Positions 1 through 64,000 of a stretch of 64,000 nucleotides of DNA are shown here, in pieces (position 1 is the first letter of the stretch; every line of letters starts with the position of its first letter). The stretch is from Lineus longissimus (taxonomy: Eukaryota; Nemertea; Pilidiophora; Heteronemertea; Lineidae), in the NCBI RefSeq assembly GCF_910592395.1, contig NC_088312.1, positions 3,968,001 through 4,032,000 on the forward strand, given 5' to 3'. The notes beneath the pieces are model-generated. The model ran no database searches. It had not been told where the DNA came from and saw only the letters and a program-made list of their open reading frames with translations. Both the position numbers and the translations under genes were made by a program.

Positions 1-876
1 TTTTAACTATTTATTATAAGGTAAAGGAGTACAATTACAGCTGCAGTACAATTATAGCCCATTCAGTATATAAAACAGCAGCCAGTACACATTTATGCAC
101 ACAGAGCCTATAATTATACAGTCAATTTAATGAATTTCAATCACAATAGCAAAAAATTGAATCATACATTTGGTGATAACAGAATATTCGTCGTGATACC
201 CTTGGTGAATATTTATCAGCAAAAATTATTTTTCAAAACAGCTGTTGACATTTATACAGAAATCTAATAAACAAACGTATAACATGACTGCACAGTACAA
301 TGCACTAGGATATTGGTGCACAGCCATTGTATATAGGACATGCAATGCCAACAGCTGCAGTCACACATGGTGCTAGAGAATGCCACACCATGTACATGGT
401 TAAGACTAAGAGTCAAGAGTCAGGAAATAATATAAAGTTTAGAAAGCGCCCAGTCTATTATGTTTGACAACAATTGGCCTAGGACTAGGCGTTCAAATCA
501 TCAGGTTTGGCTGAATTATACTTTCATTGAATTTTAGAGGATGTGCTGGAAAAGGTACTTAGCTTGTTTCAAAAATCAATTTTAAAGTGAGACTTCAGGC
601 CGAGGGCCAAGTCGTATTGGGTTGAACAGGCCTGGGTCCTTTAAAGCTCATCAGAACGTAACCAAGACCTGTTTCAGGTCAATAAAACATGCTATACAAG
701 GTTAGACCATAGTAAAGCGGGATTGGCTGTGTCTGTTCACACCGACAAAACAATTTGCATCTACTCTGTCCTATCAACCCATTTTAATCAACCTGTTCAA
801 AGGATAGATTGAGCTAGTTCTCCTCATTCAACATTCAATGAACAGGTATGGTGTTATCTTAATGAACCTATCTTAC
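1..876. other. presumed intron of the ARFGEF3-like gene
   Basis: No open frame with splice signals in the needed phase (phase 2 entry, minus strand) was found here. The sequence is AT-rich and holds nothing else I can name. Confidence 0.4.
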
Positions 877-1343
877 CTTAACTGGTAAGTTGGAATGCTG
901 GCAACTTGTCTCTCATCTTGCAGGAACTCTGAAAAATAAAACAAACTAATAAGAAAAGAAGCACCCCAAAATCAGCTATGGTTTTTAAACTAGAACACCA
1001 ATAATTCTTTAGCATTTACAGACAAAAAATTGAGGAAACCTTACTCTTAAGAGAATCTAAGCCTACTGCGCGACTCACAGAAAATTGAGTGGAGAACACT
1101 GGGTTTCCATTCTGTCTCTCTTTTCAAAGGGTTTTCTCTTGTATCATCATAGACCCAAATGATGATCGGAGGAAGGCAATCACAGGCAGTGAGAGTTCTC
1201 CATCGGTTAAGACATGATTGATGAACAAAGTGACAGCTTGAAGACAAAATAAACTTACCCAGAGCTTCACTGGAAGCAGCCTTGATGGGGGCAAACTTGA
1301 CAGCTGAGCTCTCCTTCACAATCGCGCTTAAGATACTCTCCAT
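877..1343 (-). CDS. ARFGEF3: ARFGEF3 (BIG3)-like protein, N-terminal two coding exons only (partial)
   Basis: Two exons are visible. Exon 1 (1259-1343) starts at an ATG and ends in phase 1 at a GTAAGT donor. Exon 2 (877-928) follows a TTTATTTTTCAG acceptor and ends in phase 2 at GTAAGA. The joined N-terminus begins MESILSAIVKESSAVKF and continues with an AL-E-F-L step, then an I-P-x-x-x-L-R motif. This matches, position by position, the N-terminus I recall for vertebrate brefeldin A-inhibited GEF-like protein 3 (MEEIL, KE.S..K, ALE, then IPP..LR). BIG3 is a very large Sec7-family protein with a degenerate catalytic domain that has been linked to dense-core granule biogenesis. The remaining exons would lie left of base 1. 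The match covers only about 45 residues, so the name is probable, not certain. No third exon was found in 1-876. Confidence 0.72.
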
Positions 1344-2374
1344 TTGGATATTTCAAAGTACTTTCAATGCCATCTTCAACTATTCAGCAATCCATTTTCT
1401 AGTTGAAAACATAGAAAAGAATAATAACCTAAGTAACAAAGACTATATTGATAAATCTTGAATTACTCCTTGTCACAAAGCAGAAGATTACGATAGCACC
1501 AGTAATGCCAAGGTCCAAGGAGTGGTAGCGCCCAATCAACGAACAGCGAGTAGGCCGAGATTAGAAAATGAAATGACACCTGCTCCAGCAACGTGGAAGG
1601 GGAATCGGTTAAAATTTACAATCCCCGATCGGAAATGACGTAGTTTGATCGCATTCAACTATAAATCCATTGAACAGGGGTGCTTCGTTAGTCAACCGAT
1701 GACCTTTTTTTGGGGTGTGATCGGGGATTCCAAACTCGTTCCGGGGAATCGATCACCTTCAGGTTCAGTGCTCACAGGACAGTGCAGGCTGCACTTATCA
1801 TATCTCTAAGAGAGTGGGTATGACTACACTGGAACTATTACTGCACCATGTGTACTGTCAACTGACGAGAGTGAGTGCCAGTCAGCAGGAGCAGCAGAGG
1901 CAAGAGCAGAGGCAGAGTAAGAGTGCCACAGAGACAGAGTGCCACTAGCTGCCACTGCCAGTCAGTGCCGTGGTGGTTCGAGGCATGGTAAACAATGATA
2001 AATAAGAAACACAAGGCAATGCAACCAAAATTTTAAGCAACTGTACTGTAATAAGAAGTTTAATCCACCATCAGATCATTTATTATGTATTTTGATCGAG
2101 AGAAATTCAGATAAATATTGAAAAGTCAGCTGCCACAGATGCAAAATATGGTAGTGTCGCTTACACCAATAACAATTGATTTCAGTGGCGCCGTCTGCGA
2201 ATAGCCATAAAACTAAAGATAGTATATGGAGCGCAATCTGTATATTTATACAGGGATTTGAGACAAACTGTGAATTTAGAGTCAGACCCCAAAAGTCTTG
2301 CTACTTGATACAAATTTGAAGGGCATGTTTAACACCTGAGGGGTGGTTACTTGGGATTATTCTGAATGAGAAGA
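1344..2374. other. intergenic/promoter-side region upstream of the ARFGEF3-like gene
   Basis: No gene seen. It contains an 11-bp inverted repeat (AATCCCCGATC at 1620-1630, its complement at 1719-1729) and a low-complexity purine-rich stretch near 1870-1975 built on repeated AGTGCCAC and AGCAG words. Upstream regulatory DNA of the minus-strand gene must lie here, but no TATA box or other core element could be assigned. Confidence 0.4.
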
Positions 2375-2660
2375 ATCAAGTTAATTTCTGTTTCCGGTTG
2401 TGAGAGACAGGGGCCGACGTCATGAAAGACATGGGCCCAAGTCATACAAGACGGAAGACTGGTTCGCCTCTCACACCCGTTCTGAACCATCAGAGTTAAT
2501 CGGTCCGTTGGTGTAACGGAGTCCGGGTCGGCGGAGTGGCTCCAAGGCTTGAGGGTCAAGATGCTCACACCAGGCGCCGGCTGTGAAAGACCGGAGACTT
2601 CTCGTTCACCACAGCCAACAAGTTCTGTAAGTCCCCACCAGGGGAATGACACAAGCCGCT
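2375..2660 (-). repeat. degenerate repeat block related to the 7.9-8.6 kb tandem array
   Basis: Read on the minus strand, this block contains words such as CTGTCTCTCACAACCG and GTCTTTCATGACG. They recur on the plus strand at 7.98-8.56 kb. The open frame here and one of the frames there both translate to a LSQPxPGV motif. The 101-codon open frame is therefore best read as repeat DNA, not a gene. Confidence 0.5.
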
Positions 2661-2754
2661 AGCGAATTTTTTTTCCTGAACCTTTCGGGCAGTACATTGT
2701 ACATTTGTACAGGGACTTTCAGCTAATCAGATTTCGACAAATACATGACGTCAG

Positions 2755-2845
2755 ACGTCTTAGAAACATTAGAGCAGTTGGTAGAGCTCGTCAGAAATGG
2801 CAGAATACGATGTTCGATCCAAAGGTCGCGAGTTCGAGTTATGGA
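2755..2845 (+). repeat. tRNA-like SINE head (Pol III box A/box B)
   Basis: AGAGCAGTTGGTAGAGC resembles an A box and GCGAGTTCGAGTT, about 50 bases on, resembles a B box. The rest does not fold as a functional tRNA, which fits the head of a tRNA-derived SINE. The tail could not be delimited. Confidence 0.45.
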
Positions 2846-3149
2846 CAACATTTTTCTTTTTCTTATTTTTCTTGTCAACTTACCTCATATGCAGTGGGTT
2901 TTATCAAGAGGAATTGTGATACAAGTTTACAAGCAGACAACGCTGCTTCAGGAGTGTACATTAAATAACGCCATCGGGTACTGCCATCTATCATCTCCAT
3001 TTGAAACACAGGTTAATTTTGTATGATTTGGCGCTCCTTGAAACCTTGTATCCTGGCGCTTATTTCATATCCTCCGTGTACATTGATTGAGTGTATTTTT
3101 GGACCTGGAAGCAAGGCCGCCACTACGGCCTTTGCGTCCTTGAGCAATC

Positions 3150-4854
3150 ATGGCAGCGAGCGGACTGAGTGTGGGGAAGCTTCTCAGATATATTGGTAGT
3201 AAAGACTTCAGACAATATTTATGCAGGTGATTTGAGAGAGACTGAATAAATATTTTTGTCGTCAACATGTTCATACCATTTTACCGCATGATCTTTGTAG
3301 GGAAGTGAACAAAATTACCTTTTTGTTGAACATCTTGAAGGAAAAATCAACGACAACGTGTACGGTGTAGGCCTAGTATATGTACATGTGTATGTCACGT
3401 GTATGCATTGCTGATTGCACTGTAAAAATCTGTAACGTTATGTTGGCGTTTACACCCTCACATACTTGTCATCGATATTCTGCTATGTCTGCCGTGTACC
3501 GATAAAACAAACCATCGGAACAAGCTGCGGCTGCTGTCTGAAAAGGATGGTCAACAGAGACAGACTCGACTGAATAAAGTTAAAACTGACATTGTAATAA
3601 AAATCTCTTTATATTTCTTTTCATTGCTCCTGTTGTGGATGGCATGATTTCATTAACCAAATAGTACGGTAAGTGTAACAGAAAAATAATCAAACTTGTC
3701 CACTCGCTGACCTAATTCTGCATTATCAATATTGGTGTTTACACACAAATTAAGTTGACTGATCTGATATGCACTTGAATATCAACATCATGGGTCACTA
3801 AAGATCAAATGAAGTGGGACTCGAAAATATGTTCTACCATCCTTTACTTTACCTGAACAAAAGCATTTTCACTGCCACTGCAATGTTCATGAAGTTCTTG
3901 GCTACCGTCCTTGACCTTGGTTCCACTGTTGACAGGTGCCTTGTTGACTGGCTGTTTGACTTTACCAAATTCTTTCTTTCAGCATTTCTGGGGCCCAGTT
4001 GCGAACTGGGGTTTACCTATCGCCGCCATAGCAGACTTTAAGAAGAACCCAGAATATATTAGTGGTAAAATGACATTTGGTAAGTTGAACTTGTTGAAGC
4101 TTCATGCAGCAGTTACATTTTCATGAACAAAGTTCACTTGAAATATATATTATAAGCATATGGTGTTTTTATATGTAACCTCAGCTTTCCAGTGCTTTTT
4201 CTACTAAAATTGCTTTGTGCATATGGAATAGATTCATAGTTGTAGATAAGAATAAGATTTCATAGTGGATACTGCCTGGGTCATAAATTTCGGTGTAGGT
4301 GACAGGCTTCATAATGGTGACCTAGTTCATTCACCTGTGACTATGACTTAATACTATAAAGACCCGAATACATTATCCCAGTACAGTGTTGAGCAGTAGT
4401 TTTGTCTTTTTCCAGCACTGATGATCTATTCAATGTTATTCATGAGATTCGCGTGGAAGGTGCAGCCTCGTAATATGTTGTTGTTTGTCTGCCATTTCAC
4501 AAACGAGAGCGCTCAAATCATTCAAGGTTGTCGATTTTCTGATTACTGGTAAGTCTTGTTACAATAACTTTTTGTGGTGGAGAAAGTGGCAGAAAGATCA
4601 ACGTTTGACCCCATGACCGTGGATTGAGATTAAAAGCATTTGAATGAGGTGGGTACATCCTCAGTGGTATTTTAACTTTCAGTTGACCTTTGTTCTCAAC
4701 AATTCTTTTCCTATCTTTCAGGTTTCTTAAAAATGACGAACAAAGGAAGGAAATTCGTTTGAAATTTGACCAACTTTTGGAAATAGAAATGGCTGCTGCC
4801 GCAGATAAGAGGAAACAACAGCATGAGAAAAAATCAGCCAAACTCTCATCTTAA
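3150..4854 (+). CDS. MPC1: mitochondrial pyruvate carrier 1
   Basis: MPC1 pairs with MPC2 in the inner mitochondrial membrane to import pyruvate. Exons: 3150-3226 (MAASGL..., ending SKDFRQYLC), 3983-4079 ([16 protein letters not shown]...ISGKMTF), 4416-4548 ([23 protein letters not shown]) and 4722-4854 (stop TAA). [10 protein letters not shown], the PIAAI..K..PE.ISG.MTF block, the VQPRN turn and the H-x-TNE-x-AQ-IQG helix are hallmark MPC1 segments. Junctions 2-3 and 3-4 agree in phase. Junction 1-2 does not: exon 1 ends two bases into a codon, while exon 2 must begin in frame at CAT. A 3n+1 base microexon or a non-canonical splice is needed (see findings). The protein is about 147 residues against 109 in human, the excess being a charged Lys/Glu/Gln-rich C-terminal tail encoded by exon 4. 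An AATAAA at 5402 could be its poly(A) signal. Confidence 0.93.
3301..3304 (+). other. MPC1: candidate 4-nt MPC1 microexon (GGAA)
   Basis: In MPC1 intron 1 the bases GGAA are preceded by ATCTTTGTAG and followed by GTGAAC, so they are flanked by AG and GT. Inclusion would restore frame (C-R-E-H-F-W) and give exactly the human spacing between the YL and HFW motifs. The donor is weak and such short signals arise by chance, so this is only a candidate. Confidence 0.25.
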
Positions 4855-6713
4855 ACTATAGGTCACTAGGTTTTATTTGTAATAATAATTGTATAATTTA
4901 TTTGAATTTTTAATGGTTGAATATAGGTTAGTAGGGCTGATTAGTTTCCAGGGATACTGAAATTAGTGAAAAAAGGAAGTCTAGGACCTTATGGTATCAA
5001 TATCATTTGCTCTGATTCTTTTGTGTGTCCTCACTATTACTAATTGTGCTGCCAGGAGTGTTTTCTCCTAAAATTTAGAGTCTGAAGCCTGGAGTCTCCT
5101 TTATGGGGCCGACAATGGGGCCGTTTCAACTTGGGGATTTAACATTTAGAGCTAAACTCTTGATTGTACTTAATACATCTGTGATAACAGCAGAATGATA
5201 GACAATCAAGTTCCATACATTCAGTCATCATTGAAGAGAAGTAAAGGTAAGAAATGCTCATCCTGCTTTGGAGGTGGAATCTTCCTATAGAATGCCACCT
5301 CCATGTGCGGAGCGAACGCTGAAGAAGTTGTCCTTGCGCTATTGGTCTGTTCGTGCTGTTCATTTCTATAAACAGATCAGCGCCCCTCTTGGTGCAGTTG
5401 CAATAAAAGGTTCAACACATGCGTTGGACTGTTGATATGTGGGCTCTTATCTTTGTTGCCCTGCCAAGCTTGACAGTCTTTAGCAGATGATGTGACAACA
5501 GTTGGGGTATGCAGAAAAGGAAGGGCTGGCGACTTGTGGGTATCGAAATTCAACAACACGCACAGTATTTTTGTGCATCTGTGATTATTTTTTCTCCACT
5601 TGCAATGCAATTGTTTGATATTATATGTTAGGTGACATTTGTGTAATTATTTTTGTCTAGTCCTTTTAGCTTTCCTGTCGAGCTGTCCATATTCTCCCAA
5701 TTTTGTGCAACTAGAAACCTTCACTCCTATAATGATGACTAGGAATCGGCCCGATAGTCGGCAGATGATCAAAACTGCACGTACTTAAGATTATGGTGTT
5801 CCTCAGTAAATTTGGACGACACTATTTTTAAGCCTGTGCATTTATGCTTTTGTTACTTTTTCTTCATTTAGAATACAAAAAAGACGTTTTTACATTGATT
5901 TTGTGTGCCAATGTTGATAAGGCCAAGGAATAACAAATGCAGCATTGTCGAAAGTTTATTCTTGCTGCGTTACATTATTTTATACCATGGTGTACCTTAG
6001 CCACAAAGAATTTTAGCTCGGAACCCCCTACATGTATAGCTCAATTCGGATAGTAGTGAAATAGTATAATAAAGGTCTAAAGTGTAAGACTAATTTAAAT
6101 TTAGATATGAAATAAAATGAAATTGAGGTCTGACTGTTGATTGTGTAAATAACGTGTACTTACCATTGCTTTGGCTTCTTTTTACTAATGTTGATAGGAT
6201 TACTATACTACAAAACATTCCTGGAATAATCTATCATCCGGTGAAATGCATAGAAGTTTGATTGGTTGCTGAGCAATTTCCTCACGAAATTCTGAGGTAT
6301 ATTTATGTGTTTTGTTGTTGTAAAAATGTTATCAAAGTTTGGAGTGTATTGGAGAATGCAGTAGATTCTTCCATAGGTCTTTCTTAGTTGCTTTGAGAGT
6401 TCTTTCTATATAGACTGCAGGTGATAAGAATAAAGATTTAGCTTTGACTTCAGTTGTCTGCCAAAAACCCTGTGAACATACACAAAGTTTTCCGAAAAAG
6501 TGTTTACATTGTACTGGTCTTTATTCATATCACCCAGTGTCAATTGTTATCCTGAACTCAAAATGTTTGTTTTGGCAGCTATGTATTGCGTATTGTGTGT
6601 GTGGAACTATTCATATTTACATGTAGTGGACTAATTCTTTAAACAATGAGTTTAAAGATCCTGATGAAGAGTTCTAAAGTCACTTACCAATAGTGTGATC
6701 TGGTTAGTTTAGG
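4855..6713. other. MPC1 3' UTR and intergenic DNA
   Basis: AATAAA at 5402-5407 lies about 550 bases after the MPC1 stop. The remainder is AT-rich with no supported coding exon. Confidence 0.4.
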
Positions 6714-6853
6714 GAATTGATACCTAAATGGAGGTATTGGTTGCCTCACCTAACACTCTCATGGTGCAGCTTAAATACAGGCCAAATAACAGCACCATGA
6801 GTGGTGTTCAGGTAGAGTGAGGCAACCAATATCAACAGTGAGCTATCAATTTT
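6714..6853. mobile_element. hairpin MITE-like element
   Basis: The left arm (TTGATACCT...GGTATTGGTTGCCTCAC...CACTCTCATGGTGC, 6718-6768) and the right arm (6791-6849) are imperfect reverse complements around a short spacer. The unit would fold into one long hairpin, as foldback MITEs do. It has no coding capacity. Part of the right-arm sequence recurs at 11.81-11.85 kb. Confidence 0.6.
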
Positions 6854-7039
6854 GTTTTCCTAAACAGCACAAACTTGAGACATCTTCGGACAAAAAAAAT
6901 GTGTGTATTGTAGTTTACTTTTGCCTAGGTAGGTAGATTAGGGGAATAAATCCATTGAGGTTTTTTATGATTTGTTGAATTTGTTGTTTCTGGTATTTTC
7001 AAGAGAAAGGTTGGATTTCCACTGCACTCGTAACGTGAT

Positions 7040-7640
7040 GTTCTGACTGGTGTGAAATCCTAGTATGGTCCTAGCCTGTTACACATTGGGTGAAATCCGA
7101 GCCAAAACCTGAAGCAATCACACTGGAGGGAAAGTCACAACCAAACATACAAATACGAGGACAGAATAACGATCAACCCATTGCACTAGCCCTTTACACT
7201 ATACTGGAATGAAACATTGCTTGTCCAAGCCAATCACACTAGAGGTGCCACCATGCCTGCAAACATGAGGTCTGGACAATATCACAATCTAGCCCACACT
7301 GAAAAGACTGTCCTTGCCGGAGTAAAGTGCGTGTCCCCTCCGCCCCAGCCAATCGCACTGGAGGTGCGAGAACCACCAGGCCTGCAAACATGAAAATCTA
7401 GTTCATCACACCGACGACGAGGCTTTCATGACTGGGAAAGAATGCAAGTCACACCCTTGCCAATAAAACGAGGATCAGTCAGAAATCTTAACCCGAGGAC
7501 GAAAGCCCAGGCAAGTCCATTACACTGAACAAGCTGTATTGACTGAATTGTAGTTAGATCCTTGCCAATCACCCTGAAGGTGAAGTCGAAGTCAAAGCTG
7601 CAAATATGAAGACCGAATCACAGTCTAACACATCACACCG
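7040..7640. repeat. degenerate tandem repeat, unit roughly 100-130 bp
   Basis: The words CCAATCACACTGGAGGTG, CCTGCAAACATGA and a CACACCGA-CTGTCCTGACTG segment recur at roughly regular intervals. At least five diverged units are recognisable. No gene is encoded. Confidence 0.5.
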
Positions 7641-7924
7641 AAGATGCTGTCCTGACTGTGTGAAATTCCCAGTCAAAATAGCCGATGACAATGAAAAGGT
7701 TAATAAAGCTCACCGAACATGCCAACATAAGAACAGAATGGCCATCTGACCCATATGATAACAAGCCGTCCTCGTCCTCCCACTCAGCAAGTATGAGTTG
7801 CGAATGACGGAAGCGCGGGAGAGTGATGAGAGCCGCCCACCCCCCTCCCCGCCCAAGTGGCTCACGGCCGAGGACCATGACCACTACTGCATGGTCAATT
7901 GGTGGGTTCCACTGGTGACCATTG

Positions 7925-8319
7925 ATTTTGTGGCTGGTGTATCAGAAGGAATAGGCCCCGTATTTAATACGTACGGTGGTGAAGCAGAATAAATCGTCAC
8001 CTGTCTCTCACAACTTTTGACTGATGCGACAGGATGATTAGTTCCCCGTCTTTCACAACTTGTGGCTCATGTCACAAGAGGAACAGTCTCTCTTTCCCAA
8101 CTTGTACCTAGTGTCCCAGGAGGAATATTTCCTTGTCTTTCATAACCTGCGGCAAGATCGTGATGAAGGAGTAGTCCCTGTCTTTCACAACATGTTGCGG
8201 TTGGAGAAGGATTATAGTCCCCAGTCTTTAACAATACGTGCCTATACTTAAGCAGGAGGAATAAACCCTGTCTCTCAAATTACATATGGCTGGTCATCCC
8301 GATCTTTCACAACCGTATA

Positions 8320-8408
<89 letters not shown>

Positions 8409-8570
8409 AGCCAAATGGTATCACTGGAGAGTCTTATGTTTTTCACTATTTGGTCCCCTGTCTCTCAGAAGCTGTGGCTGGTGATGCAGGAGGTATAGTC
8501 CCCAGTCTGTCACAACCGATGCCTGGTGTAGCACAAGGCATAGCCCTCTGTCTTTGTCGTATACCCCGAA
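7925..8570. repeat. degenerate tandem repeat, unit about 45-50 bp
   Basis: A unit close to CCTGTCTTTCACAAC, followed by a TGTGGCTGGTG-like word, then CACAGGAGGAATAGTCC, repeats about a dozen times with many substitutions. It is interrupted by the GAT microsatellite. Short open frames across it are by-products of the repeat. Confidence 0.55.
8319..8408 (+). repeat. (GAT)n microsatellite
   Basis: About 29 uninterrupted ATG/GAT trinucleotide units. In one frame it reads as poly-Asp, but it sits inside the degenerate array and has no gene context. Confidence 0.95.
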
Positions 8571-8639
8571 AAGGACCATTATTATTACATGCCAGTGCTA
8601 GTAGAGACAACATCACAATCTGTCTTCAGACGTCTTAGT

Positions 8640-9179
8640 TCCTATGTCTAAGTACATTTGTAAAGGTGTCTCTACTCGAAAGATGTAAGCAGAATAATAA
8701 CGGTTACTTGCTGTTCACCCACTCATCACTCCAATCGATTTACAGTACTGCATTGTATATAAAGAAATCAACTTCATAGTTTTTCATGAACTTTATTTAC
8801 AACCTGCAATCACACTGGTACCCAGCTTTGACGTACTGACAATGGTTTCACTGTTCTTTTTCATGTAAGACTGAGCCAACCAGGACCTCACTTGTCCGCC
8901 ACATGGCGGATATGTTCTACGAACTGATGCCTGTGTCAAATTGCCCGTCCTCTATGACTTCATGGATGTCAAAAAAATGACGGAATCCTAATGACTTCCG
9001 TCCTCAATTAGCCTATCTGTGACGGAATCAGTCCTTACTTTAAAATGGTTGAGTTAATCAATATCCTTGTACGTGATTATAATTCGTTTTGACGACAAAA
9101 AATCATCTCGATGTAAGGAATTAGTATGACATTAAGCAAAGCCAGCGAATAGTTTTTGGTGTCTAAATTTTTGCATCTA
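8640..9179. other. intergenic DNA downstream of the relaxin-like gene
   Basis: No gene or clear element seen. Confidence 0.4.
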
Positions 9180-9185
9180 TTTATT
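9180..9185 (-). terminator. candidate poly(A) signal of the relaxin-like gene
   Basis: AATAAA on the minus strand, about 190 bases after the stop codon of the relaxin/insulin-like gene. Confidence 0.5.
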
Positions 9186-9373
9186 GGCCTCGTCTTCTGC
9201 AAAACTTGAATAATCCTGCGAGCAGGTCAACTAGATACCAGTAGATCTCCCATCCAACAAAAGGCACGCAGAGAAATCGAACCTTGCACCCCCATGTCCA
9301 TTCTGAAAAGGGATTTGATCCCACCCCGGTGTGTACAGGGCATGACGTCAAGCCATGACGTCGCTCACTTCGC

Positions 9374-10224
9374 TCAGCAAAGTGAGGATAGCTGTCGCAG
9401 CGTACACTCCCGAAAACAGCATTCCCGAAACTGTGAGAAACGTGCTTTTCGTACGAAGTACTCCGAATCTGAATCAATCGAACCTGAAAAAGAATAGCAA
9501 AAGGTTAAAAGAAGTGTTCAAACAGTATAACGGATGACATATGGTTGTCGAAATTGGTATGTGACGTGATAACATTAGGCCTAACTAAAACTTTACTTTG
9601 CTCAAAAGATTAAGAAAAAAGCTCCCGCAACCAGATATGGTGACATTTCAAGTAAGCATAAAATCATTCCAACTGCACCTCACAGATAGACAGTTGTTAG
9701 TTCACGAATGCCTCCTACGTGGCAGGATCAAAAGAAGCAGGTTCAGCCACCTAGGAGTGAAATGATAAACTGATATAACAATGCGTAGCATATTTGCGTG
9801 ATTAGACCAAGTTTATCCGGTTAACGGGCAACTATTTTTGTGCAATCTTTATGATTGTGTGATGATATCAACTTATTTATCATAAGGAGAGCATTTTTGC
9901 CTCCGAAATGTTGCCAGGAATGACAGTTTATTGGCCGACGGCATACAAAGGTAAGCTTCCGACACCCTCCCATCAACTAGTTAGGCATCCTGAAGCTCAG
10001 GCCAACACCCCGGTCGGCACAATCGACTGAGGACTGACTCTATTATGATACTTACGTTTTCGCCTCTTGCTCACCAAACAGCTCATTTGAAAAGCTCTGT
10101 GTATATCTTTGGAGCATAACCTCTGCGGCACATCTGGATCCAAAAGAATGGCATCTGTCTGCGCATTGAAATGTATAATGAGCACCAGAAACGAAAGAAG
10201 TACCAGCAGTTTTTGGTAAATCAT
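9374..10224 (-). CDS. relaxin/insulin-family peptide precursor (RGP-like)
   Basis: A secreted hormone precursor of 92 residues. Exon 1 (10056-10224) encodes the signal peptide MIYQKLLVLLSFLVLIIHFN, then B-chain Cys37 and Cys49 with 11 residues between them (RLCSKDIHRAFQMSC), and a basic site VSKRRKR. The intron (9484-10055) is phase 1, the conserved position in the insulin superfamily. Exon 2 (9374-9483) encodes a short C-peptide beginning SIDSDSEYF, a basic RKAR site and an A chain CCFRECTLRQLSSLC ending directly at TGA. This fits CC-x3-C-x8-C exactly. The usual Gly after the first B-chain Cys is absent. C-x(3)-[FI]-H-x-A, CxVSKR and KRSIDS resemble starfish relaxin-like gonad-stimulating peptide as I remember it. 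The frame stays open upstream to an ATG at 10257; I prefer 10224 because it directly follows an acceptor-like TTCTCATTACAG. An extra C-peptide exon cannot be excluded. Confidence 0.85.
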
Positions 10225-10226
10225 CT

Positions 10227-11802
10227 GTAATGAGAAGGTAATGTAAGTAATTAGCATCAGGGACGATAGCTGAAAATTACTCTATAAACCGTACGTTCGC
10301 AAAGCCGATGCACAGCCGGTTGTCCTTGTCATTTAGGAACTACCCCCGGGCCTAAACCCTCAACGAAGAGAATATAACAGATATCTCATCTTTTGGTTCC
10401 TCGTCATCACTTGAATCTAAACTGCAACGTAAAAACCTAGAAAGTAGCGTTGGTTGAATGGCAGAGGACAGTGAATTGTCCTCGGGGTTTGAGGCAGTCG
10501 TCCTAATCTGGACACGGTAAAAACACCTCTTTGATCTACAGACCATAAAAATTGAACGGTGCCCTCTCTATGAAGAACTTCAACACCTGAAAACCTAGCT
10601 GCTTCAGGAGATGGTGAGAAAAGTTGAATAGTTGACCTTTTTTACTTCATGCAACCGTATTGAGACATAAAAGTGGCGAGGATAATACCCTCAATCAGTG
10701 CAGCAATGATATCAAAAACCTTCAAAACTCTCTTGACAACGTCCTCCATTGCACTGTTTGTTGTGGGACGTCATCAGTTGTAGCACACAAATAGGTAAAT
10801 TAATCCATACTTTTTTACATTCGTAGCAAAAATCAACGTATCATGACCGCAAGGTCTGTATCCCTCGAAGGACAACGCTGTTTCGAGAAGGAATTGCGTG
10901 AAAGTAGCCATATTGCGCCAGGCAAAATGAATTGCCCTTTCGTTGTTTGTAGCCTGCTTGGGGCCCGCGGCTGTATTTTTGGTCGATGATTTGTCACGGA
11001 ATGGACTAAAACATTCTCAGCCCCATGAGGGATCGACGAGAGAAGTCAGATAATGAGCGTTATTACTCGCGAACTTTGCGAATTGGCGGCGACTGTAAAG
11101 TTTAGTTACCACTGGAGCTTGCCAATAAAGACTCGATAAGGAAAACGACTAGATCGAGAGTTGGCCAAAGGCCAATATTTTCTTCTCGACCAAATGTCAG
11201 ATTCTTTCATGTTACGAGCTGAAACATACGAGAAGAAAGAAAAATATCAACCTTGAACAGAAGCCTTCAATATGCACGAAATGCAATCATTTCATTGTAC
11301 GAATAAGAGCCTGCAAAGATAACTCAACTGTCATTAACCAACGAGAAGTTTCCCCTTGCCAGTTGTTAAAACCGTCACGGCTCTTTCCGAGAGACCCTTG
11401 GGCCTCCTTCTGGCCCATTATTCCTTGTTTGTAGATGATAATCCGGGAGCCACACGTACAGATATTGTTTACAAGATCTCCTCTTCGTAGCGCCATCAAT
11501 CTACTTCGAGTTACAATGAAAGTGGCAGGTGCATAAATAAGAAATGAGTCTAAAGATGGAAAGATCGAAAGTGATACGACTGCTGATGCTGTGTTAGTTC
11601 CAGTAATGAAAGTTTGATCTCTAACAACTGCATATGTTATCTAAATATATAATCTGTGATTTTTTGGAAATCTCATATATAAAGTCAAGGAGACGAACAT
11701 ATCGAAAGAGTAAAAAATCCTCATTTGGACTAAGTTTGGAGACAACCTCTTACACAAATCATTGCATTATCTTATGGTTACTGACATTTTAGCAGCACTA
11801 TA
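10227..11802. other. region upstream of the relaxin-like gene
   Basis: A pyrimidine-rich tract ending in CAG abuts the coding start, so a 5' UTR exon may lie somewhere above 10226. No promoter element could be fixed. Short open frames on both strands lack splice context. Confidence 0.35.
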
Positions 11803-11850
11803 TCGGTGTTTGGTGAAACAACCAATACCGACAGTGAGGTATCAATTAAT
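11803..11850. mobile_element. fragment of the 6.7-kb hairpin MITE family
   Basis: CAACCAATACCGACAGTGAG followed by GTATCAATT matches the right arm of the element at 6.79-6.85 kb (CAACCAATATCAACAGTGAG followed by CTATCAATT). Only about one arm is recognisable. Confidence 0.5.
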
Positions 11851-14800
11851 TGGTGTATGGGTAATTCAGAAAACATTCACTGATTAAGGCTTCTTTGCTG
11901 TCTTCAATACTAGTATATAGTAATCCTACATGGCACATGACATATTACTTTCTGTACATCATTGAAGATACATGCATAAGTCGAACTTTTTAGCACTTTG
12001 TTGGATGAGTTGATGGTTTATTTCAAGTTGATGTCGTAGACTCAATGTTTATCTCTGCAACTCATCATAGTAATGATAAACCAACGCCCTGTTCCGACAG
12101 CTTCAAAAGGACTTGATGTACTGAGAAACCAACAAGACGGCTAAAGAAATGAATCCACTCCCCAATTACACTTCCTTTTCATCAACTTTTGTTGCTGAAA
12201 GGATTTCACATCAGAAGGTGTTTTGTCGGCCGATACTGTGAAGGAGTCTCACTTAAAAGATGCAGTGATTACAGCGACATTTCGTCGCGTGCTTTTTCCA
12301 ATTTGCACTCAGCAAAATACCTCCCTTTCTGCATGTAAGAAAAAGAAATTAATTTCTTATGACGCAGTCTTAGTGCATGCCTTTAAAAAGTTTTACTTAT
12401 ATAGCAGGGATTAATTCTTTTATCTATTTTTCTCTTATTGCAATCATTTTATCACGCATGCCTGTCCAAGACAACCAGATTATTGAGCAGGGTGTTCTCA
12501 TCGCCGACAAAAGGAAAGGAACATGACTGGAATAACGAAAAAAGATCGAAGCAGCATAGTATTCTTCTCATTTGGTAGAATTCCAGACGGAAATTTGATG
12601 TTTTGTTTGTTTTTGGCTGACAAGATCCAGTCAGGACAAATTCGAACATCATCTAGTTGGTACCCGACATGCAAAGCAGCCTGCAACTCGCGCGGTGCAC
12701 TGCGGGAAACAATATGGGCATGATTTCAGGAAGTGGTAACTTCTCTTCTGGGTGTTATGTGAGATAATGAAAAGAAAAGAAGCCTAGTTATAACACAAAT
12801 AATACTGTACTCACTTTTTCCCACGGATTTTGTTTTTCGGTTAACCTTCACGTGCCACCACACATAAGCCCTCAAGGAAGTGGTTCAAATCCCAAGATAC
12901 TTTATAACCAGACATTGCGAGATTCTGCGAGATCAATGCGCGTGCCTAAACAACGACAACCGTTGTCAAGGAGTAATAACAAATTAATGTGCGTGGGAGG
13001 GTGAACACAGCTCCAAGGAAAACAGTGGAATAGTGGTTTCGACAGAGTTCAAGCAAATATTGCACCCACTAGCAATACAAATTGTATAATAGAGTATAAT
13101 CATATCATGTTCGTTCGTCTAAAACTAGTTCACTTGATGGGACGTGACGCTAAACATAGAACACAAAACATGTAACTCAAAGGTACAGTTATTCTCATCC
13201 TGGCACCAGTTGTGTTCAATATACGATATTTCAAACGTATACGAGTAAAAAAGCCTGATCTCAGGATGCAGGATGAGTTATTCCAAGAAGTGTCTGTCGC
13301 TGATATCACAACTTAACACCCGACACTTTCAACAAGGAAACATTAAACAAGGAATGTCCACAAAACGTTTTCTCTGTCAATCTAGGCTAGGTCACCTCCA
13401 ATTCTACGAGTTCGTTTATGTACGTCATTCATGTGTAGACAAGGATGTTATTTTAGTTATGCATAATTGATAACACTGGAACTGGAACAGCAATTGTTTG
13501 GGAAAAAAACAATGAAACTGTACGTTACGATCGCATTAGCTGTTATCATTGATAGCCAATTCATGCTAATTGATTCATTTCATACGTTTGTGGGAATGTT
13601 GATATTTTTCTACTAGGCAATGATTCATTTACTTTGTGACTTTGTGACAATATACTTAGCGACATCATGCAGCATGAATTTATATAAAGTCATTACATGC
13701 ATTATCGAAGACCGTATCAATAAAAACCTCAGAGCGTAAAAAGAAATTAGATCTCCTCCAGATGAGGAGAGCAAAATGCTATCTAACATTGTGAGGTTTG
13801 CTAACGCGGTTCGTTTATATTACTTCGTCAATACGGATGCATTTTTGATCTCTGGAATTGCCGAAGCACGGGCAAAATGTTCTTTTCTGCCACATCATGA
13901 AACCTTCAGCTGACTCTGTGGTCTGCGACGTGGAATGCGGGATCCGACAGTTTTTTAGTCTTAATAACAGTAAAAAGTAAAAGCAGCTACAGATGTGGAC
14001 AGTTGATTCCGGGGTTATGTTTCCCCGATTTGAGCATGCATCCAATGACCAATGGAGTAGTGCTCATCGGTGCATTGCGATATTTCAACCACGCCTGAAA
14101 AGCTCTGTACAGTACCTCTCCTGAATTCCTCAGCATTATCAGTGGTCGAATAAAAAGATGGTTTTATTCCGCGTGATATTCAAGAGAAACTTTTATTACC
14201 GCGACCTACATGTATGGCATGACTAATTAGAAAACTGCTCAGTGTCGAGTCAAAGCGTCGTTTGAGAGAACTTTAAGTTTCGATATAATTGTGGGAGTGA
14301 TGACCTCCAGCCCTCCAGCTCGATTTAATGAGCCGTCCCCGGCTTTCATTCTGAACCTATTACAATGATCTCGATAACAGCCACAGGGATTGTCTTAGAT
14401 GTTTGCTAATATCCAGTTCACCTCTGGCGTTTGTTTTATCTATAGCTACTCTTAAAAGATCGAGTAAAAATATAGTACTCTTAATACATCACCTATAACA
14501 GTACCCCTTTTTCAGTCGTCTACAATGTAACATTAAAAGAGAGTTTCTTGCGACAAGGACTTTTTCGTAAACACAACATAAAATAGTGTCATCACGTCGG
14601 CATCCCCTTTATCTTCACTTTCTGCTTGTTTTACATGATTTATATGTCAAAATCTAAATTTGGAAGTATGAACTGCTGAATTATTTACAAACTTCAGTCA
14701 TTAGACCTATACGTGGGCTGGATATCGTTATCATAACGTGAACAAATCACATCGATAATCTCAGTATTTTATGGCCGTCTTACACACATTGTGGTAGAGG

Positions 14801-17800
14801 TATTCATCAGCGAAAGCAAAATCTGACAAACTTCGCCAAAAATATAGTTATGACAAGATTTGTATGTTTACACATGTGCGGTCGGTATGTGAATGAAATG
14901 AATATAGAAGTTAATGTACATTGTATAGCAGTTAACATTTTTTTTGCGGTTTTTATGTTTTAAATGGACTCTACCATGTCCAGTGAGTGTGATGATATTC
15001 GGAAATATCTGTTTTGAAAAAATGCATCGGTTAACAACAGCCGTATATGTTATCAAAAATATATTCATCAAACGAACCTTCGTCTTTTCAACTTTATTCG
15101 AAAAAGGTGTCATTGAGATAAAACTGACATCACATGCCATTTACTGTTATTTCTCTATTAATATTTCATGCCAAATTGCCATCTGACAATATAAAACTTA
15201 ATGATAATTGGCTGGTCGAGTAACTCAATGAAATATTCAGAAGCTGTGGTTTTATATTCTTTCAACGCTGAATAATAGCGCCGGTCTGTGCTCACTTCGC
15301 TCATTAGCCAGTTCGCTGTTTTGAATTTAAACTTTAAATTTCATGCGTTAGTGACAAGTCTTTTTATCTAAATGATGCAACACTTGAGTATACGTGCTTG
15401 TATCATATTGGAACGTTATAACAGCAGACATTTGCAGACAGCAGACGTTTGTTGCCGGAAAGCCGTTTCAAAATGGCCCACATATGGCGCCATCTTGGAT
15501 ATGTGCATGTTATTAGTAATACATGGTACATGTACTGCTGAAGGCACTCGTCATTATAATCTGGCCACATTGCTCGCAATGTCCCTCCACGATCTCGTAT
15601 AAGGACTGTCGGCTGCTAAGGTGCAGATTGGACTTAATTGCCGGTAGGATACATTAATCGAGCCCAATCAACAATGACAGCCTTGTCGATAGCCAATCGC
15701 CGAAAAGATGTGACTTTACGAGAAGTATTTTCTCGGGAGGTTATGAGAGAACACGTGATAACTATTTATGTTCGAAACCCACAGTCACGATCAGAGATTT
15801 ATAGCTTAGCGGTAACTTTCGGGCATTTGGACAACATACGATGAGACAACGATGATAGACTAATACAGATGAATTCATTGCTGCTAGACGATCGGCTATG
15901 AATCTGTCCCACAGATTCCGAGTCACGCCTCATTCGGACAATACCTGGTTGGCTTACCCTGACGATATGGTAAAGTTGTACTCGGAAGGGTTTAGCGATC
16001 CCACAGGATTCAATCCCCGGGATTCTGTGGTTAGCATGCCAAGTATATCATTTTGTTTTGGTACGCCGTACCGGAGAGAAATCACGTACACGCAAAAGCT
16101 TTGCGAGTTGGACCAGGCATGGATGTATCAAAGATAAATCTCTAATCATCATGACAGTTCAAGGTACTATACATTCCAACAGGTCACAGACTACAGTTAA
16201 TAATTTCGGCTCCTCACGAATGACACGCATTGGGTGTTTGTATTTACAGTTCTGTTTCTGAGTCAGCGGAAAGTCCTATTTCTTGCTGCGTATTGCCCGA
16301 GTTCCTCATACTTTCCAGTGGCTGAAACAGTTTCGAATGGACAACAACTCGAATGGGGATTTAGGTTTTAATTCATCTGGCGTTTGATCATAGGCAACAG
16401 GGTTTTCCAACAGGGGCGGGGTCGTTTTCCCTACGTTAAATTTTCATGCTGTATTTCTTGGGATTTTCCAAGTCAAATGCCCCTAAAGGTCGTTGCCTAT
16501 GTTTTTTCTTCTTTCTTTTGGTCTATCGTCAAAGTGGTTTTCAAATAATAATTTCCATTAATCTTTCACACGTCAATCTGTTGAGACAGATTGCCATTTC
16601 AATATTCTCCGTAAACAATGAAAAGTAAACATATGACGCGATTCGAACATTGTGATGTCATAAACGCTTTTAAAACCAACATTATCAGCCAGTCTTATTG
16701 ATATTGCTGCAAAAGCTGAGAGTCAACACTTAAGAGAAGAAATTGATGTCTTTCATGCGTGGAATATTTAGATTTACAAGGAGTATACGTATGGTATAAG
16801 GACATCATTTCCAAGCTGACAGTTGCCTAGTCAACCTCCACACTATAGTTTCTATCACCAAATACCACAGAAAATGGAGAAAATAAACATTATTAGGATT
16901 TCACCTCAAAACACGTTTGCGAATATTGCCAGTCCAACATTAATAGAATATATTTTAACACCCTGTCCTGTTTTTCTTCAGTTGGCGGCTCGTGCCTCTG
17001 GTAGTCCAGTGACAGGCTAAGTATTTGCGCCCATTGGTCCTTTATACACCAAGTCATCACCTTTTTTTGCGATGCCGCGCCCCTGGGGGGTACAGTATGG
17101 CGAAAACATGTACCACATGATGTACAATTTTGTGTACATGTAAAAGTATGCTTAGCCAACAACGAAAAGCACTAAGTCACGCCAAAAAGTGATTACATTT
17201 TATGCTGGCAGTGGCCCCAGTGGGAAGGTTTTACAACTCGGAGGTGTGGCCACTTCCGATCATTTCCTCGATTCCTCGAACAAACGATGTAAAATTCGCG
17301 CAGGTATTGACGACATCACAGATCTACTTGCTTCGTCGTTCGTAAGGTTTTAAGGCATTCCTACCCTTACGAAAGCCCTGAAGCTCATGATGATCTCGGA
17401 CCTATATCAACAACAGGACAACCCGTTCAGAGAATTAATCCAATAACCACATAAAAATAATCTGGTCAACCGGATATCGAGCTTTCATATAGCGATGTAG
17501 AGGCTCATGTCGTTGACAACTCCACAGCGGGTGCTGAGCCCAAGATATGTCAACACTGACCACGACTAATGATATTATCTGGACGTGCCAATCAGTGGAT
17601 GATTGGTTAAAGAAAGCGTAGCAAGATCAAAGATGGCTTCCGTTTGTCTTCTCTGAGATTTATTATCATTGTAGTTTTGCCCAAAATATATCGTAGCCCT
17701 TATCCCCGTGGCCTATTGATTTACGCAACCAGTCGAAGTTCACGTATCTCTCAATACACGTGGTCTATACTGCTTGTGGGTTGCACCTTAAAGTCAACAT

Positions 17801-18066
17801 ACTGTATAGCTTTTTTCACACAGCCGTATATTATGTTTTTTCTTCAAAAAGCTGATCAGAAACGCCACGTAATTCACTGGTGGCAGGTAACATGATTCCG
17901 ACGGTCAAAGTGTGGAAGCGACACGACATGGATCACAGGTATGTACCGGAGATGACGAGGATCACACAGTTTTTGAGGTCATAAACAGCAAATTACATCA
18001 CTAGGAACAACATGAAAGGAAGAATGTTGCGAAGCGTTAGAGAGTGGTACATGTACGCAAAAAAAA
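11851..18066. other. intergenic DNA without a supported gene
   Basis: All open frames are short (at most about 90 codons), overlap on opposite strands and lack matched splice signals. Nothing recognisable was found. Confidence 0.4.
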
Positions 18067-18183
18067 TGTCAGAAGTGGGATTCGAACCCACGCCCACATT
18101 CGTGGACCAGAATACTCCTTCCTTTTTTCAGAGTAAGACCTCAGTCTTGAGTCTGGCGCCTTAGACCGCTCGGCCATCCTGAC
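18067..18183 (-). tRNA. tRNA-Leu (CAA), intron-containing
   Basis: On the minus strand the gene starts GTCAGGATGGCCGAGCGGTC and ends GTTCGAATCCCACTTCTGAC plus A. The acceptor stem pairs, the A box and B box are intact, and there is a long class II variable arm. The anticodon CAA is at 18147-18149 in the loop CTCAAG. A 33-nt intron (18113-18145) follows the base 3' of the anticodon, as in animal tRNA-Leu(CAA); removing it leaves 84 nt. A run of seven T follows immediately, which is a Pol III terminator. No CCA is encoded, as expected for eukaryotes. Confidence 0.94.
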
Positions 18184-21100
18184 AACTGACGGAAAGGTCA
18201 TCTTTACATGTCCACATAGAAAGGAATAGCAAGCATTTCGTTAGTTCTCATACTTCGTGTAATGTTCATTCGAAAGAGAGCACATCAGAAGTCTACGAAT
18301 ATTCATCCTTGACAGGTCACGCTAACATGAACAAATCAAACAGTTTCTAAGGTAATGTCTGGTACAATCTAACAAAACTTCGTTCTCGTGTTTTTCCTTC
18401 TGGAGCACATGCCTTGCAGGCGCTGTTGAGAGAAACACAGCTGCCAAGCCTGCCTAGCTCAGCTGCGTTTTTCAAACTCACTTGTGGGATCATAGAGAAG
18501 ATGGCCTCATCGAATTGACGGAACGGAACAGAATAGACGGAATATGATGGAATATGATACAATAATGCATTAAACAGTCGTAAATATGTTTCACGTTCAA
18601 GGGAGGACTAGCGGGATATAATGCATAGATAGGATAGCTTGTCCTTGAGTTGTCATGCGTGATAGTTCCTACATGTACATTCCATAAACAACGTAGGCCT
18701 ACTATCCAGTGCCGCTGAACGTCACTGAAAGTAGAGTTATCCCGCCGGGTAAACAGTAAAAGGGTTATTGTCTCTCATCAATTAAGGTCGGAATATCAGT
18801 CACTCACTCAACTACAGAGACAATCGGCCCGAACGGCGGCTGCTGTTCTCGTCAGATGTCTGTTACCTGGGACAGGAACTACGACAGGAACGAAAAATTA
18901 CCCGTCAATATCATTCTTTCATTGTTCGGCAGATAAAGGATATCACAATGACAATCTGTCGTAATGTACTCTTATCAATCGCCCGTTTTCCTTTTGTTGG
19001 TTTCATCAAAGCAACAACACGTTTCAAAATCGAACATAGTTTTTTTGCCAATGCGCCTGATTCTGAAGGAATGATGCTAATTTCCAATGGAGCTGTCTAA
19101 TATATCAATGATTTGCTCAGACGAGATTGGCAATCGGTCTCCTTGACTAGTGTAGTGTGTTTAGTAGCGACAGGTTTTCCGATTCCGATCCGATAATATC
19201 GATCAGCTATATTGAGGACAATTTTATGACTTGTTCCACAGTGTGGACGGTGGGGCAGCTTCTAAAATCTGCCGAAAAGTGGTGTATCACCCCACCAATC
19301 TGCGTTCACGAACACGAAGCAAAACGTCATCCTTAATGAAGTTTTCCGATGCTAGCAGACTACCTCAGTAGATCAGGCAACTCATCACTTCTATGAGGAA
19401 CTGGAAAACGGACATAGGCCGTTCAAGCAGTGTCCGTTTGGTATTCAGCCCTTGAAAAGCCGCACCCCTTGTCCATCCAACAAAGCTATTCTACTCCAGG
19501 ACGCGATTCAAGGCAGACACCATCAATTCACAAAAACTCTCTGCTAGTCTTACCAATAAAAATTCGATCACTCTGTAAGCTTACTTCATTGAAGGGTGGT
19601 TTTGAATATAGCCGTATCTTTTCACCAATATGATGAAACTGAAGGTGTATCCTCAACAGCATCAAATTATGAAATAATCTTAAATCAATTTTAGAAATTC
19701 ATTTTTACACTTTGAAGTCTATCATTGATAAATTTAAAAAATAAATCCACTCCGAAATCCTCGCATTGATGGTTTCCCCTACGGAATGAAGGTTACAAAG
19801 CAAGAGAAACAATCACATTTCTGTCATAAAATTCGCGTTCCTATTTCAAGCATGAAAATCGTGATGGGCTGGCTTTATTCGAATGATGGATAGCAATTGA
19901 ATTCTAACTTTGATACTTTTGAACCATTACGATGTTTGAAATCAATCCCGTGGAGCGGATGTATACGAGTAAAATCTAAGAATTGAAACCGACGTTTCTT
20001 TGTGGATATGTTTTGATGCTGAAGGATGATGGCTGAGTTCCTCTTGAGATCTGTAACAAAATACGTCTCATCTATATTCACTGAACTCAAACGATTACAA
20101 AAATTGTATTTCCCCAATGGGATACGATTTAAACCTGCAGCTACTAAGTGCTTTGCCTACTCTTATCGAACTCTTGATGTTTTGAAACATTGGGAAGGTG
20201 ATAAAGCATACCGGGGTCATGGCAAAACCAATCACTAAAACAAGTACTGGTGGTGGTTATTCTGTGGCAACGGATGAAAATGCATTCGATCCTCAGGGGG
20301 AATTGCAATTGCGGCTTGTTTTGTCCATGGAAAACATCATCTTGACTGCCCAGCTTCGCTACGCCTCGTAGGTCAAGGGCGAAGGCCTTGGAGGGCGAAT
20401 AGATCTACATTGGCCGGTATAACTGAGAAATTTTCAAGTGATCGATCGCCGAGAAGTTTTTAATCGGACGCTCCCCACTCGCCGCTTTTTGGTCCAAATT
20501 CTATTTTCTTGCTGAGCTACATGTTATTTCGCATTGCAAGTAATCCAAGTCGGCGTACCCAGAGAGAGAATGCATTCTTAACTACTTAACTCAAAAAATC
20601 TACCACGTTTTCTTAATATGCACGGAGACGTACCCACGCTGCCGTTTGAAAGACATCAAAGTCAGTTGTATTTTTATGAGATGAAACGACCGAGGGACTT
20701 TTCAGAGAAAATCTGATGACTTCATGTATCCAAATTTTTCTTGCTTGGGACCAGAACGCTCTGCAGAAAGGCAATAACAGATATTATTAGATTGGCATTT
20801 CGAAACCGGTTAAGCAATTCGAGGGGCGTTTAAGGTGATGCGATGATCCTGGTTCTTCGAAACAGGTCACCCATGTAACACTTCAACGACGTTTGGACCT
20901 GTATTCTCCTCATACCCATTTTGAATGTCCTTTTTATCACTGTAGACAGAAGCCTGAGCGTCACAAGCACAAGCACATAGTACTTTACAGACAAGAAGGA
21001 CAACCCACCTACACTTTTACCAAATGATAAGTATTTTATCAAAATGAAGTACGACAAGTCGATCATCGCGTAAATATACCTTCTCTGATGTGAGTGGTAT

Positions 21101-23244
21101 AAAGCGAGACGATGCCCTTCAAAGTTACCCATTATGTTAAAATGCCTTTATCACATTGTTGTCTTGCTTTCTTCTCATCCAATCAAGCGAAGACAAACCA
21201 CACCATAATTGCTTCAAAGGATATGGCGCTTCATTTGCATCTTTAGAGAGATTAAAGTCGTGACCAGTCATCGTCTTGTGTCCAATGAATTTCTTCCACA
21301 AATGACATGCCGATGCACGGAGCCGGTCGTCTTCCCCAAGCAGACGATAACAAGGTATCCCTAATGACAAGATCTACCAATGTATAACTAAAGTTTATAA
21401 ATGTCATGCCGGAAAGACAGCATTCTGTGCCAGGGATATTCAGTCGGTCTCTGGTTGCAAGATGATAAGCCTGCTTTATCACGTTTCCCTCGCAAAGCAT
21501 TTATACACTGACACCTCAAGTGCCACAGTGAGCTGGTTGCTTGTATCATATTTAAAACTTTACCATCTGTTTGTCTGAATTTCCTTTTCTACCACTGATT
21601 GAGTATGTGAGAGCCAAGGTCACGTTTTGGTGTTCCTCTCATGTAACACGATTCAATACCGTAGCTGGAATAACTACCTCAGAAAATGATGTATCAATGA
21701 TGAGGAAACGCTTTCTTCAAAACATACAAAAGGAGAAAAGGATGTCGTGACATTCAAAGGCAGGATGATCTAAAATGTCAATTGGAAATTGGACTAAAAA
21801 GATGGAGAATAGTTTATTTTTCCGCAAGAGCGTGATCATTGCCTTTTCATCATGAATGTTTGATCGGTCACCAAAGAGGAAACAATCAAACGTCTTCTGC
21901 AATGGCTTTTTCTCAAAGCTTTCATTATTTTTATTGGTTTTCCTCTCGGCAGACGACAAAAATTAATTTATTGCATGCCGACATAACACATTGCTGTAGT
22001 TGTGTGAGATGTAACCGATATAAAGATACATTCTTTAACACATCGCTGAGACTGTCCAGTTTGGTGTTTATAGTTCGTCATGGTGGCCACATCTGCGGTT
22101 ATTGCCTTAGACAGCACCTTGGCGATGCCACGGGAAAAAGTCTACAGAACAGCCAACGAAACCACTGAGATTATTATATGACGTGCGATTGGTTAAATCT
22201 GCGGATATTGGCGAAGAAAAGCTGCAAACATTTATTAAAGGTTAATTTCTTCCTTGGCGTGATAGAAAATGAAGTTAATAGTGGTTAACTGAAAACATGT
22301 CCCTTATGAAGCTTACAAGAGGAATGGCTATAGCTTTGCTGTTAGCACTGACCACAGACATAAATAAATTAGGTCCGTGTATCAAGGTCTTAGGACTGAC
22401 CAGTGACAATGTATCAACGTTCGGTGGACTGTGACACCTTGTTTACTTGTGTACATTCTATAGCAAACGTAATACCATTCATCAATAAGGAGAATGTTGA
22501 TAAATAATTTGCTAGATTATATTTCTAATCAAGAATGATATAGTACCATGTGCTCAAGCAGAACGTATGATATGAAAGGAAGAAAGAAATGCATTACAAT
22601 ATACACCAAGGAAAATCAGTTCCCAATTCACCGAAGAATCAGGCGGGCCTTCCAACTTGCCGAGTTGACCTGTCCTGGAAATGGAGAAAAAATGTTGGCG
22701 AAACTGATCATGTAGATGGTTTCATACCATCAAAACGTCGATAGGAAAAGCCAGTACTCCAAGGGCCGTTCATGTTTGTTAAGCCACACGTATATGTCCA
22801 TCAAAACTAAAGAACACAGCATAACTCGGGAAAAAAAGTTATACCGGACTACGTTGGATGGTACACTGAAGCATTTTTCCGTACTTACATGTACAACATT
22901 GTTGCATTTAACGCAGTTTCTCAGCTAAATTACACCAAGTAGATCTTGATTAATCTGCATCGTTTTCCCAATTAAAGACATCTAATCAAATTTCGTGGTG
23001 GCATGTTAAAAAATACCAAGTAATCATTAAACCCAAACGTGACACTTGATCGAGAGATGCTTCAAAATTGTGGTACAGCAATAGGAAATTAAGATACTGC
23101 ATGTTATGTAGACGTCCTATCATCATATAGCATCTTCAGATGGTACCGAATCCGGATGAAGGGGATACTTTATTGGATAAATGGGTAATGGATAATCCGA
23201 TGAGTTCGATTCGAATCCTAAATTATTTTCAAGTCTCAGTAAAT
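18184..23244. other. intergenic DNA without a supported gene
   Basis: No exon pair with agreeing phase and no recognisable domain was seen on either strand. The longest open frames are about 100 codons and look non-coding. Confidence 0.4.
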
Positions 23245-23339
23245 TGGCCAACATGCCAGAACACATTGTACATGTGTTCTGAATGTGGTGTCTGGCCAAC
23301 ATCCCAGAACACATTGTACATGTGTTCTGAATGTGGTGT
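23245..23339. repeat. tandem duplication of a 48-bp palindromic unit
   Basis: Two nearly identical 48-bp copies (from 23245 and from 23293). Each contains AGAACACAT-TGTAC-ATGTGTTCT, a perfect 9-bp-arm inverted repeat (23258-23280 and 23306-23328). Confidence 0.9.
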
Positions 23340-23889
23340 ATATATGTCTCTTCTTTTTATCTTTATTTTAGCAAAAATTCAAGAAAATATACCAGTATAT
23401 ACTGTTGGTTGCCAGCATTTGTCATATCCTTGATCAGACTACATATGTAAATCTAAATATGACGCAGGTATGCGGCACACAAAAGAAATACTCACTTTTG
23501 ATCACAACATAGCCTGAGATTAGATAATAAAGTCACGGATTTAATATGAAACGTCAAAGGATTTGGCTTTCCATTATTTGTGTTTTAATCCTCTCCAAAC
23601 AAAACAATGATTGGAATGTCAGAAGGCCCTCGCGATTACCTAAAGAACTCCGCGACTAAGACAAAAACGTTTAAGTTCAAAAGCTCCTGATTGGTCTGTT
23701 CAAGTACGATTCATTATTACATGCTCCATACCAAACATAACGTGTGGGAGACAATCTTCCGATTCGACAACGCATCAACCAATCAGATCGCGTCTTCCAA
23801 ATTGTTGTAATTGTATATATTGGATGATCTTAAATACCCTATGAGCCAACGTATCAAAGTTATACAAATAAAAAAATTATGAAAAAAAA

Positions 23890-24460
23890 TCCACCGGCGG
23901 ACAGCAGTGCAGCTAAAACCTTTATTTTCGTAGACAACTTAACCCTGATACTTTCAAGTTCATTCCCGCGACCAGCCAATCGCAAGGACATTCAAGAATA
24001 CATGTACCATTAAATGATATAGCGTATCACAGTCATTTTCATTTCCTTGCTACATGCAATTTCAGCAATGCAATTTCAGCAACCGGTAACTGCGACTGCC
24101 GCGACTTATTCAGCAGTGCAGTGATTGAGACTCCCAATCTGTCATTATTTCTAAGATAACCCTAATCACGAGGACATTCACGTGAGAATGCCTGCAAATG
24201 ATAGACCGCGGTATTTTTCGTATATTAAATGGGATGTTGCTGTGTTGATCAAGGTGAGAATGTAACCAGAAAGAAAGAATGAATTTACACAACATTTCTT
24301 TGTCTCCGGGACAGTCAAGAATACCTGCAAATGGTTAGTCCTTGGGTTCCCGTACGACTGCACCAGCGACATGGCCAGCAGTCCTACCCCGACCCGTAAT
24401 TTTCAAGATTCCGCGCATCACCGGAATATTAAACCAAGAATACATGCAAACGAAGAACAA
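23890..24460. repeat. degenerate tandem repeat (GGACATTC...GAATACATGCAAATG)
   Basis: Related blocks start near 23987, 24173, 24310 and 24422, each with a GGACATTC-like word followed by AGAATRCMTGCAAATG. The CCAATCGCA word just before the first block also occurs in the 7.0-7.6 kb array, so the two may be distant relatives. Confidence 0.45.
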
Positions 24461-27164
24461 ACCACTCCAAGCTTCTCAATCTCAATCAAGTGACAGATTG
24501 TCTTTCTATTGTTTTATCTAAGTGCTCTTTGCTTATGAAACACGGCTCAGGTAACACTGGAGAGGCCAGTTACAATGGGAGTAACACGCCCGGTAACACG
24601 TCAGTTCCACCTGTGAAGGGGATACCTAGTCTCTCAAGTGGCCTGCATCATTCATGAGGCGTCTTGGAGATTTCCTCAAAGTGTGTTTGATAGCAGGCCA
24701 GTGGATGAAGTTGTCACATACTTGCAAAGAGGGTGCGTCCACGTACAAATACAATATTTCACGGTTTGTTAAACAATTCCTTGAAGTGCTATGAGTTGTG
24801 AATATTACAACGTAAGTTACTCTTATTCGCAAGTAACCTCAACACCCATCATGTGTGAAAGAAATATTAGTCCAGGGAGAAAAACTCCGGCAATACAATT
24901 TCTCCAATCTGTATAGATATTTATTGTTATTGTCAGCTATTTGTTTCTTTTCCCTTGCACCTTTTTCATCCGCCATCGAATAATAGGGAAAGACTTTTTT
25001 CCAGCTGACTGTCAGCTTGGATACTGAGAGGCCAAACGAATACTAATGGAAATGAGAAATATAAGGCACGTTAGGATATTGACAATAAAGAACATCATAG
25101 CAAACATACTATATTTAACGCTTTTAAAATATTCGTCTTCCATTATCATTGACCTTTATTGTCATATTCATTAAAAGAATGGATTCGTCCCTTTCTTTAT
25201 TACTAATGAGAAATCTGTTGTTAAGGCACCGCTTTTAGCAGAGGATTGAATATTGAGATTGATTTTGAACAATAGCATGGGCGGCTATCAATATTGCGTG
25301 CAACGCATCTCATTTAATCCCATCTAATCAAGAAACCTGTGATCAGTACGATCCTAAAACTTGAAGGAAATGATCAGATTAGTGACGAATTGGTGATTGA
25401 ATTTCAGCCGATTGCAAGAAAGTTTATAAGTTACATAATTATATAATGATGCTTTTCTGTAACATTGTCGAGTTTTTACCGATTCTTGCTGCGAGTATGT
25501 CTTTCCATTATTGAGTGGCTGTCTAAAGCCTAAATCATTAAAGTAGTAGAAATAAGATAAGAAAGAGCAACGTCGCAGACCGTGGGACTGGTAAAACCGG
25601 CAGCAGCGATTGAAGGGATTGTGATGCACTTTGTGTCGAAACCAAGATTGCTTTGCCGGTCATTAGCCGACGCGAAGCCAAAATGGTATGCCTCTTCACC
25701 CAATATCGACACACATTCGGGTGATATTACCATTTGATTGTCGGCGAGTTGATCAAGGATATTTGCGTATTTGTTCTCAACATCGCCAATTGACATTCAT
25801 GAACCATCCCGGAGTGCCGATCTTTGTTTCATGTCGCTTCACTGATCCGGTGTTTTTATTATCTTTCTAATGAAAGCAACCCAGCAGCTCACTCACCGAA
25901 AACCGACATTGTTTCAGTATCTAATTTTTCAGTGCTGTCAAAATGGAATGTGACGGGAACAGCGAAGAGATGGTCTTGGTGTTCAGGACAACGGAAGAGA
26001 TCGCCGGACCAGGCGTTAGCGCTACTTGTATTTTCTAATTGGTCAAATCAAGAGGTACAGTAAATCTTGACTGCCTCCGACAAGAAAAAAACACTTTACG
26101 ATTAAGATCTTCTCATTATGAGTCAAAGCTTCGCGATGCCTGCATGCTAAAGATATTACAAGGATGTCCCAACCATTTGACTTACAGACCTTCCATGAAT
26201 TTTCCCCTGTAAAGCCACGTGTTTGACGAAATAGAACGCATGATAAGTAACGTTACTATACTATGATCCAACTTCCATGTAGCATTTTTAACAATTGTAG
26301 CAAATTCTAAAGGTTAGAATCTGAAACGAGCCAGGTTACGATTTATGCAAAACGGTGATGGTATCAGTATCGAAAGGATTTGCCGTTTAGAATTTCGGCG
26401 GTGTTAGATCCAGTACGTGAATGAAACGAACTAAACTATGAAACATACCCTTCCTGCAATCTTTGTTGGCTTTCTAATAATGCTAAGAAATTCCGCGTGA
26501 GAAGAACCTGTACAGAAGGACGTATGAACCAAAAATGAATGGACGCCAGTATAGATGAAAAAACGATAAGCACAGCTGAAGAAAAGAATCGACTACCAAT
26601 ACACTCGATGAGAAACAGTAAACAACACACCTTTATTCACAATATCATTATTTGATAATGATAAAGTTTTATTACAACTGACGGACGTTCATTTTTATTT
26701 AGCTATTAGTACAGGTGCAATGAAATTCAATATCAATTTAATAGATTAGCAGTTTAGCTGATAATGAGAAACAAAGAACAATTTGTAGAAGCCTGTGTAT
26801 AATTAATGATGTTGATTGGTCCGTTGACACGCACATCTGCCATCAACTTTGTGCCTAACATTAACTTTCCATCTTTTATATCACCCACTATAAAAGATAT
26901 CATCATTGAAGAAATGGATTCCACTGACTGTATCAGGATAACTGAACCGTCACAATCAAAGCTGATGACGAGACAGGCACCATAAGTTAAGCTATCAGTT
27001 ATCTACTTAACGCCAAGATGATTTCCTGAGTTCGAATGAAACCTGTGAATTTCATAGACACGTTGGAGATATTCTAACCACCTTCATGTTACACCTTGAT
27101 GTGACATACCTCCGTCGTAAAGGGAACAACAGCTCGACTCTTTAATTTGCTTATGTCTACTCTT
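24461..27164. other. intergenic DNA; weak exon-like frames only
   Basis: Minus-strand frames near 26.44-26.60, 25.91-26.04 and 25.53-25.80 kb look mildly protein-like, and two end at GTATGT or GTGAGT donors. Acceptors are poor and the last junction does not agree in phase, so no gene is called. Confidence 0.35.
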
Positions 27165-27926
27165 CATTACCAGCTATTGCGGGCCTAGCCAATCAAGCCA
27201 ATTAGTGCACCTGCTTAATTGGTCCTGGCAAGCCTAATGGAAAATGCATAGGAAATATCAATAAAGTTGGCTTTTTGGGCGGGGTGTAAAAATAATCCCA
27301 ACTCCCGACTTCTGACATAATTCTATATATGTCTAGGTATTTACTGGCAAAATTTGGAGTGATTTGGATGGAAATTCGATGTGTCCATCTATAGGTTGAA
27401 AATTTTGGTAAATCTGTAATGCTTCACTCGTAGCGCGTAGTGTAAATTCCTGAGAAAGTGGGTTTTGGGGGCTTTTCTAGCTGCGCTAGCTCCGAAACTA
27501 TACATTTGATACAAACTCCCGACTTCAGACGTGGTTGATATAACTCTTAGGATTATATTCCCAAGATTTCAGCTTTATTGGAGAAAAATTCATAGTGTCC
27601 ATAGGGGGGTTGAAAATTGGAGGATTTTCAATTTTTTTCCCAACAAATATGCAAAAAATATTACTTTCCACCTAGAATTAATCAAAATTTCGCAAACTAT
27701 CATAAAGTACTTCCTTGCAACAATCATTTGTGAAGCTTTCAAAACTTTTGGCTGATTTATTTGACCCTAAATCAGCAAAAACCAAACATTTTAGTGTTTG
27801 TATGCACCAATGCACAGGAGGCTAATTGCCAGATTAATTCACACCTTTCCAATCTCAAACAATAGGAATGATGGAGTCTCCCTCTATTCAAAACAGAGTG
27901 TGCTAGGCCCGCAATAGCTGGTAATG
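27165..27926. mobile_element. non-autonomous TIR element of 762 bp
   Basis: Perfect 25-bp terminal inverted repeats, beginning CATTACCAGCTATTGCGGG, lie at 27165-27189 and 27902-27926. The interior carries no transposase. It holds a diverged direct repeat of roughly 210 bp, marked by AACTCCCGACTTC at 27300 and 27514, each followed by a TTGAAAATT word. No clear target-site duplication could be read; if the TIR begins at TACC, a dinucleotide AT flanks both ends. Confidence 0.75.
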
Positions 27927-28439
27927 TTGATTTGCCCAAATCTACTCTTTGATTTGCCTCAAACTATTGCTTCCGTCGAACAACACGGATTGGTGATTTG
28001 ATAATTTGAGGTCAATTATTTACAGATGAAGGAAAGAAAAGATATGCTTACCTTAAATTACTGATACTGGCTACCGTACTTCAACAAAACTGAGATCAAC
28101 GTGTTACGCTATACCCCTGTTGCGTTGCGTCTAAAGGTTTTAGTCTCAATATATTGAAAACACAATCAAAGTTTGACAGAACCTAAAAGAGTGTACGGCA
28201 AAATCAATGTACTCGATGTCAGAAAACTTCCAGGATAATGCCTCCGATTTGTCTACTTATCAGTCAAAGTTACGTTGAAATTCCGCTTCCGAGCGTTTTT
28301 CCGTCCGTGCGTTTCTACTGCCGTTCATAGAGACATTGAGAGATCCGACTCCAAGTTACATGAAGTCATAGCCAGAGCCGATCAGTGACGTCACGACTGT
28401 CTTCCACCTGTTCTGCGGAGGGGGCTGCAACTCCCACGC

Positions 28440-28499
28440 ATTTGACTTTCTGCATATCTTACTGGCATCCTATATATACTTACAGTAAGATGCGTCAAA
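28440..28499. repeat. imperfect palindrome
   Basis: ATCTTACTG (28456-28464) and CAGTAAGAT (28483-28491) are perfect complements around an 18-bp AT-rich loop. The symmetry extends imperfectly outward to TTTGAC and GTCAAA. Confidence 0.6.
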
Positions 28500-28799
28500 T
28501 TACTGCCCGACTTAATTTACTATACATTTACATTGTTTAATCATCATCAGGGTATAGCGTTCAAAACGAATCTACGTCGATGTTGTAAATTTCTAATTCA
28601 GATATGCCAACACCAGCACATCACCTTTATCGGTGGTTAATAGACTAATGACTGCAAAGAAAGTCACTGATTTGTTGCTCGCGATAGATCTATTTGCACT
28701 TTAAGGAGGTCGCTCAGTGCGCCAAATCAGAGCGAACACTGAGGAAACCAGAAGAAATCCCCAAAGTCAAACAAGGCCCATTATGTATTTCCTAATCTG

Positions 28800-29190
28800 C
28801 ATTCTCTTCGAAACTTACCAAAAACGTGATTGATTGTTGGTCAAATAAACAAGACACAGCTAGTTCCCGTAGGCCTTGCTGTTCACCTGGATATCATTGT
28901 TCACAAGTACATAAAGTTGATAGGCGATCTCCCAAACTGCCCAACTAACAACACTCATCAAAAAGGTCCGATATTTGATGAGTGTTGTCATTTGTCGTTT
29001 GGAATCACCAGCATACAGAAAACACGTCTGAGCGCTGTGGTTCCGTATACCAGTCTGTGTATTAAGTCAGCGACACAGCTTGATTGAGCACACGTAACAA
29101 CAGCCGTGTAGTTACAATACACGTAATAGCATACAGGCCAAGACTAACAAAAGAACATTGTTTGCGTTAGTTTTTATGTTAATCCGTTAC
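28800..29190. repeat. duplication copy A, first copy
   Basis: About 390 bp, almost identical to 29881-30271 at an offset of 1081 bp. An 85-codon open frame is present in both copies. Its conservation is explained by recent duplication and does not itself indicate coding. Confidence 0.95.
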
Positions 29191-29723
29191 CACGTAACTC
29201 CGATTACGAGTGAACAGGCGTAGTCATTTAGCGAAATCATTGAAATGTAGATTCTCGTCTTTTGTTTAGATTATTTAGCAAAGATCCAAAAATCACAGGA
29301 AATCTCAATACATTAGCATTCTGACCACAGACCCAAAATCCCCGCAAGGGATGGATAGATCTACGAGAGAATTAATTTTAGCTAATGCTGATATCGTTCA
29401 TGTCTACATCATTGAATTTGCTCGACCCCAGCAGAATAATGTTCGACCTTTCGGGTTGTTGTCATCTCCAGGTAACTCAAGACAACATGCCTATCTGTAC
29501 TTATAAGCCCAGGCTTACAAGTCTCTAATGACAATATAAGATGTATGTAAATACTCGAACATCATAATATTGATTTAGACGTGACACAGCCTCACTCATG
29601 TTCCACAATCAAGGCATTTCCGCGGAAACCAACAACAGTGTCGATCAAGGCACTGGAAGCTCTGACTCGATGGGGCTAGTCATGGTGCGCGATCATTTTA
29701 TCATCGAAGGGGATTGATGTTAC

Positions 29724-29861
29724 CGTATTATTTTCAAAATACATACGAATAAGGCAACGAAAGCGGCAAGCAGTAAATTCTCATGAGAAAAATCAATGTA
29801 TCATTATTCGAATTTTTTTGCTATTTCCTAGAGCTGATGCCAGTACGCGGTATAAAGTTTG
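29724..29861. repeat. duplication copy B, first copy
   Basis: Matches 30272-30419 with substitutions and one insertion of about 10 bp in the second copy. It is separated from copy A by about 530 bp that the second locus lacks. Confidence 0.85.
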
Positions 29862-29880
29862 AAATGTCGTGGGATAGATG

Positions 29881-30419
29881 CATTCTCTTCGTAACTTACC
29901 AAAAACGTGATTGATTGTTGGTCAAATAAACAAGACACAGCTAGTTCCCGTAGGCCTTGCTGGTTACCTGGATATCATTATTCACAAGTACATAAAGTTG
30001 ATAGGCGATCTCCCAAACTGCCCAACTAACAACACTCATCAAAAAGGTCCGATATTTGCTGAGTGTTGTCATTTGTCGTTTGGAATCACCAGCATACAGA
30101 AAACACGTCTGAGCGCTGTGGTTCCGTATACCAGTCTGTGTATTAAGTCAACGACACAGCCCAATTGAGCACACGTAACAACAGCCGTGTAGTTACAATA
30201 CACGTAATAGCATACAGGCCAAGACTAACAAAAGAACATTGTTTGCGTTAGTTTTTATGTTAATCCGTTACGGTATTATTTTCAAAATACATACGAATAA
30301 GACAACGAAAGCGGCAAGCGGTAAATTTTCATGAGAAAAATCAATGTATCATATATGATAATTATTCGAATTGTTTTGCTCTTTTCTAGAGCTGATACCG
30401 GTACGTGGTGTAAAGTTCT
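29881..30419. repeat. duplication copies A and B, second copy (contiguous)
   Basis: Copies A (29881-30271) and B (30272-30419) are adjacent here. The junction falls at GTTAC, which also borders both ends of the extra segment in the first copy. Confidence 0.9.
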
Positions 30420-33137
30420 ATTTGTTTTTTATGGCTATGCTACAGCCATCATTCTGTCATTGATAATCACCCGTTGCCTCAGTGGCATTGAACTGGGTTT
30501 AGAAAACAAATCCCACCGAAGAGTTATTTGAGGTAATAAAGTGCACTAATTGGTCTCGTGATAGTGGAATTAATGAGCTCCAAATTCTTCCCATGTCAAA
30601 TGCAACCAGTTGATGAGTGAATTACGGGTGGATTTAATTGCTTTCAAGTGGCAGTTTCAAATGTCGCACTTATTAAAACTGAATTGACATAACGAGGAAA
30701 TGTTTTTGCAACTATGGTATTATGGTATTTTGTTTGTTAACTATGAAATGATAGGGGGAAATTACTTAGGGTTGGCAAACAATTGTAAAGTTGATACAGT
30801 TGTGCACTTTCAAATTATTTAGTGACGAGTTTTGAATCCTCTACATCAATTCGTCACTGTTTATAATGTTAGAATATCAGAACAGGCTTTAATCACATCT
30901 TTTGTTTTGATTTTGCTAACGACCATTACAAGTACATTATACATACTACTTGAAATTTACTTGATATACACTTATGACGGAGCAACGAACCATTACATTA
31001 TACATTGAACGTACTAATTGAAATTTACTTGAAATGCATTTATGACAGAGCAACGAACCCATCAAGGATGATTGTGAAGTAAGTACATACTTCTGGATTC
31101 TCGATGGGCTAATTTCGAGGTGCTATCTTTGTAGTACTGACGACGAAACAACATTGAAAGGGTAAATTGCGTTTTTCTATATTCATTCGTTCCGAAAAGG
31201 TTCTTCGGACTGAAGGACATGAATAACATCTCAAATAAAACATCTGTGCAAACAGGGGCATCTGAGCAACAGGTTACGAGATGCCGGGGGAGATGCTAGA
31301 ACAAAACTCCTCAGTCCTACAACCAAGTCACTGCACAAAAATGTGATACCCACTTTTATTACCAGATACATGTAGATGTACGTCTCAAGTACATAGAAGT
31401 ACCAAGTATCAATTACCAAGTGGCAAAGGCAGAAGTCTGGGCCACGGCGCCGTATTTGGTGATGATATGTCTCCCTTGGCCATTCTAAGGAAATCTAGTA
31501 AACCAAAAGTTTCAAAGATGTACATTCTGACGGGGGAGATTATCTGGAGAAAATCTAATTTCACCGAAAAAGAACAAACGTTGATGAAAGCCAATGACAT
31601 CCGAGCAGAGATCAAGAATGCTGCTAACCATACAAAAGAAAACCCATGGATCTAATTGTCAGTCAATATCAAGCAAGACTCTAAATCCAAGCTTAATCCT
31701 TTTCAATCCAATCCTAAGGATGGTAACAGATTCGAATGGCATTCCTTCATCCTGAGTTATTGTGATTTCGTTTGTTGTCGTGTAACACAATTTGGGTTGT
31801 TGCTTTCCTTCCAAATTACGTTTGTTGCTTTCTGAAACACAGTTTTTTAGTTGTAATTTTCCTTTTGTCATGGTAATCTAGAAGAAGCTTTGTGTAGATT
31901 TCGTATCATGATGGAATGAGTCACTGGCTTCAAATTTGTCAAAGCACAGAATCACGGATTCGTTTCTACGATGTCGCGTGGTATTATAGGCCTAATCCTG
32001 ACCACCGGTGCACAGGAATCTCGTTTCTACAGTAACGTCCTGGGCAGAAGGGTGTTTTTTCAAAAATATATTAAAAGGGATAGCTTATTTTTTCTCAGTC
32101 ATCCTTTTTGTCTTTGGTGAAAGGTCTCCTACAGGGTTTCCAAGAAGACACGAACCATTCACTGGTAACATACATGAATAGCCAGATCTCCATGGGACAC
32201 CCTGTATTCTTGACTGATTGCGCTGGACCAGGAGACTGATAGTCTTCGAAAGCAGTATATGCCCGGAATATGCCCAAGCAGGAGTCACTAGTTGCACGCG
32301 GGCGTGGTAAGCAGCAAAGCCTGCGATGTTTTGTCTCCTCCAGAAGGCGTAATCGAATCTGGAGGGACTTAGACGCAGCCTCAGCAAGCGCCTAGACTGG
32401 CTGCTACTCAGTAACTCATGCGTCAATAATTCTCGAGGAGTTCTCAATCTTCACCCTCAGCTCATACCAACCTCCTCTGCTCAGGGGGTGCGTTATTGCA
32501 TGATGCACTAAAATGTAAAGGCTAAATGAAAACTGGCCGCAAGAGAAAGACCCCAATACAATATATATATGATAACGTTGACGTTATCTTAACGCTGCCG
32601 TTATCATCTTTTTCCTCGATTAGATAAAAACAACGTTAGGAATCAACGCCTACGGCAGAATAGAACGTACTATGCATCCACCCTCAGTAGATTCTCCAAA
32701 TTTGAGTCTCAAGACTGAGAAATTATATTTTTTCGCAAATATCAGTAAAACATTATAAGTTTTCCGGCGACCGTCATCAAATCTAGGTAACTCTTCTTGT
32801 ATAGAGAGAGATGATGTGACCCATCAGAAAATTGTTTGAGATAACTGTTTTAGGTGGGTACCACTAAATCTCCTCTATACAGGAAGTCCATACACTTGCG
32901 TGGACTTTCAGGGAAGTCGGGAGCTTTAGAGAAATTCCAGCTATAGGAAAGCTTGAGCCTTTATCGCTTCTATGATAGTCGCAGTGCAACCATGCAAAGG
33001 CAAGGCAGGACAAAGGTGATAGTGACCTCACCAAATGACACCAACAACTTCCTGCCTCTGTGTCAGAAAAAGGAAGGAAAGTCCTTCGAAACGGCGACGC
33101 ACAGGCAAGACCAAAATCACTTCATGTCACTCACTAT
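30420..33137. other. intergenic DNA downstream of the GPCR gene
   Basis: Contains a diverged tandem duplication of about 60 bp near 30.93-31.06 kb (TGAAATTTACTTGA, then TTATGACRGAGCAACGAAC, twice) and a small inverted repeat GATAACGT-TG-ACGTTATC at 32571-32588. A 120-codon minus-strand frame at 32085-32447 shows no family signature or splice context. Confidence 0.4.
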
Positions 33138-34211
33138 CTATATCGTTTTACTTCTTCTCTTCAAGCCAAGAAAGTACACTTTCACCTCTCGACGAAATTT
33201 GGATGAACTCAAGAGATAGATATAAAAATTTACCGTCGGGTTGAGAAAGCGTATAAGGTAAGCGACATTCCATGTCATAACGCGGTAATGGCGAGTGAAG
33301 AAGGTGCGCTCCCGATTGATGTATTTCCAAAAGATGAAATCAGCTTGGTATGGCAGGCAAAATAAGAGAAAAGCGAAGGTGTTGGCTAATAACATGACGG
33401 TGACAGAAGCTTCTTGTCCGCGTAATTTTTCGGCACCGCCCGTATCACCGATTAGTGATTTTCGTTGCGCACTGCTTTGGGAAAGAGTCAGGAGAATTCG
33501 AACATTTGCCAATAGAAGTAATGAAAATGGCAACCACTGATTCACAACTGTGCCTTCGTTGTAGTAAATAAGATAGTAAGTTTCGTCTAGGTGCAAGTCA
33601 CATGACCAGTAGTCTAGGGTGCGAGAGTATTGCAAGTCACCCCAAAGCAGGCACGGGATAGCTCTGGCCACATTGATAAGTGCGGCGATGGAAAGCGCCA
33701 CTTTTGCTCGGGATTTCGTGCACAGAACTGGCGCTTTCATGGGGAAAACTACTGCTATCATCCGGTCAAACGTCATGAGGACCAATGTCCAGCTAGACAG
33801 CGCACTGCCTGTGAATAAGAAAAACAAGAGAGAGCGACAAAATGGCGTGCTAACAAACACGGAGCCGAAATTCCTGCGCAGATAGTGATGGATCAAACCA
33901 TTCGTAACGTAATGGAAATCAGCCAACGCAAGGGCAGTCATGTAGAAGCCGGTGGATGTCCGACGATAACTTGGCTGATATAAAATTAATAGGGACAAAA
34001 GGTTCCCAACTGCACCCATGACCATCAAGATCGGGGGAATATACATATTATATGCGTTATAGATGCCTTGAAGGTATCTCAGCTGTTCTAATAAGTCCGG
34101 CGAGAGAGCTTCCGCCGCGGTTGAAGTTGTATGACTCCTGTATAATCTCTCGTCGGAGCTACGAGAGATATCGACGGTGCTTGGTCCCAGTAGCGACGTC
34201 ATAGTTACCAT
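33138..34211 (-). CDS. rhodopsin-class (class A) G protein-coupled receptor, peptide-receptor type
   Basis: An intronless frame of 357 residues. Seven hydrophobic segments lie at about 55-80, 88-112, 123-153, 169-191, 222-245, 268-293 and 309-333. Class A landmarks are present: GN70 in TM1, LALAD98 in TM2, Cys125 at the start of TM3, Cys204 in extracellular loop 2, CLPYQ in TM6 and NP324-325 (NPTVNFYIY) in TM7. The DRY motif reads D149-R150-M151. TM4 lacks a clear central Trp, and TM7 has one extra residue before the Tyr (NPxxxxY). The N-terminus has no signal peptide and the tail is short and basic. The overall pattern suits the peptide-receptor branch that is expanded in marine invertebrates, but the ligand cannot be told. 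A second ATG lies three codons in. Confidence 0.92.
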   Translation of the reverse strand: MVTMTSLLGPSTVDISRSSDERLYRSHTTSTAAEALSPDLLEQLRYLQGIYNAYNMYIPPILMVMGAVGNLLSLLILYQPSYRRTSTGFYMTALALADFHYVTNGLIHHYLRRNFGSVFVSTPFCRSLLFFLFTGSALSSWTLVLMTFDRMIAVVFPMKAPVLCTKSRAKVALSIAALINVARAIPCLLWGDLQYSRTLDYWSCDLHLDETYYLIYYNEGTVVNQWLPFSLLLLANVRILLTLSQSSAQRKSLIGDTGGAEKLRGQEASVTVMLLANTFAFLLFCLPYQADFIFWKYINRERTFFTRHYRVMTWNVAYLIRFLNPTVNFYIYLLSSSKFRREVKVYFLGLKRRSKTI

Positions 34212-35060
34212 TTCAAGTAATATTTTGCTGCTTACAATCTATTCGAACTTTGGTGAAAACGGAATTTCATTAACAACACAATTCAAATGACAACGCTGGT
34301 TACAAATTAAGATCCAGTACATACCGAAATGATGATAGGGAATCGCGTCCTTGAAGGTTAACATTCTCACGCCGACAGACCCGGCACCCCATACTTCTGC
34401 CGAAAATGTACTACAAATTAGAGAGAGATCATAAATCGTCCATGTATTGGTTATCGCATCGCATAGATGTCAACATGGAAATGGGGAGTAGTCTGAATGA
34501 TGTAATGTACTCCAGCCGAAACACACACAAAGAGTCTCATTTTTCCGATTACTCGACGCACCTCCATTTACTATTATCAAAAAGTTTTTACTATACCGGT
34601 AATTGGAGTGGTAAGTAGCTGATGAGCGTGAAAAACGTGTCTCGGTTGCTATTGTAATCGATATCATAAAAGAATGAGGGTTTCACACCTTATTACATTT
34701 CATTAAGCCTGTTCGGTTATATTTGAGAGCTACTCCTCCCGAATTACCTCCACCCGCACTCGCGGAGACTTTACACAATTCAGGAAAAAGGTAGCCATGT
34801 CACAAGATACCTCTCATCAGGTGTCATGAGTTTTATTTCATAATGAATTTTTTCTCTCGCTCGAATTGACTCGATTTCAATCCAGTTTCATACACTCAGT
34901 AGTGCTCTTTTATTTAACACTGGACTGATATTACATAGGTTGATCCATATACACCATGTTAAAACCTCCACGGAATACTCTAGTAAGCTGATACTAACTG
35001 ACCTTAAAACGGCGGCTGCAGCCTGGCAAAAGAATCTGACGGCGTCATCTCACTATACGT
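34212..35060. other. intergenic region between divergent genes (GPCR and 35.2-kb gene)
   Basis: The two genes are transcribed away from each other. No further gene is seen. Confidence 0.4.
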
Positions 35061-35121
35061 TCATGACGTCATTATTTGTCGTCAGGTACAATACCGTCAT
35101 TTACCCTAGCAACGTTTCCAC
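35061..35121 (+). promoter_or_regulatory. candidate promoter sites: CRE palindrome and X-box-like motif
   Basis: A full CRE (ATGACGTCAT, near 35063) and, about 40 bases on, TTTACCCTAGCAAC lie 60-120 bp upstream of the coding start. The latter resembles the RFX X-box (two half sites RYYNYY and RRNRAC around a short spacer), with a mismatch in its first half. X-boxes typically mark cilium genes, but this match is imperfect. Confidence 0.35.
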
Positions 35122-35180
35122 CCGTACCAGCCACGCAATTTTTTATTTTAAGCAAGTTTTCGGTTTCAAAAACTAAATCG

Positions 35181-36270
35181 ATGCGTCTTCGGTTTGTGCC
35201 ACTGCCATGCACCACCATGGCAGGATTGGTGACACTGTCGAAAGCATGTAATCCGGACGGAAAAATCAAAGACATTCAACACTGGCAGAATTTCTATGAA
35301 AAAAGCTTGTTTAATCCAGATATTCATTGCATTGGTGGGTATATCAACTCGCCATACTGTTTGTATTTTGATATTGAAGATGGGTTTTTGAGTGGAATTC
35401 ACATTCAGCTAGCGGGAGAAGACCACGTTAAGTAAACTAATTCATCCATTCGGGATATGTCTTTGGCCCCAAAAGATATCTTGTTTTGATTCCACCACTT
35501 CTGAATAAAGATGGACAGTAACTTTCCTCGACAAAATGCGTATTTACCTAGACGTTTCCTTTGCAGGCTCGACGGTCGGCAATGCCCTCCACAACTATGA
35601 ACTTAATACTTGGCTGAAGGATGTACATCAACGTAGACGCAGACATCCTGCCTCAGTTCGGTCAGCCTTTCTTTCAAAGAGAGAAGAGGGTTTGCAAGAA
35701 CAAAACACCTCGACACGAGATGAGAATGAAGACGAGAAAGAAATGAAGTCAGTTCTGCCGAACATTCACCAAACAAAAGCAGATACTGGTGACAAGACCG
35801 CCGAACATCTACCAACTCCTCGCTACAGGATCCCAAGCCTTAGCATGCTCCATTGCAAAGTAAAACTTCAGCGCCGACCAGTGCTCCCAGGGCCAGGAAC
35901 CAACCCACCAGGCTTGTCTGTCCAAGATGGCCACGATGTCTTCTGCCCAAACAATATTCACCTAACAAAAGAAGATACTGGTAACAAGACCGCCGACCCT
36001 CTGCCGACTCCTCGCTACAGGACCCCAAGCCTGAGCATGCTTAACTGCGAAGTGAAACTTCACCGCCAGCAAATTCTCCAAGGAACCAAACCACAAGCCG
36101 TGTCTGCCCACGATGACCACGATGTCTTTTGCCCCAACATATTCAAGACTTACGACAACGCTGATCCATTCAATGAAACATCTTTTTATCGCAGTAACTA
36201 TCCACTGGCGATGAAGATGATTGAGAAGAGGTTGTGGTGTGATTATTGGTGGAATCCTTCATCATCATAA
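35181..36270 (+). CDS. unrecognised protein with a tandem repeat of about 63 residues
   Basis: Exon 1 (35181-35334) ends in phase 1 at G|GTGGGT and exon 2 (35567-36270) starts in phase 1 after TTTCCTTTGCAG. Joined, they give 285 residues. An internal ATG at 35217 has the better Kozak context (CACCACCATGG) and would give 273. Without splicing the first frame stops at 35435. After a basic segment (QRRRRHP) and a Glu/Asp/Lys-rich stretch come two tandem modules, at 35761-35952 and 35953-36138. Each runs NIHxTKxDTGxKTA, LPTPRYRxPSLSML, CxVKL and HDVFCPN. The C-terminus is rich in aromatic residues (CDYWWNPSSS). There is no signal peptide or membrane segment. I do not recognise the family. Short Pro/Tyr/Arg-rich repeats and a possible X-box would suit an axonemal protein, but that is speculation. 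Confidence 0.7.
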
Positions 36271-37654
36271 AAGCATCTTAGATCTTACAGATCTTAGTCC
36301 GGCATTGCATAGAGATATTGTTGTTGGGCAGTTCTTATATAGGCTAATAATTTGGTTTCATGGCTTCATGGTTTGCTTGGGATATCAACCTGCAAGAGCA
36401 ATTTTTTTTGATTTCGAACTTCACTAAATTTCATTTACAAAAACACCTTTCATTGTGCTTCATCATGCAGCATAATGACATCAAATGTGCCACTGACTAT
36501 TCTTGACCTGTATCGACTGACGAACCTTTTGTGTCGGTACACATGGGTGAGTTTGATCTACAGAAGTTACCGAAGAAATAAGGAAAAGTTGGTGAATTAA
36601 TGCATTTTATTTGTTTATCATATGAACTGTTTATCATGAAAGTTTAACATACAACGTATACATCGTATGGTGATCAACACTTTTACGAGTTAATAAAAAA
36701 ACGAAAGCCTTTTTCCCCCCCCAAAAAAACATTCTCAGAAAAGGAATAGAGGGCTTGTTTAATCAAGTGCCACCATTTTTAAGGCAGATATATAATCCTA
36801 CATGTACAGATTATTTTGACAGTGCGAAGGTGCTTTAAAATGAATTTAACGTTAGCACCAACAACTGAACTTGAACAATGATAATCACAGACATCTTAGT
36901 GATACTAACCACTACCTAACATTCAAAGCATTTCAAGAAAGATTCTACATGACACTTCAACAGGCCAACTGGGAACAAGGGAACTGTAGAAATAGCATTC
37001 CGCGAAGATGACGTCACTGCAGCTGCTGCCCTCTATTTCCCCATCGCTGAATTACAGGCAATGTCGGACAAACATGCGGCTTCGTAATGGATTCAGGCTT
37101 TCTAACTAGGGCAGTTAGATTCAATCTGGCAGATGTCCGAGTGTTGGAAATACTACATAATTGTTCTGAATATTTCTCTCTCTCACTCTATGGTATCATT
37201 CATGCTAAAAACAATGCAGGGTCAAAGATAATTGACTTTGAAATAAGCTCAAATGCGTAGAAATAAGTGTCGATGTCCGACTGTCACGTGACTAAAACGT
37301 CATGAATATCTTATTCAAATGACCTTGTGAGCTATAAATAGTAACGTCGCGGAATACTATTGCGGTGCCTCGTAATCGTATTTGTTGTTTTCAAATCAAT
37401 CTGAAGACTATGCAAGTCATAGTTGTGGGTAGCAAGGATTGCCAGAAGTTCAAAAATTCATCAATTTTCTCTCAAATGAGTCTCATCACACGAGACAACC
37501 TGGATATGCCTATCGATATGGTCAGAAGTTACAGTATTAACCCTAGCAGACAGACCTAGGTGCACCATATATTTCTGACCGCATGCTTATGTGTCAAGGC
37601 CACTCTCTCTACCAGCTCAGAGAATCAGAAATTAAATTTTTTGATTCCTCCATC
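36271..37654. other. intergenic DNA between convergent genes
   Basis: The 35.2-kb gene and the 17-exon gene converge here, so this holds their 3' UTRs. No other gene is seen. Confidence 0.4.
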
Positions 37655-40600
37655 TCACTTGTCCCTTGTGTCATCTAAAGGATTATCCACTACAGACGTA
37701 TGTATCATGATAAATAAAGGAATATAAGTTAAAAAGTCCAATAAGTCTAGTGCGTGCAGGTGTTGTAATTTTTCCCGGACTTGTCGTTCATGTTGAATGC
37801 TCACCCCACCTGCTCGAAGTTCAACGCACAGTTGATCTATTGGAATGGTGTTGGTTTCTGGGTCTACGTTACACTCCCATAACGTCTGAAAGAATATAAA
37901 AATTCATCTTAATCACATAAATATAGCTCGATAAAACATCTCAAATTTACCTTTCCAGGCAAACTGGTACTAAAACGAATCTATCCTGTACACACTTGAG
38001 TGTAAGTTCAACCTGTCTTGACCACATACAAACTACACCATGAAAATGTAGCATAGTCATCCATGCTCATTTTAGTTTTATCTCCTGAGTAAAGATGATA
38101 AGATTCCTCACTTCCGGGGACAATGTGACAATGTGAATAATGAACAAGAAATCATCTGTCTGGCGTTATATGTTTCTTTTAACTAAATTACACTCTATAA
38201 ATTGCTCCAATGCAGGTGTCTCTCGAGATTTAGTGAAATCTTACAATGATAAACTAAGAAAATTCATCTGCTGTTACACAGTCAACAAACATGCACCTGC
38301 ATATTGAGGACCTACCAATTCTGTGCCTGGGTCTTAATGGAGGGGTGTAAGGTAATATTACTCTGACTGTAACAAATGCTTACCTTACACATGAACATTT
38401 TCATGTCCAACATTTTGAAATCAATTCTGCCAATGAGATTTCTCATCCATGAACTGAAGAAAAAAAATTGCACTGAATACAAGGCTATCCTCAACACTAG
38501 GAAGAAGAAGAAAATAATAAACTTTGTCTGTTTTTTCCTCTCATTCCTAAGGTTATAGGAAATGGTTAAAGCGTAATTCATTTCCTCCACCGAATAATGT
38601 AATTCAGGATAAATATTTCTTTTGTGATCGAAATTTGGCAAAAATGTGTACGTGCATTACTCATGCAATACTTACTCTAGTGCATTGATTTTCTGAGAAA
38701 GGGCACAGACGACAGAAAACAACTTTAGGTCAGCACCATCTGTAATCTTATAGCCAACATGTTCCAACACCTATAAAAAGAGAAAAGTTGAGTCACAAGA
38801 GGTGATAAAACACACGAACAATACAATGTCAGGGCAACGTCTTATCACATAGGCCTGGCTGTCACTGGTAGAAGCTGCCAATAGTCAAGAGTGGGGAAAC
38901 CGTATAATGGCAATGGCAGTACTTCAAGTTACATACAACTTTGACCTGTATCAAGAACACGAAAACATTTGCAAAAAGGAAAGTAATAGGTTTTGATAAC
39001 ATTTAGCAAACTACCACTTACTCTGTAAATGTATTCCTGTTCAGAATCAGAGAGACCTCTGTTGATGCCTTTCAAGCCCATTAGGGTCTCCTCAAAGTCC
39101 AACATACCATCATCATCCTCATCAACCTGCAATCACACATGTTTCTTTAATCAAGAACCTGTTTCTCTTTTGAATTTACTTTGATCAGATATTGTTACAG
39201 TGTCCAGAAACACTGTATAATTATATATTTGAACTTATAGTTGTAAATTAGCTAATGAAAAGTATAAAATCGATATTAAGTTGTTGAGTCGGTTCTTTCG
39301 GATCTCTCCATTGGCAGTCACTATTCTTATAAACTACCAGGTCAAGATTTACAGCCTCTGCAGGGGCAAACCTAACGTTAAACTGGGTATCGGCTGATTG
39401 TTTTATCCCAGAAACGACATCTCGTATCAAGCGCGCAGCGTTACATGGTAGCAGAGCGTATACGTAGTTACATGGTAGCAGAGCGGCGTTACACTAGAAA
39501 CATTGCTCAGCACATTCGTTCAGGGCATCTTCCCAACAATGCACCCCTGTTGGGTTTTCCATTCAATACAGAGCTGTATTATCTTTATGGTCAAGGAAGA
39601 GGGGTTGGCAATAGGCTCTCTGCGGTGTGAGGGAGGGAGAAACAACCAAATCTGCATGAAAATTCCTGGGAGGGCAGTCTCCCCGCCCAACTTAATATGG
39701 CTCTGACAAATGTGTCAATGCTAGCGCATGTAAACCAACAAATACCAGCATTCAAAAGACAAATGTTTCCTTTTGATGATACAACACAAAAGAGAGATCT
39801 ATGTGGTTAACACAGAAAACATCAATGCAAAGTATAACTCACGATATCATCGTCACTATGACATTTAACTCAACATCACTTTCACACCACGAATGCTCGC
39901 GGTGCAATCATGCAAGAATTCTAGCATATTGCAGAAAATCGAATCTCTGAAAGAAAGCGTTTATTTTTATCACTTACTACATCAAAGGTTTTCTTGTACA
40001 TCTCTAGGTTTCCCTTATTGAAAATGCAATATTTTGCTAAGAAATCATCTGAAAAATAAAGAAGGAAATTAAAAGGTAATGAATGGAGATATGTTTTCTT
40101 TAGCATCGTAGTGCTCAAGACTTGTGGGAGGAAAATGGGTGATGGGAAAAAAATGGAAATTAATTTGTGGTTAAATATTACCGTTTGAGACACCCGTAAT
40201 GATATAGTTGAATTCAGCTATTACTGGTATTCTAGAAAATGTATTGCACTAACTCACAGAAATTTTTTGATACAATGCTAAAAAGCCACAACATGTACAA
40301 AGAAACACAACTGCACACTTCTTCAGCCAATTAGCATTTTGACACGAAGGATGTAAAACAATTTTTGAATGAAACAGCCAATTATATTTTTTCTTCGCTG
40401 TAAAAATGCTCCTCCTATGGGTAATCTGCTCAAGTAATAACCATTGATAAGATACCCGAAGTATGAACACATTTTCAATAGTAACCCTGTGGAAGGATTC
40501 ATCATGAGAGGCCATCATCTTTCTTTACATCAAATTCGATGAGCTTACACATTTATAACTCATGATGAACTGCAACTTACTACTAAATAGTCCGTGAGAT

Positions 40601-43600
40601 TACATCATGAACGTTGGCTACGGCATTCACACTGGATTTATCAGCAAATGTTAAGACCAGCTTATGCCCTTTCGCAGCATTACAAAGATCAGCATAGTAT
40701 TCTTTACACTCGTTTTATTCTCTCTTACTACGACGTACTGACTGATTATACAGCGATTTCATCTCCCCACTCTCTAAATGTACAAAGCATAGCAGTACTT
40801 TTTTAAGACGTGTTTTTCATCAGACCTCTATAGAGCTCAAAAAGGTTTTGCTGCAATAATTTAAACTTGCCCCACATTGATACTAGAATTAAAGGACTCT
40901 TACATTCATCAAAGTTGATTCCTTCATCATCATCATCATCCTGATCTTCCTCACCATCCTTGTATTTCTTCCCCCTTAATCTCTCAAACAACAATGCAGC
41001 CTTTCGTCGCCTCTCTTCAGCTATTCTTTGGCGTTCACGCTCATCCTCCAATGATGTGTCTCTAACCCTTGGCCCCCATCGTTTCTTGTACGCTTCATCA
41101 TCTTCATCCTCTTTCTGCGTCGGGGATGGAGTTCGTGGTGGTGTAGGGGTCTTTGGGGGTGGCGTAGGTACCTTGGGTTCGTCTGGTAGTTTTTCCATTA
41201 TTTCTAAGAAATAACAAGAAAACAACTTTTTCTCTTTGTAACAGCAATTGGAAGATCTTACCTGATGAGTCATCATATTTATTATGGCTTGGGATCTTTC
41301 AGACTACCATTCTTATATCCGAATTCAGTATATTTGTTGAGTTTAAAAACAGTGTGTATCAAATCTTATTACGAGAAGCAACTGTATCGGTACTTTGTTT
41401 TCTACCAAGTTTATTAAAACACAGATCATTTCATATTAAAAGGTTACTTTGTACGTGGCGTGTCATAAGCAAGAAACAACAACATCAAGTACTAGTACAG
41501 TCTTGAAAACTTCAACATTTCATGTACATTTACATTTACATCCAAGAAGTTCTGTATCTGAAATGGATTCATCATTTGTCTTCTTAATCATCTACAACAT
41601 CATGACATAACAAACACTGAACACCACTTTCCATGCAGAAAAAAATCCATCTGTCTCACAACAGCGACAAACTATCTGACAAAACCAAAACTTGAAATAA
41701 TATGGAAAACTTCTTTTTAGGTTTTCCTGAACAAATGTTATAACAGAATATGATTAAAATTTACCATATACCAAGGAGGTTAGACTCAGACACCGTGAAA
41801 CAGAAATATATGGTAAATAGATTCCCTGTACCATTCCAAAGAAGAGTTAAAGTTAATGTCTAAGTTCGCATTATTTTGCACTTTAAAAAATTAATCTTCT
41901 TAGGCATAACAATGGTAAAGATGGTAAGTAGCTTTCCCACGCCATGCTAAAGAAAATATAAAGTTAACGTTTAAGTTCCCAATTATATAGCACTTTTCCT
42001 ATTAATCCTCATCAAAGCACTTAGGCATCTTAATCCTTATCAAAGCGCTTATTAGACTTTCCAGAGTATACGGGAGAATGTTAAGGAACAGGTACTAAGC
42101 GCATCTCTAAACCTTTGAAGTCTTACGTGGAAATAACAAATGACGATTCGAACTCATGACTTCTCGGTCTGAAGAGCGGTACCCTAACCACTTCAACACC
42201 GCGCGTTTCACTTTGCGAGGAGGAACTTCTGAAACTTAAATATCTGTAATGTCTGCCAGGTTATCATGACTTGTTATAAGATTCTGGATGAAGAGGAAGA
42301 AATGTCTGTATCGTCCTATTCCTTCTAAACAGCTTGATTGTAAAGCAATCCGTGATGGGTGAAGTTTGGATATCAAAGTTAAGGGGATAGTTTAAACCCT
42401 TAACCTTTCTCGGATGAATGCATTTGCTTAGTCTAATAAAGAGAAAAAAAGAGCTACATCGCAAAGTGGATGATATATCAATAAAAAAATACATAAAAAT
42501 ATGTTGTTTAAGATTGTCAAATTTTGGATGAAAACATATTCGGAATAACAACAAATGTAATCACAACAACAAAAACAAATTTTTGGTTTGGGTATTTGTT
42601 TTAAAACACTCACAAAAGCTTACTTTTTGCGATAAAGCTCTTTTTGCTGTAAACCAAGACCATGCATTCCACATGTACAACATTTAGAAAATAAAAAATA
42701 ATGATTATTTAAACCACCTCCAAATAATATTTCATTTGTCCAAGTCTTACCAGATTCGTTGTCCTTGTCCTCGTCAGAATCTATATATCGGAAACAAATT
42801 ATGCTCTTCATGAATTGAATATCACTATACATGTATCACAACATGGATACCAACAAAAAGGGATAAGCTAGATAAATTTCTGGTATCAACTATAGCCCAG
42901 AGTGAAACTGAAGTCAACACGATTCATCTTCAAAATATGTTGATGCTCTAAGCTATTAATTGATTAATGCCACTGTTGTTAACGAAAATGGATCTTTCTC
43001 TAGAACCAATGGCTTTTTGTGCCATTTGAAATGTTAGTCCTTAGTCTATAAATGTGAGCTTGGCCTTGCTATAGGCCGTGCAATGTCACGCAATATATAC
43101 CCATTCAAATGTGAGCTTTGCCCTGTCTTTGCAGGGCTATGAATTGCCATGTGTAGTGCTTTTCAAATGCAAAATCCGACACCATGCAGTGTGTTACAAT
43201 TAGCGGTAATTCAAAGTTGCTTACCAAATACGGGGGCATCTAGGAATATAGATTAAAAACTTATTATATAAAGTTATAAGTCGATGATGACAGGATCCTA
43301 CAATTAGCAATAATTCTCCTAAATGTGCTAACCAGGACAACAACACCTTCTAAGATCTCAGGTTAGCTGAGCATTATCAATCAGCTATTCTGCAAACACG
43401 GAAGTGCTAACCATCGAAGAAGGCATCACATAATCAAACAACATCAATAGAGTTAATCAAATAGATGGCAGGACATTGTAAGCAAGACAAGAGCAGGATG
43501 TTTAATAATTGACAGTTAATCATCATGATACAATTACACTCGAAGAAAAGCTATGGTCAGATGATTCAACTTGCTGAAATGACTAAACTGAAAGCAGCTC

Positions 43601-46600
43601 GCAAGCTAGAATCACTGGTCATACTTGCAACTATCACTGGCTACATCCACATATACTCACAAAGTACAACATTTGTCCTTTAGTTATATTAAGGAGGGAA
43701 TCTTGAAGGAAAATACTCTCCTCACATCAAATAATATAGGTGGCTTCTTTTGCATTTCAAACAAAAATATAGATTTCAGATATATATGTAGATATAGCTT
43801 GTGTAGCATCTTTTTAGACAAAGGTATAGGTTCTAAAGCATTTTAGGTAAACTTAGGATTTCAGATACAGGTCCCCTCCTATAGTTGCAAGGCCAGGTGG
43901 GCTACTAGTACATGTACACGATAACATCGATACCTTAAAAGCACAGTAACTAAAAAGACCTGCTTCTATGTAATGACAAAACTGGATTGCAAAGAGTTTG
44001 GTGACATGCATACACTGACCATCTCTTACCTGGGAGAATTGGTGCATGTACCTCCTTTAGTTTTAACATGGCAGCTAGGTGCAGGAGAGTTAAAATGGTT
44101 AGTTAGAAGGGAATAGGTTGTGTAGAATTTGTTATCAATTTCAATTGCTGATGGTATAAAATAGAAAAAAAAAACATTCTAAAAGACAAAATTGTTGTCA
44201 AAAAATTCTTCAGTAAGGGCGTACTATTATTAAAGAAGAGTCATAATTTAGAGACAATCAGGTCAGCAAAATCAAAGAACAGTGCAATACCTTATTAAGT
44301 CAATCAGTGGATGATCAGAAGTGACAGTCAAGAAATCCGTCACCACAATACTAACAAAGAGTGCACAAAAGGATTAGGAAACTATGGAAAAAGATGGAAG
44401 AATTCCTTGTTACTAATGATTAAAAGTGACCTAACCATCACCAAGATACAAAAGAATGATTTTGGATTCAAACTGATAATTTTTAAATCAAAGCAGGAAA
44501 ACGTTGTTAAATGTGTAACATACCATTTTCACCTTCGCTTGAGAAGTCTTCATCATCAAAAATCCATGAGACTTTCTTCCTCTGCTCAAACTGTGGTGTC
44601 AAACTTTTTGGTGGCTCCTCAACAGGAATAGCCTTTGCTTTCACAACCTTGGTTTTCTTTACTACTGGTGCCCTTGGCTTTTTGGGCTTCTTTGTGTCCT
44701 GAAATTAATATTATTATTATTAAAGACATTTTTATAGCACTTAACGTTGTTAAAACTTCTAAGCGCTTTACAATTTATAATAAAACAATAAAACATTAAT
44801 ACATGATAGAATAAAAGTCATTACTAAAGAAAACGTGCAAGTGGGATTTAAAAAAAAGAAAAAAAAAAGAAAAAAAAGTTTATACAGTAGAAAAGATGTT
44901 CAATGTTTGGTACAAAATGTATATTGTTAATGATTTTATTGCATTAATTTTATCTAAATCCAAACGCATTATTGTATGTGTACCTATGAATCATGTAATG
45001 GTAACTTGTCTAAGAATGATAGAAAGAAGTAGGCAGGTATTGGGAAAGAAACCTCTTGATTTGCAACAACCTTAAATGAAAGAGACAACTTACGTTAAGT
45101 ATTCTAATTTGGGTATTTCTCTATATTTTGGACTTAGAAGTTTAAGATTATACATATATATATAGAGGTATTTTTAAACAGCATGTGAAATCTGTGAAAT
45201 GTGTGAAATATGTGAAATCTCGTAAAAATCGAGTAATAGTAGTATGTTTGCCATTCTTTCTATTAAAAGTTGTTTGTTTTTTAATTTGATGCTGTAACAA
45301 TAACAATTTTAAGCACTATTAATTCATTTTGATATGACAACAAGAGGCTTATGCACGATTTGTTGAGTAGTTCATTTTTGATTGGTTACCTCGGTTGACG
45401 ACTCTCCTACCTGTAATTGATATGTTGAAGTTGAAGATGAGGTGTTCATGTTACTTCAAGTTATTTGATCGGATTTTCCTTTTAGCATTAAGTGAAATTG
45501 TGAAGTGGATTGTGATATATGACTGACGCAGAAAATCGTATCCAAGTTTTCAGTTACTGTGAACTAGGAAATATTTGCAGCCATTTCTTTTTTGCAGTTT
45601 TGTAAAAGCCTTCTGTTGGATATGACAAGATCTTTTTTAAGCTGTAGTTGGAGGCACTGCTGCTTTGATACATAGGAGCTGCCATAGGCATGTGAGTTTT
45701 TCCTGTTTGAAGCAAACATCACATACAATCAGGGCTTTAAGTCAACCAGTGCTAATGCATCAGCTTACATGAGTACCATTCCCAAGCAGAGCAATGTCAA
45801 TTTGTACGCCTGAAAGATTACTCTTAAGCAAACCGAATGAATACAGAAGTATCTGAACAGAGTGTCATCAGACAGGGGACAAATCAAGATAGACACAAAC
45901 GTGAATCATTGATCTGCATGTAAAGAAAATGACATGAAAAACAACACTGTCTGACAGGGTAGGATCATGGTAATCTGAGAGCTCACTTTTTATTTGCTAA
46001 GTTAAACGTTTTTGTAGCACCTTCGTCAAAAACACACTCGTCTGTGTGTCAGCAAATTACATGAATCTCAAATGTATCTTGTCACACTCTACATGAAAGC
46101 TACTCAATTTGTGAATAGTCAGAAAAGATGTTACAAGCGTCAGTGGTATTTCTGAAGAAGTATTTTAGGAATGAGGCATATCATTTAGGACTGCTTTTAA
46201 TTTGCCGTAGAAGTAAAATCACTTTTTCTGTTATCAGCTGAGAAACAAATGCATTGCAACATGTAAAAGTAGTCTCTTAAGACTGGCATGATGAAGCAAA
46301 AGGAAATGTAGCAAGTACACAGTAAGGCCTGCAAGGGATGACAAACACACAATTTAAAAACGAGGAAATTAATTTTTTAAGCAACAAAACAAATCAAGAA
46401 ATGAAGAGAAGCTCATATCAAACCGATTCCTTTTCTATAAAAAGTGAATTTCTTTAATAAATTTGAGAGAGGTGATACGTTCCTGCAAAAAACCCCAAAA
46501 GAATGGATGAGGATAGATCTCGTGCAAAATAAAAGTAAAATTGGTGGCTTCGTTTCCTTCTTTAGACATGTTTGACAAGGAATATTATATCACCAAAATA

Positions 46601-49600
46601 GGAAGATTCATGAAAGAAGATAAAAGAACAACAGAATGGAATTCACTTCATGCAAGGGAAAAACCAGTGACGACATCAATAGTTGGCATGCTGTGACAAC
46701 AGTTTGTACCTGGTCACCAGGCGGATCCTTGTCCACAACAGGATTCTGCAACTTTAGACGGCAGTTATCAGTCACATCAGTTGATGCGTATTCCTTTGAA
46801 TCGCTAGAAGCTGCATCAGCAAGATTCAGGTCCAAATCCACAGCTTTTAAAACGCTGTCCTCCTGCTCTCCTTTCTTTCTAATTTTCGTCGTTTGGTTTG
46901 GGCGCTTTTTCAATTGTCCTTGTTTAGTATTATCCTTTAAATTTCCTTTCTTTGAAGTTCCTTTAGTCCACGTCCTGGCTTTCTTCTTCTTTTTCTCTGC
47001 CAACTCAACTTGTCCCTGCTCTTGCAAGCTCTATGAATGATGGTAATATGAATAGTGACTACTACCAAATGTACCAAATGGATCGCCGATCAATAAATTT
47101 GATAAAGGATAAAGGATCATTGATTGTCGATTTGGTTCATTGCAGCCACGATATGGATACTGCATTAGCAAGAATGAAACAGAAGCTGATTTAGTGTGCA
47201 TAATTGAATTCTCTAGTATAAGTTTGCCTTAATGGGCTTACGGCCGCTGAAAGTAGATTTCATGGATGTGAAGGTTTTTGCTGATGATGTGAGATAAAGG
47301 TTGAAGAGGGCTAACGAGAACCATCAAATCGAATTGTATTGGCGTAAGGCATGTTGATGTAACGACTTGAGTGGGAGCAAGGCGTATTAAGTTGAGATGT
47401 ATATCTCTTTTGAGATTTATCACATCCAAACATGAGCAAGTTTATACATAAAAACACCAAGTTTCTTGGGTGATATAATTTCACAATACGTACACAAAGT
47501 AAAGCAAAGTTCTTCAAAGCAAGCCTTAAAGTCGCTGAGAGGATATTATTCACGAATGTTCTTGAATAGAAAATAGGTTTAAGAAAGGTGTTGGCAAATT
47601 GGTAAGCATCAGGGACAAACTTGTTTACCCATGCAGAGTCAGAGAATGTGTTTGAAGGTTTTACAACATCAAAACCAAAGTAAGGATTACCATCTACCAA
47701 GAAGAAAAAATGTATTTCGAGTAGGCTAGAGAGCAAGTCATGCATCGAATTGCACCATTCCCACAAGAAAATAGGTAACATGAACACTGTGTTATATTCA
47801 AGGCGTTTTTGAGATCAAATTTCAAAATTCCTTAATTCAAAGATCAAGTTCAAGAGAAAGGAGTGCATAATGAAGAAAGGAGAAAAGTTTAAGAACCTTA
47901 TCAACAATCCTTTCTTTTAGTGGATGGCATGGTTTTACAGTTAAACGTCATTCAATGTCGAAGTTATCTAATGATCGCCCAACAAAATTCTTATCATTTT
48001 CCGTATTTTTATTGTAAAGTACACGAAGGCAAGTGTGTTCTCTCCTTTATTATTTACTTTTTCTACAAACTATAATGTGATCAAATGACACTACATGTAT
48101 AAATGAAACCAAGTATCTTTTCTATCAACATGCAAATATTCCTAGAGTCAATTTTTTAGTGGCTGTGAAAAAGTGCCTTCTACTTCCTGTCCCTTCAATA
48201 AGCCAATATCACGTTGCTGTGAGAGAAACTCGTGATATAACAAATCATCGTTGCTCGCAGAGAGATTCTGTCATGGTATAGTGCTTGATTGTAATTTCCA
48301 TTCATAACAAATAGGTCACGAACAGAATGCTGGGTAGGATAGGACCTAGTTCCCTATCTGTGCATGCATGCTAGTCACCTGAAGACCAACAAGTGTACTC
48401 ATATTTGTATCTCCTGCCTATAATCTCCCTTCGAATATCAAAATGGTGGCCATGCAGCAAAGTGTGAAAAGTATCAAAAAAATATCGTGATAAAGTTAAA
48501 ATTAAAGTCTATCCAACCCAACAAAGCTACCTAGTCTAACACACAGCCTGATGAACGGCAAAAGCTGGCTGATATAACTTTTCTATTTTAAGGTGGCACC
48601 GTTTATACTGCTTTTTTGCCTTCTTCTGGAAAAGTTCTCATTTCTATATAGAAAGGCTTTTTAATGACTTATCGAATAAAAATGTTTAATGATAATATTT
48701 TCTTACAATTGCAATACCAGTACAACATGTAAGGGGACTGGGTGATTATCATACTTGGAAAGTTGAGGTGGTCCAATGATTACAGTTTTTTGTCTGAATG
48801 AATGATGCGAACATACCTATCGCCAATTAAAGAACATTGACATAGACAGAATTTGATGATTTTTCCGATCAAACTGGTCATTCTTACAGCTTGAATAATT
48901 TATCTCTACGTGTAAGTGTAAGTATTCATAGGATACATAACACAAATAGTCATTCAAGGAAAAGAAATTAGAAAAAAATCAGACATTGGAAATCGTTCTT
49001 GATAAAAGTAAAAAAATCATCAAGTTCTGTAACTGAACCAAGCTGATGAAGACTAGACAGCTTTCCTGAGAGTCTGAGAAAATGTTACTACCATCACTGA
49101 TCTCTCCGGTCTTTTTGAGCAAATAGTTCTAGATATCGTCAAACAACCCGGAAAAAACTGGCCAAACATGTCACAGCCAAAGAAATTTCTGTCTGGTGTG
49201 AGGTGAGGTTTTTGTGTTCTGCGAAGCGGCGACCTGGCCTGGCAAGTTCAGGAAAAAAGTAACGTTAATTATAAAGGTGAATCATGAACTTGCTAACCAA
49301 AGGTCAGGAATGGATGTACTGTAATTTTCAAGAGAAGTGACCAACTTCTAAACACTAGAACTCTTTTTCAAATATATAAGGTCAGTTAGTTTATAGGCAA
49401 CACACCCCCTGTACTGGGTATGCATTGGATTTGTCATATCCAACATGCTTGTCATATCCAACATGCTTGTCATATCCAACATGCTGGTCATATCCAACAT
49501 GCTTGTCATATCCAACATGCTGGTCATATCCAACATGCTTGTCATATCCAACATGCTGGTCATATCCAACATGCTTGTCATAGCCAACATGCTGGTCATA

Positions 49601-52600
49601 TCCAACATGCTGGTCATATCCAACATGCTTGTCATATCCAACATGCTGGTCATATCCAACATTCTGGTCATATCCAACATGCTGGTCATATCCGACATGC
49701 TTGTCATATCCAACATGCTGGTCATATCCTAAATGCTGGTCATATCCAACATGCTGGTCATATCCAACATGCTGGTCATATCCAACATGCTGGTCATATC
49801 CAACATGCTGGTCATATCCAACATGCTTGTCATATCCAACATGCTGGTCATATCCAACATGCTGGTCATATCCAACATGCTGGTCATATCCGACATGCTG
49901 GTCATATCCGACATGCTGGTCATATCCAACATGCTTGTCATATCCAACATGCTGGTCATATCCAACATGCTGGTCATATCCAACATGCTGGTCATATTCA
50001 ACATGCTTGTCATATCCAACATGCTGGTCATATCCAACATTCTGGTCATATCCAACATGCTGGTCATATCCAACATGCTGGTCATATCCAACATGCTGGT
50101 CATATCCAACATGCTGGTCATATCCAACATGCTGGTCATATCCAACATGCTTGTCATATCCAACATGCTGGTCATATCCTAAATGCCCTCAATTGGCCAT
50201 TTCGGTTTGTCTTTTTGTGCTAGGACTGCTACTTCTTGACCAATGTATCTGTGCAGACGAGCAGGATATTGACAAATGTCAACTGGGTCACTGTTAAACA
50301 ACAACGATGATTTCTTTAAAGTTAGATTTTTCATTGACTCCAATTTTACTCTAATTTCCTACTTATCTGCTGAAAATAAAACATTTCAACTCACCCCTTC
50401 AGTATCGCGCTTGACTGTTAAACCTTGCTTCATGGCATCATCAAGTTTGACGGTAGGAAGCAGTGGTGCTTCAAGAAGCTCATCTGAAACCAGGGAAATG
50501 ACCTGATTAGTACCCATGGCATCTGGAATACCTAATTCACAAGAAATATGCAATCGATACTGGTAATTAACAACACCCTGTCAATGGAGTACACAGTACT
50601 TGAATGAATTGTTCTCTTAAAACCAGCACTTTGCCAATTATTCAGCATATCGAGACACATTCATCACAATCAGTCGTCAAGTCAACAATTTCACTGGGAA
50701 TGTTCGGCATATTAGGTATATCAGTCTATAGCCCTCCCACTACAAGATACGGCAAAGCGCAATATTTTCATGCATTTTTCGCATTTCACAAAAATTTTAA
50801 ATTTGAAATCTTTCATAACATTTCGCACAACCAGCGTTTTTTAGATAACTTTTAACAATTTTAACGCCAAAGAAATTGTACCTTCTCATTTTCTGTTTGA
50901 AATTCTGGTGCAGATCAGTTAGCTTTACATTTGTACAATAGGGCCCGCAATAGGGTTCCATTCAGAAACTCATGTATGACTTATTAATTTTGTATCAATA
51001 GTTTTGATATCGACTGAGGTGCGGAAAGGGCATTGTGATGCTCCTACGTAATTTACTTTAATGTACTCTTGATTCATTGAAAGTTGTGGGATATAGATGG
51101 CAACGCTTTGAAGTTGTGTTTTATCCATTGTTTTCAGACATGTATCTTCCTCTCCCCACAATTTTTCTAGGCCGCTTCATTGATGTGGATTTTGAACTTC
51201 TTGATGCAACTCTTTTGATGTTGTTTCCCTTTCATAAAATTCGCCTTTACCTCAAACAGCACGCCTATGCATTTCTTTTTATTCAAACATCGCCAAAGGA
51301 AGGTTATTTGATGTTTATGATGTTTTGAGGTCTTATCCAGAACTATTAACTATTAACTTTATCATCACTAATCTGGAGCTTGCTCATAAGGAGGCCTAAC
51401 CCAATCAGGTAGCTCATAATCGATATTATTCATTTAACTTCTGATTAATGGGAAAACATATAAAAAAGACTCGATTGCATATGCAGATTTGTGCTGCTGT
51501 TAGGGCGACGAAGATGACATCACACGTATAGTACCCTGTATCTCCTGGTTACCATCCCCGCCTGTGTCACCGCCACCACCATCAAAGTGATGTGCCCGGC
51601 CTGTTTTCTTCTTTCGTCTTCGGCCAACACCATCCACATCACCACCACCACTGCCACCATTGCCACCACCGCTACTACCACTAAAGCCACTACTATGACT
51701 GTCTTCTTTATTACCGAACTGATCAGGTGGAGGAGAGGGGGTACTGGCCACTGGGGGAAGAACTACCGGTGGGAGGACGGGGTTTGCTTTATCCCAGGGA
51801 TCACCACCTTTTCCTGTGCAGAACAAAGCAAGCAAGCAAATTATGAACATGTGCAGATAGCAAACCAAAATATACAGCATGAATTTAAATTCAACCAATA
51901 AAGCATGTTCGAGCTTGAAATAAGCATGCATTGGAAGCAGGCAAGCAAGCATTAAACAGAATTGCAAAGGAACATGGTTGACATCTCGCTGTATTGTATC
52001 GAACCTCAGCAACATGCAGCCAATATAGCAACAGCTAGTTGCCTCATCAAATTGACAAAATGAATGGAATAGGATGAAACATAACAGAATCATGCTCGAA
52101 ACAGTTGCAAGGTGGCTTCCAGTCTATCAAGGGAAGAAAGGGTTATAGTGAAGAGGGTTGTGAAACTGTAAGTTGGCAAAATGTGTTGGTAACCATTACA
52201 GTATCTGTAAAAATAATTCTGATGCATCCCAGAGATACACTCTCGACAGGAACTCAGAAGTGTTGACTCCCCGCACTCTCCCCGGTTACTCCTTAATCAA
52301 AACTGGAAAACATTTGACCAACTTTTAAGCATGCTTTTTTAACTTTCCATTATTCCATTTCATCATTCACTCCTTTGATTTCTTCAGTGCAATGAGGCCA
52401 CAATTAGCACTAGATAGTGCAGGAAAATCAGCCAAGAACCTATAGGTTAGAAGGTAGGTCAGGAACAGAGGGAACAAAACCAAATTGTCTCACGAAAGAA
52501 ACAAATTTCAGATATAAAATGCTTTAGGTTATATCGTCAGACTGATGCTGTTTTGAGAGCTGATCGCTGACTCAACCTGAGCCTCCTGAAACACTTCTCT

Positions 52601-55600
52601 TTTGTGAGACAACTTTTCAAGGGCTGCTTACAGGAGCCTCCAGATACCCACCGTCGCCCGCTTTCTTTCTGTGAGAAGCACTTTCTTGAGGTATTTGCAC
52701 AATTACATCATCCATTTTCTTCGTAACTGTCACCTTTTTTTGTTTTTCGCCGCCACGTTTTTTAGATTTGGTGACCTCAGGTTTTCTAGAACTCTCTAGT
52801 GGTGGTAATGTTCTGGGGTTGCGACCTCTTTTTGCAATACCACCACCTACGAGGCAAGTAAGCGATAGAAAATGCAGTGAGACAAGCCAAGCCAAAGGTG
52901 CAAAGAAAGATCACTTGTTGGTTCAGTTTGTACATCGGGATCGGAGCCACAAAAACCCGAGGCATCATACGCCTTAAACGGGATATATTATTTCAGATAA
53001 TATATGACGATACAAACTAAACCAAACCAACAAAACAGGATAAAAATGAAATTTACACGAAACATGCAGACAAGATGTGATTGCAAAAAATATAATGTGG
53101 GCATATGGCTATCTGACAAACTTAATGATTCCACTATAAAGTTGATAATTATCTGGAAAGCAGTCCAAACAATTACCAATTTGGAGTGGAATAGTTGTAG
53201 TTCAACTACAATCTTGTTAATAAAATTACTAATTTCATAAGTGAATTAGGAATTCAATCAGCCTTTGTAATTCATCAAAGGTTTTGGTTATTACAAAAGT
53301 TCGAGATCCTTTTTTTATTGTTTCTTTCTGTTTTCATGTAACACTGTAAGCTTGATGGCATGGCAATCACTTTCCCCCAACAGAGCATCACACAGTAGAC
53401 AATACCGCCAAAGAATAAAGATGCTAAGGATAATTTCCAACAAAATGATTTGTGAAACAAGTTCAAACAGGTTAGTAAAACAACACTCAAGTCATCTTAA
53501 GTATCGCAGCTTGACTCAGAATTTGACACATTAAGATTTCTGAGATGTGCAGCAGCTACCAGAAGGTGCTGTTTCTAATATTGTGCTCGACTATCTGGAT
53601 GAACCATACGTGTAAACTGTGTCAGCAATCAACTCCAATTCAAGCCGTTCATTCACTGCATAAGACAAGGCTTTTAGAAGGGGAAACCAACCCAAAGCTT
53701 CCACTACCAACTGAAAGCTTTGTCAGGGAAATTGAGCAGGGATGATGTCGAAGTACATGTGACTTAAACATGTCAAAGATGTTGTCACAGATGTGAGATA
53801 GATGGGTGCAGCCCCCATCGCGGTTCAGGTCTGGGCAATTGGCCTGAAAGTACATCGAACCTATGACGCTGCTACCCATAATTTGACATTAACTTTGAGA
53901 CAACTGTGCTTCCAACCAGAGACATCATCACTGGGTGAAGATCACTGACAAAGCTTAAAGATGGAAGCGAAAGCTTTGATCTTCTGTTGTGTATTGAATT
54001 CGTTCATGGACAGTGTATATTTTATTGGAATTGCTTGATGGTTTCAGTGGTTATCACAATTGCCTCAGTTGGCAGCACTGCATTGTTATGATCATTCAAT
54101 CTCAACGCTTTACCTTTTGGTGGTTCACACATGCTGTAAGAGACTTAAAGAAAAGATACCAAACTCAGCAACATTGATCACTGATCACAGGTGTCTCAAA
54201 AATTATGATATGTTTTTCTTAGTCTGCCCAAATTCAGGAATGAAGAATAACTGAATTTGCACAGTGATTCTTAGCAAGGATAAATGCTTCTTTTTAGCCA
54301 GCCAACATTAATGTTCATATATTGATATTCAAATATTGTGAAATAGAAATATGATGGTGGAAAAAAGGAGATGGTTATTGATGACAGCGATCACCTACCT
54401 GCAGGCTTCTGCTTGACAGCGACATTCCTCATTTCCTGGACAAACGCAGCATCCACTCTTTCAGTGGAGACATATGGACCCAAGTCATAGAGTCCTTTGT
54501 CAACAGCTTCTTCTGGAGAAAACACAACACAGAACTACATCTAGACATCAACACCCAAGCCAAAACACTACAAGAGGCTACAGAAAACTCTACAACACAA
54601 GAAGATACCATCAGCATGCAAGTACTGCATGTGGTAAATTTTGCAATGTTACTATCTGTAACCTTGTACAAAAAAAGTAATTTTCAGACTCCTCCACCAT
54701 ATCCAAGGATTACTTTGTCCTTCATGCTTTTGTAAAAATGATACACTTTTGAGCACGAACAGCTCCCAATACTTGGTAGGAGTCATGAGATGTATTTACT
54801 GCAGGATTGAATGTACTCTGAAGTTTCAAATATAAGGTAGGAGGCAGATGTAACTACAATATACAAACAAAATTCATCTCTTGAATGAAAAGATTTTGCA
54901 TTCTCAATATAATCGCAGTTACATTTTTTTAAATAAAAAAAACATGGGATCCCTCTAGTTCAAATATCTGTGACTTCAGAGTATCTAAAAGATCTATACA
55001 TGTAGACAACAAGTAGACATGGGTACCACAGACAAGGACAATTCTACTCTATGACAGTACGAACCGAGACAAACACACACCTTCCTGTTCACCTGATCTG
55101 TAACCCATGTCTTCATCAGGATCAGGTGAAGGTTCTCTGAATGGCAGCTGGAGAGGGAGTTCTGCGGAAGCTGACCTGGGGGGTGTTGGAGGAGGGGGAG
55201 CTGGCTGCTGAGTGGTATCTGAGCTGGAGGGAATGACAACTCTTTTGGCTGAAATTCAGAGATACCAAGCTATTTGGATGGTATTGGTTAGGAAATGGCA
55301 CAGAGAATCACACGAACATCACCAGCTAAAAGGGGACTGAAACCTTTGATATGCGTAATTGGTAACTTAAAGGATGGACAAACACGCAAACTGAATGAAA
55401 ATTCTACTGGTACTGGTACAGAGGTAATGATGATGATGAGTCCGTAAATACATTGTTGTCTTGGTAAGGAGTTCAAGAGGAAAGTGAAGAGGAAACCTGG
55501 ACTGCTCCAGCAAGACTAATTTTCTCCAATGGAATGGATAACATTATGTTTCAAAACTGGAAAGTCATTCATTCATTTGTGATCATTCCGAATGTCGCAA

Positions 55601-58600
55601 TTTCACAAAATCTTACCTTTTGACCTCTTGGGGGGCCACGGCGGATATGATACTCTTACTCTCGGTCTGTCTTTATGTGGATCACTGACTTTAGGTGGTT
55701 GGGGCTTCTTGGCTTTCACAGTCTGAATGTAGATATCAATGAAAAGAAAAAGTCAGTCTTGGGCAGTTATATCAAGGTGTTGATTTTTCTTCCAGTCTGA
55801 AGCAGATAGGGCTGCTCGATGTGAATTGAAGCAAAATCAGGAGTTTTGCCTTTCCTTCCTCACAGCAAGTCACATTCTAATTCCTTACATTTCTTGCACT
55901 TTTAATGCTTAATTATTACTGACTTCATAGAGATGTATTTGACAAGCTTATCGTTTCAAGCCCCGATGCAATAACCCTTCTTTAAGTGAAATCGTATTCT
56001 CACTGACATTAAACTCCACTTCAACATCACTACAATATTTCAACATCAGTTAATTTTAATTCCTACTTACAGGATAACACATGTGCTGATTTAAATCATA
56101 AAAGTTCACATCATTACTTCTTGTTGCAATCGAACAACTTTCAGAACATGATGGCAGTAGCAAACGAAAGTCAAACACACACACTCAAAAACTGGATAGT
56201 ACAGACAAAACAAACTCACAACTTACCTAAACTGTAAATTAAAAGTTTCAGCATGATCCGTTTAGAAACTTATGAACAAGAATGCGATACGGGTGCCTTC
56301 GGCAAACTTTGTTTTTGATTTCAAGAAGAGAAGGAGTCATTAGAAGCAATCCTTCAAATTGTTCAAATTCTGATTGTACCATGCAACGCTTTACGAAAGC
56401 GCCAGAAATTATCTCAGTGTCAGTGGTAGATAACTTGAGAGCACCTTACCACCCAACTCCAAACCTAGTAACCCAGGTAAAAGATGGGGCCTCCCTGCTG
56501 TTTAAGAATTTTGCATCTGCACCATTTTGGCGATTGCAACTGGAACTATTTAGCTAAGGTTATTACTGATACTCCTTCTCTTCTTTTAAAAGAACGACTC
56601 TGTAGCCGCATCTGCGATCAACCTACCTTTACTTTCCGCCTCACAGGGCCTAAACTAACATTCCTCATGTGCATATGGGAAACGAAGCGTCCGCATGGAC
56701 CAGCATGCTCTATGACATCACGTTCTATGACTTCCTACACAAGGCACAGAGACGAAAGGAATGGATTAACAAGTAAAGCTACATAGACTTACACAACATG
56801 CAGAGAGGAAACTCCAAGTGGCTTAAGGAAAATCCATCAATTCAGATACTGCTAACATGTTTCATTTTAAAGCATTGCCCAAAAATCTCAGCAGAGGGTT
56901 GGTTCTCATATTGTGTAGAGCATCCTCGAGTTGAAAATGAAGGGCTTGTATGGTGGTATTCTCCTGGGCTTACTACTATTATTATTATTATTATTAAAAA
57001 CATTTTTATAGCGCTTAACGTTGTTAAAACTTCTAAGCGCTTAACAATTTATAATAAAACAATAAAACATTAATACATGATAGAATAAAAGTCATTACTA
57101 AAGAAAACGTGCAAGTGGGATTTTTTAAAAAAAACAACAAAAAACAACAAAAAAACAACAACAAAAATTCAAAAGAATTTCTTAAAAATATGAGTTTTTA
57201 GTGCAGTTTTAAAACGACCCAGGGTACTCTGGCCACGAACACTATTTGGCAGCTCATTCCATCGCTTTGGTCCCACCACTGCGAATGCAGAGGAGCCTAT
57301 CACCAGGCTTGACTGAAAGATGAGCGTCTATATGCTCTGCACGTGTCGCTCATATTTGGTGCAAGGATGCTCGACACATGTCATCGGGAGTGATTCCCCT
57401 GGGCCCAAAATGTCAAGGCTTTTTGGGGTCAGTACGAATCATTGGTACATGCAAGTTGTTAGAAGAAGCAGTTAATGACCTGTCCAATGGATTACCGCAT
57501 CTCAATCTCAAACAATTTGGAAACTGCATTCTAAAGTCAGGCAGCCACAGACAGTGTCCTTTTAAATAACCTACAACATCATTTGAAGCATACATGCAAC
57601 TATTAGGGCTATAAATTAGAAGTAATGGCCTTGGAACAAATTAACATACAAGATCATGGGATGGGAGTTTGACAAAGGGAAAGATGAAAAAGTTGGTGTA
57701 GAAAACTAAACAATGACACAGTTTGTCGTTGAGACAACTTATAGATTGAATGTGTTTCACCTACAAAATTGTGCAAGGGTGTTGATCTAACACTGAAGAT
57801 ATCTGATCGAACTGCCTTTTTCTGGTTGAATGGTGTGGCAGGTGACTATGATATGTGCGAAATGATAGAAGTAAAGTATATTGAGTTTTGATAAATGAAT
57901 ACATGAATATATGGTGCACATTTAGCTGTGCACTGATGACATTCCTGACCAACAGTTTTTCATTATACAACCAGACTGGATGATCAAAATGGCCAAAACC
58001 AATGGAACCTACTAGCGGTGGACAGCTCTATAACCAAGAGACCCTCTCTATCAAGGCCACAGACTTAAATCCCAAACTCATTGGTCATTTCCATTGAATT
58101 TTAACTGTGTAGTATTAGGACACCTCAGCATTAGTCAGTCCCAAGGGTGATCTTAAAAGAGAGGGTCTACTGTTATGCTTTATTGCTAAGTTGTTCCCCG
58201 TGTTATCTATAAAGCAATCGTATTACCAGAAAGAGTGACAGATGTAGTTTTCTTTCACCGGGATTTTTTTGAAGTGCAGTTGCAGTTTGTCATCAGTGTG
58301 CACTGATAATGATTAACTGCAAGTGACAGCTGTCTGATATTGCTAAAGATCTGTGCTGTTGTGAATTTTGATAATTATATTTTTATTAAAAGGTGTGTGT
58401 GCAGAGTAAAGGTGGCTACTTTTAATTTACCGTTTCTGTCCTGGCTCCTCTATCCGTGAGAGAAACATTTTGAACAAAGCTAAGATATGGGACAGGATTC
58501 CTTGTCTGCAATGGAAGAATACAGCAACTGATAAGAAATGTTCTGGACGACAAAAGGATTTAGATTGTATTATTACTGACAGCAGAGTAGGAAGTCCATC

Positions 58601-59651
58601 TGTCCATATGGCTTTATGCTGTAAAAAGAAAGTCCAATTAAATACTTTTTAGCTCATCATAATATGATAAGATTAATCAGAAAGTAACTATTTTTAAAAC
58701 CTGGGTTAGATACCTACATTCCGTGATGAAAGGTAAGTGAATACTTTTAAACTCAACTAAATATCAGCACACCTTTTTACTGCTTTTGGCCGTTATTTTC
58801 TCTGAGGAAAGTCTCCTTTAGGCCATGAATCTCGTATAAAAGTTGAATTCGATGTGTTGTTAGTTTGATTTTCAGTTCAAAATATCAATCATACGGTACC
58901 TTTAAATTTTAAATATCAATACGCTGGACTCGGCTAAGTTTCAACAACCTTATCATATATCATAGTCATGAAGAACATCAATTGAAGTTACTGATATGGA
59001 ACCGATAACACGTTCAGCCATAATAGCTAATGGGGATTTTTAATTAGCAGTTTACTCGAGGGAAATCAATTTCATAAAGTACGAAGTAGAAACAGCAAAC
59101 TTTAAATGGCAATGAACATGCTAAACTTACACGTCGGCAATTTTGATAGAACTTAAGGGCTAAAGCCAACTTCACAATTAGTGAGGGTTGCTTCAGGGGC
59201 AGTTTATGAGTTAAAAGTTGAACATGTTGAACAGGGCGACCCCTCACTTTGACAAAAACTAATGGCTAATTCTACAAATTGGTAGAAACAAGGAAGCATG
59301 TCCAAAACGAACGAAAGTCAAATAGTTTACGTTGTTGGGCACTGGACAGTTGGGCATGATAGACAAGGTCTTCGTCGTTGGGAACGCAAGGTCTTTTAAA
59401 CGAAGCTCAAGGGAAACTCGGTTAAAGACACGTGAACTTCAGAAAGTTCTAAGTCTTTCTTCCTGACCAATAACTATCCCTACCTCTTCCTTCTCAAACA
59501 CTTCAATAACCAATCCGTTCTCACCAGACGCTACCCTCACCATTTCCTTTCCACTACTCCTGCTGGCTACCCCTGAAATGTTCCCATCACCTTTAGCAGT
59601 AGGCGGCAGGGCCAAAGTGATGCTGCTGGCACTTATCCGAAGATCCTCCAT
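37655..59651 (-). CDS. unrecognised 833-residue EF-hand protein, 17 coding exons
   Basis: Exons in order: 59484-59651, 55617-55722, 55093-55248, 54399-54512, 52652-52846, 51553-51813, 50395-50483, 46710-47030, 44524-44698, 43225-43239, 42751-42780, 40904-41203, 39978-40048, 39022-39126, 38676-38770, 38384-38453, 37655-37885. All introns are GT-AG, every phase agrees, and the total of 2502 nt is exactly 834 codons. Residues 1-640 are largely disordered: Pro-rich (57-143, TPPPKTPTPPRTPSPT near 556), a Gly/Ser-rich stretch (about 285-330), Lys-rich blocks, a charged helix (EDERERQRIAEERRRKAALL, about 600) and an Asp run. Residues 644-833 look globular, with a canonical EF-hand loop at 669-680 (DEDDDGMLDFEE) and a conserved-looking C-terminus (LLDFLTYIPLFIMIH). 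Exon 3 has an alternative donor at 55081 that adds four residues in frame. I do not recognise the family; a calcium-regulated scaffold is inference. Confidence 0.85.
42130..42207 (-). repeat. tRNA-like SINE head or tRNA pseudogene (intronic)
   Basis: The minus strand reads GAAGTGGTTAGGGTACCG (A box), an anticodon-arm-like CTCTTCAGACCGAG, and GAGTTCGAATC (B box). The arms do not pair well, so it is not a functional tRNA. It lies in the intron between the 42.75-kb and 40.9-kb exons. Confidence 0.5.
43225..43239 (-). other. 15-nt microexon of the EF-hand gene
   Basis: Flanked by TATATTCCTAG and GTAAGC. It is phase 1 to phase 1 and encodes APVF plus split codons, so it can be skipped without a frameshift. 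It is followed by a 30-nt exon (42751-42780) encoding SDEDKDNES. Confidence 0.6.
44706..44855 (+). repeat. dispersed repeat, copy 1 (intronic)
   Basis: A TTA run followed by a block with TTTTATAGCACTTAACGTTG, ACTTCTAAGCGCTTTACAAT and GAAAACGTGCAAGTGGGA. It is nearly identical to 56977-57125. Its TTA end lies about five bases from the acceptor of the exon at 44524-44698 on the other strand. Confidence 0.85.
44856..46709. other. intron of the EF-hand gene
   Basis: No exon with agreeing phase and no element beyond the adjoining repeat. Confidence 0.4.
47034..49434. other. intron of the EF-hand gene
   Basis: Holds a 158-codon minus-strand frame (47311-47787). Its best acceptor enters in a phase that disagrees with the exon before it, so it is not included in the gene model. 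Confidence 0.4.
49435..50187 (+). repeat. 18-bp minisatellite, about 42 units
   Basis: The unit is CATATCCAACATGCTGGT, with CTTGT instead of CTGGT in about a quarter of units and single-base variants (TAGCC, CGACATG, CATTCTG, TTCAAC). The marker unit CATATCCTAAATGC occurs at 49723 and 50173, exactly 25 units apart, and the second ends the array. Because 18 is a multiple of three and the unit has no stops, several frames stay open on both strands (HIQHAG, YPTCWS, MLVISN, MTSMLD repeats). The array is intronic, between the 50.4-kb and 46.7-kb exons, so these frames are artefacts. Confidence 0.97.
56977..57320 (+). repeat. dispersed repeat, copy 2 (longer, intronic)
   Basis: The first 150 bp match 44706-44855. 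It continues through an A-rich tract into a GTGCAGTTTTAAAACGACCC, then CTCATTCCATCGCTTTGGTC segment, which looks like the conserved body of an old interspersed element. It lies in the first intron of the EF-hand gene. Confidence 0.7.
57321..59483. other. first intron of the EF-hand gene
   Basis: No exon, RNA gene or clear element found. Confidence 0.4.
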
Positions 59652-61359
59652 CCTCAATCAAAAACCTCTCAAGACAACCCTGACTATTCCAACAGCATGA
59701 ATCGAGACTATTTCGGAAAGAGGTCCGTGGCACTTCATGATTGATGAATAGGCTACTATTGTCAATTACGAGAAAACGTCCGGTAGCAAAGGTCAAAAAA
59801 GATTTCTTCAATGAAACAATACCACACTTATTCGAAGACTCATGCCAATTCTTGGACAGACAGTGGACACAATATCCAAATCAATACCGCAAAAGCATGT
59901 AACAACAATTTGAACTCATGGTCATTCCAATCATCCATATGGCAATGATATGACTCTTAATTAAATCTTTACGCAAAGATTCCACACAGGATCACATTTC
60001 CTGCGACCATATGGACCATATGAACAAAAGGATAGATGATGTACTCGGTATCGCTGTGCAGACACTTAATGGAAGACATCAATCAGTTATGACACGATTG
60101 ACAGGAAAGACATTAATTGCAGGTCCTGAAGCAGAAACTTAAGGAAGTCAAACAATTAGTTAGCTCTGGGAACTTATGTATTGTATACATCGTGCTGCCT
60201 GCAGGTTGCAGTGAATGCCAACACTAGTAATTGCTAACATGCAGTTCAAATGGAGCTGAGAAGGATCCTCTATTGAGACAACGGATACATGATATTTTCT
60301 GTGCACAAGGCAAGAGGTAGCCATGCAGATATGCAGCAAGCAACACCTCAAATTGTTGAATCGGGCAATAGCTTGATTTGGCTATAACTACATGTAATTT
60401 GCTAATTGCGAACTGTAAAGCCACGCAACCCTCTTAAAAGTATACTATTCCTTCTCAAAGCAGAGGTGAGAGATTATCACATCATCATATCAGTGGTAAT
60501 GCTCATGCAGATCGATTCTCGGTAGGATATCAATCACATCGGTTCCACCATTTCTGAATAGATGGCTATAGTGAACCAAAGTAACGAAGTCTATGTTTAC
60601 CCGATTTTTACTTGTGGCGCCTTTGCAAACATTTATACATGATAGCGATAACACATGAAAGGCTAGGATAGAACATGTCATTGTCAAATGTCAATACATA
60701 GGCTTCCCCAATACGGTAGCATAGTCTACAAGACCGCTGACATGTGAGGCTTCAATAGGAAATTCCTAACCCGGGAGAAATCCTAAAAACTCTCTCACCA
60801 AAGGGCCAGAAGTGAAATACATTATGCAATCAAAGATCAGAGAAGTCATTGGTTCAGAAGACTAGTGCCTAGTTCTATTTCCGAATATTGGGGGCTTCTT
60901 TATAATCGAATTACAATGTTATTGCTCAGTGACTATGAATTGTGCATATGGTTTTACTGAGTTCTAACATCAAACAACTGAGAGAGAACCATCACACAAT
61001 CATACATACAACAGTTCTGAATCTTTAAATCCTCCTGTACCCTCTCCTCATTTCAAATGCACCATGGTGATAATAAACCCCATCATGTTTTATTACTTTC
61101 CACTTAATACAAAAGTGAAGAAATTTTTTTCATGGTTTGTGATCGTGACAAAAACTGTGGCGACGCAATAAAAAGCACTTTCCCGTTGCGTGACTACCAC
61201 ATACTGTATTCAGATAATCCAGCGATATCAATACCACTGGATTGTGGATGGTGATTGAATTAATTTCGAATCGAATTATAACACGATACAATACACACAG
61301 TAAATAGGGGTACGCAGTCAACTGGATAGATCATGTTGTGATTAAATTCTTATGTGTGT

Positions 61360-63446
61360 CTATAAAGACAGGACCGGGAGAATTTGAGATGATTCAGCCA
61401 TCAGGAAATCAGGAGACATGAAACATAAAAATCCAAAGAAAATGATACCAGCAATGATACCAGCTACGAAAATAAAAAAAGCTTCTGAGCCTTGACAGCA
61501 ATACAGTCCTATAAGTGGCGCAAAGAGCAATTTGCACTGTCAGCTATAATGAGAACTTGATCGCTCAGACAGGTGGTTCCAAACCGAGTATGATAGCCAC
61601 TTTACAGCAATGATATCAATCTACTGGACAGCAAGCAATTTGTTAGTGAGAGTGAATGAGAGATGAAATAAATGGGCACCTGAAAACTCCTGGCGCTTTT
61701 ATTCGGGGCTAATAGATCTCAAGTTGTTGTCAATAAATGAAAGGAACCAATGATCATTTTGTGTGATGCATGGTTGACTGATTGACCAGGAATTTGTCTT
61801 TGCTTCTTTTATTTATAGGCCGCAAGGCCTAGCATTGCCGATGAAACAGTATTTATAAACATCATTCAACCCAAACAATACTATTTACATGTATAATAAA
61901 CTTCGATACACGATTTTTCATAATTTTACAGACCCTGAGGCCTTTGACCCAAGTTTTCATTTTATAGCTCTTTAAAGCTCACTACTTCATTTGATATCTT
62001 GTAAACTAAGTAGAGCATGCAGAAGGTCAATTCAACACCTTTGTTGAAAGATGAATGCTGGCTGGTCAGATTGGGGCACTCAATAAATCTAACTGGTCTC
62101 ACCATGACACTTTCTTTATATCAACATACTTGAGCATTTCATGCTCTCTGCCCAATGCTACAAGCAAAGACTTTCCGCTGAAAATACTCTATTTCCACCA
62201 GCCTTTTAATGGGACTTTGAAATGATGTACATGTCGTAGTTGCCTACTAGAAAGCACTTCTTTAGTATAATAGCGGTAATTTGTCAATAAGAAAGGTTCT
62301 CCACACGCCTTCTGTTATGGATGTACACATTTAGCATATGAAACCTAAGAGACATATTGACTTCGCTTCCCAAAGACATCCAGTGGCCATGTACACTGCA
62401 ACGTGGTCACAAAAAGGTTGTTCTCATAAAGGACACCAGTCGGTATAACAAATGCTGGCCAGCTCAAATAACTCAATCATCTGCCCAATCAAGGCATGCC
62501 AGAATCAACAGAAAGGAACAGAAAACGATCATTATATTTCCATTGGGGATGTCAATAATCATTTCCTATTGGCATTGCTGATCATTCATCTAATGACCAC
62601 TATGACAACACAAGGTAGACCAACTGCGGATATTACCTGATAAACTGCGGTGGATAGAATATCACTGGTGAAAGCTGCAATGGTCGGTGGCAAAATGTTC
62701 CATACAATTCCGAAACTCCCAATGAAATGCTTTATTTTGCTGTGCTTTTTCTCCAACTGTATCAAAACCAGTGTGTTGACTAGGGATAAGGATTAATATC
62801 ATCATATATTTTAGGTGTTTGATAAGAGTAGTACTGTACATGATGATACTCAGCAAAGATTGGGAACAGAAGCATCGTTTCCATACAAGCCGCTATTAAA
62901 GTCCCAGTTATTTAGCTTTCTCGAAAGCCAACCATGAAAGTGAAGAAAAATGAGACAATATATATGTTTCTTTGATCACGTTGAGTTAAACGAACAAAAG
63001 ATATTTACCAAAAGCCGTTTCATTTCCGGTAGTCCTTTGTAGATGAAATCTCTGGTCTCCATTGGTGATTCCAGCTTTCGCATCAGAGAAGGAATCCAAG
63101 ATTTGGGCATCGGCGATGCACATGTATGAAAATTCAACACACACCTCGGAGGTTGACAGCGACATTTGACAATGGCTGGTAAAACACCATTTATATCCCG
63201 AGGGATCAATTCCGCGAGTGATTTCTGTTTGTAAACATATGATATCCGATCCCAGGAGTTTTCGCGCACGATTGAGTAGAATCCTGGCTGGAGGAGATCC
63301 CCGTTAAATAGTATGTTATGCAGCTGTTCTATGCGCTCCACATCAAACCAGTCCGATCCGTACTTGGCTTGTGGGTTGTTGTCCTCCAACATCAAGTCCC
63401 CATGGATGGGTGGAAGAGTAAGCGTTGTGTACTTCAAGAGCGACAT
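61360..63446 (-). CDS. unrecognised 244-residue membrane protein, three exons
   Basis: Exons 63009-63446 (146 codons, ATG start), 62637-62756 (40 codons) and 61360-61536 (58 codons plus TAG). All junctions are phase 0 with clean GTAAAT and GTAATA donors and CAG acceptors; the total is 245 codons. Residues 1-146 are soluble and Cys-containing (CRCQPPRC near 95), with no signal peptide. Residues 147-156 are basic (LEKKHSKIKH). They are followed by a hydrophobic stretch (157-184, GIVWNILPPTIAAF) and, in exon 3, LLFAPLIGLYCC and a strong membrane segment (about 205-226, FIFVAGIIAGIIFFGFLCF). The likely topology is an N-terminal cytosolic domain with two or three C-terminal transmembrane helices. 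I do not recognise the family. It lies head-to-tail with the EF-hand gene, whose start is about 1.7 kb further on. Confidence 0.7.
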
Positions 63447-64000
63447 AATCTCTACATTTTAAGAAAGGAAACTGCCATTATTTGTTCAAGATTAAGAGTA
63501 ACAAATGCAAAATTGCGCTTCCTAACCTGTATCTATGTTTTTCAGTCATGTAGGCCTATAGTATGAACAAACACAATCCAACAATTGAATAGATAAAGTA
63601 TTAATATGCTACATGTATATGCCATCGAAATAAGAATCGAAATCGAAAAAAAACCACAACTGACCAAAGAATACATGACCAATAAATACACTATTCAGTC
63701 GATTCTGTTACATTTTGTCTGATAACAATAAAAGCAAATATTCACCGTCAGAATCCAGATATCAACACACAGTGAACAAACCAGAAACAGAAAAACAGAA
63801 GCTGATAATCTGCGATTTGCAATCAAGACAATGTTCCTGCACAGAAACAGATAGTTTATGACCCAGCATTGTTGGCAACACAGAATCAATCGATATTCCA
63901 GTACTGATGGGAATTCTTCGAACTTCTGATTTGAAATGCAGCAGACATACAAATTTACACTCGCATAGACAATGATTATTCGTGATATCCTGGCGAAGAG
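63447..64000. other. upstream region of the membrane protein gene
   Basis: No promoter element or further exon could be assigned up to the window edge. Confidence 0.4.

What the first reader, a model, noticed from the sequence alone, without database searches (positions are those of the whole stretch)
9374..10224. A compact relaxin/insulin-family peptide gene, resembling echinoderm gonad-stimulating peptide
Seen directly: a signal peptide, B chain C-x11-C, basic sites, a phase-1 intron, and an A chain CC-x3-C-x8-C ending at the stop, all in one consistent two-exon frame. Known: this cysteine pattern and intron phase define the insulin superfamily; the absence of Gly after the first B-chain Cys, the F/I-H-x-A segment and the KRSIDS start of the C-peptide recall starfish relaxin-like gonad-stimulating peptide. 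Inferred: a reproductive or relaxin-type hormone. The C-peptide is very short (about 10-14 residues), which is unusual.
Basis: partly seen in the sequence, partly recalled or inferred. Interest (0 to 1): 0.88.

Follow-up and report, generated by a model that had tools for sequence, protein, structure and literature searches.

The report
Relaxin-like hormone gene in ribbon worm
The stretch most likely holds a small two-exon gene for an insulin/relaxin-type hormone in the bootlace worm Lineus longissimus, not in an echinoderm; it looks like a divergent sister of a second relaxin-like gene on the same chromosome.

Summary
On the MINUS strand, exon 1 (10224-10056) and exon 2 (9483-9374), joined by a phase-1 intron, encode 92 aa: signal-like start, C-x11-C B chain, KRRKR, and a CC-x3-C-x8-C A chain ending at the stop. 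None of 400 shuffled windows gave such an exon pair.

The organism is not an echinoderm. The assembly matches Lineus longissimus, phylum Nemertea, and a gene 548 kb away encodes exactly NCBI's Lineus protein LOC135488467. That gene is a second relaxin-like precursor of the same layout and is the closest B-chain relative found (single-comparison E 4e-6). Starfish RGP is also close (E 1e-5), but human IGF-1 is equally so. The Gly that marks RGP A chains is absent, and Pfam's cut-off is missed (13.7 against 23 bits).

Best reading: a divergent relaxin-type peptide acting on an RXFP/LGR3-type receptor; a receptor gene with that type's TM2 intron is present. No transcript, peptide or activity evidence was available. 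New member of a known kind; no database protein matches it.

The parts
10056..10224 (-). Coding exon 1: start codon, signal-like hydrophobic run, acidic linker, B chain and most of the KRRKR site (residues 1-56 and first base of residue 57)
   Evidence: hydropathy peak 3.49 over 11 residues
10078..10116 (-). B-chain core C37-SKDIHRAFQMS-C49
   Evidence: aligned with Lineus paralogue
9484..10055 (-). Phase-1 intron, GTAAGT...TTTTTCAG, 572 b
   Evidence: no transcript evidence
9374..9483 (-). Coding exon 2: end of KRRKR, C-peptide, A chain, TGA stop
9440..9481 (-). Short C-peptide SIDSDSEYFVRKAR (14 residues if both basic sites are cut)
   Evidence: cutting inferred
9377..9439 (-). A chain FSQFRECCFRECTLRQLSSLC (start inferred), CC-x3-C-x8-C, ends at the stop
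10225..10238 (-). Acceptor-like pyrimidine-rich stretch and CAG directly before the ATG: possible 5' untranslated intron; the paralogue has one 2 b before its ATG
   Evidence: inferred
9180..9185 (-). AATAAA, possible polyadenylation signal 189 b after the end of the stop-codon start position used in the script
   Evidence: consensus match only

Best explanation
A functional, divergent relaxin-type peptide hormone gene of the nemertean Lineus longissimus. The product enters the secretory pathway (inferred from the signal-like start), forms the three disulfides of the insulin fold (inferred from the cysteine spacing), and is cut at KRRKR and probably at RKAR to give a short B chain and an A chain that ends in Cys (inferred; the second site is weaker). 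The two-chain peptide most likely acts on an RXFP/LGR3-type G-protein-coupled receptor, by analogy with starfish RGP and Dilp8, perhaps in reproduction (inferred). It arose by duplication among insulin-family genes that still share chromosome 5, and is a sister or cousin of LOC135488467.
For: Complete two-exon structure with one phase-1 intron, rare in shuffles. Paralogue L008 on the same chromosome and strand, 548 kb away, same layout including an acceptor just before the ATG, passing Pfam Insulin at 26.3 bits and present in NCBI exactly as I spliced it. BLASTP to L008 E 4e-6 and to starfish RGP E 1e-5 (single comparisons); hhalign to starfish RGP 77%, E 2e-5. B chain scores higher against L008 (20), Asterias RGP (13) and relaxin-3 (13) than against IGF-1 (0) or insulin (-2). 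Signal peptide and B chain in one exon, no phase-2 intron: relaxin/Dilp8 layout, not Dilp7 (criterion). No long tail, no GIV[DE], short tail after the second B-chain Cys. A receptor gene on C9 with the phase-1 TM2 intron that marks RXFP/LGR3-type genes (criterion). Five of seven insulin-family loci seen, this one included, lie on C5, which is 6% of the genome.
Against: Pfam Insulin 13.7 bits, below the cut-off of 23, and the genome-wide Pfam search did not list this gene. A chain scores 24 with IGF-1 and 19 with Lineus insulin-type L002 but 4 with Asterias RGP and 2 with L008; its best solved matches are IGF-1, and its B chain alone found no solved chain. Whole mature peptide: IGF-1 z 5.15 against 5.12 for L008 and 4.53 for RGP. 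Starfish RGP as query found L008 only at E 6.1 and this gene not at all. No protein of fitting length in the 5.8-billion set matches it, so no annotation supports its expression. The R-x-x-x-R-x-x-I/V relaxin cassette (recalled) is only half kept (K-x-x-x-R-x-x-Q). No transcript or peptide data.
Confidence: 0.6

Rival explanations
1. An insulin/IGF-type ligand of the receptor tyrosine kinase that has lost its C-terminal extension and looks relaxin- or RGP-like by convergence, in the way PMC8286064 argues for echinoderm GSS.
For: A-chain core ECCFR-x-C-x-LR-x-L-x-x-x-C matches IGF-1; whole peptide z 5.15 with IGF-1, 3.82 with Lineus L002; C domain about as short as that of IGF-1.
Against: B chain scores 0 with IGF-1 and -2 with insulin, 20 with L008; no Gly after the first B-chain Cys, no aromatic B-chain tail, no GIV[DE], tetrabasic cut site; starfish RGP was shown to act on the LGR3-type receptor (PMC11863921).
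Confidence: 0.25
2. A decaying or unexpressed copy of the L008 gene.
For: Divergent, below Pfam's cut-off, no matching database protein although the paralogue is annotated.
Against: Open frame, all six cysteines, strong splice sites and a basic cut site are intact.
Confidence: 0.1
3. A true orthologue of echinoderm RGP/GSS.
For: C-x-x-D-[FI]-H-x-A in the B chain and CT-x-x-QLS-x-x-C in the A chain; E 1e-5.
Against: Nemertean genome; Gly before the third A-chain Cys absent; the same genome holds L008, closer in the B chain; starfish RGP does not find this gene.
Confidence: 0.04
4. A chance arrangement of motifs.
For: Rules chosen after the fact; at most about 0.4 chance pairs expected genome-wide from the shuffle rates.
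Against: 0 of 400 shuffled windows; similarity to a linked paralogue beyond nearly all cysteine-preserving shuffles.
Confidence: 0.01

Closest known systems
Lineus longissimus LOC135488467 (NCBI 'uncharacterized protein'; L008, P0001)
   Same: Same chromosome and strand, two coding exons, phase-1 intron, acceptor just before the ATG; C-x-KD-[IL]-x-RA B chain; KR then SI[DE][ST][DE]S; A chain ends in Cys
   Different: 118 aa with a long C-peptide; Gly after the first B-chain Cys and before the third A-chain Cys; passes Pfam
[quoted passage not shown]
   Same: No Gly after the first B-chain Cys; C-x-x-D-[FI]-H-x-A; CT-x-x-QLS-x-x-C ending at the stop; two coding exons with a phase-1 intron
   Different: Echinoderm; long C-peptide with KR sites; Gly before the third A-chain Cys; Met, not Arg, before the B-chain Ala
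Human relaxin-2 and relaxin-3 (chain letters recalled)
   Same: [RK]-[ED]-x-x-RA B-chain helix; A chain ending in Cys
   Different: Gly residues at both chain positions; long C-peptide (recalled)
Insulin-like growth factor 1
   Same: A-chain core ECCFR-x-C-x-LR-x-L-x-x-x-C; short C domain
   Different: No GIVD, no CG and no B-chain tail here; no extension behind the last Cys; a tetrabasic cut site

Membership tests
Insulin superfamily | C-x11-C B chain and CC-x3-C-x8-C A chain in that order | tested here: met
Insulin superfamily | Phase-1 intron in the C domain | tested here: met
   criterion; splicing itself not observed
Insulin superfamily | Pfam PF00049 gathering score (23 bits) | tested here: not met
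   13.7 bits; paralogue L008 26.3 bits
Relaxin/Dilp8 type | Two coding exons, signal peptide and B chain together, one phase-1 intron, no phase-2 intron | tested here: met
   criterion PMC11863921. Insulin-type genes can share this layout
Relaxin/Dilp8 type | Places with relaxins rather than IGF on sequence | tested here: inconclusive
   B chain relaxin-like, A chain IGF-like; no tree made
Relaxin/Dilp8 type | R-x-x-x-R-x-x-I/V B-chain cassette (recalled, vertebrate relaxins) | tested here: not met
   K-x-x-x-R-x-x-Q in the translation; starfish RGP lacks it too
Relaxin/Dilp8 type | Acts on an RXFP/LGR3-type receptor | not testable with these tools
   A gene with the type's TM2 phase-1 intron is present on C9; no binding data
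Echinoderm RGP/GSS | Gly before the third A-chain Cys | tested here: not met
   Glu82; criterion PMC6389678
Echinoderm RGP/GSS | A chain ends in Cys | tested here: met
   criterion
Echinoderm RGP/GSS | Echinoderm gene | tested here: not met
   Lineus longissimus
Echinoderm RGP/GSS | Gonadotropic activity | not testable with these tools
   No experiment
IGF | C-terminal D and E domains behind the last A-chain Cys | tested here: not met
   TGA directly after C92; criterion
Dilp7/multinsulin type | Additional phase-2 intron between signal peptide and B chain | tested here: not met
   Signal-like start and B chain in one exon; criteria

The most novel reading that the evidence does not exclude
Lineus keeps two relaxin-type hormones and an RXFP/LGR3-type receptor, so the relaxin-LGR3 reproductive axis known from starfish, flies and vertebrates also runs in nemerteans, with the window peptide as a fast-evolving second ligand that has taken on RGP-like B-chain features on its own; the two ligand genes and an LGR4-type receptor gene between them still share a 550 kb stretch of chromosome 5.
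Probability: 0.35. Interest if true: 0.6.

Novelty: new member of a known kind. Interest (0 to 1): 0.42.

Why it matters
PMC11863921 traces relaxin-LGR3 signalling to the bilaterian ancestor and reports LGR3-type receptors lost in urochordates, molluscs, bryozoans, platyhelminths and nematodes (abstract); in the passages found there, nemerteans are named for Dilp7 and LGR4 and in the species list only. A linked pair of relaxin-type genes plus a receptor gene with the LGR3-type TM2 intron in a nemertean gives a spiralian in which ligand, receptor and a reproductive role could be tested directly. The window gene also shows that a Pfam search of the genome can miss such divergent peptides.

Tried and rejected
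Echinoderm origin: rejected on assembly size, contig lengths and the NCBI name of the linked gene. Database search with the window peptide: 2 candidates shared words, none scored E<=10. Search with the paralogue alone: 1 of 8 candidates at E<=10, itself. The A1 profile search returned 4 of 70 candidates, among them starfish RGPs, but A1 contained Asterias RGP chains, so it is circular; I rely instead (and A3 contains L008, which may drive its 94.6%). Starfish RGP against this genome: E 6.1 for L008's exon 1 and 6.7 for an unrelated-looking place on C17; the window gene not listed. The idea that the C5 receptor between the two peptide genes is the relaxin receptor was set aside: no TM2 intron and a phase-0 CAG|GTATGT after TM7, the LGR4-type mark; that donor was picked by eye among 6 listed. 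Mitochondrial COX1 as a test of the genetic code did not complete. Structure prediction, a family tree and a receptor tree were not run. A relaxin mention in a nemertean toxin paper (PMC12846013) turned out to be the word relaxing (passages).

Full report
WHAT IS THERE. The window's minus strand carries a two-exon frame as described. Exon 1 (10224-10056) encodes MIYQK and a strongly hydrophobic run (11-residue mean hydropathy 3.49), an acidic linker, and QRLCSKDIHRAFQMSCLVSKRRK. The donor is C|GTAAGT at 10055 and the acceptor TTTTTCAG ends at 9484. Exon 2 (9483-9374) completes R57, then SIDSDSEYFVRKAR, then FSQFRECCFRECTLRQLSSLC and TGA. The product is 92 aa. An upstream in-frame ATG (10257) would add 11 residues, but an acceptor-like TTCTCATTACAG stands directly before ATG 10224, so the shorter start is preferred; this is inference.

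CHANCE. One qualifying exon combination (two acceptors) in the real window; none in 400 dinucleotide-shuffled windows, with 0.005 A-type and 0.0125 B-type exons per shuffled window. The rules were set after seeing the gene, and the product of the rates allows up to about 0.4 chance pairs in the whole genome. In 264 kb of contiguous real sequence the stop-free CC-x3-C-x8-C motif occurs only here.

WHICH ORGANISM. The window is G000:C5:3968001-4032000 in an unnamed 391,118,348-base assembly of 30 contigs; C5 is 23,929,194 b. Lineus longissimus tnLinLong1.1 has 391 Mb in 32 scaffolds, 19 chromosomes, chromosome 5 of 23.94 Mb, chromosome 9 of 20.55 Mb and chromosome 19 of 13.63 Mb (PMC8593623, part 1 of 2 of the text); the held C9 and C20 are 20.54 and 13.63 Mb. 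The contig named for P0001 is 23,943,388 b, about 14 kb longer than the held C5, so the versions may differ. The spliced gene I read at C5:4.526 Mb is letter for letter NCBI LOC135488467 of Lineus longissimus. Lineus is a nemertean, a lophotrochozoan protostome. The echinoderm attribution is not supported.

RELATIVES IN THE GENOME. A Pfam Insulin search of the genome gave 8 matches at E<=10 that I group into 6 gene loci: four on C5 (22.27, 10.68, 6.81 and 4.53 Mb), one on C1, one on C3 (counts are lower bounds). The window gene is not among them, so it makes seven loci, five of them on C5, which holds 6% of the genome. Three have an A chain with an extra Cys (GIVCECC) that I recall from molluscan insulins (L003, L006, L007), one is insulin-like (L002), one IGF-like with a long tail (L001) (types are my reading). 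The 4.53 Mb locus (L008) is a relaxin-type precursor: B chain CGKDLPRAMFIACG, A chain CCKAGCSLRDLAGAC, Pfam 26.3 bits over the cut-off of 23. It shares with the window gene the minus strand, two coding exons, the phase-1 intron and an acceptor-like site just before the ATG. The two lie 548 kb apart.

HOW CLOSE. Window peptide against L008: 37% over 30 residues of the B chain and C-peptide start, E 4e-6 for a single comparison. Against starfish RGP P0002: E 1e-5; hhalign probability 77% (E 2e-5) with the window peptide alone, 94.6% with L008 in the profile. With cysteines held, shuffles reaching the free-C score, of 1000: L008 0 (z 5.12), P0002 0 (4.53), P0003 0 (4.19), Lineus L002 0 (3.82), human IGF-1 0 (5.15), insulin 3 (3.42), L006 10 (2.70), L001 29 (2.22); in local alignment 2, 0, 1, 1, 0, 52, 33 and 26. 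Membership in the superfamily is therefore beyond the chance level of these tests; the subfamily is not settled. By chain, B favours L008 (20), Asterias RGP and relaxin-3 (13 each), P0003 (12) and relaxin-2 (10) over IGF-1 (0), insulin (-2) and INSL3 (-3), while A favours IGF-1 (24), L002 (19), L001 (11) and INSL3 (9) over relaxin-2 (5), RGP (4) and L008 (2). The structural signs (short B-chain tail, no GIV[DE], A chain ending in Cys, tetrabasic cut site) lean to relaxin type. Against: Pfam 13.7 bits, below cut-off; no database match; the B chain alone found no solved chain; starfish RGP as query found L008 only at E 6.1 and the window gene not at all.

RECEPTORS. A recalled RXFP1 transmembrane fragment gave 41 matches at E<=1e-6 in the genome; I read 3 of these places. 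The best (C9:5000872-5001414, 39% identity, E 1.3e-37) has a phase-1 intron inside TM2 (KNLC, split Ala codon, SDFLMGVYL), which PMC11863921 gives as an RXFP/LGR3 mark absent from LGR4-type genes (section read). A second (C5:4275536-4276785, 42% identity) lies between the two peptide genes; its best solved relative is relaxin receptor 1 (249.6 bits against 138.4 for the TSH receptor), but it lacks the TM2 intron and has a phase-0 donor-like site after TM7, the LGR4-type mark. The C20 match has what looks like a phase-0 intron before TM2. No receptor tree was made.

MECHANISM. Shown: the DNA features, the linked paralogue, the receptor genes. Inferred: secretion, disulfides, cutting at KRRKR and RKAR, action on the LGR3-type receptor, and a reproductive role, by analogy with starfish RGP1 and RGP2, which act on RXFP/LGR3 (PMC11863921: abstract, sections 3, 5, 6, 13, 15, 18 and passages), and with Dilp8. 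PMC8286064 (abstract and parts 1-2 of 3 of the Results) argued instead that GSS acts on the receptor kinase. If RKAR is not cut, the A chain carries an N-terminal extension.

NOVELTY. A search of the 5.8-billion protein set, limited by the tool to 0.55-1.75 times the query's length, found no match, while the paralogue is there; so the gene is apparently unannotated, though a longer fused model would be missed. Thiel et al. (PMC8557429, passages) report various insulin-like peptides in nemerteans and did not examine leucine-rich-repeat receptors; Feng et al. searched the Lineus proteome. Supplements were not open to me, so L008, or this peptide, may already be listed there. The listings of my paper searches showed no paper devoted to a nemertean relaxin-type gene.

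Noticed in passing
L008 (C5 around 4526073-4526705, minus strand): Second relaxin-type gene, identical to NCBI 'uncharacterized protein LOC135488467'; its B chain resembles vertebrate relaxin more than the window peptide does (relaxin-2 total 44 against 15).
   Followed up: yes
L033 (C5:4275536-4276785, minus strand): LGR-type receptor gene, best solved relative relaxin receptor 1, lying between the two relaxin-type genes; intron pattern suggests LGR4 type.
   Followed up: partly
L034 (C9:4999501-5003000): Receptor gene with the phase-1 TM2 intron that marks RXFP/LGR3-type genes.
   Followed up: partly
C6, about 2.80-3.13 Mb of the same genome: 22 of the 41 matches to the RXFP1 fragment lie here in a tandem-like array; 7 of the 22 contain stop codons.
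   Followed up: no
L003, L006, L007 (C5:10.68 Mb, C1:2.49 Mb, C3:20.54 Mb): Insulin-type A chains with an extra Cys (GIVCECC), recalled as typical of molluscan insulins.
   Followed up: no
window 33141-34238, minus strand: Uninterrupted 366-residue class-A GPCR frame (7tm_1 87.2 bits); nearest solved chains are ghrelin and TRH receptors at only 47-49 bits.
   Followed up: partly
window 49433-50179: Minisatellite of 41.5 copies of an 18-base unit, 95% matches, leaving long open frames on both strands.
   Followed up: no
window 8320-8408: Perfect ATG trinucleotide run, 29.7 copies, about 1 kb beyond the gene's 3' end.
   Followed up: no
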